A stretch of DNA of 64,000 nt from Amycolatopsis pretoriensis (lineage in GTDB: Bacteria > Actinomycetota > Actinomycetes > Mycobacteriales > Pseudonocardiaceae). Positions 1-64,000 of this stretch are shown here, piece by piece. How positions within the stretch are numbered: the stretch's first letter is position 1; the number at the start of each line of letters is the position of its first letter. The notes below the pieces were generated by a model, which saw only the letters and a list, made by a program, of their open reading frames with translations, searched no databases and had not been told where the DNA came from. The translations under genes and the position numbers were made by a program. Where the stretch lies: assembly GCF_900107925.1 (NCBI RefSeq), contig NZ_FNUJ01000006.1:186001-250000 (forward strand), read 5' to 3'.

Positions 1-63
1 TCTTGTCCGGCGCACGCCCATGCTGGGACGGCAACCAGTTCCGGCTCCTGGGTCGAGGTCGCC

Positions 64-668
64 ATGCCTGCAGTGCATCGCACGATCCTCGTCGTCGACA
101 TCGAGCGGTACGGCTCGCCGGCGCGATCGGACTCGGACCGGGTCGCGATCCGGGCCGGGCTCTACCGAGCGCTGAAGGAAGCCTTCGCAGAGGCAGCGGT
201 GCCGTGGGCCGAATGCGATCACGCGAACAGCGGCGACGGCGCACTTGTGGCCGTGCCACCCACGGTCCCGAAGAGCGTGTTCGTCGAGTCCCTGCCCCGC
301 GCCGCATGGCGCTCCACGCCGGCGAGGTCCGCTACGACGACCACGGCGTGGTGGGGACCGCCGTCAACCACGTCTTCCGGTTGGTCGACTCACTTGCTTT
401 CCGGTCGATGTTCGCGCGGACGGACGGTGAGCTGGGCCTGGTCGTCTCGTCGCGGTTCTTCGAGGACGTCTTGCAGGACAGTGACAGCGGACTGCCCGAG
501 GCCTACCGGCCGTTGTACTCCGCCGTCGAAGAGACCGAGACGACCGGGTGGGTGCGGCTCTGGGCCGGCCGGGCGACACCCCAGCCGGTTGTCATGGCTC
601 CACCGCGCCAGCTTCCGCCGTCCGGCCGGCATTTCGTGGGGCGGGCCGGAGAACTCCGAGCTTTGGCA
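64..668 (+). pseudogene. broken cyclase-like / NB-ARC-type N-terminal gene
   Basis: The first frame opens at an ATG and reads MPAVHRTILVVDIERYGSPA up to FVESLP near base 296. This resembles the degenerate nucleotide-cyclase-like domain that precedes NTPase or effector modules in many actinobacterial proteins. The homologous reading then continues in another frame as RRMALHAGEVRYDDHGVVGT through HFVGRAGELRAL near base 668. About 20 residues expected between the two parts are missing, so the break looks like a small deletion with a frameshift. After base 668 the homology stops and no NTPase follows, so the 3' part is also lost. The neighbouring reverse-strand reductase runs into this remnant. 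Family assignment is from memory of the motif and is tentative; the frame break itself is plain in the sequence. Confidence 0.6.
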
Positions 669-1728
669 TCGCGCGGTCGTTTCCTGGTCGTGCCGCCCGT
701 TGTCGCCAGGGGCGGCGCGGCTCTTCCGTCTCCTCGGCGTCCGCCGCGGCCAGGAGGCTGCGCGCGGTGTCGGCCAGCGTTTCCTCGACCGGCCGCGGCC
801 GCCAGCCGAGCACGGTCCTCGCCTTCTCCGTGCGGATGACCGGCACCCGGCCGAGCCGTGCCGCCGCCTCCCGCATGGCCGGGTCGGTTTCCGCCGCGGC
901 GCGCACCTGCTCGGCGGTCAGCTCCGCGGTCGGCAGGTCGTGCCCGTCGACGGTTTCGGCGAGGATGCGGGCCATTTCCAGGAAGCTGATCGACTGCCCG
1001 GCCGCGGCGAGGAACCGCTCCCCCGCGGCCCGGGGGTGGGTCATTGCCCGCACGTGCAGGTCGGCGACGTCGCGGACGTCGGCCACGCCGAAGTGCAGCG
1101 GTGGCACCACCGGCATCGCCCCGTCGAGCATCGCCCGGACCAGCGCGACCGACGATGACAAGCGCCCGCCCAGGACCGGGCCGAAGATGCCGGCCGGGTT
1201 GATCACCGCCAGCTCCGGGCCGCCCGCCGCCCGCACCTGTTCCCAGGCGGCACGTTCGGCGATGACCTTCGAGCGGATGTAGGCGCTGTTGGGGTCGGCG
1301 AGATCCGTCCAGTCGGCCTCGGTGTACTCCGCCCGCGGCGTGGCGCTGTAGCCGACCGCGGCGAACGACGACGTCAGCACGACCCGCCGGACACCGGCCT
1401 CGCGGGCCGCGGCCAGGACCCGCACGGCGCCGTCGCGGGCCGGGCGGATCACCTCGTCGTCGTTTTCCGGTGCGGCGGGCGGGAACGGGGAGGCGACGTG
1501 GAGGACGTAGTCCACGCCTTCGACCGCCGCGGCCCAGCCGTCGTCGGCGCCGAGGTCGGCGACCACCACCTCCGGTTCGCCGGCCGTGGCACGAACCTCG
1601 GCTGCGCGGCCGGCATCGCGCACGGTGGTGCGGACGCGGTGGCCGTCGGCCAGCAGCCGGGCGATGGTGTGGCCGCCGAGGTACCCGGTTCCCCCGGTGA
1701 CCAGTACGAGCGCTCGTTCGTCGTTCAT
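592..1728 (-). CDS. NAD(P)-dependent epimerase/dehydratase (DFR-like reductase)
   Basis: An extended short-chain dehydrogenase of the dihydroflavonol-4-reductase-like group, 378 residues. The Rossmann glycine motif is TGGTGYLGG at residues 11-19, the catalytic Ser is in VLTSS near residue 120, and the YxxxK pair is Tyr150/Lys154 in YIRSK. Family similarity ends near residue 330. The last ~48 residues (PRRPWRQRAARP onward) are atypical and partly antisense to the decayed gene at 64-668, so the C-terminus was probably acquired when the downstream gene was truncated. It lies 19 bp after the merR-type gene on the same strand and is probably its co-transcribed target. The substrate cannot be told from sequence. 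Confidence 0.88.
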   Translation of the reverse strand: MNDERALVLVTGGTGYLGGHTIARLLADGHRVRTTVRDAGRAAEVRATAGEPEVVVADLGADDGWAAAVEGVDYVLHVASPFPPAAPENDDEVIRPARDGAVRVLAAAREAGVRRVVLTSSFAAVGYSATPRAEYTEADWTDLADPNSAYIRSKVIAERAAWEQVRAAGGPELAVINPAGIFGPVLGGRLSSSVALVRAMLDGAMPVVPPLHFGVADVRDVADLHVRAMTHPRAAGERFLAAAGQSISFLEMARILAETVDGHDLPTAELTAEQVRAAAETDPAMREAAARLGRVPVIRTEKARTVLGWRPRPVEETLADTARSLLAAADAEETEEPRRPWRQRAARPGNDRAMPKLGVLRPAPRNAGRTAEAGAVEP

Positions 1729-1747
1729 GTAAGTCCTTTGTGGATGG

Positions 1748-2191
1748 TCAGAATCGGTCTACCAGCGCCAGAAGCCGCGGGACGAGCCGCTGCGCCGCGC
1801 CGGTGTCGCCGCGGTCGCGGGCGTCCCAGAGCCGGGCCTTGAGCCGGAGGTACTCCAGCCGCAGCCGCAACCGTTCGATCTCGGCTTCCAGCCGGTCGGC
1901 GTGGTGGTCGAACAGGTCACGCTGCTCGGCGGCGGCCGCATCACCCCGGGCCAGCAGGTCGAGGTACTTCCGCAGGTCCTCGACCCGCAACCCGGCCGAA
2001 CGCAGGCAGCCGAGCGAGTCCAGGACGTCCATCGTCGCCGCGTCGTACCGGCGGTGCCCGCTGCTCGGATCCCGCGGCACCGGGCCGACCAGCCCGATCT
2101 GCTCGTAGTAGCGCAACGTCGGCTCGCTGAGCCCGCTGCGCCGGGACGCCTCGAGGATCGTCAACCACACCTGCCCGACTCCGGTCGCCAT
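1748..2191 (-). CDS. MerR-family transcriptional regulator
   Basis: A 147-residue MerR regulator. The winged HTH is at the N-terminus (LTILEASRRSGLSEPTLRYY, then HRRYD) and a dimerising coiled coil rich in Arg, Leu and Glu follows (RLEAEIERLRLRLEYL). No C-terminal effector domain or metal-binding cysteine motif is seen, so the signal is unknown. I chose the ATG at 2191 because an upstream in-frame start at 2215 would lie inside the predicted promoter spacer; transcription would then begin almost at the ATG (leaderless). It heads a two-gene operon with the reductase at 592-1728 and is probably autoregulated. Confidence 0.88.
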   Translation of the reverse strand: MATGVGQVWLTILEASRRSGLSEPTLRYYEQIGLVGPVPRDPSSGHRRYDAATMDVLDSLGCLRSAGLRVEDLRKYLDLLARGDAAAAEQRDLFDHHADRLEAEIERLRLRLEYLRLKARLWDARDRGDTGAAQRLVPRLLALVDRF

Positions 2192-2198
2192 GGGAGCA

Positions 2199-2229
2199 AG
2201 CATGCAGAACCTCAAGCACTTGAAGTCAA
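2199..2229 (-). promoter_or_regulatory. MerR-type promoter/operator
   Basis: On the minus strand a -35 TTGACT (2229-2224) is followed after 19 bp by CATGCT (2204-2199). The long 19-bp spacer is typical of MerR-controlled promoters. It contains a near-perfect inverted repeat, ACCTCAAG/CTTGAAGT on the plus strand at 2209-2226, with one mismatch in eight. The predicted transcription start falls next to the ATG at 2191. Confidence 0.6.
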
Positions 2230-2275
2230 CGCGAACGGCCGGTGGGCCGGATCACACCCGATCGTGGGCCGCCGC

Positions 2276-3208
2276 TCAGCGGCCGGTCAGGGTGCGGACC
2301 ACCAGTTCCGCCGAGGCCCCGGCTCCCAGCGTCGTTCCGGCGTAGCGGACGTCGGCGGCCAGCGTGCCGGGCGGGGGGTCGTCGCGGACCGTGAGCCACA
2401 CCGTCACCATCAGGAGCCAGCGGACCACCAGGTAGACGAACAGCAGCACGCCGACGAGCGTGCCGAACGCCGCGACCGCCGGCGAGCGGCCCAGCAGGTG
2501 CAGGTACAGCCCGCCCGCCTGCTGGAGCGCGGCCAGCCCGACGGCGGCGGCGCCGGCCGGGCGCAGCGTCGAACGCAGCGGCAGCGCACTGCGCGGCAGG
2601 CGGGCCAGGCACCAGGCGATGACCAGCCAGTTCGCCGCGAGGCCGAGCAGCAGTGAGCCCGCGACGAGGACGAACTTCGCGAACCCGCCGGTCAGCCCGG
2701 TCAGGCCGAGCAGCCACGTCCCGGCCGCGCCGGTGAGCGCCGCCAGCCCGAACGAGACGGCCATCGCGAGGCCGACCCCGATGAGTGCCAGGACGTCCGC
2801 GGCGATCCCGCGCAGCAGCGGCCGGGCGGTCCGCTCCTGCCCGAGCATCGCGGTGACGGCGTCGCGGACGTTGCTGATCCAGCTCCAGCCGGAGTAGGCG
2901 GCGACGGTCAGCGCGAGCAGCCCGATCCGCCCGCGTTCCCCGACGACGGTGTGCACGACGTCGTTGACCCGCCCGGCGATCTCGGGCGGCAGCGCGCCGT
3001 CGATGACGCGGTCGAGCTCGGTCGCCAGCAGCTGGTCGCCGGCCAGCACGAACCCGGCCACCGAGACGGCGACCATGACCAGCGGCACCAGCGCGAGCAG
3101 GCTGAAGAAGGTGACCGCGGCGGCGTAGTGGTCGCCGTCGCGTTCGCGGTACCGGGCGAGCGTCGCCCCGACCCGCCGCAGCGGTTTCCTCACGACGCCT
3201 TCGCCCAC
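2276..3208 (-). CDS. YihY/BrkB-family inner membrane protein
   Basis: A 310-residue integral membrane protein of the YihY (virulence factor BrkB-like, formerly ribonuclease BN) family. About six hydrophobic segments are visible, starting with the conserved first helix (YAAAVTFFSLLALVPLVMVA) and followed by AYSGWSWISNVRDAV and a run of Leu/Ala-rich helices. The family has an unproven envelope or transport role; the old tRNA-processing label is an error carried in databases. The gene ends near the MerR promoter and starts 67 bp before the end of the fumarylacetoacetase gene on the same strand. Overlapping long frames on both strands are GC artefacts. Confidence 0.85.
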   Translation of the reverse strand: MGEGVVRKPLRRVGATLARYRERDGDHYAAAVTFFSLLALVPLVMVAVSVAGFVLAGDQLLATELDRVIDGALPPEIAGRVNDVVHTVVGERGRIGLLALTVAAYSGWSWISNVRDAVTAMLGQERTARPLLRGIAADVLALIGVGLAMAVSFGLAALTGAAGTWLLGLTGLTGGFAKFVLVAGSLLLGLAANWLVIAWCLARLPRSALPLRSTLRPAGAAAVGLAALQQAGGLYLHLLGRSPAVAAFGTLVGVLLFVYLVVRWLLMVTVWLTVRDDPPPGTLAADVRYAGTTLGAGASAELVVRTLTGR

Positions 3209-3275
3209 CGGCCGACCCTCTCATCCGCACGTGTCCCCCGCAGTCCGGACCCGGTGGGCGGGGGATCGTCACGCG

Positions 3276-4472
3276 TCAGCCCGGGACGACCGTGCCGCGC
3301 ACCTCCCCGAAGCCGATCCGCGTGCCGCCCGGCCCCGGGGCCGTCGCGCTGATCGCGACCTCGTCGCCGTCCTCCAGGAACGTGCGGGTCCGACCGTCCG
3401 GGAGGTCGAGCGGTTCCCGGCCGCCCCAGGACAGTTCCAGGAACGAGCCGCGCTGGTCGCGGTCCGGGCCGGTGACGGTGCCGGAGGCGAACAGGTCGCC
3501 GGTGCGCAGGCCCGCGCCGTTGACGGTCAGGTGCGCGAGCTGCTGGGGCGCCGTCCAGTACTGCGTCGCGAACGGCGGGCTGGACACGAGGTGGCCGTTG
3601 AGCCGGACCTCGATCGCCAGGTCGAGGCCCCATTTTTCGGTGGTGCGCAGGTACTCGAGCGGCTCCGGGTCCTGCGGCGGGCCGTCGACGCGCGCGTGGT
3701 CGAGCGCGGCGAGGGGGACGATCCACGGCGACACCGACGTCGCGAACGACTTGCCGAGGAACGGGCCCAGCGGCTGGGACTCCCACGCCTGGATGTCGCG
3801 GGCCGACCAGTCGTTGACCAGGCAGACGCCGAAGACGTGGTCGGCGAAGTCCGCGGTGGACACCCGCGTGCCCGGGACGCCGACGACGAAACCGACTTCC
3901 GCCTCGATGTCCAGCCGTTGCGAGGGGCCGAAGGAGGGAGCGTCGGCGGTGCGCGGTTTGCGTTGCCCGTGCGGGCGGACGACGGGGGTGCCGGACGCGA
4001 CGACCGTGCCCGCCCGGCCGTGGTAGGCGATGGGCAGGTGCTTCCAGTTCGGCGGCAGCTCGGCGGCGTCGGGCCGGAAGATCCGGCCGGCGTTGAGGGC
4101 GTGCTGTTCGCTGGAGTAGAAGTCGACGTAGTCGGCGACCTCGAAGGCGAGGTGCGTGGTGACTTCGGTCAGCGGGTGCAGGTGCGGGCGGAGCTGGTCG
4201 GCGTAGCGGGGTTCGGTGAGCCAGTTCCGGAGGGTTTCGCGGACCTCCCGCCAGGTGTCCGGCCCGGCGGCGAGGAGGGGGTTGAGGACCCCGGCGGTGA
4301 GCAGCGGGGCGAAGGGGGCGGCGGTTTCTTCGGCTGCGGCGGTCAGGTCCAGGACGTGGTCGCCGAGGGGAACGCCGATGCGCCGCTCGAGCGCGCCGGC
4401 GATGGAGAAGGCGCCGTAGGGCAGGTTTTCCAGGCCGAAGGGGGTGTCGTCGGCGAGGTCGAGCCAGGTCAA
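3276..4472 (-). CDS. fahA: fumarylacetoacetase
   Basis: Catalyses hydrolysis of 4-fumarylacetoacetate to fumarate and acetoacetate, the last step of tyrosine/homogentisate breakdown. The 398-residue product shows the N-terminal SH3-like part (LTWLDLADDTPFGLENLPYG) and the FAH metal site: YVDFYSSEQHA, DIEAEVGFVVG and VNDWSARDIQAWE. I chose the TTG at 4472, because GAGGAG lies seven bases upstream and homology begins there; the longer frame to 4733 would translate through the GC-rich repeat tract. No homogentisate dioxygenase lies nearby, so the pathway is probably completed elsewhere. Confidence 0.93.
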   Translation of the reverse strand: MTWLDLADDTPFGLENLPYGAFSIAGALERRIGVPLGDHVLDLTAAAEETAAPFAPLLTAGVLNPLLAAGPDTWREVRETLRNWLTEPRYADQLRPHLHPLTEVTTHLAFEVADYVDFYSSEQHALNAGRIFRPDAAELPPNWKHLPIAYHGRAGTVVASGTPVVRPHGQRKPRTADAPSFGPSQRLDIEAEVGFVVGVPGTRVSTADFADHVFGVCLVNDWSARDIQAWESQPLGPFLGKSFATSVSPWIVPLAALDHARVDGPPQDPEPLEYLRTTEKWGLDLAIEVRLNGHLVSSPPFATQYWTAPQQLAHLTVNGAGLRTGDLFASGTVTGPDRDQRGSFLELSWGGREPLDLPDGRTRTFLEDGDEVAISATAPGPGGTRIGFGEVRGTVVPG

Positions 4473-4889
4473 GGGAGCTCCTCGGGGTCGAATGTCCGCA
4501 ATGGACGGTGGCCGGCCGGGTGCGGGCGGCGCCCGGGGTGGGGCGGCGCCGGTATGGGGCGGCGCCGGTGCGAGGCGGCACCAGTGCGGGGCGGCGCTGG
4601 TGAAGCCGCGCATTGCCGGCGGGCCGGGCGCCGCCCACGGGGCCGGGCGCCGCCCACGGAGCCGGGCGCCGCCCACGGGACCGGGCGCCGCCCACGGGAC
4701 CGGGCGCCGCCCACGGAGCCGGGCGCCGCCCACGGGACCGGGCGCCGCCCACGGGACCGGGCGCCGCCCACGGGACCGGGCGCCGCCCGCAAGGCCGGCC
4801 GAGGCACCCGCGCCGCCGGCCGGCCAGGTCGCCGACCGGCCCCGGCGGCTGGGTGGAACCAGCTCCCCCGCCGCCGGGCCCGGCCGGCT
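4473..4889. repeat. 19-bp GC-rich tandem repeat tract
   Basis: Nine head-to-tail 19-bp units run from 4624 to 4794. The consensus starts CCGGGCGCCGCCCACGG and ends GA, AG or GG; the ninth unit is diverged. Each unit holds an 11-base interrupted palindrome (GGGCG-C-CGCCC). Upstream, 4543-4600 holds about four copies of a different 16-17 bp unit built on GGGGCGGCGCCGGT. The tract separates the start of fahA from the end of the DUF885 gene. All long reading frames across it (Pro/Arg/Gly-rich) are repeat translations and I do not call genes here. Confidence 0.9.
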
Positions 4890-7800
4890 TCACTTCGCGC
4901 GCGCCGCCACCCACTCGGACACCACGTCCGCCAGGACCGGGAGCGGGACCGTTCCGCTGCCCAGCACCGTGTCGTGGAACTCGCGGATGTCGAACCGATC
5001 GCCCAGCGCCCCCTCCGCCTCCGCGCGCAGCCGCTCGATCTCCAACCGGCCCACCATGTACCCGAGCGCCTGGCCCGGGTGGCCCGCGTACCGGTCGATC
5101 TCCGCCTCGATCTCGATGCGGGCCATCGGCGTGTTCTCGACCAGGTAGTCCACCGCCCGCTGCCGGCTCCAGCCCAGCGCGTGCAGGCCCGTGTCGACCA
5201 CCAGCCGCGCCGCGCGCATCGAATCCTGCGTCAGCAAGCCGAAGCGGGACACGTCGTCCGAGTACAGCCCCATCTCGTCGGCCAGCCGCTCCGCGTACAG
5301 CCCCCAGCCCTCGGCGTACGCGTTGAACATGCCGATCCGGCGCAGCAGCGGGACTCCCGTCAGCTGCTGCGCCAGGCTGAGCTGGAAGTGGTGCCCCGGC
5401 ACGGCTTCGTGGAACGCCACCGACTCCCCCAGCGTCCGCTGCCGCTGGTCGGCCTCGTGCGTGTTCGCGTAGTACGTGCCCGGGCGGGAACCGTCCAGCG
5501 ACGCGTCGATGTAGTACGCGATCGAGCCGCTCTCCGCCTCGGCGGGCGGCACCGGCGCCACCTCGCACTTCTGCTCCGGAACGCGCAGGAACCACTGCGG
5601 GGCGACGGCTTCCGCGCGCGCGATCGTCGCCCGCGCCGCGTCCAGCAGCTCGTCGCCGTCGCGCCAGCGCAATGCCGGGTCCGTGCGGATCCGCTCGAAG
5701 ATCTCCGCGAGGTCCGTGGTGCCGAACACCTTCGACCCCAGCTCGCGGTACTCCTCCGCCAGCTGCTCGATGATCGCCAGCCCGGTGTCGTGCAGGTCCT
5801 GGGCCGTGCGCTCGGTCGTCGTCTCCGCGCGGATCAGCGCCGCGTAGCGCTCCGGGCCGCCCGGCAGGTCGCCGATGCCCGGCGAGGTCTCCGGCCGCGA
5901 AACCGGGACGACCTCGTCGGCCAGGAAGTCGCGGTAGCGCGCGTACGCGGGCCGCACGACCTCGTCGAGCAACCGGTCGCGCTCGGCCTCGAGGCCGTGG
6001 ACCGGCACCTTCAGCGGGTCGCCCTCCGGCGCCGCGAGGTACCGCTCGACGTAGCCGATGCCGATGCGCGCCAGGAACTCCGGCGGCGTCAGGCCTTCGC
6101 CGAGCGCAGCCCGCTGCCGCTCGATCAGCTGGTCCAGGTACGTGCCGACCGCGCCGAGCCGGCTCAGGTAGCCGCGGGCCTTGGTCTCGTCGTCGAGCAC
6201 CGTCTGCGGCAGCATCATCAGCAGTTCCAGCGCCGGCGCGGCCAGCCCGTCGCTCACCGCGAGGTCCGCGCGGCCCGAGTCCAGCGTGTCGATCAGCGTG
6301 CGGGCCTGCCAGACCACGACATCCCGGGTGACACGCTCGGCCGGCGGCAGCTCGCCGAGCGCCTCGGCCCGCGCGATCAGCGCCGCGAACCCGGCGCGTT
6401 GCCGGGCGGCCGCCTCGGCGGACTGGTCGGCGAGCTTGTCGTGCGCGCCGGGCAGGCCGTAGAGCGACGGCAGCAGCGGCTGCGCCTCGAACATCAGCTC
6501 CAGGCACTCGTCGGCCAGCCGGTCGGCGGTGTCGCCCTGGGCCGCGACCCAGTCCGTGACGACCTTCGCCAGCGCCGAGAGCGGCAGCATGCCGTGGCCC
6601 AGCACGACCTCGTGGAACGCGCGGATGTCGAAGCCGTCGCCGAGCGCCTCCTCGGCCTCGGTCCGCAGCCGCTGGATCTCCAGGCGCCCCACCATGTACC
6701 CGAGGGCCTGGGCCGGCCAGCCGGCGTACCGGTCGATCTCGGCCTCGATCTCCAGCCGCGCCATCGGCGTGTTGTCGACGAGGTAGTCGATCGCCCGCTG
6801 CCGGCTCCAGCCCAGCGCGTGCAGGCCGGTGTCGACGACGAGCCGGCCCGCGCGCATCGAGTCCTGCGTCAGCATGCCCAGGCGCGCCACGTCGTCGGAG
6901 TAGAGGCCCATCTCGTCGGCGAGCCGCTCCGCGTACAACCCCCAGCCTTCGGCGTAGGCGTTGAACATGCCGATCCGCCGCAGCAGCGGCAGGTCCGTCA
7001 GCTCCTGGGCCAGGCTGAGCTGGAAGTGGTGCCCCGGCACGGCTTCGTGGAACGCGATCGCCTCGCTGGTGAACCGCGGGCGCTTGCCGGCCTCGTACGT
7101 GTTGGCGTAGTAGGTCCCCGGCCGCGTCCCGTCGAGCGACGGCTGGAGGTAGTACGCGATCGTGCCGCTCGCCGCGTCGGCCTCGGGCACCGGTGCGACC
7201 TCGCACTTCTCCGCCGGGATGCTCGAGAACCACCGCGGTGCCACGGCTTCCGCGCGCGCGATGGCGTCGCGGGCCGCGGCCAGCAGCTCTTCGCCGTCAC
7301 GCCAGCGCAACGCCGGATCGGTGCGCAGCCGTTCGAAGATCTCGGGGAGCTCGCTGGTGCCGAACACCTTCTGCCCCAGCTCGCGGTACTCGTCCGCGAG
7401 CTTCGCGATCAGCGCCAGCCCGGTGTCGTGCAGGTCCTGGGCCGTGCGCTCGGTCGTCGTCTCCGCGCGGATCAGCGCGGCGTACCGCTCCGCGCCGCCC
7501 GGCACGTGGCCGATGCCGGGCGCGGTGTCGGGCCGGCCGGCCGGCTCGACCTCGGTGCGCAGGAAGTCCCGGTAGCGGGCGTAAGCCGGGTGGACGACCT
7601 CGGCGAGCAGCCGGTCGCGCTCGGCTTCGAAGCCCTCGACGTCCGCGGTCGTGCCCACCTTCAGCGGGTCGGACTCCGGCGCCGCCAGGTAGCGGTCGAT
7701 GTACTCGACGCCGACGCGGGCCAGGTAGGCCGCCGGCACGAGCCCGTCGGCCAGGCTTTCGCGCTGCCGCTCGGTCAGCTGCTCCAGGAACGTCGCGCTC

Positions 7801-9845
7801 GCGGCGAGCCGGGCCAGGTAGCCGCGGGCCTTCTTCTCGTCGTCCAGCTTGTAGTACGGCAGGTACAGCAGCAGGCCCAGCGCGGGCGCGGTCAGCCCGT
7901 CGCTGACCGCGATGTCGGCGCTGCGGGCACCGAGCCGGTCGGCCTCGACCTCGGCGGCCGCGACGACGACCTCGCGCGTCACGGCCTCTTCCGCCGTCAG
8001 CCCGTCCGCGGGCAGCGCGCGGGCACGGGCGGCGAGCTCCCGGTAGGCGGTGCGGTACTTCTCCTGCGCCGCCCGGCTCTGGTCGGCGAGCCGGTCGTGG
8101 TCGCCGGGCAGCCCGAAGACCGACGGGAACAACGGCTCGTGCTCGAAGGTCAGCTCGACCAGCTCGGCGGCCAGGCCGTTCGCCGTGTCGCCGTGGCCGG
8201 CCACCCAGTCGTCGACAGCGGAGGCGAGCGCCGACAGCGGCAGCGCACCCCCGGCGAGCACCAGGTCGTGGAACGCGCGGATGTCGAACCGCGAGCCGAG
8301 CCGCTCCTCGGCGCGGGCGCGGATCCGCTGGATCTCCAGCCGCCCCACCATGTACGCCAGGGCCTGGCCGGGCCACGCGATGTACCGGTCGGTCTCCGCC
8401 TCGATCTCCACCCGGGCCATCGGCGTGTGCTCGGCGAGGTAGTCGACGGCCTGCTGCCGGCTCCAGCCCAGGGCGTGCAGGCCGGTGTCGACGACCAGCC
8501 GGCCGGCCCGCATCGAGTCGGCGGTCAGCATGCCCAGCCGCGCGACGTCGTCGGAGTACAGCCCCATCTCCTCGGCGAGGCGCTCGCTGTAGAGGCCCCA
8601 GCCCTCGGTGTAGGCGGTGAAGGTGCCGATGCGGCGCAGCAGCGGCAGGTCGGTCAAGCCGGTCGCGACGCTCAGCTGGAAGTGGTGCCCCGGCACGGCT
8701 TCGTGGAACGCGACCGACTCGGCGGAGTGCCGGAACCGCTCGGTGGCCTCATAGGTGTTCGCGAAGTAGATGCCCGGGCGGGAGCCGTCGGCGGCCGGGC
8801 GCAGGTAGTACGCCGGGGGCGCGCCGGGCGCGGCTTCCTCCGGCACCGCTTCGACCTGGCACGGCTGCGACGGCACGGTCCCGAACCACTTCGGGGCCTC
8901 GGCGGTCGCGCGGGCGACGGCGGTGCGCGCGGTGTCGAGCAGCTCCTCGGCGTCCCGCCAGCGCAGCGCGGGGTCGGTCCGCAGGCGCCGGAAGATCTCC
9001 GCCAGGTCGTCGGTGCCGAACACCCGCTGCCCCAGCTCGCGGTACTCGGCGGCCAGCGAGTCGATGATGTCGAGCCCGGTCCGGTGCAGCTCCTCCGGCG
9101 TCCGGTCGGTGGTCGTGTGCACCTTCGCCAGGCGCGCGTACGCCTCGTCGCCACCCGGCAGCCACTTCAGGCCGGGCTGCTCGGCGGGGCGGCCGTGCGG
9201 CTGGACGTCGGTGACGAGGAACTCGCGGTACTCGGCGAAGGCCGGGCGGACGACGTCGGCGAGCAGCTCGTCGCGGCGGCGCTCGAACTCCTCGTCCGGG
9301 GCCGGCTGGCGGCGCAGCGGATCGGTGGCGGGGTCGGCGAGGTAGCGGTCGAGGTGCGCGACCGCGGCCTCGACCAGGTGCGCCACCGGGGTGCGCCCGG
9401 CGGCGATCCCCTCGGCGTGGCGCCGGGCGGCCTGGCGCAGGTACGCCGGGATGGCGGCGAGCCGGCCGAGCTGGGCCTCGGCGGTGTCGCCCGCCGAGAC
9501 GGTCGCCATCGGCAGCGCCATCAGCAGCGACGCCGCGGGCGCGACCATGACGTCGGTGACCGTGAACTCCGTCATCCGGCTGTCGATCGTGGCGATGCGG
9601 TCTTCCGCCGTCGCGATGAGGACTTCGCGCGTGACGCGGTCCTCGGCCGACAGCTCCCCGGCGTCCAGCGCGCGGGCCCGCTCGGCGAACGCCGCGAGCG
9701 TGGCCCGGTGCGCCTGTTCGGCTTCGGCGGACAGGTCCGGCAGGCCGGGCTCAGCCGGGCGAATGCCCAGTAGGGCGGGCGTCAGCGGATCGGCGGCGAA
9801 CAGCGCTTCGACGAACTCCTCGGCGAGTTCGGTGACCGCGGTCAT
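4890..9845 (-). CDS. triple-domain DUF885 peptidase-like protein
   Basis: One uninterrupted 1651-residue frame contains three full DUF885 units, each about 550 residues, the usual size of a whole family member. The putative metal-site motif HEAVPGHH starts at residues 381, 933 and 1479, a spacing of 552 and 546. Each is followed by a conserved (T/A)EGWGLYxERLA(D/E)EMGLYSDDV segment that could supply the third ligand. Each unit also repeats an N-terminal part (LADQS...), a RYxAxP...DPLK part, EYRELG(Q/S)KVFGT and a C-terminal VGRLEIxRxR...DIRxFH part. Units 2 and 3 are closest to each other. No signal peptide or stop is seen at the junctions, so a cytoplasmic polyprotein-like enzyme is expected. 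The family is annotated as peptidase-like with poorly known substrates. The start ATG at 9845 has only a weak GGGGG upstream. Confidence 0.9.
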   Translation of the reverse strand: MTAVTELAEEFVEALFAADPLTPALLGIRPAEPGLPDLSAEAEQAHRATLAAFAERARALDAGELSAEDRVTREVLIATAEDRIATIDSRMTEFTVTDVMVAPAASLLMALPMATVSAGDTAEAQLGRLAAIPAYLRQAARRHAEGIAAGRTPVAHLVEAAVAHLDRYLADPATDPLRRQPAPDEEFERRRDELLADVVRPAFAEYREFLVTDVQPHGRPAEQPGLKWLPGGDEAYARLAKVHTTTDRTPEELHRTGLDIIDSLAAEYRELGQRVFGTDDLAEIFRRLRTDPALRWRDAEELLDTARTAVARATAEAPKWFGTVPSQPCQVEAVPEEAAPGAPPAYYLRPAADGSRPGIYFANTYEATERFRHSAESVAFHEAVPGHHFQLSVATGLTDLPLLRRIGTFTAYTEGWGLYSERLAEEMGLYSDDVARLGMLTADSMRAGRLVVDTGLHALGWSRQQAVDYLAEHTPMARVEIEAETDRYIAWPGQALAYMVGRLEIQRIRARAEERLGSRFDIRAFHDLVLAGGALPLSALASAVDDWVAGHGDTANGLAAELVELTFEHEPLFPSVFGLPGDHDRLADQSRAAQEKYRTAYRELAARARALPADGLTAEEAVTREVVVAAAEVEADRLGARSADIAVSDGLTAPALGLLLYLPYYKLDDEKKARGYLARLAASATFLEQLTERQRESLADGLVPAAYLARVGVEYIDRYLAAPESDPLKVGTTADVEGFEAERDRLLAEVVHPAYARYRDFLRTEVEPAGRPDTAPGIGHVPGGAERYAALIRAETTTERTAQDLHDTGLALIAKLADEYRELGQKVFGTSELPEIFERLRTDPALRWRDGEELLAAARDAIARAEAVAPRWFSSIPAEKCEVAPVPEADAASGTIAYYLQPSLDGTRPGTYYANTYEAGKRPRFTSEAIAFHEAVPGHHFQLSLAQELTDLPLLRRIGMFNAYAEGWGLYAERLADEMGLYSDDVARLGMLTQDSMRAGRLVVDTGLHALGWSRQRAIDYLVDNTPMARLEIEAEIDRYAGWPAQALGYMVGRLEIQRLRTEAEEALGDGFDIRAFHEVVLGHGMLPLSALAKVVTDWVAAQGDTADRLADECLELMFEAQPLLPSLYGLPGAHDKLADQSAEAAARQRAGFAALIARAEALGELPPAERVTRDVVVWQARTLIDTLDSGRADLAVSDGLAAPALELLMMLPQTVLDDETKARGYLSRLGAVGTYLDQLIERQRAALGEGLTPPEFLARIGIGYVERYLAAPEGDPLKVPVHGLEAERDRLLDEVVRPAYARYRDFLADEVVPVSRPETSPGIGDLPGGPERYAALIRAETTTERTAQDLHDTGLAIIEQLAEEYRELGSKVFGTTDLAEIFERIRTDPALRWRDGDELLDAARATIARAEAVAPQWFLRVPEQKCEVAPVPPAEAESGSIAYYIDASLDGSRPGTYYANTHEADQRQRTLGESVAFHEAVPGHHFQLSLAQQLTGVPLLRRIGMFNAYAEGWGLYAERLADEMGLYSDDVSRFGLLTQDSMRAARLVVDTGLHALGWSRQRAVDYLVENTPMARIEIEAEIDRYAGHPGQALGYMVGRLEIERLRAEAEGALGDRFDIREFHDTVLGSGTVPLPVLADVVSEWVAARAK

Positions 9846-9904
9846 GGGCAGGACCCCCAGCTTTCGGTGTTGTGCTCCTCAGCCGACCCTAACGGAGATC
9901 ACCG

Positions 9905-10440
9905 ACAAGAACGGTGAGCCGCCGGGCGGGACCGGCGGCGGCGCGGGTGGATCGGCGAGGTGGCTATGCCGGGCGCGGGCGGCGTGAGCACATCGGCGAA
10001 GCAGCCACCGCCGGGGACGGCCGGCGCGGGCAGATCGGCAAGGCGGTCCCGCCGGGCCCGGCCGGCGCAGGCGGGCGCGGGGCGGCGCAGCCGGGCAGGC
10101 CGGCGCGGGTGGATCGGCGAGGTGGCTATGCCGGGCACGGGCGGCGCAAGCGCACCGGCGAAGCAGCCACCGCCAGGATCTGCCCGCGCGGGCAGATCGG
10201 CAAGGCGGACCTGCCGGGCGCGGGCGGCGCAGGCGGATCAGCAAGGCCGCGCCGACGGGCAGGCCGGTGCGAGTGGCGCGGGTGGATCGGCGAGGTGGCC
10301 CTGCCAGGCACGGGCGGCGCAAGCACATCGGCGAACCAGCCACCGCCGGGCACGGCCAGTGCAGGTGGGTGCGGGCGGCGCAGGTGGATCGGCAAGGCGG
10401 CGACCCCGGGCGGGGCCGGCGCGGGCGGATCGGTGAGGCG
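9905..10440. repeat. GC-rich minisatellite of ~160-170 bp units
   Basis: The intergenic tract between the divergent DUF885 gene and the 10455 gene. A block beginning GCGGGTGGATCGGCGAGGTG recurs at 9943, 10105 and 10278 (spacing 162 and 173 bp). Each copy is followed by a variant of CGGCGAAGCAGCCACCGCC near 9993, 10157 and 10330. Shorter related words (GGGCAGATCGGCAAGGCGG and variants) occur between them, so the large unit probably arose from a ~50-60 bp subunit. Frames here on both strands are Pro/Ala/Arg-rich repeat translations and are not called. Confidence 0.85.
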
Positions 10441-10454
10441 GTAGCGTTCAGCGG

Positions 10455-11426
10455 GTGGCCGTGACCGATCCCGTGGACATCCGCCTGCTCGCCGCGCTCG
10501 CCGAACTCGGCAAGATCGCGGTGCACGAGCTGGCGGCCAAGGTCGGCATGGATCCCCGCGAGGTCGCCTACCGGCTGGTGGCGCTGTCCGGCAGCGGGCT
10601 GCCGCTGCTCGTCGGCGTCGAAAGCGATCCGCAGGGGTTGCGCGCGGCGATCGCGGGCGCGCCGCCGTCTTGGGCGAACCGGCCGCCGCAGCAGTTCGCG
10701 CCGCCGTCGCACCCGGTGCCCCAGCAGCCCGCCCCGCCGATGCCGCCCGGCCCGGGTCCGCAGGGCGTGCCGTCGGGGCCGTACAACGTGCAGGGCGCAC
10801 CCTCCGGCCCGTACACCGTCCAGGGTGCGCCTTCGGGGCCGTACAACGTCCAGGGCTCGCCGTCCGGGCGGTACCCGGGCCCGCCGCCGCGCCCCCAGTT
10901 CGCCCCGCCGCCTGTCCCGGTCGACCCCGTCGTGAGCACGTGGGGCCTGCCGCAGACGGCGTCGTGGGCCCGCGGCGACGAGCCGGCCCGCCCGGCCGGC
11001 ACCGGCAAGCGGGGCAAGCTCGGCGAGGTCATGGAGACCCAGGGCCTGGAGGGCGAGCAGCTGTCGGTGCAGCTGCTCGAGGTCCAGGACCCGGCGGACT
11101 ACCTGTTCGGCGCCGCGGGCTACCGACTGGAGGCGGGTGAACGCGCGGTCGTCGTGCACACCGAGATCACCAACCGCGGGGCGGTCCCGTTCGCGTCCCT
11201 GCCGGACAACTACCTCGAGCTGCTCGCCACCGACGGCACCGCGATCGGCAAGGCGCCGGTGTCGCTGACGTCCCGGCCGCCGCACAAGATCGGCGTCAAG
11301 CCGGGCGAAACCCTGGGCGGCCACACGGTGTACGTCCTCCCGGACGCCACGCGGGTGGTCTCGGTCCGCTGGAGCCCGCGGCCGGAGCCGGACGAGCGCA
11401 CGCTGACCTGGTCGATCGAGGACTAG
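10455..11426 (+). CDS. HTH protein with [10 protein letters not shown] repeats and a C-terminal beta-rich domain
   Basis: A 323-residue protein in three parts. Residues ~5-60 form a Lrp/AsnC-like HTH ([20 protein letters not shown]). Residues ~75-155 are a Pro/Gly/Gln-rich linker with about three tandem decapeptides of the type [10 protein letters not shown]. Residues ~175-323 are a compact domain with [11 protein letters not shown] and [10 protein letters not shown], similar in style to DUF4352-type immunoglobulin-like folds. There is no signal peptide. The GTG at 10455 has no Shine-Dalgarno; TAGCGT at 10442-10447 places a plausible leaderless start there. Its stop overlaps the rluD stop tail to tail (CTAG). 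The biological role is unknown. Confidence 0.75.
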
Positions 11427-12352
11427 TAGCTTTCGTCGCGCAGGATTTCGAGGGCCTTCGCCAGGTCGTCCGGGTACTCGGACTCGAACTCGACCCAGCG
11501 GCCGTCCGCCGGGTGCGCGAACGCCAGGGTCTTCGCGTGCAGCCACTGGCGGCTCAGGCCGAGGTGCCGCGCCAGGACCGGGTCCGCCCCGTACGTCAGG
11601 TCGCCGACGCAGGGGTGGCGCAGCGCCGAGAAGTGGACGCGGATCTGGTGCGTCCGCCCGGTTTCCAGCTTGATGTGCGCCAGCGACGCCGCCCGGAACG
11701 CCTCGACGACCTCGTAGTGCGTGACGCTCGGGCGGCCGCCCTGGACGACCGCGAACTTGTAGTCGTGGCGCGGGTGGCGGTCGATCGGGGCGTCGATCGT
11801 GCCGCGCGTCGGGTCGGGGTGGCCCTGGACGATCGCGTGGTAGCCCTTGTCGACCGTGCGTTCCTTGAACGCGCGCTTCAGCACCGTGTACGCGTGCTCG
11901 CTCTTGGCCACGACCATCACGCCGGTGGTGCCCGCGTCGAGCCGGTGCACGACACCCTGGCGCTCGGCCGCCCCCGACGTCGCGATGCGCAGGCCGGCCG
12001 CGGCGAGCCCGCCGACGACCGTCGGTCCGGTCCAGCCCGGGCTCGGGTGCACGGCGACGCCGACCGGCTTCGAGATCACGACGATGTCGTCGTCGTCGTG
12101 GAGGATCTTCATGCCCTCGACCGGCTCGGCGACGACCTCGACGGGGTTCGCCGGCTCCGGCAGGGTGATCTCCAGGAGGCCGCCGCCGGACAGCCGGTCG
12201 GACTTGCCCGCGGGACGGCCGTCGAGCAGCACGTCCCCCGCTTCGGCCAGCTCCGCGACGACCGTGCGGGAGAGCCCGAGCAGCTTGGCGAGGCCGGCGT
12301 CGACCCGCATCCCGTCGAGCCCGTCGGGCACCGGGAGCATCCGCGAGCTCAC
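11423..12352 (-). CDS. rluD: RluA/RluD-family pseudouridine synthase
   Basis: Isomerises uridines in RNA, most likely 23S rRNA helix 69. The 309-residue product has an N-terminal S4 RNA-binding domain ([20 protein letters not shown]) and the catalytic motif [15 protein letters not shown] with the essential Asp, then the RTHQIRVHF motif. I start it at the GTG at 12352, which overlaps the lspA stop (GTGA). A longer frame extends through lspA and is false. The lspA-rluD pairing is conserved across actinobacteria and supports both calls. Confidence 0.92.
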
Positions 12353-13011
12353 GCCTGCTCCTCCTGCGTCTTCCCGGCCTTCTTCTTGTCCTTGGTCGAC
12401 GTGCCGTCGTAGTCCTTGCCCAGCAGCGAAAGCAGCACGATCAGCGCGCCGCCGACGCAGATCGCCGAGTCGGCGATGTTGAAGATCGCGAAGCCCTTGC
12501 CGTTCGGGGCGAACGCCGAGATGAAGTCGACGACGTGGCCCTGCAGCCCGCCGGGCGCGCGGAAGATGCGGTCGGTGAGGTTGCCGGTGGCGCCGGCGAG
12601 CACCAGGCCGAGGCCGATGGCCCAGCCGATCGAGCGCAGCCGCCGCGACAGCCAGACGATCGCGATGACGACGGCGAGGGCGACCAGCGCGAGCACCCAC
12701 GTCATGCCGGTGGCCATCGAGAACGCGGCACCCGGGTTGCGGATCACCTGCAGGTAGACGAGCCCGCCGAGGATCCGGACCGGCTCCTTGCCCTCGAGGT
12801 TGGCGGCGACCAGGTTCTTCGTGACCAGGTCGATCGCCCAGAACACGACGGCGACGGCGAACACCCAGCCCACGCGGCGCTTCGGAAGCGGCTTGGCCGG
12901 CTCTTCCGGCGTCTCCTGCACGGTCTCGGGCAGCGCCTCGGCGGCGACCGCGTCGGATTCGGTGTCGGGTTCGGAGTGGCTGGGCTCGGTGCTCACCCCG
13001 CCATTCTCCAC
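12349..13011 (-). CDS. lspA: lipoprotein signal peptidase (SPase II)
   Basis: Cleaves the signal peptide of prolipoproteins in the membrane after diacylglyceryl transfer. Four hydrophobic helices and both catalytic Asp blocks are present: GNLTDR and FNIADSAI. The first 45 residues are an acidic, Glu-rich cytoplasmic extension, common in actinobacterial LspA. The C-terminal tail is Lys-rich ([10 protein letters not shown]). A GTG five codons downstream (12996) is an alternative start; neither has a clear ribosome binding site. It is translationally coupled to rluD. Confidence 0.92.
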
Positions 13012-13019
13012 GGTGCTGG

Positions 13020-13625
13020 TCAGGCCGTGTCGGCGGCGGTGACCGGCCCGCGCAGGAGCACGACGAAGGCGGCCGCGAACAGCAGGGCCGCCGCCACCAG
13101 CGCACCGGCCAGCGGCGTCGGGAAAACCACCGTGACCAGGGCGAACACCGCCGTGACGGCGACCAGGAACCAGCTGCGCTCGTACGCGGCGAGCACCAGC
13201 AGGCCGAGCGCGGCCAGCAGCGCGCCGCGCACGTCCCCGGGCAGCCGCAGCTCGAGCGCGCCGACCAGGTCGAGCAGCGGAACGGCCGCCAGCGCGCCCA
13301 GGGTGCCGAGGACGAACCGGACGGGCCGCGGCGGCGTCCCGGCCCGGCGCAGCGACACCCAGTACCAGCCGGCCACGGCGAGCACCACGCAGGCGAGGCC
13401 GGCGAGCCAGCCGAGCCGCGCCGAAGGGACCACGCCGACCGCGGTGGCCGTCACCGAGAGCTGTTCGACGGCGAGGCCGGTGCCCCCGAGCCCGCCGGTG
13501 CCGAGGTGCGTCACGAACCCGCCCTCGATCGGGGCGTCTTCCGGCAGCAGCTCGGCCGCCACCAGCACCAGCAGGGCGAACCCCAGTGCCGCCAACGGGA
13601 ACCAGGACCGCCGCGAACTCCCCAT
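13020..13625 (-). CDS. four-to-five-helix membrane protein, paralogue of next gene
   Basis: A 201-residue hydrophobic protein with helices near residues 8-25, 70-90, 100-120, 130-150 and 160-190. It aligns along its length with the product of 13625-14233: both share the [10 protein letters not shown]-type N-terminus, VPLLDLVG, [16 protein letters not shown] and a final Leu/Ala helix. The pair is a tandem duplication that has diverged in the extracytoplasmic loop (residues 27-65). The start overlaps the stop of its neighbour as TGATG, implying coupling. I recognise no functional family. Confidence 0.7.
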
Positions 13626-14233
13626 CACGGCAGGCTATCGGGTGCCGGGCGCAGCAGGACCGCGAACGCCGCGGTCAGCAGGACGACCGCCGAGCCCAGG
13701 ACTCCCACCACGTCCGCCGAGAGCACCACCGCGATCACCGCGAACCCCGCCGCGGCGAGCAGGACGAGCTTGCTGCGTTCGTACGCGGCGAGCACCAGCA
13801 GGCCGAGGGTGGCCAGCAGCGGGCCGCGCAGCCCGTCGCCGAGGCGGAACTGCCACGACCCGACCAGGTCGAGCAGCGGAACGGCGAGGAGCGCGCCGAT
13901 CGTCCCGAGCACGAACCAGCCGGTGCGAACGGGCCGCAGCGCGACCGCGTACCAGACCGCCGTGCCGAGCAGCACCACGCCGAGCGCGACCAGCCAGACC
14001 GGGCCGGCGGGCAGGCCCGCACCCGGCGCGTAGAAGGGGTCCTGCGTGAAGAACTGCCCGCGGCCGATGTCGGCGGTCGCGCGGAGGTTCTCCTGGCTCA
14101 TCGGGAGCGAAACAATGTTCACGAACTCGCCCTCGGCCGGGCTGCGGCGCGACAGCAGCCGCACCGCCACCATGCCGATCTGTGTCAGCCCGAGCAGTGC
14201 CAACGGGAACCAGAAACGCCGCCCTCTCCCCAT
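13625..14233 (-). CDS. four-to-five-helix membrane protein, paralogue of previous gene
   Basis: A 202-residue membrane protein with the N-terminus GRGRRFWFPLALLGL and a hydrophilic loop (residues ~30-75) that differs from its sister. Shared blocks with the 13020-13625 product are VPLLDLVG and [16 protein letters not shown]. No catalytic motif is seen. The start is the ATG at 14233, 16 bp after the stop of the desulfurase-like gene (14250), so the three genes may form an operon controlled by the upstream riboswitch. Function unknown. Confidence 0.7.
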   Translation of the reverse strand: MGRGRRFWFPLALLGLTQIGMVAVRLLSRRSPAEGEFVNIVSLPMSQENLRATADIGRGQFFTQDPFYAPGAGLPAGPVWLVALGVVLLGTAVWYAVALRPVRTGWFVLGTIGALLAVPLLDLVGSWQFRLGDGLRGPLLATLGLLVLAAYERSKLVLLAAAGFAVIAVVLSADVVGVLGSAVVLLTAAFAVLLRPAPDSLP

Positions 14234-14249
14234 CGGGCCAGGTTAGCGC

Positions 14250-15692
14250 TCAGCAGAACGGCGGCAGCTCACGCGGGTCGGCGACCGGGGCCCAGCGGCC
14301 GTCCACCTTCGCGTACTCCCAGCGGGCTCCGCGCGCGACGATCTGGCGCAGCGCCCGCACCACGCGGTCGACGTGCTCCTCGGTGCTGCCCAGACCGAGG
14401 CTGACGCGGATCGCCTGCTGCCCCTCGCCGCCGGTGACGCCGATGAGGCGCTTGGCCGCGATGTGGGCGCAGAAGGCGCCGTCGCGGACGCCGATGCCGT
14501 ACTCGGCCGACAGCACCGCGGCGACCCAGCCGGGGTCGAAGCCGTCGAGGGCGAAGCTGACCGTGCCGACGCGGTCGACCGGCGCGTCGAACAGCCGCAG
14601 CTCGGCGCAGCCCGGGATGCCTTCGAGTCCCTTGCGCAGCCGGGTGAGCAGGGCCTGCTCGTGGTCTTCGACCGCGGCCCAGTTGCCGCCGAGGGTTTCG
14701 CACGCGACGCCGAGCGCGTACACGCCGACGGTGTTGGGCGAGCCGGCTTCGTGGCGCTCGGGGCCGGTGTTCCAGACGACGGCGTCCTCGGTGACGAGCT
14801 TGGTCGCGCCACCGCCGGCGAGGTACGGCCGGGCGGCGCGCAGCCAGTCGGCGCGGCCGATCAGCGCGCCCGCACCGAAGGGCGCGTAGAGCTTGTGACC
14901 GGACAGGGCGACGTAGTCGACGTCCAGTTCCTTGATCGAGATCCGGCGGTGCGGCGCCAGCTGGGCGGCGTCGAGCGCGATGCGGGCGCCGTGCTTTCGC
15001 GCCACAGCGGCGATTTCGGCGACGGGGAGCAGCTCACCGGTCACATTGGACGCTCCGGTGACGACGACCAACCGCGGTCCCTGCGGGGCATCCGCGAGCG
15101 CTTCGTCCACAGCGGACACTGCCGCGAGGCGGGTGCGCGGGGTCGGGATGCGCCGGACGTTCGGGCCCTGCCACGGCAGCAGCGCGGCGTGGTGCTCGGT
15201 GTCGAAGACGACCACCGTGGTGTGCCGGGGCAGGCTGCGGGCCAGCAGGTTGAAGGAGTCGGTGGTGTTGCGGGTGAAGACGACGGTGTCGGTCCGGCGG
15301 GCGTCGACGAAGCGGCGCAGGATGTCGCGGGTGCGCTCGTAGAGCTTCGTGGAGACCTGGGACGCGAAGCCGGCGCCGCGGTGGACGCTGGCGTACCAGG
15401 GGAGGAATTCGTCGACTTTGGCGCGGACGGCGTCGAGACAGGGGGCGCTCGCGGCGTGGTCGAGGTTGGCGTAGCCGATGGTTTCGCCGGTGACGAGCGG
15501 GACGCGGAGGGCGGCGCCGGCGACGGCCGGGATGGCTTGCGGGACAAGGGTTTCCGCGGTCGCGGCGGCGGCCGGCGTGGTTCCGGCAGCAACGCGGGCA
15601 GGCGTGCCGGCTTCGGCTTGGGCGGCCGGAGCGAGCGTGGCGGCTTCGGCCGGAGTGGTGGTCGTGCTGGTGCGGTCGATGGCGAGAGTCAT
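14250..15692 (-). CDS. class V aminotransferase / cysteine-desulfurase-like PLP enzyme
   Basis: A 480-residue fold-type I PLP enzyme of the NifS/SufS group. PLP-binding features are ASNVTGELLP, the Asp/Gln pair in ALDAAQLAPHR and the Schiff-base lysine in SGHKLYAPFG. EHHAALLPW precedes them, and the substrate-binding region near the end is IRVSLGLGSTEEHVDR. A Cys in GAFCAHIAAKR sits near where desulfurases carry their catalytic loop, but the family assignment within class V is not certain. Residues 1-55 are an Ala/Thr-rich low-complexity extension. A SAM-IV-like riboswitch precedes it, tying it to sulfur/methionine metabolism. No suf genes are adjacent. Confidence 0.85.
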   Translation of the reverse strand: MTLAIDRTSTTTTPAEAATLAPAAQAEAGTPARVAAGTTPAAAATAETLVPQAIPAVAGAALRVPLVTGETIGYANLDHAASAPCLDAVRAKVDEFLPWYASVHRGAGFASQVSTKLYERTRDILRRFVDARRTDTVVFTRNTTDSFNLLARSLPRHTTVVVFDTEHHAALLPWQGPNVRRIPTPRTRLAAVSAVDEALADAPQGPRLVVVTGASNVTGELLPVAEIAAVARKHGARIALDAAQLAPHRRISIKELDVDYVALSGHKLYAPFGAGALIGRADWLRAARPYLAGGGATKLVTEDAVVWNTGPERHEAGSPNTVGVYALGVACETLGGNWAAVEDHEQALLTRLRKGLEGIPGCAELRLFDAPVDRVGTVSFALDGFDPGWVAAVLSAEYGIGVRDGAFCAHIAAKRLIGVTGGEGQQAIRVSLGLGSTEEHVDRVVRALRQIVARGARWEYAKVDGRWAPVADPRELPPFC

Positions 15693-15739
15693 CGGTGCCT
15701 CCTCGGCGGTCCGGGGGACCCCGGCGAGGGGCCCGCGCT

Positions 15740-15850
15740 TGCCCGTCGCACGGCGCGACCGGCCCGGTCTTCACCCGGGGCACCCCACCGCGGTAGGAGG
15801 GTTGCCGGCCAGCAAGCCGGGGCTTCGCGCTGGCACTCATGACCTGAGCC
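15740..15850 (-). ncRNA. SAM-IV-type S-adenosylmethionine riboswitch
   Basis: Reading the minus strand from 15844, the leader has GGTCATGAGTGCCAGC, then AAGCCCCGGCTTGCTGG, CCGGCAACCCTCC, CGCGGTGGGGTGCC and GGGTGAAGACC ending at 15766. This is the SAM-I/SAM-IV core, with GGTC/GACC closing the first stem and a further hairpin (GTCGC...GCGAC) just downstream. That arrangement is the one I know from SAM-IV of actinomycetes. Between aptamer and start codon, CCCCTCG could pair with CGAGGAGG next to the ATG, so control by hiding the ribosome binding site is plausible. It should repress the downstream PLP-enzyme gene when SAM is abundant. Confidence 0.85.
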
Positions 15851-15926
15851 CGAAGGTAACCGAGAACGCGGCCGGCGGCCAACCCCCGCCTCACATTCTG
15901 AGACGCCGCTCACACACCGTGAACAC

Positions 15927-16520
15927 TCAGAGCTTTGCGCGGAAGTGCCCCGGGAGCTGCGTGACGGCGTTGTCCGCGAGGTGCGTCGCGGTGCCCGTGT
16001 ACTGCTCGGTTCCCGCGGTGAAGTGCCAGCCGCCGATGGTCTTGCCGTCGACGGGTTCGGCGGCCCCGCTCCCGGTCCAGAGCGTGAAGTGCACGTGGGC
16101 GCCGGTGCTGCTGCCGCCGCACGGGAGCGCGTTGCCGGTCGAGCCGAGGACGGCCCCGGCCTCGACGTGCTCACCGTCGGTGACGTCGATGCCTTCCAGG
16201 TGGTAGTAGCCGGTCCGCCAGCCGCCGGCGTGGTCGATGGTCACCCAGTCCCCGCCGGCGCAGTGCTGAAGGTGGACGGTCCCGGCCAACGCCGCGCGGA
16301 CGGTCCGGTCGGCCGGGCTGAAGTCGATGGCGTTCTTGACGCCGGTGCCGCCGTCGTCGGAGTGGATGCCGGCGGAGTAGACCTGCTGGCCGGCCTTGAA
16401 CGGCAGGGCGAGCGTGGGGAACGGAGCGACGTCGGCGGTCGCGGCCGGCGCGCCGAGCAGGCCGAGGACCGCGGTCAGCACGGCGGCGACAGCCGTCCTG
16501 CGAACGTGCAGAATTGTCAC
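15927..16520 (-). CDS. secreted M23-family (LasA/LytM-like) endopeptidase
   Basis: A 197-residue exported protein. The signal peptide is clear (RRTAVAAVLTAVLGLLGAPA, cleavage near ATA-DV). The M23 fold shows KNAIDFSP, GTVHLQHCAGGDWVTIDH, the YYHLEGI strand and the metal-binding AHVHFTLW block. The usual first metal His motif (HxGxD) reads KNAID, so the metal site may be altered as in LasA-like members. It probably trims peptidoglycan or acts as a regulator of such enzymes. The GTG at 16520 follows AAAGGGG by eight bases. A long structured leader precedes it. Confidence 0.85.
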   Translation of the reverse strand: MTILHVRRTAVAAVLTAVLGLLGAPAATADVAPFPTLALPFKAGQQVYSAGIHSDDGGTGVKNAIDFSPADRTVRAALAGTVHLQHCAGGDWVTIDHAGGWRTGYYHLEGIDVTDGEHVEAGAVLGSTGNALPCGGSSTGAHVHFTLWTGSGAAEPVDGKTIGGWHFTAGTEQYTGTATHLADNAVTQLPGHFRAKL

Positions 16521-16547
16521 TGTACGTACCCCTTTGGCTTAGCACTC

Positions 16548-16755
16548 ACCCATTCGAACTAACCGGATCGGGCGCAGAGTAGGCCAAAGGTTGGATTATT
16601 GGGAAGATTCCGGACGCGGAAGATCACCCTGACGGGAAAAGATCACCAGGCCGGCGCGGAGAGCGGACAGAGACCGGACAACGCGCCGCTCAGGCGGCGC
16701 GCGAAGGTGAGTTCCCGCGCCGGTGCGCCGGCTTGGCGGAACGGCTTAGCACTTT
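16548..16755 (-). promoter_or_regulatory. structured leader, possible c-di-AMP (ydaO-like) riboswitch
   Basis: Minus-strand elements in order: GTGCTAAGCCG, a hairpin CCGGCGCACCGG, GCGCGGGAACTCACC, a strong hairpin CGCGCCGC/GCGGCGCG (16681-16700), two GGTGATCTT words, and finally GGGTGAGTGCTAAGCC just before the ribosome binding site. The paired GCTAAGCC-type words and the GGGAACTCACC/GGGTGAGTG pair resemble the two halves of ydaO-class riboswitches, which in actinobacteria often precede cell-wall hydrolase genes. The fit to the consensus is loose. This covers most of the gene-free stretch 16521-16889. Confidence 0.35.
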
Positions 16756-16889
16756 GACGGGCGGTCGCGCGCTCGAAAGACCGGCTCAGCGCCTGGATGG
16801 GGTCGCGCAACCGAAACCGGCCGGCGTGCCAGCCGGTCCGCCGCCGATTCGTCCGATCGGTCACGCCCCGGCCACGACCACGAACGGGG

Positions 16890-18368
<1,479 letters not shown>

Positions 18369-18465
18369 GCCGCCTCCCTCCGAGTGCCGTGGGCACTCAG
18401 AATAGTGAAGCGGGCGGGTTAACTCGTTCGTGTACCGCTAGCCCGAGTCGGACACTGGGTGTGTT

Positions 18466-18550
18466 ATTGACCCGGCCAAAAGCAGGCCGCCCCCGAGCGG
18501 CACGCGATCGTGGCTCGAAACTCTTCGGCCGTGGCTGTGGCCGGGTCAAT
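18466..18550. repeat. 12-bp inverted repeat closing an 85-base element
   Basis: ATTGACCCGGCC at 18466-18477 is perfectly complementary to GGCCGGGTCAAT at 18539-18550. The 61 bases between contain smaller hairpins (CGAGC/GCTCG). The right arm overlaps the stop codon of the ArsR-like gene, so the structure would form at the 3' end of its mRNA as a terminator or stability element. There is no clear U-tract. Confidence 0.55.
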
Positions 18551-19247
18551 GACCAGCGGCGCAGTAAGGCCTGCTGAGTACCTCGAGATCGACACCGAGC
18601 GCCGCGAACGGCTTGACGGCACTCGGCTGCACCTTGACGGCGCGGTGGCCGTCGCGGCCGACCCAGCCCGCCTCGACCGCCCGGTCGAGCAGCGCCGCGG
18701 GCAGCGCGCCGGCCAGGTGGTCGCGGCGCTCCGTCCAATCCAGACAGTCGCGCAGCAGTGGCCGGCGCCCGGCGGCGAGCGGCACGCCGAGCCCGGCCAG
18801 GACCTCGCGCCCGCGGCCGGTCAGCGTCAGTCCGTCGGCGGTGTCGACCAGGCCGGTGGCGAGCATGCCGTCGCGGACGGCGACGCCGAGCACGCCGGCG
18901 AGGTGGTCGTAGCAGGTGCGCGCGAAGCCGAGCCGCTTTACCCGCAGCGACGACTTCAGGCCGGTCACGGGTCGGTGCTCGGCGTGCTGGGCCAGGTGCT
19001 CGATCAGCTCGGCGACGCGCGGGTCGGCGATCCGGACGTAGCTCGCGCGGCCCTGCTTGACCCGGACGACGAACCCGGCGTCGACCAGCCGGGTGACGTG
19101 CTCGCTGGCCGTGGAGAGCGCGATCCCGGCCGCTTTGCCCAGCTCGCCGACGGTCCAGGCCCGGCTGTCGAGCAGCGCGAGGCACATGGTGGCCCGGCTC
19201 GGGTCGGCGAGCACCGCGGCGACCTCGGCGAGGGCGATCGTCTCCAT
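18546..19247 (-). CDS. ArsR-like winged-helix regulator with C-terminal sensory domain
   Basis: A 233-residue regulator. Residues 1-85 are an ArsR-type winged HTH (LAEVAAVLADPSRATMCLAL, then GIALSTASEHVTRLVDAGFV). Residues ~110-225 are a second domain with FARTCYDHLAGVLGVAV, RPLLRDCLDWTERRDHLAGAL and RAVEAGWVGRDG. The 25821-26618 product has the same two-domain architecture and the same motifs, so they are paralogues. Cys residues in RTCYD and RDCLDW are conserved in both and could sense redox or metal. Its own target is not evident; it lies between an antiporter gene and a PBP gene on the same strand. Confidence 0.85.
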   Translation of the reverse strand: METIALAEVAAVLADPSRATMCLALLDSRAWTVGELGKAAGIALSTASEHVTRLVDAGFVVRVKQGRASYVRIADPRVAELIEHLAQHAEHRPVTGLKSSLRVKRLGFARTCYDHLAGVLGVAVRDGMLATGLVDTADGLTLTGRGREVLAGLGVPLAAGRRPLLRDCLDWTERRDHLAGALPAALLDRAVEAGWVGRDGHRAVKVQPSAVKPFAALGVDLEVLSRPYCAAGH

Positions 19248-19296
19248 GCCCCCACGCTACGACGGCGGCACTTCGCCCGCGGCCGAACCGACGCGG

Positions 19297-19352
19297 AGCT
19301 TTCACGTGAAAGCTGCCACCAGGGGGCGGAGCTTTCACGTGAAAGCTCCGCC
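19297..19352. repeat. two copies of palindrome AGCTTTCACGTGAAAGCT
   Basis: An 18-bp perfect palindrome lies at 19297-19314. A second copy extended to 28 bp (GGCGG on the left, CCGCC on the right) lies at 19325-19352. They sit in the 124-bp gap between the PBP stop and the ArsR-like start. I believe this word is common between genes in Amycolatopsis chromosomes, but that is from memory. Likely roles are transcription termination or a dispersed palindromic repeat; they would also block frames such as the SFHVKAP-type translations. Confidence 0.8.
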
Positions 19353-19371
19353 TTGGCCGAGGAGACGGGGG

Positions 19372-20988
19372 TCAGATCCCCTTCAGGAACTTCGCCGCGA
19401 GGGTGACCGCCGGGCCCGAGTCGTTCGAGTTCTCCAGGAGCACCGCGAACGCCACGTTCCCGCGGTACCCGACGAACCAGCCCGTGGCGTTCGAGCCGTC
19501 GCCGAACTGGGCGGTGCCCGTCTTGCCGTAGACCTCGCCCGCGCCCCCGGCGCCGCGGCCGGTCCCGCTGGTCACGACGGCCCGCATCATCTTCCGCACC
19601 TGCCCGAGCACCGCCGCGGGCGGCGGCGAGTAACCCTTGACGACCGTCGTGTCGAGGTCGTGCCACAGGCGCGGCGTGATGGCCTTGCCGGACGCGACCG
19701 TCGCCGCCATCACCGCTCCCCCGAGGCAGCTGGCCTGGATCCGGCCCTGGCCGAACCCGTCCTCGACCTGCTCGTCCTTGCTCTCCGCCGGCTCGACCTT
19801 GCCCAGTTCGGTGTCGATCCCCGGGATCTCGTAGTCGGCGTTGAGACCCAGCTCGTTCGCGGCCTTCACCAGCCCGTCGGCCGGGAGGTCGAGCGCCAGC
19901 TGCCCGAACGTCGTGTTGCAGGACCGCGCGAACGCCGTCTGCAGATTGGTCGCGCCCAGCTCGAAGCCCTCGTTCTTGACCGTCCGCGTCCCGACCGTCG
20001 CGACGCCGGGGCAGTCGACCGGCGACTGCGCGTTGAGCCCGCTCTGCTGGACCGCCGCGACCGAAGTCGCGATCTTGAACGACGAACCGGGCTCGTACAG
20101 GCCGTGCAGCGCCTTCGGGTCCTTCCCGGCGGCCGAGTTCTGCGCGACTGCCAGGATGTCGCCTGAGCCCGTGTCGAGCGCGACCATCATCGCCGAGCCC
20201 TTGAAGCTGTCGACCGCGGCCTGCGCGGAGTTCTGCGCGGTCAGGCTCAGGCTCGACGTCAGCGCCTTCGCCTCGCCTTCGGCCTTCCCGAACAGCGTCT
20301 CCACGCTCTTCCCGCTCGTGTCGACGCGCTGGACGGCGAAGCCGCTCCCGCTCGCCGCCGTGACCTGCCCGCCGAGCGCCGACCGCAGCAGCGGCGCCGG
20401 GTCGCCGTCGACCACGCGCAGGCCGCCGGCGCCGTTGATCAGCAGCGGCTTGCCGTCCCGGTCGGCGACCGCCGTCGTGTCCTGCACCGCCGTGCTGACC
20501 ACCAGCCGCTGTCCCGCCTCCAGCTTCGGGTGCAGGAGAGTCGGCGCCCAGTGCACGAGCCACTTGCCGTCCGCCTGGGCCAGCTCGAACGGCACGTCGT
20601 AGGTCCAGTTCCCCGGCTTCAGCGCCCACGACATGCTGAACGTCCCGCCGGTCCGCTTGGCCCCGGCCGGGGTCGGCTGCAGGACGGTCAGCTTGGCGAC
20701 GACCGACCTCGGGCTCAGCGTGTTCCGCGCGTCCCGCAGGGCCACCGCGGCCGCGGGTGCGGCGTCGGTCAGCTTGGCCGCCGCGTCCGGGTTGTTCTCG
20801 GCCACGTCCTGCAGGTACTCGGTGATCGCCGCGTGCGGGTCGATCGCCCCGGGGCTCTCGACGCTGGTGGCCCCGGCTTCCGCTTCGGGCGTCGAACCGC
20901 CGTTCAGCACGAAGAACGCCGCCACCACGACCACGACCACCAGCAGCGCGCCGCCGATCAGGACGCCACGTCTCGCAGCAGGACTCAT
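19372..20988 (-). CDS. class B penicillin-binding protein with MecA_N (NTF2-like) domain
   Basis: A 538-residue D,D-transpeptidase anchored by one N-terminal helix (GVLIGGALLVVVVVVAAFFV). Residues ~55-160 are an NTF2-like MecA_N domain (AITEYLQDVAENNPDAAAKL), followed by a dimerisation segment and the transpeptidase. The active-site motifs are Ser302-SF-Lys305, SCN in FARSCNTTFG and Lys489-TGT. There is no lipobox, unlike the related mycobacterial PbpLipo. I use the ATG at 20988, because GGAGAGG lies nine bases upstream; a TTG further out would put the ribosome binding site inside the gene. It lies outside the dcw cluster and may support elongation or spore wall synthesis, or beta-lactam tolerance. 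Confidence 0.9.
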   Translation of the reverse strand: MSPAARRGVLIGGALLVVVVVVAAFFVLNGGSTPEAEAGATSVESPGAIDPHAAITEYLQDVAENNPDAAAKLTDAAPAAAVALRDARNTLSPRSVVAKLTVLQPTPAGAKRTGGTFSMSWALKPGNWTYDVPFELAQADGKWLVHWAPTLLHPKLEAGQRLVVSTAVQDTTAVADRDGKPLLINGAGGLRVVDGDPAPLLRSALGGQVTAASGSGFAVQRVDTSGKSVETLFGKAEGEAKALTSSLSLTAQNSAQAAVDSFKGSAMMVALDTGSGDILAVAQNSAAGKDPKALHGLYEPGSSFKIATSVAAVQQSGLNAQSPVDCPGVATVGTRTVKNEGFELGATNLQTAFARSCNTTFGQLALDLPADGLVKAANELGLNADYEIPGIDTELGKVEPAESKDEQVEDGFGQGRIQASCLGGAVMAATVASGKAITPRLWHDLDTTVVKGYSPPPAAVLGQVRKMMRAVVTSGTGRGAGGAGEVYGKTGTAQFGDGSNATGWFVGYRGNVAFAVLLENSNDSGPAVTLAAKFLKGI

Positions 20989-21065
20989 TTCCGCGATCCT
21001 CTCCCCCAAGGAACGCCACCGCCGTGGGTGACCGGCCGATCTTACCGGTCACCCACGGCAGTCCG

Positions 21066-24000
21066 TCAGGCTTTCGCGACCGAAACCGTCACCTTCGTGC
21101 CATCGCCGACCGTGCCGGCGGAGCCGTCGGCGACCGCGTCGTACGTCACCGACGTCGCCAGGGTCTCCGACGCGAGGAACTTCTCGTGCGTCCGGGCCGC
21201 CTCGACGACGTCGGAAGGCGCGTCCACGGTCAGCGCGATCCGGTCGGCGACGTCGAGCCCGGCGTCGCGGCGGGCCTGTTGCACGACCCGGATCAGGTCG
21301 CGGACCAGGCCTTCGGCCGCCAGTTCCGGCGTCACCTCGGTGTCGATGAGGACCAGCCCGGAGCCGCCGGGCAGTTCGGCCGCCGCGCCGCCGCCCTTGG
21401 CGACCAGCCGGCGCTCGAACTCGCCTTCGCGCAGCGTGATGCCCGCCGCGACGACGGCGCCGCCCTGGAACGACCAGTCGCCCGCCTTGACGGCCTTGAT
21501 CACGGTCTGGACGTCCTTGCCCAGGCGCGGGCCGGCCGCGCGGGCGTTGACCGCGACCTCGAACCCGCCGTGCGCGGCGACGTCGGTGGTCAGCTCGACC
21601 GCCTTGACGTTCACCTCGTCCCGCAGGATGTCGGCGAACGGCGTCAGCGAAGAAGCGTCCTCGGCCGCCACGACCAGCGACGACAGCGGCAGCCGCACGC
21701 GCAGCTTGTTCGCCTTGCGCAGCGACAGCGCCGAGGACGCCACCTGCCGCACCCGGTCCATCGCGGTGACGAGCGCCGCGTCCGCGGGCAGGTCGTTCGC
21801 GTTCGGCCAGTCGGCCAGGTGCACCGAGCGGCCGCCGGTGAGGCCGCGCCAGACGACCTCGGTGGTGAGCGGCAGCAGCGGCGCCGTCACCCGCGAAGTC
21901 ACCTCCAGCACGGTGTGCAGCGTGTCGATGGCGTCCTGGTCGCCCGCCCAGAAGCGGTCGCGCGAGCGGCGGACGTACCAGTTCGTGAGGACCTCGAGGA
22001 AGTCCCGCACGGTCTGGCACGCGCCGGCGACGTCGTAGTGGTCCATCGCGTACTCGACGTCGGTGACGAGCTCGTGCGTCTTCGCCAGGACGTACCGGTC
22101 GAGCACGTTCGGCGAATCCGTGCGCCACTTGCCTTCCACGCCTTCGGCGTTGGCGTACAGCGCGAGGAAGTAGTACGAGTTCCACAGCGGCAGCACGGCC
22201 TGGCGGACGGCGTCGCGGATGCCCTTGTCGGTGACGACCAGGTTGCCGCCGCGCAGGATCGGGCTCGCCATCAGGTACCAGCGCATGGCGTCGGAGCCGT
22301 CGCGCTCGAAGACCTCGTTGACGTCCGGGTAGTTGCGCAGCGACTTGGACATCTTCGCGCCGTCCGAGCCGAGCACGATGCCGTGCGACACGCAGGTGCG
22401 GAACGCGGGCCGGTCGAACAGCGCCGTCGCGAGCACGTGCAGCAGGTAGAACCAGCCGCGCGTCTGCCCGATGTACTCGACGATGAAGTCGCTCGGGTAG
22501 TGGTGCTCGAACCACTCGGCGTTCTCGAACGGGTAGTGCACCTGGGCGTACGGCATCGAGCCGGAGTCGAACCAGACGTCGAGGACGTCCGGCACGCGGC
22601 GCATGGTGGACTTGCCGGTCGGGTCGTCCGGGTTCGGCCGGGTCAGCTCGTCGATGTAGGGCCGGTGCAGGTTGTCCAGCCGCACGCCGAAGTCCGCCTC
22701 CAGCTCGTCGAGCGAGCCGTAGACGTCGGTGCGCGGGTGCTCGGGGTCGTCGGACTGCCACACCGGGATCGGCGTGCCGAAGTAGCGGTTGCGGGAGATC
22801 GACCAGTCGATGGCGTTCTCCAGCCACTTCCCGAACTGGCCGTCCTTGACGTTCTCCGGGTACCAGGTGATCTGCTGGTTGAGCTCGACCATCCGGTCCT
22901 TGAACTGCGTCACCGCGACGAACCACGACGAGACCGCGCGGTAGATCAGCGGGTTGCGGCAGCGCCAGCAGTGCGGGTAGCTGTGGTCGTAGGTCTCGTG
23001 GCGCAGCAGCACGGCGCCCTGCTGCCCGGCCGATCCCGTGCCGTTCTTGAGGTCCCGCACGATGTTCGGGTTGGCGTCGAAGACCTGCTGGCCCTCGTAG
23101 TCCGGCACTGTCGCGTCGAACTTGCCGTGCGCGTCGACCGGCGTGACCGGCGGGATGCCGGCGGCGTCGGTGACGACCTTGTCGTCGGCACCGTAGGCCG
23201 GGGCGATGTGGACGATCCCGGTGCCGTCGTCGGTGGTGACGTAGTCGGCGGCCAGCACCTGGTGCGCGTTCTCGGTGCCGGTGAAGTACGGGAACGGCGG
23301 GGCGTAGCGGGTGCCGAGCAGCTGCGAACCGGTGTAGCGCGCGACGACCGTCGGCTCTTCGCCGAGTTCACGCGCGTACGCGGCGACGCGCGCTTCGGCG
23401 AGCAGGAACCGCTTGCCAGGCTGGCTTTCGCTCTCGACGACGACGTAGTCCACCTCGGGGTGCACCGCGGTCGCGAGGTTCGACGGCAGCGTCCACGGCG
23501 TCGTCGTCCAGATCAGCAGGTAGGTGCCGTCGAGATCGTTCTCGTTGCCCTGCAACCGGAAACCGACCGTGACGGCCGGGTCCTGCCGGTTGCGGTAGAC
23601 GTCGGCGTCCATGCCCAGCTCGTGGTTGGACAGCGGCGTCGCGTCACGCCAGCAGTACGGCAGGACGCGGTAGCCCTCGTAGACGAGTCCCTTGTCCCAC
23701 AGGCGTTTGAACGCCCACAGCACCGACTCCATGTACGTGACGTCGAGGGTCTTGTAGTCGTTGTCGAAGTCGACCCAGCGCGCCTGGCGGGTGACGTAGT
23801 CGCGCCACTCGTCGGTGTAGCGGAGGACGGACTCCTGCGAAGCCGCGTTGAACTTCGCGATGCCCATCTCTTCGATCTCGGACGTCTCGGTGATGCCGAG
23901 CTGGCGCATCGCCTCGAGCTCCGCGGGCAGGCCGTGGGTGTCCCAGCCGAAGCGGCGCTCGACCTTGCGGCCCTTCATGGTCTGGTAACGCGGCACCAGG

Positions 24001-24233
24001 TCCTTGACGTACCCGGTGAGCAGGTGGCCGTAGTGCGGGAGGCCGTTGGCGAAGGGCGGGCCGTCGTAGAAGACGTACTCGTTGTCGCCGTGCTCGCCGG
24101 CCGGGCGCGTGTCGATGGTCGCCTGGAACGTCCGGTCCGTCTCCCAGTAGGCGAGGACCTGCTTCTCCAGCGCGGGGAAGGACGGCTGCGACGGAACGCC
24201 CGCGCCGTCGTCCAGTTGGGCCTGGGGGTACAT
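21066..24233 (-). CDS. ileS: isoleucyl-tRNA synthetase
   Basis: Charges tRNA-Ile. The 1055-residue protein has the class I signatures HYGH (in [15 protein letters not shown]) and KMSKS starting at Lys627. It also has the CP1 editing domain ([15 protein letters not shown]) and the anticodon-binding C-terminal half. The length and WDTHGLPAE motif fit the long, eukaryote-like IleRS2 type found in actinobacteria, which is often less sensitive to mupirocin; this is inference. The ATG at 24233 is preceded by GAGGAGCACCGGG. Expression is probably controlled by the T-box just upstream. Confidence 0.96.
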
Positions 24234-24244
24234 CCCGGTGCTCC

Positions 24245-24465
24245 TCGGTTCGTCGCTCTCGTACGGACGACCGGTTCCCGGTCACCCACACGGGGACGAA
24301 ACGCCTGGCGGCGCACCGCGGTACCACCCCGCTTGCCTGCTCGCACAGGCCGCTTCGTTGACGGCTGTCACGGGCCGCACCCGTCCGGTTCTACTGAGAG
24401 CGGTGAAGCTCGGTTCTTCCGGAGGCTCCCCGGTGATGGCCGGATCGACGCCTTGCTGATACCAG
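24245..24465 (-). ncRNA. ileS T-box leader
   Basis: On the minus strand the leader contains GCCATCACCGGGGAGCC near 24438-24422, where ATC would be the isoleucine specifier, and GGAAGAACC after it. Further on comes the T-box word GGTGGTACCGCGG at 24330-24318, whose TGGT pairs with the uncharged tRNA 3' end. A conserved region then leads to the ribosome binding site. No U-run terminator is seen, so this is the translational, short-stem-I class known from actinobacterial ileS. Confidence 0.88.
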
Positions 24466-24466
24466 G

Positions 24467-25756
24467 TTAACCGGCCCGCGCAACCGGGTTGTCACGAGGG
24501 GCACGTACGCCGGTCAGCGTCACGCCGATCGCGACGAGCCACAACACGGCGGCGATCAGGCCGGCCACGTGGAGGTCTTCGGCGCCGAGCACCGCCACGC
24601 CGAGCGCGCCGCCGGCCTGGCGGGCGGTGTTGTTGATGCCGCTCGCGACGCCGGCGCGTCCGGGCGGGATGCCGGCGACGGCGGCCGTCACGACCGCCGT
24701 CGTCAGCAGGCCCATCCCCACGCCGAGCCCGAGCAGCGTCGGCAGGAGGTCCGCGTAGCCGCTGCTTCCGTTGAGCCGCAGCAGGTTCAGCATGCCGAGC
24801 GCGCCGAGGGCCAGCCCGGCGACCATCGGCGGCCGCGGCCCGAAGCGGCCGGCCAGCCGGCCCGCGACCGGCGCCAGCACCGACAGCGGGAGGAACAGCG
24901 GCAGCACTTCGAGCCCGGCTTCGAGTGGCCCGGCGTGCCGGACGCCCTGCAGGTACAGCGTCAGCACGAGGATGGCGCCGATGCCGGCGAAGTTCATCGC
25001 CGCCGCGACGAAGTTCGCCGCCGCCGTCCGCCGGGCGACGTCCAGGGGCAGCATCGGGTGCGCCGAGCGGTGTTCGACGACCAGGAACGCGGCCAGCAGG
25101 ACCACTGCCACCAGCCCGGCGACCAGGCTCCCGCCGATGACCGCGTAGACCCCGGCGCCGAGCGCGGGCGCGGCCGTCGCGATGCCGCCGACGTCGACCC
25201 GCCCGGGCCCGCGGTCGCCGCGCGGCACGAGCCGCCGGGTCGCGAGGGCGGCCACCAGCACGATGGGGACGTTGAGCCAGAACACCGGCCGCCAGCCGGC
25301 CGCGGCGACGACCGCGCCACCCAGCACCGGGCCCGCCGAGAGCGCCAGCGCCGACACCCCGGCCCAGATCCCGAGGGCCCGGGCGCGCTCGGCGCGTCCC
25401 GGGTAGGCGTTCGTGATCACCGCGAGGGTGCCGGGCAGCAGCAACGCGGCACCCAGGCCCTGCCCGGCGCGCGCGGCGACGAGCCACGGCGCGGTGCCGG
25501 CGACCCCGCACGCGGCCGACGCGGCGCCGAAGAGCGCGAAGCCCGCGAGGACGACCCGGCGGTGGCCGAAGACGTCACCGAGCGCGCCGCCGGTGAGCAG
25601 CAGCGCGGCCAGGACGACCGCGTAGCCGTCGACCACCCACTGCAGCGCGGCGAGGCCCGCGCCCAGGTCGGTGCCGATGCTGGGCAGGGCGACGTTGACG
25701 ACCGTGACGTCGAGCTGCACCAGGAACATCCCGGCGCACATGGTGAACAGGAGCAT
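24467..25756 (-). CDS. MFS drug-efflux transporter (DHA2-like)
   Basis: A 429-residue, multi-helix exporter of the major facilitator superfamily. Helix 1 carries the drug:H+ motif LDVTVVNVALPSI, the loop 2-3 motif A is GALGDVFGHRR, and motif C is GPVLGGAVVAAAGWR, typical of antiporters. I start it at the ATG at 25756, since the longer frame would extend into the divergent regulator. It is divergent from the ArsR-like gene at 25821, separated by 64 bp with an inverted repeat, so that regulator probably controls it. Substrate unknown. Its stop abuts the ileS T-box. Confidence 0.9.
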   Translation of the reverse strand: MLLFTMCAGMFLVQLDVTVVNVALPSIGTDLGAGLAALQWVVDGYAVVLAALLLTGGALGDVFGHRRVVLAGFALFGAASAACGVAGTAPWLVAARAGQGLGAALLLPGTLAVITNAYPGRAERARALGIWAGVSALALSAGPVLGGAVVAAAGWRPVFWLNVPIVLVAALATRRLVPRGDRGPGRVDVGGIATAAPALGAGVYAVIGGSLVAGLVAVVLLAAFLVVEHRSAHPMLPLDVARRTAAANFVAAAMNFAGIGAILVLTLYLQGVRHAGPLEAGLEVLPLFLPLSVLAPVAGRLAGRFGPRPPMVAGLALGALGMLNLLRLNGSSGYADLLPTLLGLGVGMGLLTTAVVTAAVAGIPPGRAGVASGINNTARQAGGALGVAVLGAEDLHVAGLIAAVLWLVAIGVTLTGVRAPRDNPVARAG

Positions 25757-25777
25757 GTCCCCAGTGGACCGCGCGGA

Positions 25778-25799
25778 CGCTTCCGTCGCGGTGGAAGTG
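25778..25799. promoter_or_regulatory. candidate operator between MFS and ArsR-like genes
   Basis: An inverted repeat CGCTTCC (25778-25784) and GGAAGTG (25793-25799) with one mismatch sits in the 64-bp divergent promoter region. Its position makes it the natural binding site of the 25821 regulator. No binding evidence exists in the sequence beyond symmetry. Confidence 0.45.
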
Positions 25800-25820
25800 T
25801 GCCGGGGGCATCCTGGAGGC

Positions 25821-26618
25821 ATGGAAGGCGACGCCGACATCGCCCGCACCGCGGCGCTGTTCGCGGACCCGGCGCGGGTCCGCGTGCTGCTGGCGCTGGC
25901 CGACGGCCGCGCGCTGGCCGCGTCCGTGCTGGCGGCCGAGGCCCGGCTGTCCGCGCCGGGCGTCAGCGCGCACCTGGCGAAGCTGCGGGACGCGGGGCTG
26001 GTCGTCGCGGAGAAGTCGGGCCGGCACCGGTTCTACCGGCTGGCCGGCCCGGACACCGCGGAGCTGATGGAGACGCTGGCGCGGTTCTCGCCGGCACAAC
26101 CGGTGTCGTCGCTGCGCGAAGGAACGCGGGCGGAGGCGTTGCGGACGGCCCGGACGTGCTACGACCACCTGGCGGGCCGGCTCGGGGTGGCGGTGACGTC
26201 GGCGTTGCTCGATCGGGGCGCGCTGTCCGGCGCATCGGACACGCGACGGCGACCGGGCGACCGGATTTCGGCTCCGCTGCGCGAACACCCGTACACGCTG
26301 GGTCCGGCGGCGGGCGCGGTGTTCGGTGAGCTGGGCGTGGACCTGGACGCCGTGGCGGCGGGACGCCGGCCGCTGCTGAAGTTCTGCCTGGACTGGAGCG
26401 AGCAGCGTCACCACCTGGCGGGCGCGCTGGGCGCGGCGGTCGCGACGCGGTTCGTGGAGGCGGGCTGGGTGCGCCGGCGTGGGCAGGCGCACCGCGCGGT
26501 GCGGCTGACGCCGGAAGGAGCGCGGGCGCTGGCGACCACCTGGGCTTGGACGACCTCGCCGCTTAGCGGTGCGCGGCCACCAGGGTGGCGTCGGGGCTGC
26601 AGCGGTCGCACGGGGTGA
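25821..26618 (+). CDS. ArsR-like winged-helix regulator
   Basis: A 265-residue regulator with an N-terminal ArsR HTH (RTAALFADPARVRVLLAL, then APGVSAHLAKLRDAGLVV). A C-terminal domain is shared with the 18546 gene (RTARTCYDHLAGRLGVAV; RPLLKFCLDWSEQRHHLAGA; RFVEAGWVRRRG). Residues ~135-160 (SGASDTRRRPGDR) are a variable insert. ATG 25821 has GGAGG only one base upstream, so a leaderless message or a slightly different start is possible. It is divergent from the MFS gene and probably represses it until a ligand binds. Its last ~56 bases overlap the end of the 26563 gene on the other strand. Confidence 0.85.
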   Translation: MEGDADIARTAALFADPARVRVLLALADGRALAASVLAAEARLSAPGVSAHLAKLRDAGLVVAEKSGRHRFYRLAGPDTAELMETLARFSPAQPVSSLREGTRAEALRTARTCYDHLAGRLGVAVTSALLDRGALSGASDTRRRPGDRISAPLREHPYTLGPAAGAVFGELGVDLDAVAAGRRPLLKFCLDWSEQRHHLAGALGAAVATRFVEAGWVRRRGQAHRAVRLTPEGARALATTWAWTTSPLSGARPPGWRRGCSGRTG

Positions 26619-27189
26619 AGCCGAGCTGGCGGGCTTCGCCGACGCCGATCGGGATCGTGTCGCGGCTGCCCAGCCAGATGCAGGTTCTCAGGTGGTAGCG
26701 CGGGTGTTCGTCGACCACGACGACCTCGTCCTCGAGGTCGGCCAGGACGGCGATGTCGGCCGCCGTCGTCTCTTCTTCGCCCGGCTCACCCTCGGTGCCG
26801 GACTCGGCTTCGGCTTCGGCTGGTTCTTCTTCGGCCGAAGCCGGCTCGGGCTCTGGCTCGGGTTCGGGCGTGTCGGCCGGGTCGCCGAGGTCGCCGGCCG
26901 CCGGGATGAGGACGGTCTGCTCTTCCTCGGCCGGTTTCTCCGCTGGTTCGGCCGCGGCCGGTTCAGGTTCATCGGCGGGAGCCGGCTCGGCCTCGGCTTC
27001 GGGTTCGGCCGAAGCCGGAGCGGGCGCGGTGGACCGGCGACGGCGGCGCAGCCAGTCGGCGACCAGGATCAGCCCCGCGAGCACCGAGAGGCCGATGGAA
27101 ACCCAGGCCCACAGCGAGGACGCGGTGATGAGCGCGGTGACGAGCAACCCCAGAGCCGCCAGTACCAGGACCAGCACGATGTAAAGCAC
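26563..27189 (-). CDS. membrane protein with acidic linker and Cys/His C-terminal module
   Basis: A 208-residue protein with two N-terminal helices ([20 protein letters not shown] and WAWVSIGLSVLAGLILVADW). A ~100-residue Glu/Pro/Ala-rich linker with PEPEPEPEP runs follows. The C-terminal ~50-residue module is HPRYHLRTCIWLG...GFTPCDRCSPD. The spacing of His, Cys and CxxC recalls the Ada-type metal-binding fold and suggests one zinc. It follows wag31 after a strong hairpin and is the last gene of the distal division block. I cannot assign a function; a septal or polar envelope role is a guess from context. Confidence 0.75.
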   Translation of the reverse strand: MLYIVLVLVLAALGLLVTALITASSLWAWVSIGLSVLAGLILVADWLRRRRRSTAPAPASAEPEAEAEPAPADEPEPAAAEPAEKPAEEEQTVLIPAAGDLGDPADTPEPEPEPEPASAEEEPAEAEAESGTEGEPGEEETTAADIAVLADLEDEVVVVDEHPRYHLRTCIWLGSRDTIPIGVGEARQLGFTPCDRCSPDATLVAAHR

Positions 27190-27266
27190 GCTGAATTACA
27201 GCACGAACGGGGCAAGATCGTCCGCCGACCCGCCCACGTGCGGTATGGGATCGACTCCGAACCGTG

Positions 27267-27299
27267 GCCTGCCCCGCCGACCGGGTCGGCGGGGCAGGC
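27267..27299 (-). terminator. hairpin terminator after wag31
   Basis: A 15-bp perfect stem, GCCTGCCCCGCCGAC (27267-27281) with GTCGGCGGGGCAGGC (27285-27299), closes a three-base loop. It lies 14 bases beyond the wag31 stop. There is no U-tract, as is usual for actinomycete terminators. Confidence 0.75.
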
Positions 27300-27312
27300 T
27301 CGGGATCGGAAC

Positions 27313-28167
27313 TCAGCCGGCTTCGGCCCGCGGGCCGAACGAGTAGCCCTGGCCGCCGCTCGAGGAACCGGACGACTGCCCGGAGTTCGAGGACGCCGAC
27401 GCGGGGGCCGCGGAACCGCGGTCGTCGAGCTCGCGCAGCTGGGACTCGAGGAACCCGCGCAGTCGCGTGCGGTACTCCCGCTCGATCGTGCGCAGCTCTT
27501 CGATCTTCTTGCCCAGCCCGCCCTTCTCGGCGTTGAGGCTGTTCATCGTCTCGGTGTACTTCCGCTGCGACTCGCGCTCGAGCGTCGTCGCCTTGTCGCG
27601 CGCCTGGCGCTCCAGCGTCTCGGCCCGGGTCCGCGCGTCGTTCAGCATCGTGTCGACGCGCGTGCGCGCCTCGTTGACCATCGAGTCGGACTTCGCCCGG
27701 GCGTCCGAGAGCAGCTGCTCGGACTTGGTGCGGGCCTCGGCCAGCATCCCGTCGGACTCGGTCTTCGCCTCGGCGGTCAGCCGGTCGGCCATCTCCTGGG
27801 CCAGGCCCAGGACCTTGGCGGCCTGCACGTTCGGCTCGGCGCTGTCGCCGACCATCGAGTGCGCCTGGGTCTGCTCCATGGCGGACTGCGGTGGCGGCAC
27901 CGGCGCGAGGCGCCGGGACGGCTCTTCGCGCATCGGGGGCGCGCCGACGTTCGCCTTGGCGTTCTCGAGCTCGCCACGAGTCGACTCGAGCTCGGCGTCG
28001 AGCTGCTCCATCTGCTGGCGCAGCTCGTTGTTGTCCTCGATCAAGCGGGCCAGCTCGGTCTCCACCAGGTCGAGGAACGCGTCCACCTCGTCCTCGTTGT
28101 AGCCCCTCTTGCCGATGGGCGGCTTGCTGAACGCGACGTTGTGCACGTCAGCGGGGGTCAACGACAT
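27313..28167 (-). CDS. wag31: polar growth/cell division scaffold DivIVA
   Basis: A 284-residue coiled-coil protein that recruits wall synthesis to poles in actinobacteria. The N-terminal DivIVA domain is [20 protein letters not shown] followed by [17 protein letters not shown] Pro/Met-rich linker (~75-110) precedes a long coiled coil (residues ~115-250) with repeating [18 protein letters not shown] units. The tail is Ser/Gly-rich ([13 protein letters not shown]). It stands at its usual place downstream of sepF-yggT. In mycobacteria Thr73 phosphorylation controls it; the equivalent site is not obvious here. Confidence 0.95.
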
Positions 28168-28220
28168 CAGATCACCTCACGCACTCCATGGCCTGCAGGT
28201 CCCTCCAAGTTCTTCCCCGA

Positions 28221-28505
28221 TCAACTTGGAGTCGCCAGTTGCATCGCGAAGAACACAACCAGCAGCAGAACCATAATCGACAAGTCCAGTCCCACGCCGC
28301 CGATTCGAACCATCGGAATGATTCGTCTGAACAGGCGAACCGGCGGGTCCGTCACTGTGTAGATGGTCTCGAGCGTCACCGCAACCCCCCCGGCCGGATG
28401 CCACTCACGCGCGAAGGTCCGGACGAGTTCGATCACGATCCGCGCCGTCAGCAGCAGCCAGAAGGCGAACAGCACGTACCAGACGACCAGCCACACAGCT
28501 TCCAC
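28221..28505 (-). CDS. yggT: YggT-family membrane protein
   Basis: A 94-residue protein with two membrane helices (VWLVVWYVLFAFWLLLTARI and GVGLDLSIMVLLLVVFFAM). The YggT linker between them is TVTDPPVRLFRRIIPMVRIGG. It sits between sepF and wag31, the conserved order in Gram-positive bacteria, where it is thought to assist division or osmotic adaptation. It is probably in the same operon as wag31 (54 bp gap). Confidence 0.92.
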   Translation of the reverse strand: MEAVWLVVWYVLFAFWLLLTARIVIELVRTFAREWHPAGGVAVTLETIYTVTDPPVRLFRRIIPMVRIGGVGLDLSIMVLLLVVFFAMQLATPS

Positions 28506-28612
28506 ATACCTACTCTAACCATGCGCCTCCGCAGAAGACGCTGCCTGAGGGGGTCGACGCCGGATCGGGTCGACAAAATCACGTCTGCTTGCGCTCAGCG
28601 GTAACCGCGACT

Positions 28613-29209
28613 TCAGCCGCGCAGGAATAATCCGCCCTCGGCAATCCGCCGACGGTCTTCGGCGGTGACGTCCACATCGGGCGGTGAGAGAAGGAACACC
28701 TTGTTGGTGACCTTGTCCATCGACCCGCGGAGGGCGAACGCCAGCCCGGCGGCGAAGTCGACGAGCCGCTTGGCGTCCGCGTTCTCCATCTCGGTGAGGT
28801 TGATGATCACCGGGATGCCCTCGCGGTAGTGCTCGCCGATCGCCCGCGCCTCGACGTAGCTCGTCGGGTGCAGCGTCGTGATCCGGCTCAGCGGGTCACG
28901 CAGCGGCGGCCGGACAGGCTCGGTGACCGGGCGCAGGCGCGCCACGGGCTCCGGCTGCCGGTCGATCGCGAGGGCGCCGTGAACAGCAGGCTCGGCGGCG
29001 GCCACTGAGCGTGACCGGCTGCGGCTGACGGGCTCGTCGTACGTGTCGTCGACGTCGCGGTACCGTGAGCGGGACGACCGCGGCGCCGGCTCCTCGTAGG
29101 AGTCGTAGTCGTCGTCGTAACCGCGCCGGTAGTCGTCCCCGTCGTCGTAGCCGTCGTCGTCCGCGGGCACCATCCCGAAGTAGGCCTTCAGCTTCTGCAG
29201 CGCGCTCAT
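28613..29209 (-). CDS. sepF: cell division protein SepF
   Basis: A Z-ring membrane anchor and FtsZ partner of 198 residues. The N-terminal amphipathic membrane helix is [15 protein letters not shown] charged Asp/Tyr/Arg-rich linker (residues 16-95) leads to the SepF core ([20 protein letters not shown], then [18 protein letters not shown]). The ATG at 29209 is preceded by GGGAGAGGC and begins exactly at the conserved helix, so I reject the start 15 codons upstream. In actinobacteria lacking FtsA, SepF is the main FtsZ tether. Confidence 0.95.
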
Positions 29210-29306
29210 GCCTCTCCCTAGCCCTAGCCGCTCCCGCACCGACTCATGTTCCACGCCGTCAGTGCCCCGTACGGCCGACCACTAAACGTGACCGCGTACA
29301 GGCTCC

Positions 29307-30020
29307 CTACGGCGAGGCTAAACCGCGTCCACCGAGCAACGCGGTTCCGACACGCACACAGGTCGAGCCGTGCGTGATCGCCTGCTCGAGATCATGGCTC
29401 ATCCCGGCGGAGACTTCTGCGGCATTCGGGTGATCTTTACGGAGGCCCTCACCGGCGCGAGCGAGCCGTTCGAAGGCCGCCGCGGGGTCGGCGCCGAGCG
29501 GTGCGACGGCCATCAGGCCACGTAGCCGCAGTTCACCCGTGTGAGTGACAAGCTCGGCGAGCGCGCCCAGCTCGTCGAGCGGGCAGCCGCCGCGTTCCGG
29601 GTCGTCGTCGAGGCTGGCCTGGATCAGCACGTCGAGGGGTTCGTCACGTATCTGCGCGTCCCGAGCCGCACGCACCGCCTTCGCGAGCGCGTCGGCGAGC
29701 CGGGCCGAATCGAGGGACTGCACTTCGTGTGCCCACCCGACGACGGACCGTGCCTTGTTGCGCTGCAGCCGGCCGACCATGTGCCAGCGCAGCCCGGGGA
29801 CCTCGGCGGCTTTCGGGGCGGCCTCCTGGTCGCGGTTCTCGCCGACGTCGGTGACGCCGAGTTCGGCGAGCAACGCGGCGTCGGACGCCGGGAAGGTCTT
29901 GGTGATCGCGATCAGCTTGACCTCGTCCCGGGCGCGCCCGGCGGCCCGGCAGGCGGCGGCGATCCGGGCTTCGACCTCGGCGAGGTTCGCGGCCAGCTCG
30001 GCCTTCCGGCCCGCGGTCAT
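29307..30020 (-). CDS. yggS: PLP-binding homeostasis protein YggS/PipY
   Basis: A single-domain alanine-racemase-fold protein of 237 residues. It binds PLP through the Lys in KLIAITKTFPASD and the phosphate through the C-terminal SAGMSHDLEQAI and TCVRVGTALLGGR blocks. It buffers PLP and amino/keto-acid pools and has no known catalytic turnover. Its ATG overlaps the pgeF stop by four bases (ATGA), so both are translated together. The ftsZ-pgeF-yggS-sepF order is conserved in actinobacteria. Confidence 0.93.
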   Translation of the reverse strand: MTAGRKAELAANLAEVEARIAAACRAAGRARDEVKLIAITKTFPASDAALLAELGVTDVGENRDQEAAPKAAEVPGLRWHMVGRLQRNKARSVVGWAHEVQSLDSARLADALAKAVRAARDAQIRDEPLDVLIQASLDDDPERGGCPLDELGALAELVTHTGELRLRGLMAVAPLGADPAAAFERLARAGEGLRKDHPNAAEVSAGMSHDLEQAITHGSTCVRVGTALLGGRGLASP

Positions 30021-30721
30021 GCCTCGACCCAGGTGATCCCGGCGATCCGCCCGGTCGTGCCGTCGCGGCGGTAGCTGAAGAGCGTCTTGTCCTCGTTGGT
30101 GCACCGCGGGTCGACGCCGATCTTGCCGACGCCGAGGTCGGCGAGCTGCCGCCAGAGCCCGGCGCGCAGGTCGAGGCCGGGCGTGCCCTGGCGGGTCTTG
30201 CAGGCGCTGCCCGGGACGTGCTTCTCGACGTCGGCGGCCATGTCGGCGGGGACTTCGTAGCAGTCACCGCAGATGGCCGGGCCGAGCAGCGCTTCGATCC
30301 GGCCGGCCTCGGCACCCGCCTCTTCCATGGCCTTGACGGCGGCCGGGACGACGCCGACACGCGTGCCGACCCGCCCGGCGTGCACCGCCGAGACCACCCC
30401 GGCCTCGGCGTCGGCGAGCAGGATGGGGACGCAGTCGGCGACGAGCACCACGAGCGCCACGCCCGGGGTCGCGGTCACCAGGGCGTCGGTCGCCTCGGCG
30501 GCTTTCGTTTCCGAACCGTCCACTGTGGTCGCCGTGCGGCCGTGGACCTGTTCCATCCAGGCCAGCTTGTCCTCGGCCAGCCCCAGCTCGGCCGCGAGCC
30601 GCTTGCGGTTGGCGAAGACGTTCCCTTCGTCGTCACCGACGTGGTCACCCAGGTTGAAGGTGTCGTAGGGCGGCCGGGACGCGCCACCCGCTCTGGTCGT
30701 GACCACTCGCCGAACCCGCAC
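30017..30721 (-). CDS. pgeF: peptidoglycan editing factor PgeF / multicopper polyphenol oxidase family
   Basis: A 234-residue YfiH-type protein. The metal-site residues of the family are visible: His in WMEQVHGRT, Cys in VADCVPILL and His in SAVHAGRVG. E. coli YfiH removes wrongly incorporated L-Ser from muropeptides; other members were described as laccases or purine nucleosidases. Its placement directly downstream of ftsZ is conserved. The usual tryptophan in VHAGWRG reads HAGRVG here, a small deviation near the active site. Confidence 0.9.
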   Translation of the reverse strand: MRVRRVVTTRAGGASRPPYDTFNLGDHVGDDEGNVFANRKRLAAELGLAEDKLAWMEQVHGRTATTVDGSETKAAEATDALVTATPGVALVVLVADCVPILLADAEAGVVSAVHAGRVGTRVGVVPAAVKAMEEAGAEAGRIEALLGPAICGDCYEVPADMAADVEKHVPGSACKTRQGTPGLDLRAGLWRQLADLGVGKIGVDPRCTNEDKTLFSYRRDGTTGRIAGITWVEA

Positions 30722-30741
30722 GAATCCTCCTGAACGTCACT

Positions 30742-30784
30742 GAAGGCCACCGCCCACGACTCTAGTTCGCGGGCGGTGGCCTTC
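30742..30784 (-). terminator. stem-loop between ftsZ and pgeF
   Basis: A perfect 14-bp stem, GAAGGCCACCGCCC (30742-30755) with GGGCGGTGGCCTTC (30771-30784), has a 15-base loop. It lies just after the ftsZ stop and may terminate part of the transcription or protect the ftsZ message, setting the FtsZ to PgeF ratio. Confidence 0.65.
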
Positions 30785-30797
30785 GGTGTGGTGGCTG

Positions 30798-32096
30798 CTA
30801 GCGCCGCATGAACGGCGGGACGTCGACCTCGTCGTCCGACGGGTCGTCGTGCACCGGCATCGCGCGGCCCGGCAGGCTGCCCTGGGTGGCGTTGGACCCC
30901 AGCGGCGAGTAGCCGCGCGAACCGCCGCCGGGCTGCGGGAGCCCGCCGGTGTTCTGGCCGGACGCCGACGGCAGCGGCGAGTGCGACCGCGGCGGCGCGA
31001 CCGGGTAGCCGGAGCTGCCCGCCGGCGGTACCGGGGTCGCGCCCGACGGCGGGGTCGGCGGGTTCGAGACCTGGCCGGCCGAGGCCGACGCCGTCGTCCC
31101 CGACGTCCGGGAGCCGAACGCCGGCGGGTCGAGCTTCTTGTGGGTCGGCGCGCCCGCGTCGAAGCCGGCCGCGATCACCGTGACGCGGACCTCGTCGCCG
31201 AGGGAGTCGTCGATGATCGTGCCGAAGATGATGTTGGCGTCCGGGTGCGCGGACTCCTGCACCAGCGAGGCGGCCTCGTTGATCTCGAACAGGCCCAGGT
31301 CGGAGCCGCCCGCGATGGACAGCAGCGCGCCGTGCGCCCCGTCCATCGACGCCTCCAGCAGCGGCGAGTTGATCGCCTTCTCCGCCGCCTGGATGGCCCG
31401 GCCTTCTCCCCTGGCCGACCCGATGCCCATCAGCGCGGAGCCCGCGCCGGACATGACGCTCTTCACGTCGGCGAAGTCGAGGTTGATCAGGCCCGGGGTG
31501 GTGATCAGGTCGGTGATGCCCTGGACACCGGACAGCAGCACCTCGTCCGCGGAGCGGAACGCGTCCATCAGGGACACGCCGATGTCGCCGAGCTGCAGCA
31601 GCCGGTCGTTCGGGATCACGATCAGCGTGTCGCACTCGTTGCGCAGCTGCTGGATGCCGTCTTCGGCCTGCTTGCCGCGGCGCTTGCCCTCGAAGGTGAA
31701 CGGGCGCGTCACGACGCCGATGGTCAGCGCGCCCAGCTTGCGGGCGATCTGCGCCACGACCGGGGCGCCACCGGTGCCGGTGCCGCCGCCTTCGCCGGCC
31801 GTCACGAACACCATGTCGGCGCCCTTGATGACCTCTTCGATCTCTTCGCGGTGGTCCTCGGCGGCCTTCTGGCCGACCTCGGGGGCGGCGCCCGCGCCGA
31901 GGCCCCGGGTGAGTTCGCGGCCGATGTCGAGCTTGACGTCGGCGTCGGACATGAGCAGTGCCTGGGCGTCGGTGTTCACCGCGATGAACTCGACACCCTT
32001 GAGGCCGACCTCGATCATGCGGTTCACGGCGTTCACGCCGCCACCGCCGATGCCGACCACCTTGATCACCGCAAGGTAGTTGTGCGGGGGCGTCAT
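30798..32096 (-). CDS. ftsZ: cell division GTPase FtsZ
   Basis: A tubulin homologue that forms the Z-ring. The 432-residue protein has [20 protein letters not shown] at the start, the tubulin signature [15 protein letters not shown], the T7 loop ([10 protein letters not shown]) and a disordered linker. The linker is rich in Pro/Ser/Gly (residues ~315-415). The C-terminal peptide is [12 protein letters not shown], the binding site for SepF and FtsW. In most actinobacteria ftsQ is immediately upstream; here about 13.9 kb intervenes, so ftsZ must rely on its own promoter region. Confidence 0.98.
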
Positions 32097-32149
32097 CGAA
32101 GTCCGCCTTCCTGATCGTTGTGCCCGTACAGCCCGCCGGCCGGGTGATC

Positions 32150-32187
32150 AACTCTCGACCTCAACCCCAGATCGAGAGTTATGTCAA
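32150..32187 (-). promoter_or_regulatory. ftsZ promoter element with 9-bp inverted repeat
   Basis: On the minus strand TTGACA (32187-32182) is a consensus -35 box. Directly downstream a perfect inverted repeat AACTCTCGA/TCGAGAGTT (32150-32158 and 32172-32180, 13-base spacer) covers the region where RNA polymerase binds. The expected -10 is weak (TTGAGG after 17 bp), so an activator or repressor may act here. The remainder of 32097-32342 shows nothing else I recognise. Confidence 0.5.
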
Positions 32188-32342
32188 CTTGCCGACGTTA
32201 GGCAGGACGGTAGGCACCAGGCACGCTCTAATCCAGTAGGCACGCCGTGTGTCGCAAAGGTGTTTTGCCACAACACGTTCGAGCGCGCAAGAGCGAGGAG
32301 CCGCGAACACCGCCCCGGCCCGATCTGCTATAGCGGGTGAGT

Positions 32343-33113
32343 TCAGGCCGGTGCGGGCATGCTCATGAGCACGTCGGTGGGTGCCCCGCTGGGCGAACCG
32401 CCGGCCTGTTCGACGCTCACCGCGAGGTGGTCGGCGTTCCCGATCCCCTGGGCCACGACCAGGCCGCCGTCGTCGGACGCGGCGATCACCCCGGCCGACT
32501 TCGGCGGGGCGGTGCCGGTGATCAGCCAGGCCTCGTAGACCTTCCCGCCCGGCTGCGCCGGCAGCCCGGCGTCCATCACCATCACGCGGTCCAGGGACTT
32601 CGACAGGATGACCGTCACCCCGCCGCCGCCGGGGGCCTCGCCGTGCGCGGTCTTCGCGTCCGGCGCGGCGAGCAGCGCCGCCACCGGCTCGTAGCGGTCC
32701 CGTGCCTGGTCGAGCCGGCTTTGCGCGGACTGCAGCTCCTGCTGCTGCGTGAGCGCGATGCCGCCGAAGACGCCGCCGGCGGCGAGCCCGACGACGGCCG
32801 CCGCGGCCGCCACGACCACCGCCCAGCGCGGCGCCCGCGCCGAGCGGCGCGACCGCTCGTGCGCGCCGGGGCGCGTGCGCGGGGGCAGCTGGCGGGTGGC
32901 GTGCATGGCCGCCATGACGCGGTCCTTGAACTCCGGCGGCGGGTCCTCGGCCATCGCCGAGCCGAGCCGGGCCGCGGTCGCGCGCAGCTCGGCGACCTCC
33001 TGGGCGCAGGAGTCGCACTGCTCCAGGTGGCGAGCGAACTCCGCGCGCTCGACGTCGTTGACCGCGTCGAGGGCGAAGGCGCCGGCCAGGGTGTGCATTT
33101 CGGGCGTGCTCAA
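32343..33113 (-). CDS. rskA: anti-sigma-K factor RskA
   Basis: A single-pass membrane anti-sigma factor of 256 residues that holds SigK until regulated proteolysis. The N-terminal zinc anti-sigma domain has MHTLAGAFALDAVN and the ZAS motif HLEQCDSC. One transmembrane helix (AVVVAAAAAVVGLAAGGVFG) follows near residues 90-112. The extracytoplasmic RskA domain includes GKVYEAWLITG and MDAGLPAQPGG. The start is the TTG at 33113, overlapping the sigK stop (TTGA), which fixes a 1:1 coupled translation. Confidence 0.93.
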   Translation of the reverse strand: MSTPEMHTLAGAFALDAVNDVERAEFARHLEQCDSCAQEVAELRATAARLGSAMAEDPPPEFKDRVMAAMHATRQLPPRTRPGAHERSRRSARAPRWAVVVAAAAAVVGLAAGGVFGGIALTQQQELQSAQSRLDQARDRYEPVAALLAAPDAKTAHGEAPGGGGVTVILSKSLDRVMVMDAGLPAQPGGKVYEAWLITGTAPPKSAGVIAASDDGGLVVAQGIGNADHLAVSVEQAGGSPSGAPTDVLMSMPAPA

Positions 33114-33715
33114 GCGGTCACCCCCAGGCAGTCCCGCAGGCGGATCAGCCCGTCCCGCAGCCGCGTCTTGATGGTTCCCTGCGGCGTCGACAGCACTTCG
33201 GCCACCTCGCGATACGTATAGCCCTGGTAGTAGGCGAGCAGCACGGACTCGCGCTGCAGATCGGTCAGGAAGGACAGGCACCGGCGCACCTGGGAGCGTT
33301 CGAGCCGGGCGGTGACGGACTCGGCGACCTCGTCGAACGGGCGGCCGCGGGCGGCTTCGAAAGTCGCCTTCTGCTCGCGCTCGGTGCTGGCGCGCGCCGA
33401 GCGGACGCGGTCGACCGCGCGGCGGTGCGCCAGGGTCATCGCCCAGTTCAGCGCCGAGCCCTTGTCGGGGGCGTACCGCGTCGCGGTGCGCCACAGCTCG
33501 ACGAGCACCTCCTGGGCGACCTCTTCGGACTGCGCCGCATCGCGCACGATCCGCCGGACGAGCCCGAAGATCGGCCCGGCGAGCTGGTCGTAGAGCAGCT
33601 CGAAGGCCCGCTCGTCGCCCTTCGCGACGCGCACCATGAGCTCTTCGGCCGTCGGCCCCGCCGGCACTTCGGCGGGCACCGGCGCGACAGGGCGCGGGCG
33701 AGCCTGCTCATCCAT
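33110..33715 (-). CDS. sigK: ECF sigma factor SigK
   Basis: A 201-residue ECF sigma factor. Region 2 is visible as YDQLAGPIFGLVRRIVRD...EEVAQEVLVELWR. Region 4 is LTDLQRESVLLAYYQGYTYR followed by VAEVLSTPQGTIKTRLRDGL. Assignment to SigK rests on the syntenic neighbours: RskA downstream, and DUF1365, FAD oxidoreductase, CFA-synthase and DUF1295 genes upstream, matching mycobacterial Rv0444c-Rv0449c. The ATG at 33715 overlaps the DUF1365 gene by eight bases. Confidence 0.93.
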   Translation of the reverse strand: MDEQARPRPVAPVPAEVPAGPTAEELMVRVAKGDERAFELLYDQLAGPIFGLVRRIVRDAAQSEEVAQEVLVELWRTATRYAPDKGSALNWAMTLAHRRAVDRVRSARASTEREQKATFEAARGRPFDEVAESVTARLERSQVRRCLSFLTDLQRESVLLAYYQGYTYREVAEVLSTPQGTIKTRLRDGLIRLRDCLGVTA

Positions 33716-34439
33716 GCAGCTGTCCTCCGGCGGTCTGCGGGGTGCGCGGCACGACCGCGGCCTTGCGCAGCCACAACGCGACGCCGTGGCGGCGGATCAG
33801 CGCGGACACCCGCTGCGGGAGCAGCGGCCGGGCCAGGACGAGCCGGGCCAGCCACCGCGGGTTCACCGGGCGGCGAACTCCCCGCAGCGTAGCGACCAAC
33901 GGCGTCGAGTTCCCGCGGCGCAACGCCACCGTGAGGTCGAGCAACGCTTCCGGGTGGGGCAGGCGCATCCGGTACTCGCCGTCCAGCTCCTGGAACGGCG
34001 AGACGTAGAACTCCTTGGCCGCGCGGGCGAGGCCGGCTTCGTCGGGCCGCAGCAGGTAGGCGTGCCGGCCGCCGTAGGTGTTGTGCACCTCGGCGACGAC
34101 GCACTCCAGGCGGCCGTCCGGGTCGTGGCACCAGTAGACGCTGATCGGGTTGAACACGTACCCGAGCACGCGCGCCGCGGCGAGCATGACGACCTTCCCG
34201 CCGCCCAGGTCGACACCGCGCTCGGCCAGCCATCCGTCCAGCTTCTCCCGGATCCCGCGCGGATCGCCCGCGACGAAGTGGTCGCGGGCGTCGAACCCGG
34301 CGAACGGCCGCAGCCACCACGGCAGCCGCGGCAGGTCGTCGAGATCGACGCGCCACAGGTACACGCGGTGCGCGAAGGCGTGCGGCGGGTCGATCCGCCG
34401 CACGTGCGCGACCGTGGCGTCGTAGAGCGCGTTCGTCAC
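33708..34439 (-). CDS. DUF1365 protein
   Basis: A 243-residue protein of the DUF1365 family, found next to CFA-synthase-like genes in many bacteria. Typical blocks are ATVAHVRRIDPPHAFAHRVY, LLAAARVLGYVFNPISVYWC and AEVHNTYGGRHAYLL. The start is a GTG at 34439 that overlaps the stop of the FAD-dependent gene. In the SigK operon it probably works with the FAD enzyme and the lipid methyltransferase on unusual membrane or cell-wall fatty acids; the reaction is not known. The very long frame passing through here to 37013 is a GC artefact. Confidence 0.9.
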   Translation of the reverse strand: MTNALYDATVAHVRRIDPPHAFAHRVYLWRVDLDDLPRLPWWLRPFAGFDARDHFVAGDPRGIREKLDGWLAERGVDLGGGKVVMLAAARVLGYVFNPISVYWCHDPDGRLECVVAEVHNTYGGRHAYLLRPDEAGLARAAKEFYVSPFQELDGEYRMRLPHPEALLDLTVALRRGNSTPLVATLRGVRRPVNPRWLARLVLARPLLPQRVSALIRRHGVALWLRKAAVVPRTPQTAGGQLHG

Positions 34440-35704
34440 CAGGTGACTCCCAGGCTTTCGGCGGCGCGGGCCCCCGACGAGCAGCCGTCTTCGTGGAAGC
34501 CCCAGCCGTGGTAGGCACCGGCGTAGGCGAGCACGCCGTCGTTGAGCTCGGGCAGCCGTCGTTGCGCCGCAACGGATTCCGGCGTGTAGACGGGGTGTTC
34601 GTACTCCATCCGCGCGACGAGGTGCTCCTTTTCGGGGCCGTCGCCGGGGTTGAGCGTGACGACGTACCCGGTCGGCTCGTCGAGGCGCATCAGGCGGTTC
34701 ATGTCGTAGCTGACCTGGACCGCCCCGGTCGGCGCGCCGCAGACGGGCGCGCGGTAGTTCCACCCGGCGCGCGCGTCGGCCAGCGAGGGCAGCACGCTCG
34801 TGTCGGTGTGCAGCCAGGCTTCGTTGGCCGAGTAGCGGAACGCGCCGAGCACCTCGCGCTCGGCTTCGGTCGGGTTGGCCAGCAGGGACAGGGCCTGGTC
34901 GGCGTGCGTGGCGACGACGACCCGGTCGACCCGGTGCGGCGTGTCGGCGTCGTCGCGGACCTCGACGCCGCCCGCGGTCCGCAGCACCGAGCGCACCGGC
35001 GTCGACAGGTGGACGGCGGTGAGCTGCTTGGCCGCGCGTTCGACGTATTCGCGGGACCCGCCGGTGACCGTCCGCCAGGCCGGCGAGTTCTTGACGCTGA
35101 GCATGCCGTGGTTGCGCAGGAACTCGAACAGGTACCGCGCCGGGTAGCGGAGGGTGTCGCTGCGGTCGGCCGACCAGACCGTCGAGACCAGCGGCAGCAT
35201 GAAGTGGTCGACGAAGTAGCGCGTGTAGCCGCCGATGGCGAGGAACGCGCCGAGCGTGACGTCGCCGGCGTCGTTCGCCGCCAGCAGCCGTTTCGCGTGC
35301 CGGTGGAACCGCTTGACCTCGGCGAGCATCCGCAGGTAGCGGGGCCGCGCGAGGTTGCCGCGCTGGGCGAACAGCCCGGCCAGGCCCTTCGCGCCGGCGT
35401 ACTGCAGGCCGCAGCCGTCGCACCGGATGCTCATCGACATCTCGGTGTCGCGCGTCCGCACGCCGAGCTCGGCGAACAGCCGCAGCAGCGTCGGGTAGGT
35501 GCGCTCGTTGTGGACGATGAAGCCGGAGTCCACGCCGATCGTGCCGCCGTGCGAACTCGGCACGTCGTGCGTGTGCGCGTGCCCGCCGAGGCGGTCGTCC
35601 GCCTCGAAGAGCAGCACCTCGTACTTGCGCTGCAGCAGGTATGCCGCCGTCAGCCCGGCCACCCCGCTGCCGATGACGGCGATGCGTTCTCCCGTGATCT
35701 CCAC
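34436..35704 (-). CDS. FAD/NAD(P)-binding amine-oxidase-like oxidoreductase
   Basis: A 422-residue flavoprotein. The dinucleotide-binding motif is IAVIGSGVAGLTAAYLL followed by Glu in LLFEADDRLGGHAHT. The family C-terminal block is GVLAYAGAYHGWGFHEDGC. It corresponds to Rv0449c of the mycobacterial SigK regulon. Start GTG 35704 matches the beginning of homology; AAGGA lies five bases upstream and the predicted SigK transcript starts at about the same base. It leads the four-gene leftward unit FAD enzyme, DUF1365, sigK, rskA. Confidence 0.9.
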   Translation of the reverse strand: MEITGERIAVIGSGVAGLTAAYLLQRKYEVLLFEADDRLGGHAHTHDVPSSHGGTIGVDSGFIVHNERTYPTLLRLFAELGVRTRDTEMSMSIRCDGCGLQYAGAKGLAGLFAQRGNLARPRYLRMLAEVKRFHRHAKRLLAANDAGDVTLGAFLAIGGYTRYFVDHFMLPLVSTVWSADRSDTLRYPARYLFEFLRNHGMLSVKNSPAWRTVTGGSREYVERAAKQLTAVHLSTPVRSVLRTAGGVEVRDDADTPHRVDRVVVATHADQALSLLANPTEAEREVLGAFRYSANEAWLHTDTSVLPSLADARAGWNYRAPVCGAPTGAVQVSYDMNRLMRLDEPTGYVVTLNPGDGPEKEHLVARMEYEHPVYTPESVAAQRRLPELNDGVLAYAGAYHGWGFHEDGCSSGARAAESLGVTW

Positions 35705-35710
35705 ACCGGT

Positions 35711-35781
35711 CCTTCGCGGCCGCCCCGCGTTCGGATTGGATCGGGGTCGAACCAATCCACGCCGCCGCGGAGAGCGAATCC
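35711..35781. promoter_or_regulatory. mirror-image pair of putative SigK promoters
   Basis: Rightward: CCAATCC (35752-35758), 16 bp, CGAATC (35775-35780), with the start codon seven bases on at 35787. Leftward: CCAATCC on the minus strand (35739-35733), 16 bp, CGAAGG (35716-35711), with the GTG at 35704 seven bases on. The two -35 boxes form an inverted repeat GGATTGG/CCAATCC with a 12-base gap. Mycobacterial SigK promoters have a CCATCC -35 and CGAAT-type -10, so both arms are good candidates for autoregulated, leaderless transcription. Confidence 0.65.
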
Positions 35782-35786
35782 CGGAC

Positions 35787-37052
35787 ATGCCGAACAGCAC
35801 CGCGCACCGCCTCGCCTCGTTCGCCGAAAAACTCCTCGGCGGGCAGCTCCCCGTCGGCCTGCGGACCTGGGACGGAACCCGCGTGGGCCCAGTGGACGCG
35901 CCCACCGTCGTCCTGCGCAACCGCCGTGCTCTGCGCCGCCTCCTCTACGCGCCGGGTGAGCTGGGTCTCGCCCGCGCCTACGTCACCGGTGACCTCGACG
36001 TCGAGGGAGATCTGGCGGACGGCTTCCGCCGGATCTGGGCCCTCACCCGCTCGGGGGAGCTGAAGCGGGCGAAATTCGGCCCGCGCGAATGGGCCGAAGC
36101 CGTCCGGCTCGCCGCCGCGCTGGGCGTGGTCGGGCCGCCGCCGAAGCCGCCCGCCGAGGAGGCCCGGCTGACCGGCAAGCTGCACAGCCTGCTGCGCGAC
36201 AAGTCCGCCATCGCGCACCACTACGACCTGAGCAACGCCTTCTACCAGCTGCTCATGGACGAGTCGATGGCCTACTCGAGCGCGTACTTCACCTCCGAGT
36301 CGCAAAGCCTCGAGCAGGCGCAGCACGACAAGCTCGAGATGATCTGCCGCAAGCTGGGCCTGCGCCCGGGGATGCGGCTGCTGGACATCGGCTGCGGCTG
36401 GGGCTCGCTGCTGGTCCACGCGGCCAAGCACCACGGCGTGCACGCCGTCGGCATCACGCTCTCGGCCGAGCAGCTGCAGCACATCCGCGCCCGGCTGGCC
36501 CAGCACGACCTCGAAGACCGCGTCGAGGTGCGCCGCCAGGACTACCGCGAGCTGCCCGACGCGCCGTTCGACGCGGTCGCGTCCATCGAGATGGGCGAGC
36601 ACGTCGGCGAGGTCAACTACCCGGCGTACGCGGCGACGCTGCACAAGATGGTGAAGCCCGGCGGCCGGGTTTTGATCCAACAGATGTCCCGCGGGAACGT
36701 CGCCCCCGGCGGCGGCGCGTTCATCGAGCGGTACATCGCCCCCGACATGACCATGCGGCCGGTGGGCCGGACCGTCGACCACCTGGAGACCGCCGGCCTG
36801 GAGGTCCGGGACGTGCACGCGATGCGCGAGCACTACGTCTGGACGGTCCGGGCCTGGGCCGACACCCTGGAGGAGAACTGGGCCGACGTCGTCGCGCTCA
36901 TCGGCGAGACCGGCGCGCGGGTCTGGCGGCTCTACCTGGTCGGTGGGGCACTGGCGTTCGAGGAGAACCGGATGGGCGTGGACCAGATCCTTTCCGTACG
37001 CCCCGACGAGCACGGCCGGTCCGGCATGCCGGCGACGCGGGAGTGGTGCTGA
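35787..37052 (+). CDS. cyclopropane-fatty-acid synthase family methyltransferase
   Basis: A SAM-dependent lipid methyltransferase of 421 residues, similar to mycobacterial UfaA1 (Rv0447c). The N-terminal ~110 residues form the CFA leader domain (APGELGLARAYVTGDLDVEG). The catalytic part starts IAHHYDLSNAFYQLLMDESM, with SAM motif I LLDIGCGWGSLLVHAA, the bicarbonate/active-site region SIEMGEHVGEVNYP and QQMSRGNVAPGGG. It modifies unsaturated fatty acyl chains in membrane lipids. The ATG at 35787 coincides with the predicted start of transcription. It is coupled to the next gene by TGATG. Confidence 0.92.
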   Translation: MPNSTAHRLASFAEKLLGGQLPVGLRTWDGTRVGPVDAPTVVLRNRRALRRLLYAPGELGLARAYVTGDLDVEGDLADGFRRIWALTRSGELKRAKFGPREWAEAVRLAAALGVVGPPPKPPAEEARLTGKLHSLLRDKSAIAHHYDLSNAFYQLLMDESMAYSSAYFTSESQSLEQAQHDKLEMICRKLGLRPGMRLLDIGCGWGSLLVHAAKHHGVHAVGITLSAEQLQHIRARLAQHDLEDRVEVRRQDYRELPDAPFDAVASIEMGEHVGEVNYPAYAATLHKMVKPGGRVLIQQMSRGNVAPGGGAFIERYIAPDMTMRPVGRTVDHLETAGLEVRDVHAMREHYVWTVRAWADTLEENWADVVALIGETGARVWRLYLVGGALAFEENRMGVDQILSVRPDEHGRSGMPATREWC

Positions 37053-37813
37053 TGCCGCAGCTGCTCGTCACGGCCGCCGTCACGCTCGTGGCGGTGGTCG
37101 TGACCTTCGGGATCGCGCGGGCGCGCAAGCGCTACGACACGATCGACACGTTCTGGGGGCTCGGGTTCGCGATCGTCGCGGTCACCGCGTTCCCCTTCGG
37201 CGACGGCCCGCTTTCGCTGCGGCTCGTGGTGGTGCTCCTGACGGTCGTCTGGGGTGTCCGGCTCTCGGCGCACCTGCACCTGCGCAACCACAAGCTGCCC
37301 GAGGACCCGCGGTACGCGCGGATGGGTTACGGGCCGCTCAAGATGTTCGTGCGCATCTACCTGTTCCAGGCCGTGGTGCTGTACTTCGTCTCCCTCCCGG
37401 TGCAGTTCGCGGTGGACGGCACGGGCATCGGCGTCCTGGGCTGGCTGGGCGTGGTCGTGTGGGCGGTCGGCTTCGCCTTCGAAACGGTCGGCGACGAGCA
37501 GTTGCGCCGGTTCAAGGCCGACCCGGCGTCGAAGGGGAAGGTGCTCGACACGGGCTTGTGGCGCTACACGCGGCACCCGAACTACTTCGGCGACGCGTGC
37601 GTGTGGTGGGGCCTCTACCTGCTGGCGTGCTCGACGTGGCCGGGCGCGGCGACGATCCTCTCCCCCGTGGCGATGACGTTCACCCTGGCCCGCGGGACGG
37701 GAAAACCCATGCTGGAGAAGGGAATGGCGCGCACGCGCCCGGCGTACGCGCACTACGTCGAGCGCACCAGCGGGTTCTTCCCGTTACCGCCGAAGAAGGT
37801 CACTCCCCGGTGA
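37052..37813 (+). CDS. DUF1295 (steroid-5-alpha-reductase-like) membrane protein
   Basis: A 253-residue polytopic protein with about six helices. The family signature is near the C-terminus: DTGLWRYTRHPNYFGDACVWWG, and the last helix is followed by GKPMLEKGMARTRPAYAHYV. DUF1295 proteins resemble isoprenylcysteine methyltransferases and steroid reductases; the mycobacterial equivalent is Rv0446c. Next to a CFA-type methyltransferase it may reduce the methylene or cyclopropane intermediate, an inference from pairing. It overlaps the stop of the upstream gene and ends tail to tail with the DUF664 gene (14 bp overlap). Confidence 0.9.
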   Translation: MPQLLVTAAVTLVAVVVTFGIARARKRYDTIDTFWGLGFAIVAVTAFPFGDGPLSLRLVVVLLTVVWGVRLSAHLHLRNHKLPEDPRYARMGYGPLKMFVRIYLFQAVVLYFVSLPVQFAVDGTGIGVLGWLGVVVWAVGFAFETVGDEQLRRFKADPASKGKVLDTGLWRYTRHPNYFGDACVWWGLYLLACSTWPGAATILSPVAMTFTLARGTGKPMLEKGMARTRPAYAHYVERTSGFFPLPPKKVTPR

Positions 37814-38303
37814 GCCCGTCGGTGAGCTCGCGCAGCACGTCGAGGTGGCCGACGTGCCGCGCGGTCTCCTCGATCATGTGCGTGAGGACCCAGCGGACGT
37901 TGAAGGTCTCGTCCTTGTGCGTGACCTCGTCGTCGAAGCCGTGGGCGGCGATGATTTCGCGGCTGCGGGCGCACTGCTTCTCGTAGTCGGCGAGCAGCTG
38001 GTCGACCGTGGTCCCGGGCGGGACCCGGAACTCGGCGTCCGGGTCCTGCTCGAGCTTCTCCTCCCAGGTGTCTTCTTCGCCGTCGATGACCACGGCGAAC
38101 CAGAACCCCTCGTTGAGCGTCAGGTGCGCGACCAGGCCGGCGACGGTCGTGAGTTCGCTGGGCAGGTGCGCCCGGCGGGCTTGCTCTTCGGTGAGCCCGC
38201 CGGCCTTCCACGCGACGGTGGCGCGGTGGTGGTCCAGCAGGCCGGTCAGGATTTCACGCTCGCTGCCGGTGAGCGGAGCCTGCGGGCGGTCGGGTCTGGT
38301 CAT
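37800..38303 (-). CDS. DinB-superfamily (DUF664) protein, putative mycothiol-dependent enzyme
   Basis: A 167-residue four-helix-bundle protein. The metal-ligand pattern of DinB/DUF664 is LLDHHRATVAWKAGGLTEEQ, GLVAHLTLNEGFWF and THMIEETARHVGHLDVLREL, giving three histidines. Family members in actinobacteria include mycothiol-S-transferases, so detoxification is the most likely role. Start is the ATG at 38303. It is convergent with the SigK-regulon operon and divergent from ohrR. Confidence 0.87.
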   Translation of the reverse strand: MTRPDRPQAPLTGSEREILTGLLDHHRATVAWKAGGLTEEQARRAHLPSELTTVAGLVAHLTLNEGFWFAVVIDGEEDTWEEKLEQDPDAEFRVPPGTTVDQLLADYEKQCARSREIIAAHGFDDEVTHKDETFNVRWVLTHMIEETARHVGHLDVLRELTDGLTGE

Positions 38304-38344
38304 GCCCGGGACTCTGCCAGAGGGGTCCGACAGTTCCGGATACC

Positions 38345-38373
38345 TTGCGCACGATGTAATCGTGGGCTAGGTT
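38345..38373 (+). promoter_or_regulatory. ohrR promoter with internal operator
   Basis: A -35 TTGCGC (38345-38350) and -10 TAGGTT (38368-38373) are 17 bp apart. Between them lies a perfect inverted repeat CACGAT-GTA-ATCGTG (38350-38364). The transcription start is expected at or next to the GTG at 38381, so the message is probably leaderless. The repeat is a natural autoregulatory OhrR site. Confidence 0.6.
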
Positions 38374-38380
38374 AGTCGTC

Positions 38381-38839
38381 GTGCCGGATGAGTTCCTGTT
38401 GGACGAGCAAGCCTGCTTCGCGCTGTACGCGGCGTCGCGCGCGGTGACGGACACGTACCGTCCCCTGCTCGGCGAGCTGGGGCTCACCTACCCGCAGTAC
38501 CTCGTGCTGCTGGTGCTGTGGGAGTCCGACGCCCGGCCGGTCAAGGAGATCGGCGAGGCGCTGCACCTGGACTACGGCACGCTTTCCCCGCTGCTCAAGC
38601 GGCTCGAGGCCAACGGGCTGGTCACCCGGGCGCGCCTGCCCGAGGACGAACGCACGGTGGTGGTCAGCTTGACCGAGGAGGGCCGTTCGACGCGCACCCG
38701 CGCGGCGGGCGTCCCGTCGGCGATCGGCTGCGCACTGGGCCTCGACGACGCTGCCCGGCGAGAACTGATAGCGACCCTGAGGCGGCTGACGGCGTCGGCC
38801 GCCGCCTACACACCTGGAGGCTCTGATGCCCAGCCGTGA
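38381..38839 (+). CDS. ohrR: organic hydroperoxide sensor OhrR (MarR family)
   Basis: A 152-residue MarR-type repressor. The peroxide-reactive cysteine is Cys12 in LDEQACFALYAAS, the conserved position of one-cysteine OhrR proteins. The HTH and wing follow: KEIGEALHLDYGTLSPLLKR and RLPEDERTVVVSLTEEG. Oxidation of Cys12 would release DNA and derepress both this gene and ohr. Start GTG 38381 lacks a Shine-Dalgarno and fits a leaderless mRNA. Its 3' end overlaps ohr by 14 bp. Confidence 0.93.
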   Translation: MPDEFLLDEQACFALYAASRAVTDTYRPLLGELGLTYPQYLVLLVLWESDARPVKEIGEALHLDYGTLSPLLKRLEANGLVTRARLPEDERTVVVSLTEEGRSTRTRAAGVPSAIGCALGLDDAARRELIATLRRLTASAAAYTPGGSDAQP

Positions 38840-39260
38840 CGCGACCACCCACTGGGTCGGCGGACTGCAGAAGGGGAAGGGCGAGGTCACGCTGGACTCG
38901 TCCAACGCCGGCACGTTCAGCGTGTCGTTCCCGACCCGAGCGGGCAACCCGGACGGCCAGACGAGCCCCGAGGAGCTCATCGCGGCGGCGCACTCGTCGT
39001 GCCTGGCGATGAACCTGTCGGGCGTACTGGAGGGCGCTTCGCTGACCGCGGACTCGATCGACGTGAGCGCGGAGGTGACCCTGGGCCCGGCATCCGGCGG
39101 CGGCTTCGAGATCAGCGGCATCGCGATCACGCTGCGGGCGTCGATCGAGGGCGTGACGGCGGAGCAGTTCGCGGAGTACGCGGAGACGGCGGAAAAGACG
39201 TGCCCGGTGTCGAAGGCCCTGGCGGGCACGACGATCACCATGGACGCTGCTCTCAACTGA
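38826..39260 (+). CDS. ohr: organic hydroperoxide resistance protein Ohr (OsmC family)
   Basis: A thiol peroxidase of 144 residues that reduces organic hydroperoxides. The two catalytic cysteines are Cys59 in AAAHSSCLAM and Cys126 in EKTCPVSKAL; the catalytic Arg is probably in SFPTRAGN. Start ATG 38826 is preceded by GGAGG at six bases. Co-transcribed with ohrR and closed by a strong terminator. The substrate is likely fatty-acid or other organic peroxides, which suits its place next to the lipid-modifying SigK locus. Confidence 0.94.
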   Translation: MPSRDATTHWVGGLQKGKGEVTLDSSNAGTFSVSFPTRAGNPDGQTSPEELIAAAHSSCLAMNLSGVLEGASLTADSIDVSAEVTLGPASGGGFEISGIAITLRASIEGVTAEQFAEYAETAEKTCPVSKALAGTTITMDAALN

Positions 39261-39272
39261 GGTTCTTTTTAG

Positions 39273-39301
39273 CGGCCCCCTCGGGTTTCCCGAGGGGGCC
39301 G
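39273..39301. terminator. bidirectional terminator after ohr
   Basis: CGGCCCCCTCGGG (39273-39285) pairs perfectly with CCCGAGGGGGCCG (39289-39301) around a TTT loop. A CTTTTT run precedes it and GTTTC follows, so it can serve ohr on the plus strand and the 39304 gene on the minus strand. Confidence 0.9.
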
Positions 39302-39303
39302 TT

Positions 39304-39663
39304 TCACTTGACGAATTTCGCCAAGTGCTTCGCCACCCAGGAACGCCCGAATTCCGCGAGCACGGTGCCGGACCAGCGTCCGACGATCCGGATGTCGGTC
39401 CACAGGGTCATCTTCGAACCGGCGAGAGTGCCGTGGCTGACGTGAACGGTGGACGCGCCTTCGGTCCAGCAGAAGACAAAGTGGGCGTACATGTACTCCC
39501 AGGTTCTGCGGCCTGAGCGGTCGATTGCTTCCACCGGACCCTCGGAGGGATACGGTGCGCGGTAGAAGGTCTGCGTCCGGTTGCCGAAGGCGACATCTTC
39601 GGGCACGAATCCGGGGCGCAGGAGTGGGTCAGTCTTCGACAATGGTGATCGTGCCGGTGCCAT
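39304..39663 (-). CDS. hypothetical protein
   Basis: A 119-residue frame of unknown family. It has no signal peptide or membrane helix; the C-terminal half is rich in aromatic residues (YMYAHFVFCWTEGASTVHVS, then TLWTDIRIVGRWSGTVLAEF). It ends three bases from a strong terminator, which supports real transcription in this direction. The ATG at 39663 lies inside the tiny upstream ORF; a GTG at 39606 is an alternative. It follows the XRE gene cluster on the same strand. I cannot assign a function. Confidence 0.5.
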   Translation of the reverse strand: MAPARSPLSKTDPLLRPGFVPEDVAFGNRTQTFYRAPYPSEGPVEAIDRSGRRTWEYMYAHFVFCWTEGASTVHVSHGTLAGSKMTLWTDIRIVGRWSGTVLAEFGRSWVAKHLAKFVK

Positions 39664-39721
39664 CGCAGCTTCCGCAGCCCTTTCCCTTGCAGTCGCCGCA
39701 AGTGCGAGTGATGTTTTCCAC
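39629..39721 (-). CDS. 30-residue Cys/Gly-rich zinc-ribbon-like peptide
   Basis: A tiny frame from GTG 39721 reads MENITRTCGDCKGKG, then CGSCDGTGTITIVED and stop. The CxxCxGxGCxxCxGxG pattern is that of half a DnaJ-type zinc finger and would bind one zinc. It lies between the XRE gene (stop 39785) and the 39304 gene, with the latter's first start inside it. Small peptides of this type occur beside XRE/DUF397-like clusters in actinomycetes; expression is unproven. The stretch 39722-39784 is unusually AT-rich for this window. Confidence 0.5.
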   Translation of the reverse strand: MENITRTCGDCKGKGCGSCDGTGTITIVED

Positions 39722-39784
39722 TGATCGAAAATAAAACCAGCGAATGTCGGACGCCAGAGCTACTCGCGATTGCGCATCAATTCG

Positions 39785-40651
39785 CTACTGGCCGCCGGAC
39801 TGCTGCTCTCCGAGGAAGCCGTCCGCGATCAACCGAAGGAAGTCGACCGCCTCGTCACCCCGGTAAGCCTGAGCACGAAAGGCTTCGAACAGCTCGATGT
39901 GGTAGGCGACGTCCTGCGGATCGCGCAACGCCACGGTGCCGGAGAACAATTCGATCGTCACCAATCGCTCGTCGTGGACGACGAAGATGTTCAGCGGAGA
40001 CGCCAAGACTTCGGCAGCCTGGGGAACGACGGAGATGTTGACGTTCTCCCGTTCGGCCATCGCGAGGAGGTTGGCCGCCTGGCCGACCATCACCGGAAGC
40101 GGCGCCCGCCGCCAGCGGACCGCCTGCTCGGTCAAGACGAACTCGAACCGCCGGTCGACGTCGTCGAGCACCCGTTGCGAGGCCAACCGGGCTTCGACCA
40201 TCTTGCCGACATCACGACCTGGCCGCCCCTTTGTCGTGGAGGTCAATACGTGGCGTGCGTAGTCCGGCGTCTGGAGCAGACCGCTCGGAATGGCGGGCAG
40301 GAACTGCCGCACCCATCGCGACGACTCGTGCAGCGCCTTGATCTCGAGCTGGCCACGCCAAAGTCCGGTGCGCGCCATGGACCGCCACGACGTGTAGCCG
40401 ACGTTCGCGACACGAGCGAGGGCCACGAGCTTTTCGGCGGCATCACGAGGAACGGACAGAGCCGCGACGATCTGCTCGACATCGATCACCGAGGCGAGCA
40501 CCTTGCCTGTCTCGATGCGGCTGATCTTCGCTTGGCTCATCGCGCACCGGGCGGCCAGCCTTTCGCCCGAAAGACCAGCGGCCCGACGCAACTCCCGAAG
40601 CGTCTCCGCCAGCGTCGCGCGCTGCTCATCCTGCCGACCCGGCTCCAGCAT
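39785..40651 (-). CDS. XRE-family HTH regulator with DUF5753 domain (WhiJ-like)
   Basis: A 288-residue regulator. The HTH_31/XRE domain is at residues ~10-70 (TLRELRRAAGLSGERLAARC, then AMSQAKISRIETGK). The C-terminal ~180 residues form a DUF5753 domain with RQFLPAIPSGLLQTPDYARH and FVLTEQAVRWRRAPLPVM. This is the WhiJ-type architecture, abundant in filamentous actinomycetes and usually paired with a small acidic partner. Start ATG 40651 overlaps the DUF6879 gene by 26 bp. It probably regulates the local cluster. Confidence 0.9.
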   Translation of the reverse strand: MLEPGRQDEQRATLAETLRELRRAAGLSGERLAARCAMSQAKISRIETGKVLASVIDVEQIVAALSVPRDAAEKLVALARVANVGYTSWRSMARTGLWRGQLEIKALHESSRWVRQFLPAIPSGLLQTPDYARHVLTSTTKGRPGRDVGKMVEARLASQRVLDDVDRRFEFVLTEQAVRWRRAPLPVMVGQAANLLAMAERENVNISVVPQAAEVLASPLNIFVVHDERLVTIELFSGTVALRDPQDVAYHIELFEAFRAQAYRGDEAVDFLRLIADGFLGEQQSGGQ

Positions 40652-41147
40652 CCCACTCGCCAAACGGCACCCCATGGCTGATGGCCAAGTCTCGCCAGCC
40701 GCGGTACTTCCGCAGATCGGGATCCTCCACCAGCTCGGCGCCGGCAAAAGTTCCATCGGATTGATAATCGAGGTGCACGACCGTCGTGTCGTCGAAGAGC
40801 CAGAAATCCTGAGCCGGCAATCCCCAGTCCTGCTCCGTGACATCGACCATCCGGTAGTCCTCACCGGCGGCCACGTTTCCCGGGATGCTCCAGGCACGTT
40901 GATACCGCAGGTAGTCCGTCAACGGATGACGGATCAGTTTGGCGCGCTGGACGCACCGCCCGGATGCGACGATCGCCGCTATCCGCCCACGCCATGCGGC
41001 GTTGTGCTCAGCGGGTTTTCTTCCGCCGGCCAGGAACAGCTCGATGTTCGCCTGCTCGGACGGCATCGAGTAGCTCTGTCGCACCTCCAAGCGGAACGCC
41101 GACGCGGTGAACTCGTCGAAGTACTTCTGCCCCCACTCAGCGCCCAA
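40626..41147 (-). CDS. DUF6879 protein, XRE partner
   Basis: A 173-residue soluble protein with the DUF6879 pattern. It starts YFDEFTASAFRLEVRQSYSM, continues FLAGGRKPAEHNAAWRGRI and RCVQRAKLIRHPLTDYLRYQ, and ends LPAQDFWLFDDTTVVHLDYQ. Such proteins accompany DUF5753-type XRE regulators and are thought to modulate them. The start is uncertain: TTG 41147 or GTG 41153, both inside the end of the 64-residue gene, giving a tightly overlapped three-gene operon. Confidence 0.82.
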   Translation of the reverse strand: MGAEWGQKYFDEFTASAFRLEVRQSYSMPSEQANIELFLAGGRKPAEHNAAWRGRIAAIVASGRCVQRAKLIRHPLTDYLRYQRAWSIPGNVAAGEDYRMVDVTEQDWGLPAQDFWLFDDTTVVHLDYQSDGTFAGAELVEDPDLRKYRGWRDLAISHGVPFGEWDAGAGSAG

Positions 41148-41331
41148 GCGCACGCAATGCCTCCTCGACCAGGTCGACCGACAACTCGACAGCCTGTTCA
41201 CCCGGCCCGAAGGCCAGCCCGTCGGCGGTCAGCACCGCATCGCCTTGCAGTACGAGCGTATCGCGGTCCGACAGGTAGACGTTCGGACACGTCCCGTCGT
41301 CGCACGTCCCGGCGAGCTTCCTGAGCTTCAT
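41137..41331 (-). CDS. 64-residue partner of WhiJ-like cluster
   Basis: A small acidic protein (MKLRKLAGTCDDGTCPNVYL, then SDRDTLVLQGDAV) with two Cys in a TCDDGTCP loop. Comparable short proteins begin XRE/DUF6879 operons in actinomycetes. No enzymatic motif is present. It is probably translated from a leaderless message, since a promoter with -10 at 41343-41338 ends six bases before the ATG. Confidence 0.72.
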   Translation of the reverse strand: MKLRKLAGTCDDGTCPNVYLSDRDTLVLQGDAVLTADGLAFGPGEQAVELSVDLVEEALRALGR

Positions 41332-41337
41332 GCGATC

Positions 41338-41366
41338 ACGGTAGCCAGCACGCTGAGTATGAACAA
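41338..41366 (-). promoter_or_regulatory. promoter of the WhiJ-like operon
   Basis: On the minus strand TTGTTC (41366-41361) and TACCGT (41343-41338) are 17 bp apart. The ATG at 41331 follows after six bases, so the mRNA should be leaderless. Confidence 0.55.
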
Positions 41367-41406
41367 GGTCACTCAGTGTTCAGTCGCGTGTTCGCATAAC
41401 CCCGCG

Positions 41407-41943
41407 TCAGGAGGCTGTCGCCTTGGCTCGATATGTCGACTTCTTCGCCTGGTTTCCGCAGATCTCCATCGAACACCACCGCCGCGTCCCCGGTCTCGAC
41501 GTGTCCAAGAACAGCGCCCCGCACCGCGAGCCCGCGCACCGGCGCACTCGCGCCAGCTCCGGTGACGTCACCAGCTCCAACGCGTCCCGCGCCAAGAGGG
41601 CCAGCATCGCCTCCGCGGGATCCGCCGCCTGCCAACGGAGTGCGCCCGCGGTGGTCAACGATGGCGCCGGTACCGGCAGCGCCGCGAAGCGGTTCAGCCG
41701 ACGGCGCACCGCCTCTCGCACTTCACCGGTGAGCAGCTCGTGAATCGCCTCCCGCAATGCCTGCGCGTCGCTCGCCGACTCGGGTTTCACCTGCGTCGTG
41801 AACGGGCCCAGCTGGTCGATCCACGCTCCCCACGCCTCCGCGTCGGGTAGCTCGTCCGTCTCCGAAGGTGTCCCCCGGTAGCGCAATGTGCGGATGAAGT
41901 CGAGGCACATGCGGCCTGCGCCGGAGCGGAATCGGTCCGTCAT
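41407..41943 (-). CDS. CGNR zinc-finger regulator (ABATE domain)
   Basis: A 178-residue stress-type regulator. The N-terminal ABATE-like half holds CLDFIRTLRYRG and DAQALREAIHELL. The C-terminal zinc finger is CAGSRCGALFLDTSRPGTRR followed by WCSMEICGNQAKK. The eponymous CGNR reads CGNQ here, a substitution in the presumed DNA-contacting motif. Start ATG 41943 directly faces the MFS gene across an inverted repeat, so it is likely the regulator of that transporter and of itself. Confidence 0.88.
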   Translation of the reverse strand: MTDRFRSGAGRMCLDFIRTLRYRGTPSETDELPDAEAWGAWIDQLGPFTTQVKPESASDAQALREAIHELLTGEVREAVRRRLNRFAALPVPAPSLTTAGALRWQAADPAEAMLALLARDALELVTSPELARVRRCAGSRCGALFLDTSRPGTRRWCSMEICGNQAKKSTYRAKATAS

Positions 41944-41960
41944 ACGGGTCACAGTACGCC

Positions 41961-42006
41961 GGAACCGGTTTGACTGGTACCGTCGGGAACCGATCAAACC
42001 GGTTCC
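41961..42006. promoter_or_regulatory. 13-bp inverted-repeat operator, CGNR/MFS promoter
   Basis: GGAACCGGTTTGA (41961-41973) and TCAAACCGGTTCC (41994-42006) are perfect inverted repeats 20 bases apart. Each arm contains a -35-like hexamer for one direction (TTGACT rightward, TTGATC leftward). A single factor bound here would control both divergent genes. Confidence 0.7.
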
Positions 42007-42017
42007 AGGGGGTAACG

Positions 42018-43187
42018 ATGACCGAGACCGAGCAGAAAGCCCCGCCCGGATGGCTCGTGCTGCTGCTGGCCGTCTCTTGTGGACTGACCGTCGCGAACCT
42101 CTACTACGCCCAGCCGCTGCTCGCGGAGCTGCGGCACACCTTCGGGATCGGCGAGGCCGCCGCCGGCGGGGTCGTCACCGCCACGCAGATCGGTTACGCC
42201 GCCGGGATGCTGCTGCTCGTCCCGCTCGGTGACCGGATGGAAAACCGCGGGCTCGTCGCGACGCTGCTCGCCGTCGCCTGCGCCGGCCTCGTCGTCACCG
42301 GGGTCGCGCCCGGGTTCGCCGTGCTGCTGATCGCCTCGCTGGTCGTCGGGGCGGCGTCGGTCGTCGTGCAGATCCTCATCCCGTTCGCCGCCGACATCTC
42401 CCCCGACGCCATCCGCGGCCGGATCGTCGGGCGCGTCGTCAGCGGGCTGCTCTTCGGCATCCTGCTCTCCCGCGTCGTCGCCAGCCTGCTGGCCGAGGTG
42501 ACCGGCTGGCGCGTGGTGTTCCTGATCTCGGCGGCCGCGATGGCCGCGCTCGCCGTCGTCCTGCGGTTCATCCTGCCGGCCCGGGCGCCCAAAACGGACG
42601 TCCACTATGGACAGCTGTTGCGCTCGACCTTCGCCATGGCGCGGAAGTACCCGGCGCTGCGGCACCGCGCGCTGTACCAGTCGGCGATGTTCGGGGCGTT
42701 CAGCGCGTTCTGGACGACGATCGCGTTCGTGCTGACGGCACCCCCCTTCAACTACACCCAGCTCGGCGTCGGGCTCTTCGCGCTGGCGGGCGCGGCCGGC
42801 GCCCTGATCGCACCCCTGGCCGGGCGCTGGTCCGACCACGGCCACGGCCGGCGGCTCACCGCGGGCGCGTTCGTGCTGTGCGCGGCGGCGTTCGCACTGG
42901 CCGGCTTCGGCGCGCACAGCGTCGTGCTGCTGGCGATCGCGGCGATCGCGGTGGACATGGCGGTCCAGGCGACGCTGGTGACCGGCCAGCACGTGATCTA
43001 CCAGCTGGACCCGTCGGCCCGCGCCCGCGTCAACAGCGTCTACCTGGGCACGTTCTTCATCGGCGGCGCGATCGGCTCACAGGCGGGCTCGATCGCCTAC
43101 CACCTGGGAGGGTGGACGGCGGTGGTCGTCTTCGCGGGCGTGCTTCCGCTGCTCGGGTTGGCCGGCATGACCCGCACCCGGGTCTGA
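42018..43187 (+). CDS. MFS transporter (arabinose-efflux-like)
   Basis: A 389-residue major facilitator with 12 predicted helices. The first helix is WLVLLLAVSCGLTVANLYYA followed by QPLLAELRHTFG. The loop 2-3 motif is LLVPLGDRMENRGLVA, and the central loop is short (RAPKTDVHYGQLL). It resembles YdhP/AraJ-type exporters of small organic molecules. Start ATG 42018 has AGGGGGT seven bases upstream. The partner regulator is the divergent CGNR protein. Confidence 0.9.
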   Translation: MTETEQKAPPGWLVLLLAVSCGLTVANLYYAQPLLAELRHTFGIGEAAAGGVVTATQIGYAAGMLLLVPLGDRMENRGLVATLLAVACAGLVVTGVAPGFAVLLIASLVVGAASVVVQILIPFAADISPDAIRGRIVGRVVSGLLFGILLSRVVASLLAEVTGWRVVFLISAAAMAALAVVLRFILPARAPKTDVHYGQLLRSTFAMARKYPALRHRALYQSAMFGAFSAFWTTIAFVLTAPPFNYTQLGVGLFALAGAAGALIAPLAGRWSDHGHGRRLTAGAFVLCAAAFALAGFGAHSVVLLAIAAIAVDMAVQATLVTGQHVIYQLDPSARARVNSVYLGTFFIGGAIGSQAGSIAYHLGGWTAVVVFAGVLPLLGLAGMTRTRV

Positions 43188-43202
43188 CCCGTGTACTCGA
43201 AG

Positions 43203-43612
43203 ATGGCGTCCCACCTGGAGACCGAGCGGTTGACCCTGCGCCCGTGGGCCGATTCGGACGCCGCCGACCTCCGCGCGCTGCACGCAGAATCGCCCTGCTG
43301 CCGATCGTGCGCCGCGCCGAAGGCGACTTCATCGGTTACTGCGGCCTGATCATCGGCCGGTCGACGCTCGACGAACCGGAGATCGCGTACGAGCTGTTCC
43401 GGCGCGCGCACGGCCGAGGCTACGCCACCGAAGCGGCCGACGCGGTGCTCGGCGCGGCGGAAGCGACCGGGCGGAACCGGCTCTGGGCGACCGTCGGCGC
43501 CGGTAACACCGCATCGTTCCGCGTCCTCGAGAAGCTGGGCTTCGTACGGGATCACGTGTCCGCGGAGGACAGCGGCGAAATCGTGTGGCTCACCCGCATC
43601 TTGCGCAGCTAA
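43203..43612 (+). pseudogene. GNAT acetyltransferase with internal deletion and frameshift
   Basis: The reading begins MASHLETERLTLRPWADSDA and runs to ALHAE in one frame, about base 43290. It resumes in another frame as RIALLPIVRRAEGDFIGYCG through to ILRS and a stop. The region normally between helix 1 and beta-strand 4 (about 35-40 residues) is gone. The acetyl-CoA-binding part (RRAHGRGYATEAADAV) is intact. It belongs to the RimJ/RimL-like group, and the protein is probably not functional. It ends tail to tail with the NmrA-like gene. Confidence 0.72.
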
Positions 43613-44433
43613 GCGAACACCGTCCGATTGGCCTCGACCCACTCCGCGTACGTAGTTCCCTTGCGCCCCAACAACTCCTCGATCACACCCGTCGGCACCT
43701 GCGGGTGGCGCAGCGTCTCCTCGAAACCGTCGAGCAACCAGTCGACCGCCTGCTCCGGGACGCCGTACCCGATCCACTGCGCGCGTTGTTCGGCGCGACT
43801 CAGCTCGCGGAAGCGGATTTCCTTCCCCAGCACCGATCCCAGCGTCGCGACCTGTCCGCGCAGGCTGATCGCTTCCGGTCCACTGAGGACGTACGTCGCC
43901 CCGATGTGGCCGTCCGAAACCAGCACTTGGGCCGCGACCGCCGCGATGTCGCCGAGGTCGATCGGGGTCTGGGTCGCGTCGCCGTAGGCCGTCGCCACCT
44001 CGCCCGCGCGGACCATGTCCGCCCAGTCGAGCGTGTTGTTCATGAAGACGCCGGGGCGCAGGAACGTCCAGTCGAACCCCGCCTCCCGGACGGCGGCCTC
44101 CACCGCGCCGTACTCGTTGCCGCTGGAGCCTTCGTGACCGTCACCGACGCTGCTCCCCGACAGCGCGACGACCCGGTTGACGCCGGCCTCGGTGGCCAGT
44201 TCGCAGAACCGCCGGACGGTCCGCGCCATGGGCGCCAGGTAGACCGCCGAGACGCCCTCGAGGGGCAGCGTCAAGGGCCGCGCCAGCGACCCGACGACCA
44301 CCTCGGCCTCCGGCGGCAGCCGAGCGCGCGAGGGATCGACGGTCAGCGCCCGCACGGGCGCGCCCGACGCCAGCAGTTCGTCAACCACCAGCCGTCCCAC
44401 GTTGCCGGTCGCGCCGGTCACCAGGATCGTCAT
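43609..44433 (-). CDS. NmrA-like NAD(P)-binding protein
   Basis: A 274-residue atypical SDR of the NmrA/HSCARG or quinone-oxidoreductase-2 type. The Rossmann motif is ILVTGATGNVGRLVVDELLA. There is no YxxxK triad, as usual for this group, and FLRPGVFMNNTLDWADMVRA is the typical mid-region. Members act as NADPH sensors or reductases. ATG 44433 is preceded by GAGGAGG at five bases. Immediately upstream lies a 42-bp palindrome that should govern its transcription; the expected TetR/HxlR-type regulator is absent from the neighbourhood. Confidence 0.9.
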   Translation of the reverse strand: MTILVTGATGNVGRLVVDELLASGAPVRALTVDPSRARLPPEAEVVVGSLARPLTLPLEGVSAVYLAPMARTVRRFCELATEAGVNRVVALSGSSVGDGHEGSSGNEYGAVEAAVREAGFDWTFLRPGVFMNNTLDWADMVRAGEVATAYGDATQTPIDLGDIAAVAAQVLVSDGHIGATYVLSGPEAISLRGQVATLGSVLGKEIRFRELSRAEQRAQWIGYGVPEQAVDWLLDGFEETLRHPQVPTGVIEELLGRKGTTYAEWVEANRTVFA

Positions 44434-44444
44434 GACGCCCTCCT

Positions 44445-44486
44445 CATTGTCGTATGCCGTACGAGATCGTACGGCATACGACAATG
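44445..44486. promoter_or_regulatory. 42-bp palindromic operator
   Basis: Arms of 20 bp (44445-44464 and 44467-44486) are perfect reverse complements around a two-base centre. Each arm contains a smaller palindrome, CGTA-TGCCG-TACG, so the site can be read as two adjacent operator units. It lies between the start of the NmrA-like gene and the divergent OLD-like gene. Confidence 0.85.
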
Positions 44487-44550
44487 CGACCGCATCCCCG
44501 TTTCGGATACGGTTGCCGTCCGCCAGGTGGGACGAGAAGGTGCATGGCTC

Positions 44551-46038
44551 TTGGGTGAGCGCAAGGACGTCTGGAAAAGGCTGGAGCAGGCGAAGCCGAC
44601 AGGCTTGGAACGCCTCTCGATCGCCGCTTCGCCGGTATTCGCGCCAGGCGATCTCGAGTGGGACCGGTTCACCGTCGTGACGGGCAACCACGGTGCCGGC
44701 AAGTCCTACCTCTTGAGGACGTTGACGGCTGCCTTTCCGGAACGTCCGAAGCTGAAACCGACCGGGCCGCCGTACGAGGTCGATTCTCTACGCGCCGAGG
44801 CGATGACCGGCCGTTACGTCCTGCACCACCGCGCGAGGGGGGCGACCACTTGGGAGGCCGACCTCGGCAAACCGTCCGAGGAACGGCTCAGCGGCTCCGT
44901 CTTGACGCAGGAAAGCCCCCTGCCCTTCGGCGAGTACCTGGACGCCGGCTCGGCCTTCGAAACCGACTACTACTGGGCGTTCGACTCCAGTTCCTACTTC
45001 GACGAGGAGACGAAGAAGCACCTCACGGAAGGCCCGTTTCCTTTCTCCGCCGAAGAAGCACGTGCGCTGCGCGCCATCACCGGCCGCCACTACGATGAAC
45101 TCCGTTGGTACAGCTTCCAAGCCGAGGAAGGTCTCTTCGTACCGCTACCGGAGGGCGTGATCGACGGGCAAGTAGTCACGGCAGCCCGGATGAGCCGCGG
45201 CGAGCTGTGGGTCCACTTCCTGCTGTACCACCTGCGCCGGGCTCCCGCCGGCAGCACTATCGTCATAGACGAACCCGAGACCTACCTCTCGCCGATCGGG
45301 CACGTTGCTCTCATCGACGAATTGGCCCGCCGTACGTTGGCTCACGGCGTTCAGACGATCATCGCCACGCACTCGACTGCCATGATCTCGCGCGTCCCTC
45401 CGGCGATGCTGCGCGTGCTCACGCCGGGTCCGGACGGAACCAGGGTGATCCGTCCGGTGAGCACCGGGGCGGCGCTCCACACCGTGGGACACCGGATTCC
45501 GGTCAGTGGCGTGATCTTCGTGGAGGACGAGGTAGCGAAGCGGATGGTGACCGCGGCCTTGGCGCGACTCGATCGCACGCTGGCCGAGCAGGTCGACGTC
45601 GTCGCCGCGAAAGGCGCCGGCGAAGCGCTGGCAGGAGCGCGCGTGTTGAACCGATCGCGGACACTGCGGGTCTGCGCGCTGCTCGACGGCGACCAACGGG
45701 GAAACCTCGGTACCGGCCACGACTTCCCGGTGGCCGTCCTGCCGGGCGAATCGCCCGACGACGAGCTGCTCCGGCGCGTGCGAGCCGACCCTCGCGCGCT
45801 GGCCGAACTGCTGGACCAGTGCGTCGACGACGTCGTCCTGTCGCTGGACAGAGCGCGCTTCGTCCCGCACCAGTTCTGGTGGACCGGTGCGGCGCGGCTG
45901 CTCGGCGTCGACGAAGACGTGCTGATCGGCCACGTCGTCCGGATCTGGTTGCGCGACAGCGAAGTTCAGCAGGAGCTGCGGCTTGTGTTCGCGGACCTCC
46001 GCGAGCGGTGGAGCCGGGCGATCCGGCTCAGGAAGTGA
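44551..46038 (+). CDS. OLD-like ATPase with C-terminal TOPRIM domain
   Basis: A 495-residue protein with an ABC-type ATPase (AAA_15/21). Walker A is TGNHGAGKSYLL (Gly45-Ser52), the signature-like block is MSRGELWVHFLLYHLRR, Walker B is STIVIDEPETYLSP and the His switch is IIATHSTA. From about residue 325 a TOPRIM-like fold follows: acidic GVIFVEDEVAKRM, then LLDGDQRGN and PGESPDDELL. That combination is the overcoming-lysogenisation-defect (OLD) nuclease plan; fused PARIS-type AAA/TOPRIM proteins are an alternative. An anti-phage or DNA-repair role is likely. Start is uncertain: TTG 44551 (GAGAAGG ten bases upstream) or GTG 44527. It ends 11 bp inside ftsQ. Confidence 0.75.
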   Translation: MGERKDVWKRLEQAKPTGLERLSIAASPVFAPGDLEWDRFTVVTGNHGAGKSYLLRTLTAAFPERPKLKPTGPPYEVDSLRAEAMTGRYVLHHRARGATTWEADLGKPSEERLSGSVLTQESPLPFGEYLDAGSAFETDYYWAFDSSSYFDEETKKHLTEGPFPFSAEEARALRAITGRHYDELRWYSFQAEEGLFVPLPEGVIDGQVVTAARMSRGELWVHFLLYHLRRAPAGSTIVIDEPETYLSPIGHVALIDELARRTLAHGVQTIIATHSTAMISRVPPAMLRVLTPGPDGTRVIRPVSTGAALHTVGHRIPVSGVIFVEDEVAKRMVTAALARLDRTLAEQVDVVAAKGAGEALAGARVLNRSRTLRVCALLDGDQRGNLGTGHDFPVAVLPGESPDDELLRRVRADPRALAELLDQCVDDVVLSLDRARFVPHQFWWTGAARLLGVDEDVLIGHVVRIWLRDSEVQQELRLVFADLRERWSRAIRLRK

Positions 46039-46864
46039 TGGTCGGCAGCTCGGGCGCCGCGACGTCGTAGACCTTGCCCTCCTGGGTCAGCAGCGCCGCC
46101 AGGACCTTCGCCTTCCGGTCCGTCTGCTCCGCCGTTCCCCAGCGGACGATCTTCCCGCTCGACAACGTGAACTCCACGCTCGCCGGGGTCTTCGCCGTCG
46201 CCGTGGTGACCTGCTTCAGCAGCTGCTCCGGGATCACCCCGAGCACCGCCGTCACCGCGCGCGTCACCGGGTCGTCCGCCGAGACCTTGGGCAGACGCAG
46301 CTCCGGCAGCCCCGCGGGCCGCGACGGCACCGTCTTGAACACCACCCCGCCGCCGTCGACCAGGTGGACTCCGTCGCCGCCCGGGCCGCTGTCGAAGAAC
46401 GCGATCGCCGTGCGCTCGGTCACCGTGATCTCGACCGTGCTCGGCCACGAGCGCGACACCTCGACCGTCGCGATGCCCGGCATCGCCGCCACGCGGTCGC
46501 GGATCTCGTCCGTGCTCAACCGCAGCATCGGCTTGTCCAGCGGGACCGCCGCCACCGCGCGGATCTGGTCCGCCGTCACCGTCCGGGAGCCGCTGACCGA
46601 GACGTCCTGGGCCCCGAGCATCGAGCTGAAGAACAGCAGGTACACCAACGCGATCACGGTCAGCAGCGACAGCAGCGCCACCCACCGGCGCCGGATCTCC
46701 ACCCGCCGGTTCGGCCGGTTGCGCGGCGCCGAACGGGCGACCCGGGTCCGGCGGCGCTCCTCCTCGGAGCGCCGCCCCCGGCGTTCGCGGGCCAGGGTGG
46801 CGCGATCCGGTGCCTCCTCCGCCGAGGAGGAGGGCGGACGGCGGCGTTCCCTGGTCGGACTCAT
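46028..46864 (-). CDS. ftsQ: division protein FtsQ/DivIB
   Basis: A bitopic member of the divisome core (FtsQLB) of 278 residues. A long basic cytoplasmic N-terminus (RRGRRSEEERRRTRVARSAP) precedes one helix (VALLSLLTVIALVYLLFFSS). The POTRA domain (VSVSGSRTVTADQIRAVAAV) and the FtsQ beta domain (STVEITVTERTAIAFFDSGP) follow. It starts four bases after the murC stop. Downstream, instead of ftsZ, lies the convergent OLD-like gene overlapping by 11 bp, which must end the dcw transcript here. Confidence 0.94.
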   Translation of the reverse strand: MSPTRERRRPPSSSAEEAPDRATLARERRGRRSEEERRRTRVARSAPRNRPNRRVEIRRRWVALLSLLTVIALVYLLFFSSMLGAQDVSVSGSRTVTADQIRAVAAVPLDKPMLRLSTDEIRDRVAAMPGIATVEVSRSWPSTVEITVTERTAIAFFDSGPGGDGVHLVDGGGVVFKTVPSRPAGLPELRLPKVSADDPVTRAVTAVLGVIPEQLLKQVTTATAKTPASVEFTLSSGKIVRWGTAEQTDRKAKVLAALLTQEGKVYDVAAPELPTITS

Positions 46865-46868
46865 GGGC

Positions 46869-48257
46869 TCAGCGCTTGTCCAGCTCGGCGAGGATCTCCG
46901 GCCCCAGCTGCGTCACGTCCCCGGCGCCCATGGTGACGACGAGGTCGCCCGCCTGAGCGAGGCTCGCCACCAGCGGAGCGGCCACGTCGAACGCCGGCTC
47001 GTAGCGCACCGACGCCGTCACCTGGTCCGCGATCAACGCGCCCGTGACGCCCGGCTCCGGCTCCTCACGAGCCCCGTAGACGTCCAGCACCACGACCTCG
47101 TCCGCCAGCGACAACGCCGCCGCGAACTCGGCGGAGAACATCTTCGTCCGCGAGTACAGGTGCGGCTGGAACACGACGACGACCCGGCCGGACCCGGCCG
47201 CCGTCCGCACCGCGCGCAGCTGCGCGGCCACCTCGGTCGGGTGGTGGGCGTAGTCGTCGTAGACGCGGACGTCGCCCGCCCGCCCCTTGAACTCGAAGCG
47301 ACGCCGGACGCCGCCGAACGCCGCGAGCCCGTCCGCGAGCTCGGCAGCCGGCGCGCCCAGCTCGATCCCGGCCAGCAGCGCCGCCACGGCGTTGAGCGCC
47401 ATGTGCTCACCCGGCACCGCGACCCGCACCGACAGCTCGGAGCCGTCGAGCAGGAGCCGCACGACGCCGCCGTCGGGCGCCGGGGTGTAGTCCAGGATCC
47501 GGGCGTCCGTCGCCGTGCGCCCGTAGCGACGGACCCGGACGCCCAGCTCCGCGGCCTGCGACCCCAGCTCGTCCGCCGCCGCGTCGTCAGCGCAGACGAT
47601 CAGCAGCCCGCCCGGCACGATCCGGCCGACGAACTCGGTGAACACCTTCGTGTACGCCTCGGCCGTGCCGTGGTGGTCCAGGTGGTCCGGCTCGACGTTC
47701 GTCACGACCGCGACCGACGGCGAATACGTCAGGAACGAGCCGTCGCTCTCGTCGGCCTCGGCGACGAAGATGCCGCCCTCACCGTGGTGGGCGTTGGCGC
47801 CGGACTCGTTCAAGTCGCCGCCGATGGCGAACGACGGGTCGAGCCGGCAGTGCTGCAGCGCCACCGTGAGCATCGACGTCGTCGACGTTTTGCCGTGCGT
47901 ACCCGCGATGCAGGCGACGCGGTGGCCTTCCATCAGCCCGGCCAGCGCCTGCGCCCGGTGCAGCACCGGGATCCCCGCCTCACGTGCCGCGACCAGCTCC
48001 GGGTTGGTCTCCTTGATCGCCGTCGAGACGACCACCGCGGACGGCGGCTGCGAAAGGGCGGAGATGTTCGAAGCGGCCTGGCCGACGAACAGCTCGGCGC
48101 CCTGGGCCCGCAGCGAGAGCAGCGCGCGCGACTCCTTGGCGTCCGAACCCGATACGAAAGCCCCACGCGCCAGCAGGATCCGCGCGATGCCGGACATGCC
48201 GGCGCCGCCGATCCCGATCAGGTGCGCCCGGCGCAGCTCCTCAGGCAACTCAAGCAC
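46869..48257 (-). CDS. murC: UDP-N-acetylmuramate-L-alanine ligase
   Basis: Adds L-Ala to UDP-MurNAc in the cytoplasm with ATP. The 462-residue protein has the N-terminal UDP-binding part ([20 protein letters not shown]), the Mur ligase P-loop [12 protein letters not shown], the central EADESDGSF block and [12 protein letters not shown] before the C-terminal domain. Start GTG 48257 overlaps the murG stop by eight bases. Confidence 0.97.
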
Positions 48258-49374
48258 CGGCGGCCTCCAAGACGATGCGGGCGAGGGTCTCGTCGGCCTC
48301 GCGGTGGCCCATGCCGACCGCCGCCGCGCCCATCTTCGCGACGCGGTCGGCGTCGGTGACCAGCGGGACGACCAGCTCGGCGACCTTGGCCGGGGAGAGG
48401 TCGGGGTCGGCGACCATCAGCGCCGCCCCGGCGTCGACGGCCGGACGCGCGTTGGTGGCCTGCTCGCCGTTGCCGATCGGCAGCGGCACGAACACCGCGG
48501 GCAGCCCGACCGAGGTCGCCTCGGCGACCGTCATCGCGCCCGAGCGGCAGATCGCGACGTCAGCGGCTGCGTAGGCGAGGTCCATCCGCTCCAGGTACGG
48601 CACCGGCACGTACGCCGGGCGGCCCGGGAACTCCTGCACGACCAGGGTGTTCTTCGGGCCGTGCGCGTGCAGCACGCCGACACCCGCGTCGGCCAGGTCC
48701 TTGGCCGCGCCGGACACGGCGGCGTTGATCGACTGCGCGCCCTGCGAACCGCCGAACACCAGCAGCGTCGGCGCGTCCGGGTCGAGCCCGAAGTGCGCGC
48801 GGGCCTCGGCGCGCAGCGCGGCGCGGTCGAGCGACGTGATCGACCGGCGCAGCGGGATCCCGACGACCTCGGCCTTCGGCAGCGGCGTCCCCGGGACGGC
48901 GACCGCGACGCGGCGCGCGAACCGCGCACCCACCTTGTTCGCCAGGCCCGGCGACTGGTTGGCCTCGTGCACGACGATCGGGACGCGCCCGCGCGCGGCC
49001 AGGTAGGCGGGCAGGGCGACGTAGCCGCCGAAGCCGACGACGACGTCCGCGCCGACCCGGTCGAGCACCTCGCGGGTCTTGCGGACCGAGTCGCGGACCT
49101 TCAGCGGCAGCCGCAGCAGCTCCGGTGTCGGCTTGCGGGGCAGCGGCACCGGCGGGATCAGCTCCAGCTCGTAGCCGCGGGCCGGGACGAGCTTGTTCTC
49201 CAGGCCGCGCTCGGTGCCCAGCGCCACGACCGTCGCGTCCGGGCGCAGCCGCTTGACGGCGTCGGCCAGGGCGAGGGCGGGTTCGATGTGTCCTGCGGTG
49301 CCACCTCCGGCGACCACGACCACGGGCGCCTTGCCCGCGGCCGACCGCTCGGTTCCCTTGACGGGCTTACTCAC
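48250..49374 (-). CDS. murG: lipid II synthase (UDP-GlcNAc transferase)
   Basis: Transfers GlcNAc to lipid I on the inner membrane face to make lipid II. The 374-residue GT-B enzyme shows the N-terminal glycine loop [36 protein letters not shown], and the C-terminal donor site [14 protein letters not shown] with [21 protein letters not shown] use GTG 49374, which has GGAGAGG at six bases and a GTGA overlap with ftsW; the TTG one codon earlier is too close to the ribosome binding site. Confidence 0.97.
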
Positions 49375-50873
49375 CAATGACCTCTCCGGTTCGCGGTACT
49401 CCGGGTACCACGGCTCGCTGTTGTCCGCGCGGCCCCGCCGCGAGACGTGGCCGTGCTCGTCCGTGCCGCGCTGCGGCGCACCGGTTCGCGGACCGACCTG
49501 CGTCGTTCCTGCGCCGGGGCGGGCCGCGCCGCACGGGGCGCGGGCCTGGCCGCCTTCGCCCCGCCGCGGCCCGCTCCCTTGCGGGAGGAGGGCGGGCGGT
49601 ACGGGTCGGGCGCGGGCAGCCGCAGCAGGCGTCCGAATTTACCCGGCCCCTGTGTGCGCAGCGCGGCCACCGCCTCCGGTTCGTGCCGGGCGGCGTTCGC
49701 GAGCACGCCCATGATGAGCATGGTGATCACCAGCGAGGTGCCGCCGTAGGAGATCAGCGGCAGCGTGACACCGGTGACCGGCAGCAGGCCGACGACGTAG
49801 CCGATGTTGATGCCGGCCTGCGCCACCAGGAACACCGTGAGCGTGCCGGAGACGATCCGGATCCACGGGTCGATGTTGCGGGTGGCGATCCGCAGGCCCA
49901 CGATCGCGACCCCGGCGAAGAGGGCGAGCACGACGACGCAGCCGATCAGCCCGAGCTCTTCGCCGATCAGGGCGAAGATGAAGTCGTTCTGCACGTTCGG
50001 CAGGTAGTTCCAGCTCGCGGCGCCCTGGCCGAGGCCCTTGCCGAGCAGGCCGCCGTCGGCCAGCGCGAGCTTGGCCTGGTTGGCCTGGAAGCCCCCGGCG
50101 CTGACGTCGGCGTCCGGCGAGAGGAACGACATGACCCGGTCGAGCCGGTAGGGCGCGATGACGGCGAGCACGAGCACGCCGGCCAGGCCGCCCGCGAGGA
50201 TCACGCCGAACAGCCGTTTCGGCGCGCCGGCGAACCACAGCAGCGCGAGCAGGACGACCGCGAGGGTGACCGTGCCGCCGAGGTCCGGCTGCAGCATGAC
50301 CAGGGCGAACATCAGCAGCGCGATCGGCACGACCGGCACCAGCAGGTGCCGCCACTGGTGGATCACGTTGTACTTGATCACCAGGATGTGGGCGCCCCAG
50401 AAGGCCAGCGCGACCTTCGCGGCCTCGACCGGCTGGAACGTGAAGTCGCCGAGCTTGAACCAGCCCTGCGAGCCGTTGACCGTCGAGCCGAGCGGGGTCA
50501 GCACGAGCACCAGCAGGCCGAGGCAGATCACCGTCGCGGTGGCCGACATCGCGCGGATCCGCTCCAGCTTGACCCGCAGGCCCAGCCAGAAGACGACCGC
50601 GCCGATGGCGACGAACACCAGGTGCTTGACGAACAGCGAGTACACGCCGCTGCCGGTCTTCGGGTTGTAGGACGCGACCGACGACGCCGAGAGCACCATG
50701 ACGGCGCCGATCACGGTGAGCACGCCGGTGAGGGCGAGCACGAGGTGGAACGACGCGAGCGGGCGCGAGAGCCACGCGGTCAGCGCGGTCCGGAAGGCGA
50801 CGAACCCGCTTTCCTTGCGCTCGCGGCGCGGCCGCTTCGGCGGTGTCTTGGGCTTAGGCTCAGTGACCGTCAC
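49371..50873 (-). CDS. ftsW: septal peptidoglycan glycosyltransferase FtsW
   Basis: A SEDS-family polymerase that partners FtsI. Of 500 residues, about 45-440 form ten helices. Hallmarks include [40 protein letters not shown] (catalytic Asp loop further on in PDLGGT), [17 protein letters not shown] and [13 protein letters not shown] basic C-terminal tail of ~75 residues (Arg/Ala/Thr-rich) extends beyond the family core, as in mycobacteria. Start GTG 50873 lies within the end of murD (14 bp overlap). Confidence 0.95.
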
Positions 50874-52266
50874 TCGGCTCCCCCGCTGCGTCGTCGCGGA
50901 GGACGTGCACCGCCGCGGCGAACGCGTCGCCGCGCTCGCCGTAGTTGCGGAACATGTCCAACGACGCCGCGGCGGGTGCCAGCAGCACCACGTCACCTGG
51001 CCGGGCCATCGCGCTGGCCGCACTCACCGCCGCAGTCATGGGTTCATCGTCACCCGGACGGAGGCTGTTCACCGGGACATCCGGCGCGTGTCGCGCGACC
51101 GCGGCGGCGATCACGGGTGAATCGACGCCGAGTAGCACAACCCCGCGCAGGCGGCCGGCGATACTGCTCACCAGTTCCTCGACCGAAGCGCCCTTGAGCT
51201 GGCCGCCGGCGATCCACACGATCGACTCGTGCGCCCGCAGCGACCCGGCGGCCGCGTGCGGGTTGGTCGCCTTCGAGTCGTTGACGTACCGGACGCCGGC
51301 GACCTCGGCCACCTCGACGGCCCGGTGCGGGGCCGGCTGGTACTCGCGCAGGCCCTTCAGGACGGCCTCCGGCGAGACGCCGTGCGCGCGGGCCAGCGCG
51401 GCCGCGGCCAGGGCGTTCGAGACGTTGTGCGGGCCCGCCGGGCGGACGTCCGAGAGCGTGGCGAGCGCCTCGGCGCTGGTCGCCGGATCGGCGACGAAAG
51501 CGCGGTCGACCAGCAGGTCTTCGACGATCCCCAGTTCGCCGGCCCGCGGGGTGTCGAGCTGGAAGCCGATGCGGCGGGCGCTCTCCGGCGCGTGCGCTTC
51601 GGCGATGCGCGTGGACCACTCGTCGTCGGCGTTGTGCACCGCGACCTTGGCGCGCGTGTAGACGCGCCCCTTCGCGGCCGCGTACTCGTCCATCGAGCCG
51701 TGCCAGTCGATGTGGTCTTCGGCCAGGTTGAGCACGACGGCGGCGTCCGGGGCGAGGGTCGAGGACCAGTGCAGCTGGAAGCTCGACAGCTCGACGGCCA
51801 GCACGTCGTAGCCCGCCCGGACCGCGTCGAGGGCCGCGTAGCCGATGTTCCCGCAGGCCACGGCGTTGGAGCCGGCCGCCTTGAGGATCGACTCGAGCAT
51901 GCCGACGGTGGTCGTCTTGCCGTTGGTGCCGGTCACCACGAGCCAGGACGGCGGGTGCTCGCGCAGCCGCCCGACCCGCCAGGCCAGCTCGACGTCGCCG
52001 ATCACCTCGACGCCGGCCTCGGCCGCGGCCACCAGCAGCGGCGACGTCGGCCGCCAGCCGGGGCTGGTGACGACGAGGACGACGTCTTCCGGGGGTTCGC
52101 TCAGGCCCGGCACCAGCTCAGCACCGAGGCCGTCCAGCTCGGCCAGGCGCTCGGCGTTGCCGTCGGTGACCGTGACGCGCGCGCCGAGGTCGACCAGCAC
52201 GGGCACGATCGACTTGCCGGTGACCCCGGCACCCGCGACGAGAACGTGACGACCGGAGATCTCCAA
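50860..52266 (-). CDS. murD: UDP-N-acetylmuramoylalanine-D-glutamate ligase
   Basis: Adds D-Glu to UDP-MurNAc-L-Ala. The 468-residue product has the N-terminal motif VLVAGAGVTGKSIVPVLVDL, the P-loop VVTGTNGKTTTVGM, NLAEDHIDWHGSMDEYAAAK and YVNDSKATNPHAA. The start is a TTG at 52266, three bases after the mraY stop, with GGAGG six bases upstream. A much longer frame through mraY is an artefact. Confidence 0.96.
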   Translation of the reverse strand: MEISGRHVLVAGAGVTGKSIVPVLVDLGARVTVTDGNAERLAELDGLGAELVPGLSEPPEDVVLVVTSPGWRPTSPLLVAAAEAGVEVIGDVELAWRVGRLREHPPSWLVVTGTNGKTTTVGMLESILKAAGSNAVACGNIGYAALDAVRAGYDVLAVELSSFQLHWSSTLAPDAAVVLNLAEDHIDWHGSMDEYAAAKGRVYTRAKVAVHNADDEWSTRIAEAHAPESARRIGFQLDTPRAGELGIVEDLLVDRAFVADPATSAEALATLSDVRPAGPHNVSNALAAAALARAHGVSPEAVLKGLREYQPAPHRAVEVAEVAGVRYVNDSKATNPHAAAGSLRAHESIVWIAGGQLKGASVEELVSSIAGRLRGVVLLGVDSPVIAAAVARHAPDVPVNSLRPGDDEPMTAAVSAASAMARPGDVVLLAPAAASLDMFRNYGERGDAFAAAVHVLRDDAAGEPSDGH

Positions 52267-52268
52267 CG

Positions 52269-53351
52269 TCAGCCTCCGAAGCCCAGCTGCTCGCTGTAGA
52301 ACAGCCCCAGGCCGAACATGCAGCAGATCGCCGAAAGCAACCAGAACCGGATGATGACCGTGGTTTCCGCCCACCCGGCGAGCTCGAAGTGGTGGTGGAA
52401 CGGGGCCATCCGGAACAGCCTTCGCCGGGTTGTCCGGAACACCGCGATCTGCGCGACCACCGAGATCATCTCGACCATGAACAGGCCGCCGATGACGATG
52501 GCGAGCAGCTCGGTGCGGGTGGTCATCGACAGCCCGGCGACCAGGCCGCCGAGGGCCAGCGAGCCGGTGTCGCCCATGAAGATCTTCGCCGGGGCCGCGT
52601 TCCACCAGAGGAACCCGACGCAGGCGCCGGTGGCCGCCGCGGCGACCACCGCGAGGTCGAGCGGGTCGCGGACGTCGTAGCAGGCCGGCGCCGGGCCGTT
52701 GGCGCAGTTCAGCCGCTCCTGCCAGAACGCGATGACGACGTAGGTCGCCAGCACCATCGCCGCCGAGCCGCCGGCCAGGCCGTCGAGACCGTCGGTGAAG
52801 TTCACCGCGTTCGACCAGCCGGAGATCACGATGTAGCAGAAGATCACGAAGAACACCGCGGGGAACGTGATCAGCGCGAGGTCGCGGACGTAGGAGAGGC
52901 TCTCCGACGCCGGCGTGATGCCGCGCGAGTCCGCGAAGTTCAGGGCCAGCACCGCGAACGCGACCGTGACGACCAGCTGGCCGACCAGCTTCGCGGTCTT
53001 GTTCAGGCCCAGGTTGCGCTGCTTGCGGATCTTGATGAAGTCGTCGAGGAACCCGACGACGCCCAGGCCCACCGCGAGCATCAGCACGAGCAGCCCGGAG
53101 GCCGTCGGCGCGCCGCTGCGGGAGTTGAACATCCAGTTGATCAAGTGCGCGGCGAAGTACCCGATGACCATCGCGATGATGATCGCGACACCACCCATGG
53201 TCGGGGTACCGCGCTTGGACTTGTGTCCCTGCGGGCCTTCTTCGCGGATCTCCTGGCCGAAGCCCTGCCGGGAGAAGACCCGGATCAGGTAGGGCGTCAG
53301 CATGATGGAGACCAGCAGGCCCGCCGCGGCCGCGATCAGGATGCTGATCAC
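52269..53351 (-). CDS. mraY: phospho-MurNAc-pentapeptide translocase
   Basis: Forms lipid I by transferring phospho-MurNAc-pentapeptide to undecaprenyl phosphate. The 360-residue, ten-helix protein carries [20 protein letters not shown], the catalytic Asp pairs in [17 protein letters not shown] and [26 protein letters not shown] and the [11 protein letters not shown] loop. It overlaps the murF stop (ATGA). Confidence 0.98.
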
Positions 53352-54850
53352 GCGTCACCACCGTTCGAGCGATTCTCGGAGTTGTCGGTTTCCCGGGGTT
53401 CGAGCAGAGCTTCGGCGACCCGCCAGAGGCCGGCGGCCTTGGAGGCCTTGACCAGCACCACGTCCCCGGGGCGGAGCTGATCATGCAGCAGGGCGATCGC
53501 GGCCTCGACGTCGGGTACCAGTGCCGACTCCTCGCCCCAGGAACCCTCCTGGTGCGCGCCCTGGTGCATGGCCGCCGCCTCGGGGCCGATCACGACGAGC
53601 TTGGCGATGTTGAGCCGGACGACCAGGCGGCCGATCTCGTCGTGCGCGGTGATCGCGTCCGCGCCGAGCTCGCCCATCACGCCGAGCACGGCCCAGGACC
53701 GGCGGCCCGAATCCCGCGTCATCGCCGCGAGGGCCTTCAGGCCGGCCCGCATCGACTCGGGGTTGGCGTTGAAGGAGTCGTTGAGGATCGTGACGCCGTC
53801 TTCGCGGGTGACGACCTCCATGCGCCGCGCCGAGCGCCGCTGGACGGCCGACAGCCGCTCCGCGACCTCGTTCGGCGACGAGCCCAGTTCCAGGGCGATC
53901 GCGGCGGCCGCGAGCGCGTTGCTCACGTGGTGCTCGCCGTGCAGCGGGAGCGTCACGTCCGCCTCGCCGACCGGGGTGACCAGCCGGAACGACGCGCGAG
54001 CCTGGTCGTCGAGCGTGATGTTCTCGGCCCGGACCTGCGCGGACGCGCTTTCGCCGAAGAACACCACACGGGCCTTCGTGCGGCTCGCCATGGCCGCGAC
54101 CAGCGGGTCGTCGAGGTTGAGCACCGCGACGCCGTCCTCGGGCAGGGCCTCGACCAGCTCGCCCTTGGTCTTCGCGATGCCTTCGCGGGAGCCGAACTCG
54201 CCGACGTGCGCGCTGCCGACGTTGAGCACCGCGCCGATCCGCGGCGGGGCGATCTCGGCGAGGTGGGCGATGTGCCCGGGCCCGCGCGCGGACAGCTCCA
54301 GCACCAGGTGGCGGGTCTCGGCGTCGGCGCGCAACGCCGTCCAGGGGTGGCCCAGCTCGTTGTTGAACGACCCGGGCGGCGCGACCGTCGGGCCCAGCGG
54401 CTCCAGCAGCTGCGCGATCAGGTCCTTGGTCGAGGTCTTGCCGGACGAGCCGGTGACGCCCACGACCGTCAGGTTGCCCTCGGCCAGGCGCTGGACGACG
54501 AACCGGGCGAGCTTGGCCAGCGCGGCCAGCACGGCGGCGCCGGAGCCGTCCTTGTCGCCGGTCAGCGCGACCGACCGCTCGTGGGCCTCGCCCGCGGCGA
54601 GCGGCGGCACGACGATCGCGGGCGCGTCGACCTCGCGGGCGGCCAGCACGGCCACGGCGCCGGCTTCGACGGCCTGCGCGGCGAAGTCGTGGCCGTCGAC
54701 CTTCTCCCCCGGCAGGGCGACGAACAGGCCGCCGGGCGTGAGCTTCCGGGTGTCGAACTCCACGCTGCCGGTCACCTGGGTGCCCGGGTCCGCGTGGTGC
54801 AGCCGGCCGCCGACGACGTCGGCGATCTCGGCCAGGCTGAGCACGATCAC
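53348..54850 (-). CDS. murF: UDP-MurNAc-tripeptide-D-Ala-D-Ala ligase
   Basis: Completes the pentapeptide by adding D-Ala-D-Ala. The 500-residue product has [20 protein letters not shown], the P-loop [25 protein letters not shown] and [18 protein letters not shown]. Start GTG 54850 overlaps the murE stop as GTGA; the frame extending further upstream is false. Confidence 0.97.
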
Positions 54851-56433
54851 ACACTCACCTCGAGTTTGTTGCGGATGGCCGCGGCCAGCTCGTCGCGGTC
54901 GGAGAACGGGTGCACGACGCCGCCGGCCTCCTGGCCGGACTCGTGGCCCTTGCCGGCGAGGAAGACGATGTCGCCCGGCCCGGCCAGCGCGACGGCGTGC
55001 TCGATGGCCTCGCGGCGGTCGCCGATTTCGACGACCTCGCCGCCCTCGGCGGGCCCGACCGCGCGGGCGCCGGCCAGCATCGCGGCGCGGATCGCCGCGG
55101 GGTCTTCGGAACGCGGGTTGTCGTCGGTGACGATCAGGACGTCGCTGCGCCTTGCCGCCGCCTCGCCCATCATCGGGCGCTTGGCGGTGTCGCGGTCCCC
55201 GCCGCAGCCGAGGACGGTGATGATCCGGCCCTCGGCCCGCGCCCGCAGCGCGTCCAGGCCCTGGGCGACCGCGGCCGGCTTGTGGGCGTAGTCGACGACG
55301 GCGGTGAACTCCTGGCCGACGTAGACCCGCTCCATCCGGCCCGGCACCTGCACCTCGGCGAGCCCGGTGACGATGTGCTCCAGGGCGATGCCCGCGCTGC
55401 CGAGGATCGCGGCGGCGAGCACGGCGTTGGCGACGTTGAACTCCCCGGGCAGCGGGATCCGGGCGGGCGAGCTGAGCCCGTCCGGGCCGTGCAGCGTGAA
55501 GGTCTGCTCGCCGTGCGGGGTGGCCTCGATGTCGGTGGCCTTCCAGGCGGCCTCGGTGCCCGGGTCGGTGGTGACGGTGATCGTCTGCGGCGTCAGCAGG
55601 GCCTGGCCCCACGCGCTGTCGACCACCACGACCTCGCTGGTCGAGCGGCCGTCGAACAGCAGGGACTTCGCGGCGAAGTACTCCTGCATGTCCTTGTGGA
55701 AGTCCAGGTGGTCCTGGGAGAGGTTGGTGAACGCGCCGACCGCAAACCGGGTGCCGTTGACCCGGCCCAGCGCGAGCGCGTGGCTGGAGACCTCCATCGG
55801 CACGTGCGTGACGCCGCGTTCGAGCATCACCGCGAGCAGCGCCTGCAGGTCCGGCGCCTCCGGGGTGGTGAACCCGCTGACCAGCCGTTCGCCGGCGATC
55901 CGGGTCTCGACCGTGCCGATCAGGCCGGTGGTCAGGCCCGCGGCCTGCAGCCCGGCGTCGACCAGGTAGGACGTCGTGGTCTTGCCGGACGTGCCGGTGA
56001 CGCCGAGGACGGCCAGCCGTAGCGACGGCTCGCCGTAGATCCAGGCGGCGATCTCGCCGAGGGCGGCGCGCGGGTCGGCGTGCACGAGGATCGGGACGCC
56101 GGCGTCCCGCAGCGCGGGCCGTTCCGCGCCTTCGGCGTCGGTCAGCACCGCGACGGCCCCGGCCGCGACCGCCTGGTCGCTGAAGTCGGCGCCGTGCGCG
56201 CGGGCGCCGGGCAGGGCGGCGAAGAGGTCGCCGGGCAGCACGTGCTGGGCCCGCAGGGTGGTGCCGGTGACGCTGAGGTCGGCGGCGTCGGGGCTCTCGG
56301 CGATGAGGCGGGCGTCCGCCCTGGCGAGCAGCGTCGCCAGCGGGACCGGGTCGATGCGCGCCGGGCGCGGCGGCGCGGGGACCGCTTTCACCGGGCTTTC
56401 CGGCACCTGGGAACTGGACGAGGACACGGACAC
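54847..56433 (-). CDS. murE: UDP-MurNAc-tripeptide synthetase, meso-DAP type
   Basis: Adds the third residue of the stem peptide. Within 528 residues are GDLFAALPGARAHGADF, the P-loop GVTGTSGKTTTSYL, the carbamylated-Lys region and the substrate motif DDNPRSEDP. DNPR indicates meso-diaminopimelate. The start is uncertain; GTG 56433 fits a leaderless message because TAGCCT lies seven bases upstream, and GTG 56427 is the alternative. A terminator separates it from ftsI, so murE heads a second dcw transcription unit. Confidence 0.95.
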   Translation of the reverse strand: MSVSSSSSQVPESPVKAVPAPPRPARIDPVPLATLLARADARLIAESPDAADLSVTGTTLRAQHVLPGDLFAALPGARAHGADFSDQAVAAGAVAVLTDAEGAERPALRDAGVPILVHADPRAALGEIAAWIYGEPSLRLAVLGVTGTSGKTTTSYLVDAGLQAAGLTTGLIGTVETRIAGERLVSGFTTPEAPDLQALLAVMLERGVTHVPMEVSSHALALGRVNGTRFAVGAFTNLSQDHLDFHKDMQEYFAAKSLLFDGRSTSEVVVVDSAWGQALLTPQTITVTTDPGTEAAWKATDIEATPHGEQTFTLHGPDGLSSPARIPLPGEFNVANAVLAAAILGSAGIALEHIVTGLAEVQVPGRMERVYVGQEFTAVVDYAHKPAAVAQGLDALRARAEGRIITVLGCGGDRDTAKRPMMGEAAARRSDVLIVTDDNPRSEDPAAIRAAMLAGARAVGPAEGGEVVEIGDRREAIEHAVALAGPGDIVFLAGKGHESGQEAGGVVHPFSDRDELAAAIRNKLEVSV

Positions 56434-56588
56434 GGCCAAGAGGCTACCGGCGGCCGTCCGGAGGCCCGTCACGCGGTACGGCGATTGCGCGCGGCTGAGG
56501 CACATGTGCTAGACGGCGTCGTGCACCTCGTTGCGCCGCAACGCTTTCTCCGGCCGTTCGGACCGATGTGGACGCTGGCACGCGAAAA

Positions 56589-56612
56589 GCCCCCTCACGC
56601 AGGTGAGGGGGC
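56589..56612 (-). terminator. Rho-independent terminator between ftsI and murE
   Basis: GCCCCCTCAC (56589-56598) pairs with GTGAGGGGGC (56603-56612) around a four-base loop. On the minus strand the hairpin is followed by TTTTC, giving a U-tract, which is rare here. It sits 16 bases after the ftsI stop and divides the dcw cluster into two units. Confidence 0.88.
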
Positions 56613-56627
56613 CTTCACGCACTGTGC

Positions 56628-58550
56628 TTATTGCACGATGAGCGGAACTTCCGGCGACGGGCCGTCCGACAACGGGATCTGGTACCGCTGCGTCAGGTAC
56701 GACGCGATCGTGTGGAACAGCGGCGCGGCGGAGTGGCCCACCGGCAGCGTCGTGTCCGGCGCGTCCAGCCGGATCCCGACCACGAACCGCGGGTGGTCGG
56801 CGGGCAGGATGCCGGCGAAGGTGATGTTGTAGAGGTGGTCGCTGTAGGCCTTCGTCCGCGGGTCGACCTGCTGGCCGGTGCCCGTCTTGCCGGAGATCTG
56901 GTAGCCCTCGACCGCCGCCGTCGGCGCCGTGCCCTTCTGCAGGCCCTTGCCGTTCTGGGCGACCGCGCGCATCATGTCGCGCACCGTCTTAGCCGTCTGC
57001 GGGCTGACCACCTGGACCTGCTTCGGCGCCGGCTCCGGCACGGTCGTGCCGTCCGGGTTCACCTTCGCCTTGACGATCCGGGGTTCGACGCGCAGGCCGT
57101 CGTTCGCGATCGCCTGGTACATCCCGGCCATCTGCAGCACGGTCATCGACAGGCCCTGCCCGATCGGCAGGTTGCCGAACGTCGTCGCCGACCACTGGCT
57201 GCGCGCCGGCACGACCCCCGCGCTCTCGCCGGGCAGGCCGACGCCAGTGCGCTGGCCGAGCCCGAACTTCTTGAGCAGGTCGGCGTAGCGCTCCTCGCCG
57301 ATCTTCTGCGCCAGCAGCAGCGTCCCGATGTTGGACGACTTGGCGAAGATCCCGGCGGTCGTGAACTCCTGGGTGCCGTGCGTCCAGGCGTCGTGCACGG
57401 TCTTGTCGGCCACCTGCAGCGCGCCGGGCACCTGGACCGTCGACTCGGGGGTCGCGATGCCGTAGTCGATCGCCCCGGTGGCGGTGACGACCTTGTTGAC
57501 CGACCCCGGTTCGAACGGCGTGGTGACGGCCGGGTTGTTGAGGTCGTCGGGGGTCCACGTGCTCTGGTCGTTGGGGTCGAACGTCGTGTCGTTGGCCAGT
57601 GCGTAGACCTCGCTGGTCTTGGCGTCGAGGACGACCGCCTGCCCGCCCTTGGCGTGCGACTGCCGGACGTAGTCCGACAGCTGCCGCTGCACCTCGTACT
57701 GCAGGTCGGAGTCGATGGTCAGCTCGAGGTCCGACCCCGGCACGGCGGCCTGGACGTCGCGCTCGGTGCCCGGGATGACGACGTTGTCGCTGCCGTTCTT
57801 CGTGTTGACCAGCATCCGGCCCGGCGTGCCCGCCAGGTCGTTGTCGCGCACGAGTTCCAGCCCGACCAGGCCGTGCAAGTTGTGCTTGGAGACGTCCGGG
57901 TCGTCGGAGCGCCAGTTCGCGGCACCGACGATGTTGGACGCCAGGCTGCCGCCCGGGTATTCGCGCAGCGCGCGCTTCTCGACCGCGATCCACGGGTAGT
58001 TCTTGACGATGTCGGCGGCGACCGACGGCTCGACGTTGTGTTCCACGTAGGTGAACGACGCCGGCTTGTGGAAGAGGTCGAGCAGCTGCTGCTCGGTGAG
58101 CTGGTTCGGCACCTTCGCGGCGATGTACTTCGCGGCCGCCGCGGTCTCGTTGTCGAACGTCTTCTTCGTACCGGGGTTCTTCGTGGCGAAGTCGTCCATG
58201 CTCTTGTGGAGCGCCTTGAGGTTCACCGACAGCGAGCGCACCTCGACGCTGAACGCCAGCTTGGCGCCGCTGCGGTCCACAATGGACCCGCGCTGGGCCG
58301 GGATGTCGATGGTCTGGGCGCGCTGGCGTTCGGCCGCGGCCGACAGCGCCGCGGCGTCGAACCACTGCACCTGCACCAGTTTCACGCCCGCGACGAGCAG
58401 CACGGCGACCAGGATCAGGCGCACGGCGGAAAACCGGCTGCGGTTGCCGCCGTTGCCCCGCCGCGCGGCTGCGCTGCGCGTCCCCGCGGCGTAGGTCCGC
58501 CGCGAGCTGCCCGTGGCGCGCGCGCGGGCCTGTCCCCGGCCGGAAGCCAT
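56628..58550 (-). CDS. ftsI: septal penicillin-binding protein 3
   Basis: The divisome transpeptidase, partner of FtsW, 640 residues. After a basic, Arg/Ala/Gly-rich cytoplasmic head comes one helix (LILVAVLLVAGVKLVQVQWF), the PBP dimer domain (AQRGSIVDRSGAKLAFSVEV) and the transpeptidase. The active Ser is Ser350 in PGSVNKVVTA, the SxN is SSN in FAKSSNIGTLL and KTGT starts at Lys555. No PASTA domains are present. Its ATG overlaps the ftsL stop (TGATG). Confidence 0.97.
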   Translation of the reverse strand: MASGRGQARARATGSSRRTYAAGTRSAAARRGNGGNRSRFSAVRLILVAVLLVAGVKLVQVQWFDAAALSAAAERQRAQTIDIPAQRGSIVDRSGAKLAFSVEVRSLSVNLKALHKSMDDFATKNPGTKKTFDNETAAAAKYIAAKVPNQLTEQQLLDLFHKPASFTYVEHNVEPSVAADIVKNYPWIAVEKRALREYPGGSLASNIVGAANWRSDDPDVSKHNLHGLVGLELVRDNDLAGTPGRMLVNTKNGSDNVVIPGTERDVQAAVPGSDLELTIDSDLQYEVQRQLSDYVRQSHAKGGQAVVLDAKTSEVYALANDTTFDPNDQSTWTPDDLNNPAVTTPFEPGSVNKVVTATGAIDYGIATPESTVQVPGALQVADKTVHDAWTHGTQEFTTAGIFAKSSNIGTLLLAQKIGEERYADLLKKFGLGQRTGVGLPGESAGVVPARSQWSATTFGNLPIGQGLSMTVLQMAGMYQAIANDGLRVEPRIVKAKVNPDGTTVPEPAPKQVQVVSPQTAKTVRDMMRAVAQNGKGLQKGTAPTAAVEGYQISGKTGTGQQVDPRTKAYSDHLYNITFAGILPADHPRFVVGIRLDAPDTTLPVGHSAAPLFHTIASYLTQRYQIPLSDGPSPEVPLIVQ

Positions 58551-59272
58551 CACTGGCCGGCCCCCGGCTGGACGGGCGGCTGCTCGTCGGCGGGCACGGC
58601 GGGCTGGTCGCCCTCGATCGGGGCGCCCTGCTGCGACTGCGTGCCCGCGGCGGGCGCGGCGGGCGGCGCGACCGGCGCCGCCGGCGTGTCCGCCTTGGCC
58701 TTCTTGGGCTCGCCGACGAGCGAGGTCTTCCCGTCCGGGCCGACGACGATGCGCGCGGGGTCGCCACCGGGCACCATGCCCAGCTGCTGGGCGGCTGGGG
58801 CCAGCGACGCGGGCGACTCGGCCTTCGCGACGTCGCGCTGCAGCTGTTCCTTCGTCTCGGCCAGGTTCGCGTTCGTGGTGCGCAGCTGCTCGAGCCGGTA
58901 GGAGTCGGCGATCGCCTGCGTGGTCAGCCACAGCGTGGTCGCCACGCCGGCGGCCAGCAGCGCCATCATCAGCAGCACGAACGACGCGCGCGACTTCGGC
59001 AGGCGCAGCTTGAACGTCGGCTTCGGCTCCGCCGGCTCGGCCTTCGGCCGCGGCCGCGGCTCGCGTTCCTTCAGCAGGTCGGCCCGCTGGGCGCGGCGCG
59101 CGTAGGCGCGCTCGGCCGCGGACGTGCGGCCCCGCGAGCCACGGCGCGGCGCGGCCTTGCCCGGCTGGGTGGTCTGCGGGTCCGGCTCGACGGTGGTCGA
59201 GGTGCGGGCGGCCTCGCTGCGGCCCCGCGTCGCCGGCGCGGCCGGGCGGCGGGACTTCGCGGGAGCGGTCAT
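58550..59272 (-). CDS. ftsL: FtsL-like division protein
   Basis: A 240-residue bitopic protein in the ftsL position. A long basic cytoplasmic part ([20 protein letters not shown]) is followed by a helix ([20 protein letters not shown]) and a short leucine-zipper-like coil ([20 protein letters not shown]). The Pro/Ala-rich tail (~80 residues) is species-specific. Primary sequence conservation in this family is low, so the call rests on topology and on the place between rsmH and ftsI. Confidence 0.88.
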
Positions 59273-60222
59273 CGCGGCTCTCCGATCCTCTCTGCGGCCC
59301 GCAGCCGCACCGAGGCGGCGCGCGGGTTCCGTTCGATCTCCTCTTCGCCGGCCTTCTCGGCGCCCCGGGTCAGGAGCTTCAGCTCCGGTCCGTGTCCCGG
59401 CAGTTCGACCGGGAGTCCCTCCGGGGTGCGGGACTTCGCGAGCTCGGCCAGCGCCTGCTTGACCAGCCGGTCTTCCAGGGACTGGTAGGACTCGACGACG
59501 ATCCGCCCGCCCGTTTTCAGCGCCCCCAGCGCGGCCGGCATGGCGCGGCGCAGCACCTCCAGCTCGCCGTTGACCTCGATCCGCAGCGCCTGGAAGGTGC
59601 GCTTGGCCGGGTGGCCGCCGGTGCGGCGGGTGGCGGCCGGGACAGCGTCGTAGAGCAGCTCGACCAGGCGCCCGCTCGTGGTGAACGGCTCCTCCTCGCG
59701 GGCTTTCACGACGGACTTGACGATCCGCTGCGCGAAGCGTTCTTCGCCGTAGTCGCGCAGGATGCGGATCAGCTCGCCGGGCGCGTAGGTGTTGAGGACG
59801 TCGGCGGCGGTGAACCCGGTCGTCGGGTCCATCCGCATGTCGAGCGGCGAGTCCTTCGAGTAGGCGAAGCCGCGCTCGGCGCGGTCCAGCTGCATCGAGG
59901 AGACGCCGAGGTCGAACAGGATGCCGTCGGCTTTGGCGATGCCCAGCCCGTCGAGGGCTTCGGGGAGTCCGTCGTAGACGGTGTGCACGAAGTCGACGCG
60001 GTCGCCGTGGCGGGCGAGGCGCTCACCGGACTTCTCCAGCGCGGCGGGATCGCGGTCCAGGGCGACGAGGTGCAGCCGCGGGAAGGCGTCGAGGAGGGCG
60101 TCGGAGTGCCCGCCGAGGCCGACGGTCGCGTCCACGAGGACGCCGTCGCGGTCGGCGAACACGGGAGTGAACAGCTCGACGATCCGGTCGAGCAGCACCG
60201 GGACGTGCTCGGGTGCCGTCAT
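59269..60222 (-). CDS. rsmH: 16S rRNA m4C1402 methyltransferase
   Basis: A SAM-dependent methyltransferase (MraW) of 317 residues that modifies N4 of C1402 in the ribosomal P site. Motifs seen: [34 protein letters not shown] (SAM loop), [20 protein letters not shown] and [16 protein letters not shown]. Its stop overlaps the ftsL ATG (ATGA). A conserved RNA hairpin lies in its upstream leader. Confidence 0.97.
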
Positions 60223-60266
60223 GTTCCCTCCCCCTTTCTCGCCTGGGCGGCCCGGGGGAAATATGG

Positions 60267-60360
60267 CGGATGCCGTCAGGTCCCTGTCCGCCCGCTGCCG
60301 ACCTGGTACCGGGGAAGGTGCACCAGGGCTGTTGAGCGGACAGAGGCCTCACGGCATCCG
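60267..60360 (-). ncRNA. mraW-motif RNA
   Basis: The leader between mraZ and rsmH folds into a long hairpin. Arms of 25 bases (60267-60291 and 60336-60360) pair with only three mismatches, beginning CGGATGCCGT/ACGGCATCCG. An inner stem CCTGGT/ACCAGG (60302-60307, 60322-60327) closes the apex. This matches in place and form the mraW RNA motif described for actinobacterial rsmH leaders. Function unknown; attenuation or RNA-binding autoregulation is possible. Confidence 0.75.
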
Positions 60361-60433
60361 GGTGGGCTTCCCCCGTGGCGCGGGCGGCGAACCCCTCGTC
60401 CCCCGACGACGACGGTGCACCGCGTCCGCGCGT

Positions 60434-60865
60434 CTAGAAGACGCCCGGCAGTACTTCCTCTCGAGCCTTCGCGTAGCTGTCTTCGTGTTCCTCCAGGTAG
60501 CCCTGCCACGCTTGGGCGTCCCAGATCTCCAGCCTGGTGATCGCCCCGATCACCACGCACTCCTTGCTGAGCCCCGCGTAGCGGCGGAGCTCGGGCGCGA
60601 TGCTGATGCGCCCCTGGCCGTCCGGCCGTTGCTCGTCCGTGCCCGCGAACAGGTAGCGCTGGTAGGCCCGAACCGCCTCGTTGGTGAACGGGGCCTCGGC
60701 GACCTTGCGCGCCATCTGCTCGAACTCGGCGCGGGGGAAGACGAAGAGGCAGTGGTCCTGCCCCTTGGTAAGCATCAGCCCACCCGCCAAGGCGTCACGG
60801 AACTTCGCGGGCAGCGCGAGCCGCCCTTTGTCGTCCAGCTTCGGGGTGTGGGTGCCGAGGAACAC
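60434..60865 (-). CDS. mraZ: transcriptional regulator MraZ
   Basis: An AbrB-fold DNA-binding protein of 143 residues with two swapped-hairpin repeats: [20 protein letters not shown] and [20 protein letters not shown]. It regulates the dcw promoter in front of its own gene. The start is GTG 60865, with GGAGG just upstream; the frame upstream to 60946 lies in the operator region and is rejected. Confidence 0.96.
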
Positions 60866-60930
60866 GGCCTCCACCTCCCTACCGCACCCGGTGGCGAACC
60901 ACCGTCCACGGCTCCAGGGCTTCCCTTCCG

Positions 60931-60972
60931 CCCCACTGGCCACCACCGTACCCCACTTTTCACCACAGTCAA
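60931..60972 (-). promoter_or_regulatory. dcw promoter with MraZ operator repeats
   Basis: On the minus strand -35 TTGACT (60972-60967) and -10 TACGGT (60950-60945) are 16 bp apart. Four TGGKG pentamers, at 60965-60961, 60955-60951, 60945-60941 and 60935-60931, are spaced at exactly 10 bp. Ten-bp-spaced TGGGN-type repeats are the known MraZ binding site. The array covers the spacer and -10, so MraZ should repress. Confidence 0.78.
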
Positions 60973-61020
60973 CGCGGGAAACCGGCGGCTCACTCCGTCG
61001 TGTGTTCCGTTTGCGCAGGT

Positions 61021-61215
61021 CAGCCGGGTGGGGGTAGGTGGGGGGTGGTGTGGGGGACGGTGGCCAAGATCCCCCGTGCCGGGGGCCGGAGCAACCTCAG
61101 CTGTATGCCAGACGTCCGCATAACGGCCGCGAAAGAACCCGGGGGCCGGGGTGTGGGGTTCAGTGGGCCCCCGGGTGGGGCTTGGTGGGGACCCGGGTGG
61201 GGGCCGGTGGGGCTG
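61021..61215. other. G-rich tract upstream of the dcw promoter
   Basis: This gene-free stretch (60973-61396) holds dense G-runs on the plus strand. A block at 61025-61055 has at least four runs of three to six G with 1-4 base loops, which can form a G-quadruplex. A second block at 61160-61215 repeats GGTGGGG-type words. The rest of the stretch carries the palindromic repeats and shows no gene I can support. Confidence 0.6.
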
Positions 61216-61237
61216 CGGAGTAACCCAGCCCAAACGT

Positions 61238-61286
61238 CATGAACGAGTCGTTCACCGCACCAGACGCCATGAAAGAGTCGTTCATG
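61238..61286. repeat. two copies of palindrome ATGAACGAGTCGTTCAT
   Basis: Copies at 61238-61255 and 61268-61286 share TGAACGA-G-TCGTTCA (the second reads GAAAGA in the left arm). Two further copies follow the 61397 gene at 62354-62402. Translations across them (MNESFM-type peptides) are artefacts. Confidence 0.8.
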
Positions 61287-61396
61287 TCGTCGGGCGAGGC
61301 GTCGGGTTATCCACAGGGCGGTCGACATCACCCCAAGTAGTCCACAGATCACGGAAAAGGCTGGTTCCGCGACACCCGGCCAGTCACGATCGAGGC

Positions 61397-62380
61397 GTGA
61401 CCAGAGGATCTTGGAAACGCGACGCCGAGGCGATCTTCGCCGCAAGCCGCCGAGGCGTGATCACTGTGGCGCACCTGGAATCCTTGGGCGTTCCGCCGGG
61501 AACCAGCTACCGGCGGTGCCTTCCAGGTGGGCCGTGGCAGCGGCTCTTGCCGGGGGTGGTGCTGCTGCGCACCGGCGACCCGACGCGGCGACAGCTGGTC
61601 GAAGGTGCCCTGCTCCACTGCGGCGACCACGCGGTCGTGACCGGGCTGGAGTCGTGCCGCAGGCAAGGCCTCAAGCGCGAAGCCCGGCCCGGCGAACCCG
61701 TCCACGTCCTCCTCCCCCTGCACCTGAAGACCACCAGCAATGGCTATGTGGTGGTCGAGCGGACGAAACGGATGCCCGCCCCTGTCCGGGCGGAGGGCCT
61801 TCCGCTGGCCCCGGTCGCCCGAGCCGTTCTGGATGCGTGCCGGAGGATGCGCGAACGACCACCGATCCGCGCCCTCCTCGCCGAGGCAGTACAACAGTTG
61901 GGCGCGGAGCCGGCCGAACTGTTCGCGGAACTGGAGAGCGGCAGCAAGCGTGGAACCGCGCTGCCTCGCGCGGCGCTGCTCGAGATCGCGTCCGGCGCCA
62001 GGTCGGCGGCCGAGGCCGAAGCCATGGGCGTTTGGCGCCGCACCGGGCTCCCGGAGCCGGTCTGGAACTTCCCGCTCCACGACGAGCGGGGCCGGCACAT
62101 CGCCACACCCGACGCCTGGTGGGACGACGTGGCTTTGGCCTGGGAGATCGACTCCTACGAATTCCACTTCGGGCAGCCCGGCTACGCGTCGACTCTCGCC
62201 CGGAACAACCGCTACGCCGCGGCCGGGGTCGCCCTGGTCCAGACGGTTCCGAGCCGCCTCCGCACCGCACCCCGTGCGGTCACCGAAGAACTTGTGCTGG
62301 CTTACCAAGCCGCCGCTGCCCGTCCACGCCCGCCGGTAGTCCTGTCCGGACGTCATAAACGACTCGTTCATGGCCTCTGA
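61397..62380 (+). CDS. AbiEi-like / DUF559-type hypothetical protein
   Basis: A 327-residue protein. The N-terminal ~55 residues form a small winged-helix-like segment (AIFAASRRGVITVAHLESLG, then WQRLLPGVVLL), as in AbiEi antitoxin-like proteins. The C-terminal half (WNFPLHDERGRHIATPDAWW, then DDVALAWEIDSYEFHF) has the DxD/E-x pattern of Vsr/DUF559-type endonuclease folds. Such genes are common and often multicopy in Amycolatopsis-type genomes, usually without a partner toxin, as here. The start is GTG 61397. It is bracketed by palindromic repeats on both sides. Confidence 0.7.
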   Translation: MTRGSWKRDAEAIFAASRRGVITVAHLESLGVPPGTSYRRCLPGGPWQRLLPGVVLLRTGDPTRRQLVEGALLHCGDHAVVTGLESCRRQGLKREARPGEPVHVLLPLHLKTTSNGYVVVERTKRMPAPVRAEGLPLAPVARAVLDACRRMRERPPIRALLAEAVQQLGAEPAELFAELESGSKRGTALPRAALLEIASGARSAAEAEAMGVWRRTGLPEPVWNFPLHDERGRHIATPDAWWDDVALAWEIDSYEFHFGQPGYASTLARNNRYAAAGVALVQTVPSRLRTAPRAVTEELVLAYQAAAARPRPPVVLSGRHKRLVHGL

Positions 62381-62402
62381 CGACATGAACGAGTCGTTCA
62401 TG
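62354..62402. repeat. two further copies of palindrome ATGAACGAGTCGTTCAT
   Basis: Copies at 62354-62372 (CATAAACGACTCGTTCATG) and 62384-62402 (perfect arms CATGAACGA/TCGTTCATG) lie between the convergent ends of the 61397 gene and the espG-like gene. The position suits a bidirectional terminator. Confidence 0.8.
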
Positions 62403-62419
62403 ACGTACTGCAGCCGGGG

Positions 62420-63136
62420 TCAATCCTCCGGGGTCACCAAAGCCGCGATGCGCCCGGCCAACCGCGCGCTGTCCACCGGGCTCACGTTCACCCACTCCTG
62501 CCCACCCCGCCCGGCCGTCTTGGTCGCGCAGTAAGCCCCCACATCCGTGTCGAACCACGTCAACCCACCAACCCGCGAAACCCGCCCCGAAGCCTCCCGC
62601 CGAGAAACACTGAACTGCCCCGCCGCGTAGACCGGCCGCGCCTGGATCGCCGCCACCTCCTGCAGCTGCACCGAAGCACCCGAAGAATCCGTCAACGCCG
62701 AAGCCGCCAAGTTGACCCCGTACCCCGGCCCGGCCGTCAACTCCGGCAACACGTCCACGATCGCCGAACAAAGCTCGCCCGGGCCGATCGAATCCAGCGA
62801 GATCGTCTGCTCAGGCTGGGTCGCCAGCACGCCCCGGCGACCCCGGACCGCCGTCACCGCGCGGAACGGCAACGACGCCGTCATGTCCGCCAGCGCTTCG
62901 CACGCCACGTACACCTCGCCGCCCGCGAGGACCGCCAAGCGCGCCGACAACGCCGGCTCAAGAGAAGACCCGTCGTACAACCCGCGGCCGGCCAGGTTCT
63001 CGTACACCTTCTTCCGGACCTCGGCGCGCTCCTCCTCCGTCTCGCCGACGCTGCGCACCGTCAGCGGTTCCGGCGGGCGGTCGTGACCGAGGTCGGTCCA
63101 GAGGATGTCGAACGCCGACGCGGAAACGCGGATCAA
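62420..63136 (-). CDS. ESX secretion-associated protein, EspG family
   Basis: A 238-residue protein of the EspG type, cytosolic chaperones that bind PE/PPE-like substrates of type VII secretion. Recognisable parts are FDILWTDLGHDRPPEPLTVR at the start, SLDSIGPGELCSAIVDVLPE in the middle and VGGLTWFDTDVGAYCATKTA near the end. Start TTG 63136 overlaps the stop of the PPE-like gene (TTGA), so chaperone and client are coupled. No EccC-type ATPase or other core ESX gene is in the window. Confidence 0.85.
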   Translation of the reverse strand: MIRVSASAFDILWTDLGHDRPPEPLTVRSVGETEEERAEVRKKVYENLAGRGLYDGSSLEPALSARLAVLAGGEVYVACEALADMTASLPFRAVTAVRGRRGVLATQPEQTISLDSIGPGELCSAIVDVLPELTAGPGYGVNLAASALTDSSGASVQLQEVAAIQARPVYAAGQFSVSRREASGRVSRVGGLTWFDTDVGAYCATKTAGRGGQEWVNVSPVDSARLAGRIAALVTPED

Positions 63137-63690
63137 GCCGGCCCCAGTGTCGGCGGCTCCTCGAAGTCCGCGGCCGGCACGTGGCCGCGCAACGCCGCGT
63201 CGCGGGTCCGCATCACGTCGATCGCCTTCTGGCGCGCCGCTTCCGCCTCGGCTCGACGGGCCGCCATCTCGTCGGCCAGCCCGGCCAGGACCAGCACGTT
63301 CCCGGACGACGCCGCGTCGCGGATCATCGACGCCGGGTCGTAGGCCACCGGCGGGGGCATGTCGGCCCGGGCCCGCGCGGCCGCGTCCGCCTGCGCGCCG
63401 ACCGCGCTGCCCACCGACGCCGAGACCGCGGCCGAATGGGACAGCCACCCCGCGGCCCGGCCCAGCGCCGCGCGCGCCGCGTCACCCGCCGGGCCGCGCC
63501 AGTTCTCCTCCGAGGACGCGACCAGCGCGGCGAGGTCGGCGGTCGACTCGTGCAGCCGTTTCGCCAGGCCGTCCCAGCGCGCGCCCGCCTCGCCCGCGGC
63601 GACCGGGTCGTTGTCCCGCTCGACCTCGGCGGCCATGGCCTCGTGGCTGTAGGACTCGTACCGCGCGGTCGGAACGGGGGGTTCGGGCAC
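63133..63690 (-). CDS. PPE/WXG100-like protein
   Basis: A 185-residue helical protein. A WxG turn (NWRGPAGDAAR) near residue 65 joins two long helices, KRLHESTADLAALVASSEEN and ALGRAAGWLSHSAAVSASVG, the hairpin of WXG100/PPE proteins. A Pro-rich break (MPPPVAYDP) and another Ala/Arg helix follow. It is the likely client of the EspG-type protein encoded just downstream. Confidence 0.8.
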   Translation of the reverse strand: MPEPPVPTARYESYSHEAMAAEVERDNDPVAAGEAGARWDGLAKRLHESTADLAALVASSEENWRGPAGDAARAALGRAAGWLSHSAAVSASVGSAVGAQADAAARARADMPPPVAYDPASMIRDAASSGNVLVLAGLADEMAARRAEAEAARQKAIDVMRTRDAALRGHVPAADFEEPPTLGPA

Positions 63691-63702
63691 GGCGCACCTC
63701 TC

Positions 63703-64000
63703 TCAGGGCAGCTTCGGTTCGACCAGCCCGGCCACCGTGCCCGCGCGGCGGCACGCGAGCGGGGTGTCCGAGAAGCCGGTGTTGCTGACGTCGATCTGGA
63801 CGCTGGCCGCGTCGCCCACGCCGAGCAGGACGGCGCAGGTGCCGTCGGCGGCCTTCTTGTCCGCCACCTGCAGCGCCGGGTGCGCGCCGACCTTGGTCTT
63901 CGTGGCCGTCTTCTTCGCGACTTCGAGGTCGGCCAGGCCGTCGGTGTCGCTGAGGCTCACCGTGACGCCGAAGGTGCCGGGCACGCTCCAGTCGCACGCG
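63703..64000 (-). CDS. DUF3558-type lipoprotein, C-terminal part
   Basis: The gene enters from beyond the right edge, so only about 98 C-terminal residues are visible (ACDWSVPGTFGVTVSLSDTD to VAGLVEPKLP). The CDW...GVTVSL opening, the central Cys in DGTCAVLLGVGDAASVQIDV and the late CRRAGTVAGLVEPKLP block fit DUF3558 secreted lipoproteins, which commonly accompany EspG/PPE-like genes in Pseudonocardiaceae. The signal peptide and lipobox would lie outside the window. Confidence 0.75.
   Translation of the reverse strand, partial: ACDWSVPGTFGVTVSLSDTDGLADLEVAKKTATKTKVGAHPALQVADKKAADGTCAVLLGVGDAASVQIDVSNTGFSDTPLACRRAGTVAGLVEPKLP

Follow-up and report, generated by a model that had tools for sequence, protein, structure and literature searches.

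How a single bacterial gene comes to encode several complete copies of a domain that most members of its family carry only once, and what such a chain may do, is the question raised by a locus in the 10.3-Mb genome of Amycolatopsis pretoriensis, which was analyzed within a window of 64,000 nucleotides (the whole stretch of DNA under study, to which the coordinates in Table 1 refer). The gene in question is one open reading frame of 1651 codons with an ATG start and no internal stops. In a Pfam scan, DUF885 (PF05960) was the sole family matched by its product, in three stretches and at 1522.9 bits, where the cut-off is 32.4. An earlier reading made from this DNA alone, hereafter the sequence-only reading, had described three full DUF885 units in one protein, each with HEAVPGHH (at residues 381, 933 and 1479) and an EGWGLY block. 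This description is correct in every part, and the HE..PGHH and EGW.LY.E motifs are present in all three units. The units had further been described as joined with neither stop nor spacer, which is true of the stops and only nearly exact for the spacer, as ten residues separate the W of one unit from the 'LA' of the next. Identity at the protein level is 58.6% between units 1 and 2, 57.5% between units 1 and 3, and 71.8% between units 2 and 3, the last two being the most alike, as had been noticed before. The three-unit build departs from the single-unit architecture of most DUF885 members seen, which is the common architecture and not a membership rule of the family. Inspection by eye revealed no signal sequence in the protein. 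Three more single-unit DUF885 genes scoring above the cut-off are present in the same genome (G000:C11:127775-129370, G000:C19:96241-97788 and G000:C23:883904-885361).

Table 1. Features of the three-unit DUF885 locus, with positions in the window
Feature	Position	Strand	Basis or remark
Three-unit DUF885 gene (units A, B1, B3)	4890..9845	-	ORF and Pfam
Unit 1, type A, residues 1-551	8193..9845	-	domain bounds; type by trees
Unit 2, type B1, residues 553-1103	6537..8189	-	domain bounds; B tree, segment identities
Unit 3, type B3, residues 1105-1650	4896..6533	-	domain bounds; B tree, segment identities
A/B junction VAGHGDTANG, 10 residues, 548-557	8175..8204	-	
B1/B3 junction VAAQGDTADR, 10 residues, 1100-1109	6519..6548	-	
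HEAVPGHH, unit 1, residues 381-388	8682..8705	-	
HEAVPGHH, unit 2, residues 933-940	7026..7049	-	
HEAVPGHH, unit 3, residues 1479-1486	5388..5411	-	
EGWGLY.E, unit 1, residues 414-421	8583..8606	-	
EGWGLY.E, unit 2, residues 966-973	6927..6950	-	
EGWGLY.E, unit 3, residues 1512-1519	5289..5312	-	
Divergent neighbor with AsnC-type HTH	10455..11426	+	locus marker, not counted into the enzyme
Fumarylacetoacetase-family gene, downstream	3276..4733	-	not counted into the original system

The fused multi-unit gene is real and conserved. At 69–88% DNA identity between its long repeat copies, the units do not represent a single stretch that was collapsed or expanded, and expansion or collapse during assembly is ruled out by the 58–72% protein identity between units together with orthologues in single-contig genomes. 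Indeed, three-unit orthologues spanning residues 1 to 1649/1650 were found in five other genomes at 90, 89, 87, 86 and 81% identity, one of them (L058) on the complete chromosome of Amycolatopsis sp. 2-2. Single-contig assemblies contain both three units (G030, G047, G055 and G059) and four units (G025, G037 and G040).

Within the Amycolatopsis genus, the fused junction was detected in 64 out of 80 genomes and is absent in 16, as judged by the best E-value of matches to the whole-junction model. Architectures were read at the locus in 77 of these genomes (G617, G622 and G633 were left out), and comprise 35 two-unit, eight three-unit and 19 four-unit genes, two frame-broken fused genes, and 13 unfused loci, including nine '1+1' pairs, one '1+1+1' arrangement (G033) and three single genes, one of which (G011) lies close to a contig end. 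The three-unit protein is one step of a two-, three- and four-unit series at one Amycolatopsis locus and no lone oddity, which is what the proposed search for other multi-DUF885 proteins and for copy-number changes in relatives brought to light. The sequence-only reading had regarded many relatives with the same protein as a point against itself; relatives with fused genes are numerous, yet they confirm the protein instead of refuting it. In the two frame-broken genes, L111 of G053 (5111-8736, two-unit) and L174 of G628 (3816-10485, four-unit), the break lies inside a B unit and reflects either sequencing error or decay. Since two of the 64 fused genes are broken in this way and 16 of the 80 species are unfused, the fusion is not essential.

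Beyond the genus, the junction was searched for in samples of 120 family, 200 order, 296 class and 198 phylum genomes, all inside the phylum to which Amycolatopsis belongs. No stop-free fused junction outside Amycolatopsis was present among the matches listed for the family, order and class samples, where the order-level query was a single sequence and the lists were ranked, so that a very divergent fusion could escape, and none was found in the 198 genomes of the phylum sample. Among the Amycolatopsis members of these samples, the stop-free junction was recovered in five out of five family and eight out of eight order genomes, as well as in G000 in the class and phylum samples. The sole junction-spanning row outside the genus among the matches listed for the family sample, from G161, has a stop inside and represents two genes. 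Sixteen loci from 15 genomes outside the genus, picked for matches in long open frames or adjacent pairs, contained no multi-unit DUF885 ORF, all of their DUF885 ORFs being single-unit. Adjacent pairs of single-unit genes occur in other genera at L188 (G088), L189 (G117) and L190 (G161); one of these pairs has a GTGA overlap, and in another the second gene follows a single stop without a change of frame.

The phylogeny of the units points to an older gene pair as the source of the fused gene. In a tree of 46 A, 44 B and 15 C sequences, rooted with the third paralogue group C, types A and B each form one clade (SH 0.90 and 1.0, respectively; L123, L069 and L114 were typed by hand from the all-unit tree). 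In every fused protein of the all-unit tree, the first unit is of type A and the later units are of type B. Among 23 junctions between separate genes, A/B or B/B (11 from Amycolatopsis and 12 from other genera), 22 have a four-nucleotide ATGA/GTGA overlap in which the frames are offset by 2, the exception being L112; the older A/B gene pair was probably translationally coupled. All fused B units group in a single clade (UFB 100), and the separate B genes of G033 branch just outside it (UFB 99), suggesting one fusion, which is not certain because the unfused A gene of G033 is placed among the A units of two-unit proteins (weak support of 0.486 in the all-unit tree). A single fusion event, ancestral to the majority of the Amycolatopsis sampled, is the probable scenario.

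The spacing from W to 'LA' is ten residues in 82 out of 83 fused junctions, and 'DT' is invariant in 25 aligned fused junctions, which is the pattern that copying of the later units along with their junction would leave. The lone exception, the second junction of L088 (G030), which is a form without B3, has 12 residues. Among the separate pairs, the corresponding gap equals 2 mod 3 in 17 of the 18 measured, and it amounts to 29 nucleotides in three family pairs, where a net gain of one nucleotide would suffice for the ten-codon spacing of the fused genes. A one-base deletion within the start/stop overlap was considered as the route to fusion and rejected, since the frames need a net change of +1 or -2. 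In G033, an A gene and two B genes are all separate and joined by ATGA overlaps (L091, 5036-9947); these B genes pair with one another in the B tree as nearest relatives, which identifies their duplication as an independent expansion of B. Among 24 family loci with an A-type gene, an author-chosen subset, 12 have no B gene within the approximately 12 kb fetched.

The three units of the A. pretoriensis protein find their place once the B units are resolved. The B tree separates B1 (UFB 96), B2 (100) and B3 (100), and joins B2 with B3 (98). The second units of three- and four-unit genes belong to B1, the third units of four-unit genes to B2, the fourth to B3, and unit 3 of the 1651-residue protein falls inside the B3 clade. 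In the trees of units against homologues, a comparison that had been suggested, unit 1 is of type A and units 2 and 3 are of types B1 and B3. The same assignment emerges from DNA identities to the four-unit genomes, where unit 2 is nearest to B1 in 13 out of 13 segments and unit 3 is nearest to B3 in 12 out of 13, with one tie with B1. A hybrid unit 3 generated by crossover within B2/B3 is not seen, as none of the ties involves B2. The split between B2 and B3 predates the separation of three- and four-unit species (UFB 100, 100 and 98). Thus, unit 3 is the B3 of a B1-B2-B3 series from which B2 is missing, and not a recent duplicate of unit 2 as the sequence-only reading had implied. Its more general proposal of stepwise duplication stands insofar as units 2 and 3 are the younger duplicates, whereas the first step was the fusion of the older tandem genes A and B. 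Another three-unit form, A-B1-B2, occurs in G030 and G632, and the existence of two kinds is best accounted for if each lost a different whole unit. Because three-unit forms do not group together among the B1 units of the B tree and the branching order of species with three and four units has poor resolution (supports of 32–78 at many deeper nodes for neighbor genes and of 37–71 at some unit-A nodes), the loss of B2 may have occurred on more than one occasion.

The gene neighborhood supports this history. The divergent HTH gene accompanies all 13 four-unit, all five other three-unit, all 31 two-unit and all five '1+1' loci, as well as 12 out of 13 '1+1' loci of the family, and by this shared side, in a record with some gaps, the fused gene is orthologous in position to the separate pairs. 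For example, rluD and lspA are present at 13/13 four-unit, 5/5 other three-unit, 29/31 two-unit, 3/5 '1+1' and 10/13 family '1+1' loci. Family loci with a single gene have the HTH gene in 11 out of 27 cases and another paralogue type in 15 out of 27. Within flanks of limited length, the fumarylacetoacetase gene was found beside all 13 four-unit, all five other three-unit and the only '1+1+1' loci, at none of the five '1+1' loci, and at only 12 of the 31 two-unit loci, and therefore it was not counted into the original system. A functional link to the DUF885 gene would be weak at best, and it may be a clade marker rather than a functional one. A 19-bp GC-rich tandem repeat (4620-4788, 8.9 copies, 94% match) lies between the two genes. 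The fumarylacetoacetase ORF as listed (485 aa) runs into this repeat and its Pfam match begins at residue 102, which suggests that the gene really begins downstream of the repeat. A second array, with periods of 41, 83 and 162 bp, occupies 9934-10357, upstream of the DUF885 gene and between it and the divergent HTH gene.

It should be asked whether the fused forms are anything other than a by-product of recombination, in which fusions and changes of copy number arise by indels and unequal exchange and persist for want of counter-selection. Exchange between repeats of 69–88% DNA identity could produce the gain and loss of whole units, such as the missing B2 or B3, and the two frame-broken copies agree with such a scenario; however, the presence of fused forms in 64 out of 80 species and the constraint on the units make it improbable. 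Indeed, the motif residues H, E, P, G, H, H and both E are kept in 200 out of 200 aligned units (82 A, 103 B and 15 C). A stricter motif pattern failed in only four out of 249 units, specifically, both fragments of G053 as well as the second unit of L137 and that of L141, where the variation falls within EGW.LY.E. The dN/dS ratios, which are rough since a GC3 of 97% makes dS unreliable, are 0.15–0.33 per unit against four other three-unit genomes, with medians of 0.19–0.31 per unit over 78 four-unit pairs. The argument that selection rather than decay maintains all three sites is supported by these approximate ratios and by the retention of every motif; the processive or multi-substrate enzyme that the sequence-only reading proposed may be what is maintained.

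This constraint is unevenly spread along the units. Between units 1 and 2, nonsynonymous and synonymous differences are nearly equal over amino acids 1–180 (0.417 vs 0.412), and are 0.156 vs 0.315 from amino acid 361 to the end; among all units of the 1651-residue protein, the two kinds of difference are alike over amino acids 1–180, and the C-terminal nonsynonymous difference is at most half of the synonymous one. This pattern suggests that the N-terminal third may be a diversified recognition part over a conserved catalytic part, and makes it one place to look for DUF885 specificity. The difference between types A and B is spread out, as just three columns reach 90% or more in both types, the clearest exchange being His143 in A for Gln in B.

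Models built by AlphaFold2 from alignments of the window and fetched sequences gave a pLDDT of 93.4 and a pTM of 0.87 for A+B, and a less certain result for B1+B3 (92.6 and 0.71). In the A+B model, the junction is confident and consists of about five loop residues between helices 537–549 and 555–569. We read the pTM of the A+B model as a sign that A and B may be held in a fixed arrangement; the junction appears unlike a floppy linker. The nearly constant junction length and its 'DT' would also suit a polyprotein that is cut at the junctions into single-unit enzymes. We consider this extremely unlikely, since the constancy would follow from one ancestral fusion and subsequent copying with no need for cleavage, and the modeled junction leaves only the short loop between its helices.

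The same A+B model, with the overlapping A and B genes at 22 out of 23 junctions in relatives, would also fit a single-chain form of an obligate A:B complex, where fusion fixes stoichiometry and folding, and extra B units add dose, all units having one common task and no specificities of their own; the separately duplicated B genes of G033 would suit a demand for more B. However, B1, B2 and B3 keep distinct N-terminal thirds and form separate clades, and half of the fetched family A loci lack a nearby B, so that dependence of A on B does not appear to be universal. On balance, we regard this explanation as rather unlikely.

We favor, at a probability of roughly 0.6, a cytosolic multi-active-site metallopeptidase-like single chain, in which A and B were fused, B was amplified, B2 was lost, and the units differ through their N-terminal third. 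Its units, motifs, junctions, unit types and constraint are read directly from sequence; the origin of the fused protein is well supported, and we infer its function. An older gene pair, A followed by B with a four-nucleotide overlap, would have fused, probably once; the B part would then have been copied inside the fused gene to yield B1, B2 and B3, and the lineage of the A. pretoriensis gene would have lost B2 as a whole unit, leaving A-B1-B3. Each unit would bind a metal and cleave peptides, A and B would pack in a fixed manner that sets several active sites side by side, and the units would differ in the substrates accepted by the N-terminal third while the catalytic C-terminal part remains alike. 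A bolder version, which we put forward tentatively as possible and short of an even chance, is a rigid one-chain peptidase array in which the old partner A is followed by B units that can be added to, each having an intact active site and a substrate window of its own, and in which the number of units changes between species by whole units. If true, the array would be a peptide-trimming line of adjustable length. The locus preserves, in one genus and at one syntenic position, a near-complete series from separate genes through two-unit fusion to four units and loss to three. The natural two-, three- and four-unit forms render the origin of multi-site enzymes, and the worth of each added site, directly testable.

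With respect to known systems, Foldseek searches with the A+B and B1+B3 models retrieved the DUF885 structures 3o0y, 3iuk and 3u24 (E of about 2e-12 or better; TM of the units 0.75–0.87 of target), consistent with the DUF885 fold. The B1+B3 model alone also matched, weakly and far behind these, 5wvu (E 5.2e-3, TM 0.43 of target), a Thermus thermophilus carboxypeptidase that we take to be of the M32 class. The M32 peptidases have an HExxH zinc motif. In HEAVPGHH, counting from the first His, Pro occupies position +4 and the next His residues are at +6 and +7; as the second His of HExxH is missing and Pfam reports DUF885 only, the Amycolatopsis protein was not filed under M32 despite the weak resemblance in fold. 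In the excerpted text of a zinc-site prediction study, HExxH is given for the Peptidase_MA clan, and DUF885 is placed in that clan (PMC12572635). The Pfam entry of DUF885 still reads 'unknown function', and no DUF885 assay is described in the excerpts of PMC12572635, PMC11479980 and PMC8478523.

Multi-domain peptidases are found in other families. Somatic angiotensin-converting enzyme (M2) has two catalytic domains that arose by internal duplication and differ partly in substrates; it is a eukaryotic, membrane-bound protein of two units, unrelated in sequence to the DUF885 protein. Carboxypeptidase D is a membrane protein with an inactive third domain. Three tandem carboxypeptidase domains of the M14 family per chain are reported for it in the excerpted text of PMC9925722. 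This number equals that of the Amycolatopsis protein, which belongs to an unrelated family, keeps the motif in all three units and, by eye, has no signal sequence. The closest relatives are the PF05960 structures 3o0y, 3iuk and 3u24, which match in sequence and unit fold but have chains of one unit (546–609 residues), whereas the Amycolatopsis chain has three. Among the papers listed for DUF885, PF05960, Amycolatopsis with DUF885, and fusion or overlap, no multi-unit DUF885 protein was met, and the multi-unit chain gives a known domain family an architecture that is new for it.
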